Positions 1-14,252 of a stretch of 14,252 bases of DNA are shown in pieces. The stretch lies in contig JAESSU010000400.1 in NCBI GenBank assembly GCA_016763955.1, forward strand, positions 1 to 14,252, in the 5' to 3' direction. Positions within the stretch are counted from its first letter, which is position 1; the number at the start of each line of letters is the position of its first letter. The DNA is from Phycisphaeraceae bacterium. GTDB lineage: Bacteria; Planctomycetota; Phycisphaerae; Phycisphaerales; Phycisphaeraceae. Both the position numbers and the translations under genes were made by a program. Below the pieces are notes generated by a model. The model had not been told where the DNA came from, searched no databases, and saw only the letters and a list, made by a program, of their open reading frames with translations.

Positions 1-712
1 ATAAAAAGACGACGGGCATGACGGCCATCATCCATGCTTGGCTGCGTCCTTTTGAGGTTAGGGCATCGAGTTTCCCCTCAAGGCGTTGAATCTCACGGAC
101 ACTTTCTGCAATGCGGTCAAGGGATTTTGCGGTGTCTCCGCCGCGTTGTCGGTGCATTTCCAGTGCGGTAAATAATAAGCGGTAGTTTTGCAGACCGATG
201 CGATTGGCGGCGTTGTGCATGGCATGGGTAAGGTCGAGTCCCATTTGATATTCACGGATGAGTTGGTTGAATTCTTGATGAATGGGGCCAGTGGTATTTT
301 TGACGAGTAGCTCAAAGGCTTGGCCGAGATTCAGCCCCGCGCGCATGCCTGATGAGAGGACGGTGATGCCATCGATGAGTTGTGCTTCAAGTTTTTCATT
401 GCGTTGCGTGTTGAGATATTTTAGAGCTAATGGGGGTAAGAGTAGGCCACTTAGGCCGCCCAGGATCGTGCCAATGATATCTTCGGTTGCGCCGAATCCG
501 AAGGTCGCGCCCACGCCGATGAGGATCAGAGAAAACGCCACCGCCAGCTTCGGTGAGATATCTAGGAGCAAGTGTTGATTAAGGACGCGGTCGTAAACCA
601 TCTCACGTTGTTTAAACCACTGCTTGTACCAAGGCACACCATAGAGGACACCCATGTAGGTTGCCCCTGCGACGATTGAGGAAAGTGTGATGTGCCAGAG
701 TGTGTTGTGCAT
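1..712 (-). CDS. tadB: TadB-like inner-membrane platform protein of the Tad pilus (partial, 3' end off the window)
   Basis: Reading leftwards from the ATG at 712 gives 237 residues with no stop before the window edge, so the C-terminal part is missing. TadB is a GspF-type polytopic inner-membrane protein that pairs with TadC and the CpaF/TadA ATPase to drive pilus assembly. Hydrophobic segments lie near residues 8-26 and 56-98. The cytoplasmic GspF-type domain follows at about 108-225, with family signatures such as LSSGMRAGLNLGQAFELL (119-136), TGPIHQEF (141-148), the segment RQRGGDTAKSLDRIAESVREIQ (188-209) and ALTSKGRSQAWM (217-228). The last visible residues begin another membrane segment. 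The start lies 8 bases after the CpaF stop and has no recognisable ribosome site, so translation probably depends on coupling to CpaF. The family call is firm; TadC would be expected next to the left. Confidence 0.94.
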   Translation of the reverse strand, partial: MHNTLWHITLSSIVAGATYMGVLYGVPWYKQWFKQREMVYDRVLNQHLLLDISPKLAVAFSLILIGVGATFGFGATEDIIGTILGGLSGLLLPPLALKYLNTQRNEKLEAQLIDGITVLSSGMRAGLNLGQAFELLVKNTTGPIHQEFNQLIREYQMGLDLTHAMHNAANRIGLQNYRLLFTALEMHRQRGGDTAKSLDRIAESVREIQRLEGKLDALTSKGRSQAWMMAVMPVVFL

Positions 713-720
713 GGTTGGGT

Positions 721-2592
721 TTACAAAAACGTGTCAATGGTCAGGAAGTTTTTTTGGATTAGACGTTGAGCAAAGGTCGGGATATAGCCAGTATGACGAA
801 GCGAGTCTTGGTCTTGATCTCGGAGCACGAAGATGTCTTCTAGCAGGACTTCATTGGTTTCATGGTCAAGTCCAATCACTTCAGAGATTGCAGTGATGCG
901 TCGTTGACCAGAGGAAAACCGGGTGACCTGTACGACAAGGTTCACCGCTGAGGTGATTTGCTCACGGATCGCTCGCATGGGCATGTCCACTGCCATAAGG
1001 ACCAATGTTTCTAATCGTTTCATTGCATCAACAGGCGTGTTTGCATGGAGGGTGGATAGTGAACCATCATGGCCGGTGTTCATCGCTTGGAGCATGTCCA
1101 AAGCTTCAGGCCCGCGGACTTCGCCGACGATGATACGGTCGGGGCGCATTCGCAGCGCATTACGCAGTAAGTCTCGAATGGCATACTCGCCGCGTCCTTC
1201 AACATTAGCTGGACGTGCTTCTAAGGGGACTACATGGGGCTGGGGCAGTTGCAATTCTGCGGACTCTTCAATGGTGAGGATGCGTTCGTTTTGTCGAGCA
1301 AATGACGAAAGGACATTAAGCAAAGTCGTCTTACCCGAACCGGTGCCGCCGGAGATGATGATGTTTAATCGGCCTAACACGCAACCTTGCAAAAAGCTTG
1401 CTGAATGAGTACTTAGTGATCCACGTTCGACAAGATCGTCAATGGTAAAAGGAATCCAACTGAACTTGCGAATTGTTAAGGTCGGCCCGGCAAGTGACAG
1501 AGGTGGGATGACAATGTTCACGCGGCTGCCATCAGCAAGTCGAGCATCGACCATAGGGTTGGAGTGATCAACGCGCCTGCCTACTGGCGTGAGGATTCGC
1601 TCAATGACGGAGATTAAAATTTCGTCGGAGAAAAAGCTGCGTGTGGTGCGTTGGATAATGCCGTTTTTTTCGACATAGATTCGGTCTTTGCCCACGACCA
1701 TGATTTCGGTGACATTGGCCATCTCCAAGAGGTCTTGAAGGGGACCTAGGCCGAGCATGATATCGACCAAGTCTTTGCTGACGATGCGGTGGACGATGTA
1801 ATGTCTTAGGTCTTTGGGAAGCTCTGCGAAAATTTGATCAAACTGTTCTTCAAAAACTTCTTCAGCAATGGCCACGTCTTCCGCCACACAAGTTGGATCA
1901 AAAAGCAGAGGCATCGTGTCCACCAAATCTTGGGCGATTTGTGTTAGAGCTTGATCAAATGAAGGGGCCGCATCAGGCAGGTCGATGAATTTATAATCCG
2001 TCTGAACCTTGCCTTGACATTGCCTGACAACCTCCGCTAAAACCATGCGATGCAGATAGCTGTAGACGGTATGGCTGATGATGGTTTTATCCAGATCATG
2101 GATATATTCATCGAGAATGCTTCGCAAATGCCACATCATCTGCTTGAGGTAGGACGTGTCAGTTTTCTTGATGTCAGCCGTTGCACGGAGGTTCATCCGG
2201 TCAAGCAACTGAGCATGGACTTGTTGCTCAAATTGCATCAGATTCTGTTGATTTTGTTGTTGTGTTTGTCGTTTAGAAGCTGATGCGTCTTCTTGATCAC
2301 CGGGTCGGAGCATGGCTAGAGAGTATTGCCCGATTTGAATTTCATCACCGAAATCCAGCTTGGTGGATTGGTTGTATCCAAGGTCTCGTCCGGCGACGCG
2401 CGTGGCTGCTCGGCTGAGGTTTTCAACAAAAAACTGGTTGCCTTTTTGTTGGATTTTCAGATGTTTGCGTGCGACAAACGTGCTTTTGAGTTTGACGTGA
2501 CAGTCGTCATCGCGTCCCACTAGCAGTGATTGCGTATCCACTTTGAGGGTGGATTGTTCATTCTGACTGTGATCAAAAAGCCAAAGTTCCAT
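721..2592 (-). CDS. cpaF: CpaF/TadA-type secretion ATPase with N-terminal FHA domain
   Basis: This 623-residue protein is the motor ATPase of the Tad pilus, acting at the cytoplasmic face of the inner membrane with TadB/TadC. Residues 1-98 form an FHA (phosphothreonine-recognition) fold, with GRDDD at 26-30 and H44. A Gln-rich linker follows (about 109-117), then a helical N-terminal ATPase region (about 150-290). The T2SSE core includes VDHSNPMVDARLADGSRVN (341-359), Walker A GGTGSGKT (415-422), Asp box TIEESAELQL (440-449), Walker B RIIVGEVRG (486-494) and His box GHDGSLSTLHAN (507-518). All catalytic motifs look intact. The protein is longer than an ordinary CpaF because of the FHA domain. 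In the FHA domain the usual Ser-x-x-His reads Ala41-Arg-Lys-His44, so the phosphate-contacting Ser is absent. The gene starts 25 bases after CpaB and has only a poor ribosome site. A Ser/Thr kinase in the same operon gives the FHA domain an obvious candidate partner. Confidence 0.97.
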   Translation of the reverse strand: MELWLFDHSQNEQSTLKVDTQSLLVGRDDDCHVKLKSTFVARKHLKIQQKGNQFFVENLSRAATRVAGRDLGYNQSTKLDFGDEIQIGQYSLAMLRPGDQEDASASKRQTQQQNQQNLMQFEQQVHAQLLDRMNLRATADIKKTDTSYLKQMMWHLRSILDEYIHDLDKTIISHTVYSYLHRMVLAEVVRQCQGKVQTDYKFIDLPDAAPSFDQALTQIAQDLVDTMPLLFDPTCVAEDVAIAEEVFEEQFDQIFAELPKDLRHYIVHRIVSKDLVDIMLGLGPLQDLLEMANVTEIMVVGKDRIYVEKNGIIQRTTRSFFSDEILISVIERILTPVGRRVDHSNPMVDARLADGSRVNIVIPPLSLAGPTLTIRKFSWIPFTIDDLVERGSLSTHSASFLQGCVLGRLNIIISGGTGSGKTTLLNVLSSFARQNERILTIEESAELQLPQPHVVPLEARPANVEGRGEYAIRDLLRNALRMRPDRIIVGEVRGPEALDMLQAMNTGHDGSLSTLHANTPVDAMKRLETLVLMAVDMPMRAIREQITSAVNLVVQVTRFSSGQRRITAISEVIGLDHETNEVLLEDIFVLRDQDQDSLRHTGYIPTFAQRLIQKNFLTIDTFL

Positions 2593-2617
2593 AGGCTATG
2601 CTGCTTAATTTCGGTTG

Positions 2618-3451
2618 TTAGTGGATCTGTTGCCGGTTGTCGGTTGTCGGGCGGCGACGTTCAACGAGTTCAACGACGGTGGGATTTAGACCGCCACTGG
2701 GAATTTTGGTGAGTTCCATATCGCCGGGGTTGCGGACGCTTAGGTCAAAGTCTCCGACCATGGTGCGTTCGATGAGGTTTAGGAGTGTGGCTTGGTCGGG
2801 GGTTACTTCAATGGTAATACTCGAAAAGCGTGATTGGTTTACGCGTCGGCTTGCCGATTCGTAGCTGGTGTGGCTGCCTAGTGAGATGATTTTGACACGT
2901 TCCATCACGGGTAAAACCTGCACGCCGTATTGTGTTTGAAAGGCTGCTTCCATATCCACGAACATGCCTACACGCAATGCGCCAGGCACGGTCTTGGAAT
3001 TGATTGAGAGTACTTTAAGGCGTTTGCCACGGGATATTTTTTGATCGATCAGATCGGTTTGAGCTGATGTAAAATGTCTATGTAAGAGGATTTCGCCTGC
3101 ATTGGCTGATCGTTTAAGAGGTTCTTTTTGACTGATCGAAAGATCGAGATTGATCTTATCGACATAGCCCATTTGATCAAACGTTTCTCGAAATTTCGGT
3201 GTATCGGGAATACTGATTTCATAGACATCACGTTTGCGGATGCGGTCGCCTGAGCTGACGGGGACTTGAAAAATATAGGCTGGAAAACTGTTGAGTTTAT
3301 TTTGCTGTCTGATTTGTGAAATGTAGATATTGGTCAGGATCACCGCAGCTGCTGCGAGAACCACTGCCACGACGACAAGTTTGGTGTTCCCCGGATTTGT
3401 GGGAGTTTTAGGGGGGGATTGATGAGGATTGTTTGTTGATTCTACTGCCAT
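2618..3451 (-). CDS. cpaB: CpaB/RcpC-family Flp pilus assembly protein
   Basis: The protein has 277 residues when started at the ATG at 3451. CpaB/RcpC is a membrane-anchored periplasmic protein that works with the secretin in Tad pilus assembly and often has a SAF-type domain. Visible here are a Pro/Asn-rich cytoplasmic tail (1-22), one membrane segment (about 24-43), a SAF-like region (about 58-125, containing VSSGDRIRKRDVYE) and the CpaB core (about 143-243). The core carries LSINSKTVPGALRVGMFVD (148-166) and the ITIEVTPDQATLLNLIE pattern (212-228) typical of the family. An open frame continues upstream to 3541 inside the preceding gene. I chose 3451 because GAG lies six bases before that ATG and because it leaves a 25-base gap rather than a long overlap. 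The C-terminal tail is Arg-rich (ERRRPTTDNRQQIH). The call is good but the sequence is divergent. Confidence 0.9.
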   Translation of the reverse strand: MAVESTNNPHQSPPKTPTNPGNTKLVVVAVVLAAAAVILTNIYISQIRQQNKLNSFPAYIFQVPVSSGDRIRKRDVYEISIPDTPKFRETFDQMGYVDKINLDLSISQKEPLKRSANAGEILLHRHFTSAQTDLIDQKISRGKRLKVLSINSKTVPGALRVGMFVDMEAAFQTQYGVQVLPVMERVKIISLGSHTSYESASRRVNQSRFSSITIEVTPDQATLLNLIERTMVGDFDLSVRNPGDMELTKIPSGGLNPTVVELVERRRPTTDNRQQIH

Positions 3452-3476
3452 GAATTGCTCTTTGTTTTTAGGATCA

Positions 3477-4160
3477 TCAATGCCTGTTGATACTGATAGG
3501 GTGACGGTACCATAACAGCAGTTTAACCCCTGCATCGCCATCTGGACGGGCGCGAATGACTAAGACCTGTTCCGCTGGCGGGGTCAAGTGATTTGCGTTG
3601 TTGAGCATTGGACTTCGGACATAGACTTGACTGGTGGCATTACTTTGTTGGGTTGTTTGGCGAGTTTGGAGTTTGGAAAACCCCATGCTGATTGCAGCGT
3701 CGGCATAGCTTCGTTGAATCTGGTCTTGCGTTTGTCCAGTGACTTGCCAAAGCGCATATTGTTCAGTGATGTGTCCATCGGTGCGTGTAAAACCGGAGAC
3801 CCGTTTGCCGTTAGCGGGAGCTGGCAGATTCGCGGGCTCGCTGAGTAGAACTTGATCACCCTGGCGGATAAGTAAGAAATTCCCCACGTTATTGTCGGGG
3901 ATCATTCGGTTTGTCCAATCGTATGACTGTTCGTAGATGCCTCCCATTGAATCGTTCATGTCCCTATTCATATCCATTTGCATTTGTCCAGTGGTGACCT
4001 TTCGGACACGACGGGGCAGGACATCATCCCATACGGTGTAGACTGCAAAAGCGCTAATGACCAGTAATCCAAGGAGCATGGGAATCATCGCTGCACGATG
4101 CGCCCCTGTTTCTTCATCTTTATTCAACGGATTGTTAGTCGTGGGTTGGGGTATTTTCAA
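3477..4160 (-). CDS. Single-pass membrane protein of unknown function in the Tad operon
   Basis: I do not recognise a family for this 227-residue product. It has a short polar N-terminus, one membrane helix (about 25-44), then a Lys/Arg stretch (about 50-54), predicting a cytoplasmic N-terminus and a periplasmic body. Just after the membrane is a Met-rich stretch, QMQMDMNRDMNDSM (59-72), with five Met in 14 residues. The C-terminal half has alternating beta-like segments (for example QVLVIRARPDGDAGVKLLLWY) and no Cys or catalytic motif. The start is TTG at 4160: it overlaps the preceding TadE-like stop as TTGA and has GGAG six bases upstream. An in-frame TTG at 4172 lacks such a site. The position between TadE-2 and CpaB suggests an accessory periplasmic assembly component, possibly a diverged TadE/F-like subunit. 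That role is inferred from context only. Confidence 0.85.
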   Translation of the reverse strand: MKIPQPTTNNPLNKDEETGAHRAAMIPMLLGLLVISAFAVYTVWDDVLPRRVRKVTTGQMQMDMNRDMNDSMGGIYEQSYDWTNRMIPDNNVGNFLLIRQGDQVLLSEPANLPAPANGKRVSGFTRTDGHITEQYALWQVTGQTQDQIQRSYADAAISMGFSKLQTRQTTQQSNATSQVYVRSPMLNNANHLTPPAEQVLVIRARPDGDAGVKLLLWYRHPISINRH

Positions 4161-5107
4161 TAGGATCTCCAAGTGTATCTGTAACTGCGATTTTCAATGT
4201 CCGGGCCAAACCAGTAAGGCGTTGGGCCAGCATAGTGATAAGGGGAATGCCCGCGATAAATACTGTTAATCGCATCGGCTAGGTCGTTAGTGGCAAGTGA
4301 ATCCAGCCGCGTGTAAAGCTGTTCAAGGCTAACTGCACTAATCCCCCGCGTCGGGTCGATCACCGCCCCTGGATGAGGCTGCCAAATGTCATAGCGGTAG
4401 CCAGGTTCAATCATCACCAAGTCAGCACTGCGAATGAGATATTGGTTGCCGATCTGATCGACGACGTGAAGTAGACGTGGGGTTGATCGGGCAGGTGAGT
4501 CGGCGACTTGCATTTGGACATAGCTGCCTAATTCAACACGGAATTGTGTATAGCCTTGGGTGAATGCCCAAGGCAGATCATCACGTCGATGGCCATGCTG
4601 AATATCGCCTGCTAGTTTACGCCACAAGGGTGTGGAGTCCTGTGCAAACTCTAAGCGAAGTGAAGTCTGCACGGAGTGGCTGACATTGGACAGTGTTTCA
4701 TAGGTTTGCAGGGCTTGGGAGGACATGCCACTATCGTTAAGGAAGGTGTCATAGGCCAAATCTGTGCTTCTGACATAGCTCTGGGGCAGGTTTTGGACTT
4801 CGCCGTGTCCTGCTAAGAATGTCTCGCCAAGCTGGTCATTGGACTGTGAGGGGCCCACAGGTAAAGTCGCATCCGAGTGACGGTATGAGCGAAGCATTAT
4901 GTGAATATCGCTGGGGGCGCTGGTGACTAAATGTGAGGCTTTAAGCCACGCATCATGTCGATCCATGACCAGTGCATGTTGAACACGAACCACCCCGCGT
5001 CCTGCAAAAAAGAGCAGGCTCAGTGTGACAAAAATGATTGGCAAAGCCAAGACCATTTCAATCATGGCCGTCGCGTGACGGACTGGGCGTAGGCGGTCGC
5101 GTGTCAT
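4157..5107 (-). CDS. TadE-like pseudopilin-type protein (second copy)
   Basis: This 316-residue protein has the TadE layout: a short basic N-terminus (RDRLRPVR), one long membrane helix (about 14-36) and a large periplasmic domain. The junction reads HA-TAMIEMVLALPIIF, with Glu17 five residues after a possible processing point. This is the position of the conserved Glu+5 in type IVb prepilins and TadE, although Ala replaces the usual Gly at -1. Helix-flanking residues RVQHALVMDRHDAW match the usual TadE pattern of a post-membrane amphipathic helix. The rest is unassigned, with a Tyr/Pro-rich C-terminus (SPYHYAGPTPYWFGPD near 292-307). It begins at the TGATG overlap with the basic TadG-like gene and ends in the TTGA overlap with the next gene, so it is surely co-translated. 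The TadE/F-like class is likely; TadE versus TadF cannot be decided. Confidence 0.82.
   Translation of the reverse strand: MTRDRLRPVRHATAMIEMVLALPIIFVTLSLLFFAGRGVVRVQHALVMDRHDAWLKASHLVTSAPSDIHIMLRSYRHSDATLPVGPSQSNDQLGETFLAGHGEVQNLPQSYVRSTDLAYDTFLNDSGMSSQALQTYETLSNVSHSVQTSLRLEFAQDSTPLWRKLAGDIQHGHRRDDLPWAFTQGYTQFRVELGSYVQMQVADSPARSTPRLLHVVDQIGNQYLIRSADLVMIEPGYRYDIWQPHPGAVIDPTRGISAVSLEQLYTRLDSLATNDLADAINSIYRGHSPYHYAGPTPYWFGPDIENRSYRYTWRSY
4167..4170 (-). promoter_or_regulatory. Ribosome binding site deciding a TTG start
   Basis: On the minus strand GGAG is followed by six bases and then TTG at 4160. This fixes the start of the unknown membrane protein at the rare TTG codon that overlaps the upstream TGA as TTGA, rather than at the TTG four codons earlier. 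Confidence 0.7.
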
Positions 5108-7044
5108 CAGTGAGTTGGGTCTTCCTGTTTGGAGAGTTCTATTTTTGTTTGCAATTCCGACAAGACTGATTCATAGAGTTTGCCACTGATTAGAGGCTGT
5201 AACTCTGTGGACACAACGGCGTGGCTTAAGTCCGGATGTGGGTTGGCAACGGCGGTGCCTAACCATCCTTGATGCCAAAGCGTGCGGTTGTTTGCGTTGC
5301 TTACATGCAGGTCATACGGAGCGAGCATGGTGGGGGCTGTTTCGGTGGGGGCAGTGGGGCTAGCCCAAGGTAGATGACGCAAATGGTTCATCGCCACAAC
5401 AGTACGTTGAATCTGATCACTAAGCGGTTGAGTTTGTGAGGTCTCTACATAAAGCATCGGTGCTGGTTTGGGACTGTTTTTTGAAAAATTATAAGGTGAG
5501 GAAATTTTCAAAGGTTCTCCCACATTGATACCCAGCAGAAGATAATCATCAATGCGATAGATGGGTTGGCGGGGGTGTTTGTTGTTTGTCTCTTTGGGAA
5601 GAAGTTTGAGATTAATGGAACGGTCTTGCAATACATTGTAATGCCATATTTCGCGCCAGATACGCGGGTGCAGTTGTTTGATTCCCTTTTTTCCCCATGA
5701 TTTAGGATTAAGGTTTTTATCCCATGGGTAGTATTCGACATTTAAGGCTTTGGAAGTGTGTCGGTTTAGGAGCTTCCAACTGCCATGGCTTTTGAACTTT
5801 GGGTTTGACGGTTCGTAAGCACTTTTGATTTCCACAGTGATAAAGGCAACCTCACGGATTCGCTGTGGTTGGTTCGTCATGATCTGGAAGATTTGGTCTA
5901 AATCGGTGACCCATTTTGAATCGTAGATCGGTTTAATGGGGCGGGACTTGTCAGGCCAAAGTTGTGCAAGTTGTTGACGATTGATTTTTGCCAAATGGGT
6001 TGCTAATCGTTTGTGATGCATGCGGGATGCGATCGATCCAATTTTGCGGAATAAAGCCATGTCTTCAACTGCGGGCCTCTTAACGGTCGTTGATAGCTGA
6101 GGCTCGTCTTGCCAATAGCGTCTTGAATGTGCTTTAGGGATCGATGCTCGTTTAATTGAGATGGGGCATTTCCCGCGTGGGCCTTTGGGGGAGCCTAGTT
6201 TAGTTGTCAGGATGTTAAGGGTTTGCAAATCGTGGCGAGTGAATGGTTCATATATGTCAGTTTCTGACTGGTAGGTATGGTCTTTAAAGATGACAGATTT
6301 AAAATCGTCAAATACACCACGTTGCCAAGGGACAACTAATTGATCCGTGGGAAGCAGTAGGGCAGAGGCTTCTGTTTGCCTAGCGGTGGTGTCGAGGATA
6401 CTGCCCCGCAGGACGGAGAGTTGGGTTTGGATTTCTAGATTTTCCAGAATGGCTTGATTGATTTCATCAAGTGTCGAGATGGCTTGCCAGATGCTACCTG
6501 TGTTGTTGGATTTGTCATTCGGACGGGCATATGTAATGTTGTGTATATCTGCTGAGCTAATATTTTTTGTAATGAATTTCTTGGCGGCTTGTGTTTTTTT
6601 GAGTTCTTTGATTGTGATTTGTTTGAGATTATTAAAATACATCGCAACGGGGTTGTCATTTTCGATGGGTTGCCAGTCGCGGGGGAGTTTTTGAATGTCT
6701 AGTTGCTTAAGGAGCTTGTTCACAGCTTGAAGGTCTTTGGCGGAAAGGTCAATCGCGGTGGGGCTGGCGTTGATTAGTCCTGCTTGGACGATCAAGTTTG
6801 CCATCGCTTGGTTATTCATCGCGACCGTGTTGAGGCTTCGGGCAATCCAGCTTGCGCCCGAATCGGCACCTTCTTTGGCGCTAAAAGAAGTCATTTCTTT
6901 CACGCGTGCATGTCTGCCAATACTTAGGACTCCAAAGGCTGCTGCTGCGGTGAGCAGGAGAATGAGCAGTGTTAGTAACAGCGCATGGCCGTGTGGTTTT
7001 CGACGTTTACAAGGGTTCAAATCAGATGCTATCGATAAGATCAT
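5107..7044 (-). CDS. Large TadG-like pilus assembly protein, basic paralogue
   Basis: This is a 645-residue protein with one N-terminal membrane segment (about 20-41) after a basic leader, and a large predicted periplasmic domain. Just after the membrane is SFSAKEGADSGASWIARSLNTVAMNN (53-77 region), the Tad/TadG N-terminal pattern in which an Ala/Asp-rich helix leads into WIAR..NTVAMNN. The same motif and several later blocks occur in the 840-residue neighbour: W.AI..L.EI, LWP followed by KP and an IKS block, LNP, and LGIN..EP. The two are therefore distant paralogues. This copy is Lys/Arg-rich, about 81 basic against 57 acidic residues by hand count. The ATG at 7044 has no clear ribosome site; it lies 42 bases after the neighbour's stop, just past a small hairpin. 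TadG-like proteins are envelope components of unclear mechanism, so no finer role is claimed. Confidence 0.82.
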   Translation of the reverse strand: MILSIASDLNPCKRRKPHGHALLLTLLILLLTAAAAFGVLSIGRHARVKEMTSFSAKEGADSGASWIARSLNTVAMNNQAMANLIVQAGLINASPTAIDLSAKDLQAVNKLLKQLDIQKLPRDWQPIENDNPVAMYFNNLKQITIKELKKTQAAKKFITKNISSADIHNITYARPNDKSNNTGSIWQAISTLDEINQAILENLEIQTQLSVLRGSILDTTARQTEASALLLPTDQLVVPWQRGVFDDFKSVIFKDHTYQSETDIYEPFTRHDLQTLNILTTKLGSPKGPRGKCPISIKRASIPKAHSRRYWQDEPQLSTTVKRPAVEDMALFRKIGSIASRMHHKRLATHLAKINRQQLAQLWPDKSRPIKPIYDSKWVTDLDQIFQIMTNQPQRIREVAFITVEIKSAYEPSNPKFKSHGSWKLLNRHTSKALNVEYYPWDKNLNPKSWGKKGIKQLHPRIWREIWHYNVLQDRSINLKLLPKETNNKHPRQPIYRIDDYLLLGINVGEPLKISSPYNFSKNSPKPAPMLYVETSQTQPLSDQIQRTVVAMNHLRHLPWASPTAPTETAPTMLAPYDLHVSNANNRTLWHQGWLGTAVANPHPDLSHAVVSTELQPLISGKLYESVLSELQTKIELSKQEDPTH

Positions 7045-7066
7045 AATGGCGTACAGTCTTTCTAAA

Positions 7067-7080
7067 AGGGTTTGAACCCT
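7067..7080 (-). terminator. Small intergenic hairpin between the two TadG-like genes
   Basis: A perfect dyad, AGGGTT-CA-AACCCT on the minus strand, is followed by TTTT and lies seven bases after the stop of the acidic TadG-like gene. The 6-bp arms with a 2-base centre would fold as a shorter stem with a 6-base loop. It resembles a weak intrinsic terminator or attenuator, or an mRNA-stabilising stem. The T-run is short, so full termination is unlikely. Confidence 0.35.
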
Positions 7081-7086
7081 ATAATC

Positions 7087-9609
7087 CTAATGCCAGAGCC
7101 TTGCTTCTGCCAGTGGCGTGACCGCTTGGAGATGGAAAATCATCTGTTGAAGTTGGGCTTGATTGGGCTGAGTTAGGTTGCCTTGGGCAAGATCATCCTC
7201 CGCACGATTGACCCAATTCTGAAAATCGGTGGCCTGTTGGAGTTGGACTTGCCACATGGGTGTCCATAAATCAAAGGAATGATTGTTGAAAACCGTCACC
7301 TGAGCCACGCCTTGAGTTCGGTTTGTGGGCTTGGTGCGGTCGAAGCGACTGGGCCAAAAAGCAGCTTGGTTGTGTCGACTGGCATATGCCAAAAAAGTGA
7401 GCTTGTTCGATTGGTAAACGCGAATTGATTCACGGGCCGCATCGCATTCACCGCCATCGTCGCCCCGGTTAAAGCTGCTGCTATCAAGTGTCACAGGCCC
7501 CGGCAGCGTATCGTGGTTGATCCCCTCAAACGGGTTGGGGATGCCCCTAACGTATGCCTCGTCATCCATTAGGTCAGGGTAATGGTTTGCGAGCTGGCTA
7601 GTGGAACTAAAGGTGTTGTCGTTTTCACGTCTTAGGGCGCGACGTTGGGAATTTGTGAGATCGCTATTGTCATGTGGGTTAAATTCCTGGCTGTCCAGTG
7701 AGGCACAAATAGGATTTTCATTGATCCCCAAATAAATCAGAACCTGATAGATGTACACCACATGATCTGCGAGGTTGTCATTGTCATCGTCAGGATTGTA
7801 TGGCGGGACACCGACTTGTGAATCACCTTCAGGAACAGGGCGGACTAATGTGTTGTCAAGATAAAGCCACATACGCTTGTTGTCACTAATTTCACGAACC
7901 TCAGCAAAGGGGGGGATGTCGAAATCCTGATCATTATCATCTTCATCTGGCTCAGCACGCAGATCCATCGGGTTTAGATGATTGTCACCAAGCCACCAGT
8001 TGCGAGACATGATCATATAGATGCTCGGCGATTGTCGAGACTCACGCATCTGGACTTGGTTGGATGCGTTTTGGCCGAAGTTGCTTTGCACGTTATACGT
8101 GGGACTAAGCGAACCGTCACTGGCAGCTTGCATAAACCCCTGTCCCCAGCGATATCGGCTTTTAATTTGTAATCGCAGATAGGCTGTCCGAGCGATGGTT
8201 TGATCATCTGGATTGAGTGTGCTGGGATAGTCTGCGGTCCACAAGGGTTTGACCATGCGATTGTGTTGTTTAAAACCGTTTTGCGGCCAGAGGTAATTAA
8301 GCTCATTGCGGCTGACATATTTAGTCATCTGTGCATAGTTTTGGCGGTATAAATTGATATGGCGATTAAAAGGCATGGGGCGGCGATTGGGATTGTGCTG
8401 CAAGTCATTGAGAATTCGGCCCAGTATCCCATAAGTATGATAGCCCGTGGGGGGACGGTCATAAGGGCTGTCTTCAATCAAAGGCGGATGAGATGTGTCA
8501 GATGGCGGTGATTGATATCCGCCGCCAAAAGGTGAACTCAAAGTGGCTGTGTTTGTCGCAGAGACCATCGCGTGCGGCAGTGCCAGTGATGCCCATGCGG
8601 TGGTTTGAGGTTCGGGTTCATTGAGTGTGACAGGCATGCTTGAAGGAGGTGTTAAGACCTTACTGATTTGCGATGTTAATCCACTTTGTGTGTCAAACAA
8701 TGCAAATAACGACTGTGGCATTTGAGCATGTGCCTGCTGAAATTGTCCTGGTGAATGAAGCATCGAAAATTCTAGTGATCGTTGCCCAAATACCGTGTCG
8801 AACGGGCCGCGGTTGGTGATGCGATGTGAATCATAATCCGGCAGTGAACCATGAAGTACAGGATTTATAAAATCGTCAAAGGAGGTTTGTAATTGTGAAT
8901 CACTATGTTCAGAATGCCTAAAGTTTATGTCCACGTCCCAGGGAATGGTTGTTACAAAAATGCCCGGACTGTTGTCAGCTTGTAGGTTCGCTCGTCCGAC
9001 ATCCGAAGCATGCACGTTTGCAAGTGTGGGCAGTGAGTTCATGCAGGCAATACTGATCTCATTGAGATTCTCAATCGCGGTCCACATATTGCCCGGGTAA
9101 TGTGTGTCTTGCGTGATGTCGTAGTTTCTAAATGTGTTGTGCACCTCTTTGAGTTCGTCGTTTTCCGTGGTCATTTCACTGTGAATACGCGAGAGTTCAG
9201 TGTTGATGACGCTGTCCAAAAGAGAGTTGCCACTGTTGACATGGTTGATCCCTTTCTCAGGATCGATAATTCTTTCAAGGCCCTTAAGTAAGACATCGTA
9301 TTCGTCATATTGTGCTTGGGCGACCATGGGCTGTGAATCTAGGACGGGGATCGCAGCTAGATAGCGTGTGATGGTGATGTTGTTCATTGCAACGGTGTTG
9401 AATTGCCGTGCGATCCAAGTGCCTTGTGCGTTGGCTGTAGCATCGGCTGAGTGCTGGGTGACGATGCGGTTGTTCACATGTTTGCCAAGGTTTAGCACGT
9501 AGTAAAGCAGAGATGCGATCAGGACAATGGCAAGCAACATGATGACCAATACCACGCCCCGTTGAGCCGCTGCGCGAATGGGATTTGTGTTGAATTTTTT
9601 CATCCTCAT
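7087..9609 (-). CDS. Very large TadG-like pilus assembly protein, acidic paralogue
   Basis: This is an 840-residue protein with a basic N-terminus, a membrane segment (about 18-40) beginning RGVVLVIMLLAIVLIA, and a long predicted periplasmic part. After the membrane comes TQHSADATANAQGTWIARQFNTVAMNN (51-77), the Tad/TadG-type Ala/Asp helix and WIAR..NTVAMNN motif. The C-terminal GVAQVTVFNNHSFDLWTPMW (767-786) is also typical of this protein type. It is strongly acidic, about 92 acidic against 61 basic residues by hand count, with runs DEDDNDQDFD (555-564) and NPDDDNDNLAD (605-615). The ATG at 9609 overlaps the kinase stop as ATGA. A second ATG two codons later (9603) has AAGGA nine bases upstream and could be the true start. 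TadG proteins are often about 400-600 residues, so this is long. Its role in the pilus envelope assembly is inferred from family and operon position. Confidence 0.84.
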   Translation of the reverse strand: MRMKKFNTNPIRAAAQRGVVLVIMLLAIVLIASLLYYVLNLGKHVNNRIVTQHSADATANAQGTWIARQFNTVAMNNITITRYLAAIPVLDSQPMVAQAQYDEYDVLLKGLERIIDPEKGINHVNSGNSLLDSVINTELSRIHSEMTTENDELKEVHNTFRNYDITQDTHYPGNMWTAIENLNEISIACMNSLPTLANVHASDVGRANLQADNSPGIFVTTIPWDVDINFRHSEHSDSQLQTSFDDFINPVLHGSLPDYDSHRITNRGPFDTVFGQRSLEFSMLHSPGQFQQAHAQMPQSLFALFDTQSGLTSQISKVLTPPSSMPVTLNEPEPQTTAWASLALPHAMVSATNTATLSSPFGGGYQSPPSDTSHPPLIEDSPYDRPPTGYHTYGILGRILNDLQHNPNRRPMPFNRHINLYRQNYAQMTKYVSRNELNYLWPQNGFKQHNRMVKPLWTADYPSTLNPDDQTIARTAYLRLQIKSRYRWGQGFMQAASDGSLSPTYNVQSNFGQNASNQVQMRESRQSPSIYMIMSRNWWLGDNHLNPMDLRAEPDEDDNDQDFDIPPFAEVREISDNKRMWLYLDNTLVRPVPEGDSQVGVPPYNPDDDNDNLADHVVYIYQVLIYLGINENPICASLDSQEFNPHDNSDLTNSQRRALRRENDNTFSSTSQLANHYPDLMDDEAYVRGIPNPFEGINHDTLPGPVTLDSSSFNRGDDGGECDAARESIRVYQSNKLTFLAYASRHNQAAFWPSRFDRTKPTNRTQGVAQVTVFNNHSFDLWTPMWQVQLQQATDFQNWVNRAEDDLAQGNLTQPNQAQLQQMIFHLQAVTPLAEARLWH

Positions 9610-12176
9610 TCTTCCTTGCTCACCTGTATTAGCAGTTGACGGACTTCATCGGTATTGTGGATTTTCCCTGCAAGGCGCAGGCTAATGCGAGCCTGATTAA
9701 ACTGGCGGACACCGATGTGATGCTTGGCTTGGGCAACAAGATGCTCGTATTCTGTGTCATTAAGTCGTGTGCGGATTTCGTCATTAGTAATGATTTTTTT
9801 GGCGCGATTGTATGCCGTCTTAGCGTTACCAAATTCACCTTTTGCACGGTACTTGTCCCCGGTATCACGCTCGAGGGTATAGTCGCTTAACGTTTTTAAT
9901 TGGGCAATCGCTGTGATGATGCGCGAGTCATTAGGAGCCACCGCCGCAGCTGCATTTAATTCTTTACGAGCAACGGCAAGATTGCTTTGTTTTAAGGCTC
10001 GGCGTCCTGCCTGATAGTGCATTTGGGTCTGAGCGGTGGTTAGCTTCTGCCGCAATCCCGTATCAGATCCCATGGCAATGGCATTTTGATAATGCTCCAT
10101 GGCTGTGCTGTAATTTCGAGCTGACATGGCATCGTCACCGGCAGAAACCAAGGTCGCACGGGCGTTGGCATTGTTGATCCGTGCAATGGCAGTACGCGCT
10201 TGGGGCATGTCTGCAAAACTTAACGCTCGGGTGTACTGAGTTGTCGCACTTTGCAGATCACCGGCACGTTCACGTTCCTGACCAACCTGATAGGCCATCT
10301 GTGCTCGAAGTTGATTGATCTGCTGAGCCACCGCAGAGTCTTCTTTGATCTGTTGAGCGCGACTGTAAGACTCAATAGCCTGAGATAACTGATTGTTACG
10401 CTGGGCAGTTCGAGCATCAACAAGAGCCTGCTCATACTCGCGTGTCCGCTTAAGCTCATTGATTTTTTGCCCCAGAAGTTGATTGGAAAAACGAAGCTGC
10501 TTTTCTTCAAGCATCGCAATCGCTTCGTCTTGACGACCCGTGTCCACCAACTGCTGGGCTTTGTCGAGAATGTTTGCGATGCGACTTTGCCCGACCATCG
10601 CGTTGAGCTTGATGCTCAGGTCATCTAATGTTTTCTGTTCCACGGGTGTGGGCGAGTAACTGTTTTGCTCAATAAGTTGCTGGCGGGCAAGGTCGTATTT
10701 TGCTTCACCCATTAACAGTTGAATCTTGTCAATCTGGTTGGCAAAGGCAGATTGGCGTTGCGTCTCACGAATGAGGACTTTGAGTTGTTCACGCTGTTTA
10801 GGTTCAAACGCGCCTGATTCATCAGCAGCAATGAATGCTTGTACCCCAGCGTCATAAGCTTTGTTTTTTAAATGAATGTGTGCTTCACAAAGCAGTTGGT
10901 AACCACGACTTTTAAGTCCCAAATTCGAACTTGCGGGCCACTGCTTGATGAGCTGTGAAAAGAGAATCGAAGCTTGCGGGTAATCCTTGGCTTTGAATTG
11001 GTCTAAAGCTTGTTTGTAGGCATTGTGTGCAAGGGTGATTCGTGCTTTATGTGCTTCTTCTTCCTTGTGGTTCTGAGTGAGCAAAAACCCGCCGAGAACC
11101 AGAAGTTGAATGATAATGAAAAGGCCAAGATACAAAGGCAACCGACTCTTACGTGGGAGCATCGCGGTGGGTTCGTTGGAACCGGGTAGGGCAGAAAGGG
11201 GTTGGTTTGAACTGGTCTTTTGAGTTTGACCTGTGATCGTGGTGGCGTGGAGTTGTGGTGTGTCAGGATGATCTATTGTGCCGGTGAAGTGCCTCTTGAT
11301 GGTGTCCACCAGTTCGCTGCCTGATGCGATACGTTGGGACAAATCCTTGGCCATCAGGCGATCGATTAACTGGCTAACGGTCTTGTCTAAGCCGGGAACT
11401 AACTCGTGGAGGGGCGTTGCTTTGGCACGATGGTTAGAATGCCACTTCATCCAACGCAGCGATTGATTGCGTTGGTCTTTGAGTACAAAGCGAAAAGCTT
11501 GTTCGAAATTTTCACGCCCCGCAAGCATTTCATAAGCAATGATGCCCAGTGCATAGAGGTCCGCTCGCCCGTCTACGGCTTCACCGCTGGTAAGCTGCGG
11601 TGCCATGTAGCGAACGGAACCTGCAGCCATGGTGTCGGTGTCGCCGATGAGTGAGGCAAGCCCAAAGTCACAGATTTTTAGTCCGCCATTATTGGGCATG
11701 AGAATGTTGGCTGGTTTTAGGTCTCGATGAACCACGCCATGATCATGTAGGTGCTGTAATCCCATTGCGGTTGCTGCAATAATTCCTAACGCTTGTTTGG
11801 GAGGCATGGGGGCTGCGAGCTTTCGCAAAATGGTTTCCAGTGAGGAGCCTTCGATGTATTGCATCACGATAAATAGACCGCGCTCTTCTGAGATGTATTC
11901 ATAGATCGCAACGAGATGTCGCGGGTCTTTTTCGGAAAGTTCACGCCCTAGTTTTGCTTCATTGGCAAAGTGCTCTTTAGCCGTGTGGGAATCCATGTCC
12001 AACGTGGTGGCAGATAACTGTTTGATAGCAACAATCCGGTTAAGTAAGGGGTCTGTCGCTCGCCAGACGATCGCGCTGCCTCCGGAACCGATTTGCTCAT
12101 CAATACGATATTTTCCCACCAGATCGCCTGGTTGGATAGAGGAAGGTAAGGCAGAATGGCCTGCTGATTGCGTCAT
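9606..12176 (-). CDS. Transmembrane Hanks-type Ser/Thr protein kinase with C-terminal TPR repeats
   Basis: The protein has 856 residues. The cytoplasmic kinase domain (about 22-295) shows a Gly loop GSGGSA (30-35), Lys52 in VAIKQL, Glu73, HRDLKPAN (150-157, catalytic Asp152) and DFG (170-172). It should be active. The usual APE reads AP-Q (192-194), as if the Glu of APEQ were lost, although its partner Arg282 remains. A Ser/Thr-rich linker leads to one membrane helix (about 346-366). The remaining roughly 480 residues contain about nine degenerate TPR-like helix pairs, for example near 388-415, 583-612, 675-702 and 766-795, and would face the periplasm. The start is ATG 12176, sharing one base with the TadE-1 stop (TGATG), with GGAG six bases upstream. 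The gene ends in an ATGA overlap with the acidic TadG-like gene. It probably phosphorylates Tad components. The periplasmic TPRs might replace TadD; both roles are inference. Confidence 0.95.
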   Translation of the reverse strand: MTQSAGHSALPSSIQPGDLVGKYRIDEQIGSGGSAIVWRATDPLLNRIVAIKQLSATTLDMDSHTAKEHFANEAKLGRELSEKDPRHLVAIYEYISEERGLFIVMQYIEGSSLETILRKLAAPMPPKQALGIIAATAMGLQHLHDHGVVHRDLKPANILMPNNGGLKICDFGLASLIGDTDTMAAGSVRYMAPQLTSGEAVDGRADLYALGIIAYEMLAGRENFEQAFRFVLKDQRNQSLRWMKWHSNHRAKATPLHELVPGLDKTVSQLIDRLMAKDLSQRIASGSELVDTIKRHFTGTIDHPDTPQLHATTITGQTQKTSSNQPLSALPGSNEPTAMLPRKSRLPLYLGLFIIIQLLVLGGFLLTQNHKEEEAHKARITLAHNAYKQALDQFKAKDYPQASILFSQLIKQWPASSNLGLKSRGYQLLCEAHIHLKNKAYDAGVQAFIAADESGAFEPKQREQLKVLIRETQRQSAFANQIDKIQLLMGEAKYDLARQQLIEQNSYSPTPVEQKTLDDLSIKLNAMVGQSRIANILDKAQQLVDTGRQDEAIAMLEEKQLRFSNQLLGQKINELKRTREYEQALVDARTAQRNNQLSQAIESYSRAQQIKEDSAVAQQINQLRAQMAYQVGQERERAGDLQSATTQYTRALSFADMPQARTAIARINNANARATLVSAGDDAMSARNYSTAMEHYQNAIAMGSDTGLRQKLTTAQTQMHYQAGRRALKQSNLAVARKELNAAAAVAPNDSRIITAIAQLKTLSDYTLERDTGDKYRAKGEFGNAKTAYNRAKKIITNDEIRTRLNDTEYEHLVAQAKHHIGVRQFNQARISLRLAGKIHNTDEVRQLLIQVSKEE

Positions 12177-13045
12177 CAATGACTCCGGGGTAAGGGCTCA
12201 AAAAAGTTCATCGGTTGTCGTGGTGAAGGTGGTAATTCGGTATCAATACCTTCGTTGTTAAGCGTGTAAAACGCTTTGACTAAAGTATGCTTTGCATCGG
12301 TGCTATCTGCAAACATCGGCCAGACATATGGAACCGCTAGATGAAGCTGATGCTCGACTTGAACGGTGATTGGTTCCCGTGGGCCAAATTGGTATAAGCC
12401 CTCTTTTAATTCATCCCATTGCAGGTCGGTTGCACTTTCGGTCACCGCACGCAAGAGGGTGATACTTGTATGTGCGTTGGCATAGGCTAATCGCTGAGCA
12501 AGCAAACCATCGATCCACTTTGGTGGTGTTTGATTAAGTGCTGTGTAATAGGATCGGAATCCTTCGACTAAAGCCTGTGAGGTGCTCGTGGGGGAGTCTT
12601 GTGTTCGACCTGCAACTGGGAGCAATGCAAACACAGCAGCTTGACGAATATACTCCGCTTTGGGGCCATCAGGGAGAAAAATGTAATTGCGGGATTCATC
12701 GTTGGGGTCATTGATATCGTCCATAGGCACGGTGGTGATCGCTCGGCGTGTTGCCGCAAAAGCAGCATAGTGAACAAAAATATTGCCCCCCATGACCAGC
12801 GTCGTCTGCGCTAAAGTCAACGTGCAAAACAGTAACATGGGAAGGATCAAAACAAATTCAAGCGTGGTAGAACCCTGCTGGCAAGTTACCTTTTTGACAG
12901 GGAAATTTGCAACGCGAAAAAGAAATAGGAGAGAAAAAAGAACTCCCGCCAAACAGGCAATAAACAGCAAAATTAGCGGGCTGCTAATCCAATCACAGAT
13001 AGCTCCTCGGAGCCATGATTCTATGTGATTGATCGACGGGGACAT
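12176..13045 (-). CDS. TadE-like pseudopilin-type protein with an extra N-terminal membrane segment (first copy)
   Basis: This 289-residue protein carries a clear TadE signature: QQG-STTLEFVLILPMLL (56-71), where Gly58 would be the -1 residue and Glu63 the +5 Glu of a prepilin-type site. A membrane helix (about 62-84) and HYAAFAATRRA (92-102), the usual post-membrane TadE helix, follow. Unusually, about 57 residues precede this signature and include another membrane segment (about 22-43). No ATG or GTG lies between that segment and the signature, so the longer form from ATG 13045 is preferred; it has a modest GAG six bases upstream. If cleaved after Gly58, that first helix would be removed. 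The rest of the protein is a periplasmic domain without known catalytic motifs. The gene is one-base coupled to the kinase, suggesting the two products are made together. Confidence 0.85.
   Translation of the reverse strand: MSPSINHIESWLRGAICDWISSPLILLFIACLAGVLFSLLFLFRVANFPVKKVTCQQGSTTLEFVLILPMLLFCTLTLAQTTLVMGGNIFVHYAAFAATRRAITTVPMDDINDPNDESRNYIFLPDGPKAEYIRQAAVFALLPVAGRTQDSPTSTSQALVEGFRSYYTALNQTPPKWIDGLLAQRLAYANAHTSITLLRAVTESATDLQWDELKEGLYQFGPREPITVQVEHQLHLAVPYVWPMFADSTDAKHTLVKAFYTLNNEGIDTELPPSPRQPMNFFEPLPRSH
12183..12186 (-). promoter_or_regulatory. Ribosome binding site fixing the kinase start
   Basis: GGAG on the minus strand lies six bases before the ATG at 12176, inside the 3' end of the TadE-like gene. 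It supports the TGATG-coupled ATG over the in-frame TTG one codon earlier. Confidence 0.65.
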
Positions 13046-13129
13046 GGGACGCTCATTTCTATTGCCTTCTGCATTTTATTCGGTGATTACCACCGCCGTT
13101 TTGTAGGTTATTTACCAACACCCTAAACA

Positions 13130-13819
13130 TCAACTCCAAGGCATGGGGACATGGAGTAAAAATTCAATCCCTGCGATCAAACCACCACCAGCCACCGCGA
13201 CACCAAAAGGGACGCGTGGGCTGTCCGTGGGCATGTTGGGTTTTACTTTTGCGGATAGCGTCATCACCGTTGATAAAATTCGCATTAGCGTTCGCCCCAT
13301 AATCCGGTGACGGCACATGATGATGATGGCCATGACAAACGCAAGGGCAAAGCTGTACACCAAACAACCTAAGGCGCATTCCCAGTTGGCACAAATCGCA
13401 CCAAACCCAGCACAAAGTTTAACATCACCGCCGCCCATCCCGCCCACAAAAAACATGATCGCCATCGGCAGGAAACCGGCAAGGAGTCCGAGTCCACTAC
13501 TGCCCATCCCTTGCCCAAAGGTTTCAAAACCAAGTTGGCAATAACCTGCAATCCCTGCCCAAATCAATCCGAGTAAAACGGCGGTAAGGGTTAGCCAATT
13601 GGGAATCTTGTCTGTGCGTAAATCACACACAGCTGCCGTGGCTAGCACCACGATCAGGACACCTAAGCTGACAACCTCATGTGGACTGGCATTCACAGGC
13701 AGGTCTTTCGTATTGAACGGTGACAAAGTATTCGTAAGCAATGCAAAACCAGACTCCGGGGGCCGGGGTTTGGGGGGCGGGTTTTTAGCCACCGTCTGTG
13801 GTGATGCATTGCAATACAA
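13130..13819 (-). CDS. cpaA: CpaA/TadV-type A24 prepilin peptidase
   Basis: This is a polytopic aspartyl protease that removes the leader of Flp-type prepilins at the inner membrane. Both catalytic motifs are visible: AVCDLRTDKIPNW with Asp66, and GGMGGGDVKLCAGFG with Asp132 in the GxGD motif. Several membrane helices lie at about 46-65, 76-94, 109-127 and 150-170, and near the C-terminus RVPFGVAVAGGGLIAG (202-217) matches the family. There is no N-methylase domain, as usual for Tad. The start is uncertain. The longest form begins at TTG 13819 (229 aa) and includes a Pro-rich tail PPPKPRPP. A GTG at 13696 would give 188 aa, closer to the family's usual size and beginning just before the first helix. 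An open frame extends eight codons above 13819 without a normal start codon. The gap to the pilin stop is 33 bases with the long form. Confidence 0.93.
   Translation of the reverse strand: MYCNASPQTVAKNPPPKPRPPESGFALLTNTLSPFNTKDLPVNASPHEVVSLGVLIVVLATAAVCDLRTDKIPNWLTLTAVLLGLIWAGIAGYCQLGFETFGQGMGSSGLGLLAGFLPMAIMFFVGGMGGGDVKLCAGFGAICANWECALGCLVYSFALAFVMAIIIMCRHRIMGRTLMRILSTVMTLSAKVKPNMPTDSPRVPFGVAVAGGGLIAGIEFLLHVPMPWS
13758..13781 (+). other. Potential G-quadruplex motif at the 5' end of the prepilin peptidase gene
   Basis: The plus strand, which is the template strand for this operon, has four G-runs of 5, 4, 6 and 3 bases separated by CC, TTT and C. This satisfies the common G3+N1-7 rule. It encodes the Pro-rich PPPKPRPP segment on the minus strand, or lies in the untranslated leader if translation starts at GTG 13696. 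Quadruplex formation is a prediction only. Confidence 0.6.
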
Positions 13820-13852
13820 TGATCCGATGGCCAGGGTTAAGAATTAAAAACC

Positions 13853-14098
13853 TTAGCCAGCATCGTCGAACGTACCATCATCACTAGGCAGGTCGCCGGT
13901 GTCTGATTCGATATCGTTCCAATTGCCTTTGACCATGTCGGTGATTTCGCGACGGTAGAAGAATAAAGCAGCTAACATTGGCAGCACAATCGCGCCGATG
14001 ATCAGCAGCTTTTCAAGTCCTTCAGCACCTTGTTCATCACGATAAAGTCGTGTGGCTTGTGCAGAAATACGATGAGCTAGTTCTTTGGCTCGTTGCAT
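13853..14098 (-). CDS. Flp-like type IVb pilin
   Basis: This is an 81-residue prepilin of the Tad pilus. A basic leader (1-24) ends in DEQG, followed by AEGLEKLLIIGAIVLPMLAA. Cleavage after Gly24 would place Glu at +5, as in Flp pilins, and leave a mature pilin of 57 residues. Lys replaces the usual Tyr at +6. The hydrophobic core (about 28-47) is followed by FFYRREITDMVKGNW and an acidic tail with eight Asp/Glu in the last 23 residues. The start is ATG 14098, chosen because AAAGGA lies six bases upstream. An in-frame ATG at 14146 would add a Pro/Ala-rich stretch and lacks a comparable site. The substrate peptidase is the next gene. It is probably the major subunit of the fibre, since no other small pilin is in the window. 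Confidence 0.92.
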   Translation of the reverse strand: MQRAKELAHRISAQATRLYRDEQGAEGLEKLLIIGAIVLPMLAALFFYRREITDMVKGNWNDIESDTGDLPSDDGTFDDAG

Positions 14099-14104
14099 TG
14101 GGAA

Positions 14105-14110
14105 TCCTTT
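14105..14110 (-). promoter_or_regulatory. Strong ribosome binding site of the pilin gene
   Basis: AAAGGA on the minus strand is six bases before the ATG at 14098. It is the best ribosome site in the window, fits a highly translated structural subunit, and argues against the earlier ATG at 14146. Confidence 0.75.
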
Positions 14111-14150
14111 CTTAAAGGCAAAGGCTGGGGCTGGTAAATCGTCCATAAAT

Positions 14151-14179
14151 ATTGTGTGAGCCCTAAAGATTTAGGGCAA
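14151..14179 (-). promoter_or_regulatory. Candidate sigma70-like promoter before the pilin
   Basis: On the minus strand TTGCCC (14179-14174) and CACAAT (14156-14151) are separated by 17 bases. Each matches four of six consensus positions. A start site would fall near 14144, about 45 bases before the pilin ATG at 14098. The match is weak and promoter rules in this phylum are poorly defined. Confidence 0.3.
14160..14177. repeat. 18-bp perfect palindrome upstream of the pilin
   Basis: GCCCTAAA and TTTAGGGC flank a 2-base centre (GA on plus). It overlaps the proposed -35 and spacer, where a dimeric repressor or activator could bind. As RNA it could form a 6-bp stem with a 6-base loop, but no T-run follows on the minus strand, so it is not a typical terminator. 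Confidence 0.55.
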
Positions 14180-14251
14180 CGGCATCGCGTTTATCGTGGT
14201 CATCAATCCGTAGTAAGCGGTGAGGGTGGCTAAAAGTATTTTGATGATCCA
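14171..14251 (-). CDS. Possible C-terminal end of an upstream membrane protein (partial)
   Basis: One minus-strand frame entering from the window edge reads 26 residues, beginning WIIKILLATLTAYYGLM and ending NAMPLP, then TAA at 14171. It looks like the last membrane helix of a protein encoded further right. A second frame is also open here to a TAG at about 14165 but is hydrophilic and His-rich. There is too little sequence to decide or to name a family. The stop falls inside the palindrome. Confidence 0.3.
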   Translation of the reverse strand, partial: WIIKILLATLTAYYGLMTTINAMPLP

Positions 14252-14252
14252 A

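Follow-up and report, generated by a model that had tools for sequence, protein, structure and literature searches.

The window analysed here is a whole contig (C298) of 14,252 bases. It belongs to a draft assembly whose 559 contigs total 3.58 Mb and whose completeness is 78.5%; the host is probably a planctomycete of the family Phycisphaeraceae, to which several homologues of the kinase described below are assigned. All genes read in it lie on the minus strand, in the following order: a Flp-like prepilin (13853..14146; Flp1_like, E 0.0018, below cut-off), a prepilin peptidase (13130..13819; Peptidase_A24, above cut-off), a TadE-like protein (12176..13045; Pfam TadE, above cut-off), a membrane Hanks-type Ser/Thr kinase (9606..12176), TadG-like protein 1 (7087..9609; a weak Pfam Tad match, below cut-off), TadG-like protein 2 (5107..7044; related to the first, with no Pfam match), a second TadE-like protein, TadEx (4157..5107; N-terminal segment recognized by eye, no Pfam match), orfX, a conserved protein of unknown family whose TTG start is uncertain (3477..4172), a CpaB/RcpC-like alignment protein (2618..3541), the CpaF/TadA motor ATPase (721..2592), and a TadB-like inner-membrane platform protein (2..712; T2SSF, above cut-off) that is cut by the contig end. 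Curated Pfam cut-offs were passed by T2SSE, T2SSF, Peptidase_A24, and TadE and failed by CpaB/RcpC, the TadG-like proteins, and Flp1_like, and these sub-cut-off scores weaken the Tad naming of the genes concerned. The motor carries an FHA domain at its N terminus (residues 24 to 88; Pfam FHA, E 2.5e-11) and T2SSE (E 1.6e-58) in the same protein, making it an FHA-fused (class III) CpaF. With a CpaF-type motor, TadB and TadC, a prepilin peptidase, Flp, and TadE/G, the locus is that of a Tad (type IVc) pilus.

The kinase gene (ATG at 12176, stop at 9606-9608) overlaps its neighbors, by TGATG with the TadE-like gene and by ATGA with TadG-like gene 1, as an earlier, sequence-only reading of this DNA had noted. 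Its 856-residue product consists of a kinase domain (residues ~21 to 297), a disordered linker (301 to 349), a transmembrane (TM) segment, which is the only hydrophobic helix (~347 to 367), and a TPR-like ectodomain (~376 to 855). The same reading described an apparently active Hanks-type kinase with one membrane helix, and at the level of sequence this description is borne out: Pfam Pkinase matches residues 24 to 285 (E 1.5e-48), and the glycine loop, the VAIK lysine (K52), the HRDLKPAN aspartate (D152), and the DFG aspartate (D170) are all present, while the APE motif reads APQ in this genome's kinase only, among 20 aligned kinases. TPR profiles match weakly (TPR_14, 3.7e-5). An AlphaFold2 model built on 82 sequences (38 of 120 homologues were left out, P0009 as partial, P0096 for its odd length, and the rest for size) has a mean pLDDT of 88.6 and places ten consecutive helical hairpins between residues ~376 and 855, close to the "about nine TPR-like units" counted before. 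Its pTM is just 0.45 because the two folded halves of the protein are not fixed relative to each other.

In sequence, the closest solved proteins are Stk1, PknB, and PknA, the alignment reaching to about residue 225; Foldseek concurs, and its best 50 matches to the model are all kinases, with no structural match for the TPR part among them. The protein thus resembles PknB-type membrane kinases in sequence and fold of the kinase domain, but its outer part is TPR-like and not PASTA, and beyond the aligned region it bears a W-x-x-W-H signature of Tad-linked kinases, here R241-W-M-K-W-H246 (codons at 11439..11456, minus strand, window coordinates worked out by hand from residues 241 to 246). The best reading is of a membrane kinase with an outside domain, signaling inward.

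The sequence-only reading had proposed a survey of tad loci in related genomes, and in that survey the kinase recurs: of 301 sampled genomes of the order, 44 match it at E ≤ 1e-40 and 43 hold this type, the 44th (G082) matching by its kinase domain alone. Among the 43, one (G105) matches through the TPR part alone, and some others are cut by contig ends; identity to relatives of this type is 28 to 70% over the protein in those aligned. Stretches were fetched around 50 close kinase genes, seven genomes holding two. At least one Tad-type gene lies within 3 kb of the kinase in 49 of these 50 stretches and at least two in 45, which identifies the kinase as a conserved part of the Tad locus and not a passer-by; the exception is G017, where the kinase stands alone and the FHA-CpaF gene is ~75 kb off on the same contig. 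The usual block comprises an ATPase without FHA, Flp, peptidase, TadE, the kinase, TadG genes, CpaB, FHA-CpaF, TadB, TadC, a second FHA protein (FHA2), and often a PALP-type enzyme. In four genomes (G008, G012, G016, and G022), TadE/TadG genes are absent there, and the kinase adjoins CpaB and FHA-CpaF or is one gene from them.

The kinase also co-occurs with the FHA-fused motor. A close FHA-CpaF (E < 1e-200) was found in 38 of the 301 genomes, all 38 of which also have the kinase; the remaining five kinase genomes (G001, G102, G105, G160, and G057) are fragmented drafts of ~100 to 650 contigs. FHA2, a membrane protein of ~310 amino acids encoded downstream of TadC in relatives, has a Pfam FHA domain (four copies scanned), a hydrophobic helix, and then a part that looks helical by eye. 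In the window's own genome it lies on contig C161, beside TadC and apart from C298. Of the 50 fetched stretches, 24 include FHA2, and most of the other 26 stop before its place or hold another part of the locus only. Neither the FHA domain of CpaF nor FHA2, which together probably read out the kinase, had been picked up by the sequence-only reading.

The two FHA domains differ in their predicted binding pockets. A phosphothreonine-binding FHA pocket has a conserved Arg, Ser, and His and an NGT motif. Close-type FHA2 (25 proteins, including the one on C161) keeps Arg, Ser, and His in all 25 and the Asn in 24, so its residues are those of a phosphothreonine-binding domain. The FHA domain of close-type CpaF (31 loci) keeps Arg and His in all 31 but lacks the Ser in 28 (Ala in 27, Asn in 1), and no NGT was seen; with Ala for Ser and no NGT, it departs from the canonical pocket and may not read phosphothreonine. 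In more distant (D-type) loci, this pattern is partly reversed: CpaF has the Ser in 7 of 9, while FHA2 has the Ser in 4 of 9 and the Asn in none of the nine.

These D-type loci, which are all the distant CpaF matches in the order that reach the FHA end, share one arrangement in all nine cases: CpaB, FHA-CpaF, two TadB/C-type genes, FHA2, and a kinase. A search with D-type CpaF across the phylum (392 genomes) gave 120 matching genomes at E ≤ 1e-80, most of the listed matches covering the ATPase part alone. Among 18 loci outside the order, chosen because the match reaches towards the FHA end of CpaF, 11 have a kinase on the same strand after TadC/FHA2, and in 1 more the kinase is encoded on the opposite strand; FHA2 was detected in 9 of the 18. 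No kinase was detected by profile in the other six (L205, L207, and L213 to L216), and in L213 to L215 no other Tad gene was found either, the kinase match of L214 being weak (E 0.00098). By comparison, 22 CpaF loci without FHA, picked from the phylum-wide matches and mostly from well-assembled genomes rather than at random, contained no kinase and no FHA2. Kinship among the genomes inflates all such co-occurrence counts.

Phylogeny points in the same direction. A maximum-likelihood tree of 107 kinase domains places 56 Tad-locus kinases on one side of a branch with support of 100/98; on the other side lie 48 control kinases, together with D082 (which has no Tad genes near) and the wider-locus kinases L203 and L208. 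G105, whose frame contains the TPR part only, and 12 close kinases, mostly near-duplicates, were left out. The controls came from a kinase search of genome contigs that returned generic kinases, mostly of other phyla; they are matches to the window kinase or neighbors of such matches and thus not a random sample. The signature [RK]WxxWH occurs in 49 of 50 close kinases (G105 lacks the domain) and in 8 of 9 D kinases, the ninth reading GWMQWH, and in none of the 48 controls; WMxWH occurs in 8 of 12 wider-locus kinases. A hydrophobic helix follows the kinase domain in the 12 wider and nine D kinases, except in L208 and the truncated L200.

The ectodomain, by comparison, varies. A Pfam scan covering 10 of the 21 D-type and wider-locus kinases found CarboxypepD_reg in three (one with PEGA and one below cut-off), a caspase-like domain in two, and Ig/cadherin with TPR in one, while three had no Pfam match beyond the kinase domain. 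L203, outside the clade, carries Glucodextran_B with FGE-sulfatase.

The linker is another conserved element. Just before the TM helix, the window kinase reads T337-A-M-L-P341 (codons at 11154..11168, minus strand, coordinates by hand from residues 337 to 341), and T-x-x-[LIV]-P is present in all 49 close kinase linkers scored (G105 was left out), compared with a mean of 3.7 and a maximum of 12 in 2000 shuffles and with 1 of 31 other TM kinases. It takes the form T-[A/D/T/S]-x-[L/V/I]-P and precedes the TM window by some 5 to 16 residues. All 82 aligned homologues have T337 and P341, while conservation in the 25 columns upstream of the motif nowhere exceeds 41%, and in the AlphaFold2 model the site falls in linker of pLDDT < 50. 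An aliphatic residue at +3 from the Thr agrees with known FHA preferences, and the invariant motif fits a candidate phosphothreonine at which an FHA domain would dock. The motif is absent from all ten distant linkers examined (nine D-type and D082). This absence, together with the partly reversed pockets of D-type FHA domains, makes the docking detail lineage-specific at best; in our interpretation, lineages differ in the FHA domain that they use to read the phosphosite. The motif could also serve something else.

Some kinase copies look like pseudokinases. The catalytic Asp and DFG or DLG are kept in 42 of 49 close kinases, and the VAIK Lys is likewise kept in every one of these that extends so far (G011a is truncated). 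In the other seven, of which six come from one genus and the last is G009a, Arg takes the place of the VAIK Lys, and in six HRD has become HGG. Each of the seven has TadE-type genes next to it, and TadG as well where the contig continues, and all keep T-x-x-L-P. A second copy in each of these genomes retains the catalytic Asp and DFG; it reads HLD, HQD, or HMD instead of HRD and, where its context is visible, sits in the Flp/peptidase/CpaB/FHA-CpaF part of the locus.

The association of kinase, FHA proteins, and Tad genes is a real and conserved module, from which a mechanism can be proposed. We consider it probable, judging from sequence patterns, that a dedicated receptor-kinase/FHA relay, working through phosphorylation, controls the Tad pilus motor. 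The outer domain would sense the state of the envelope, the state of assembly, or contact, and the kinase, possibly dimeric, would autophosphorylate in trans at T337 within the disordered juxtamembrane linker. Phosphorylated T337 would then bind FHA2 through its canonical FHA domain, or FHA-CpaF would be recruited, or both, so that the CpaF hexamer would be placed or gated beneath the TadB/C platform. In the genomes whose locus is split, each half would have kept a kinase copy, and the copy on the TadE/TadG side would have become a pseudokinase that retains T-x-x-L-P, as a substrate or scaffold would. We also put forward a broader proposal, more tentatively and as one somewhat likelier to need revision than to stand whole: a "phospho-Tad" system in a Planctomycetota branch, with an ancestral core of receptor kinase, FHA2, and FHA-motor, in which the docking of an FHA protein on a conserved juxtamembrane phosphothreonine switches the motor, swapped outside domains rewire the trigger of the pilus, and split loci evolve a pseudokinase partner.

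The strongest competitor, which we nonetheless regard as unlikely, is a scaffold independent of phosphorylation, in which the kinase fold docks FHA-CpaF, the TM helix and ectodomain tie the motor to the envelope, and catalysis is secondary. Such an arrangement would be comparable to EssB/EssC of T7SSb, where EssC FHA domains without a phosphothreonine site are described as binding the pseudokinase domain of EssB (PMC11217815); the missing Ser of the CpaF FHA domain (28 of 31 close-type loci) and the persistence of pseudokinase copies in seven stretches speak for it. Against it stand the catalytic Asp, DFG/DLG, and, where covered, VAIK Lys of 42 of 49 close kinases and an FHA2 that keeps its phosphothreonine pocket almost without exception, and it leaves the invariant linker Thr unexplained.

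Less likely still is that the kinase leaves the Tad machine alone and passes information on the pilus or the envelope to other targets in the cell, such as gene expression or metabolism, the operon merely coexpressing a sensor with what it senses. Other readers do exist, as seven of the nine FHA matches in the genome are neither CpaF nor FHA2. However, within Tad loci the kinase is constantly paired with FHA-CpaF and FHA2, and it is absent from the 22 FHA-less CpaF loci, which argues against this view.

The sequence-only reading placed the kinase in the Tad locus, where it does belong, and went on to suggest that the TPR part replaces TadD as a periplasmic assembly scaffold with a checkpoint role, a suggestion that we find very improbable. 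In its favor, the TPR-like part does lie beyond the membrane, and no tadD-like lipoprotein was seen among the scanned ORFs of the conserved block, nor was TadZ/CpaE. However, several Tad-locus kinases of the same clade have unrelated, non-TPR ectodomains, so replacement of TadD fails as a general role. TadD is a TPR lipoprotein serving a secretin, whereas the TPR-like part here is joined to a kinase by a TM helix, and no such client was found close by: all ten genomes searched have a secretin (PF00263), but where it shares a contig with the locus the two are more than 40 kb apart, with a minimum of 42 kb in G047. In the drafts G000, G010, and G037, secretins lie on other contigs and may yet be linked to the locus. 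Moreover, TadD is described as the pilotin of the Tad secretin, and CpaO, the corresponding protein of Caulobacter, as dispensable (PMC13170226).

That a generic membrane kinase entered the operon by chance is hardly credible, even in genomes with many kinases, given the shared clade, the signature, the co-occurrence, and the control results.

The relay that we favor is best read as analogous to known pairings of kinases with FHA proteins. The pseudokinase MviN with FhaA is a related one, and in the T6SS threonine phosphorylation pathway the membrane Hanks kinase PpkA is joined by its FHA target Fha1 and the phosphatase PppA. Threonine phosphorylation there exerts positive control (PMC5995506). 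The likeness lies in the pairing of a secretion-type machine with a membrane Hanks kinase and an FHA target of that kinase; the difference lies in the machine, which is Tad, in the FHA domain, which is fused to the motor itself and also found on a membrane protein, and in the phosphatase, since in ten genomes no PP2C_2 lies near the locus and in four of the ten there is none anywhere. The locus is therefore not a T6SS pathway of the PpkA type. T7SSd/e systems, as described, pair the kinase TsdD/TseD with the FHA-ATPase TsdC/TseC (PMC11217815). They resemble the present case in a kinase with a variable helical C-terminal part (TsdD), an FHA-fused motor ATPase, and, in some loci, FHA proteins (PMC11217815), but they have an FtsK-type ATPase and WXG100 proteins and belong to Actinomycetota and Bacillota.

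Among Tad systems themselves, class III CpaF is the FHA-fused motor (PMC12019362), and Myxococcus KilF likewise has FHA at the N terminus of the motor (PMC12019362, PMC8460266). The Kil apparatus contains several FHA proteins and is without TadG, RcpB, and TadD; it has a secretin, KilC (PMC8460266), whereas here no linked secretin was found but a dedicated membrane kinase was. The word "kinase" does not occur in the main text on Kil, whose authors merely suggest a signaling cascade (PMC8460266), and the main text of a survey of Planctomycetota kinases does not mention Tad (PMC11032199). Among the papers found in the open-license PMC library, we saw no description of a Tad-locus kinase linked to FHA-CpaF.

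FHA-fused Tad motors and the kinase-FHA pairs of T6SS and T7SS are thus already known, and what appears to be new is a Tad pilus with its own probable kinase-FHA relay. No kinase has been named for FHA-fused Tad motors in the papers found. Now that candidates for the kinase and the phosphosite are at hand, along with another FHA reader, what the FHA domain of the motor reads becomes directly testable. If the proposal is right, Tad pili join T6SS and T7SS as machines controlled by threonine phosphorylation. The swapped kinase ectodomains offer natural variants of input.

A minor observation concerns the divergent gene upstream of the block in relatives, the one TPR gene found near it, which encodes TPRs and was considered as a possible tadD. 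It was rejected: the one copy scanned is a HEAT/TPR protein, and 11 of 12 copies have no lipobox. The twelfth copy, in G094, was read with a long upstream extension.

In most relatives, a second CpaF-like ATPase without an FHA domain is encoded upstream of the flp genes (positions 5232-6374 of L050, a fetched stretch, and its counterparts). Because this ATPase is present in addition to FHA-CpaF, the Tad motor ATPase with an N-terminal FHA domain, the locus comprises two motors, one with FHA and one without. The genome to which the window belongs carries another FHA-bearing, secretion-type motor on contig C140 (L034:1336-3195), a single ORF with domain profile matches to T2SSE (2.9e-106) and FHA (5.1e-16), whose product bears a weak likeness to CpaF in profile comparison.

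In Phycisphaeraceae loci, a divergent gene is conserved 5' of the FHA-less ATPase in 12 copies (L050:4071-4784 and 11 other stretches). Its product, of about 235 aa, is a HEAT/TPR protein, as judged by a domain scan of one copy, and a signal sequence was not evident in the 12 copies read. In many of these loci, FHA2, the membrane FHA protein encoded after TadC, is followed by a gene for a PALP-type pyridoxal-phosphate enzyme (e.g., L051:3982-5196 and L057:14185-15411).

The extra-membrane parts of two Tad-locus kinases (L206:12879-16349 and L209:3399-6338) match the caspase family Peptidase_C14 in Pfam. Another kinase (L203:12380-15700) adjoins FHA2 and is placed by the tree outside the Tad kinase clade; Pfam assigns it Ig repeats of the Glucodextran_B family together with an FGE-sulfatase domain.

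Finally, in sampled genome G105, a TPR part of the window-kinase type lies in a frame that has no kinase domain, next to a Flp-like ORF (L158; G105:C21:3500-23499). This frame is possibly a decayed or frameshifted copy of the kinase gene.
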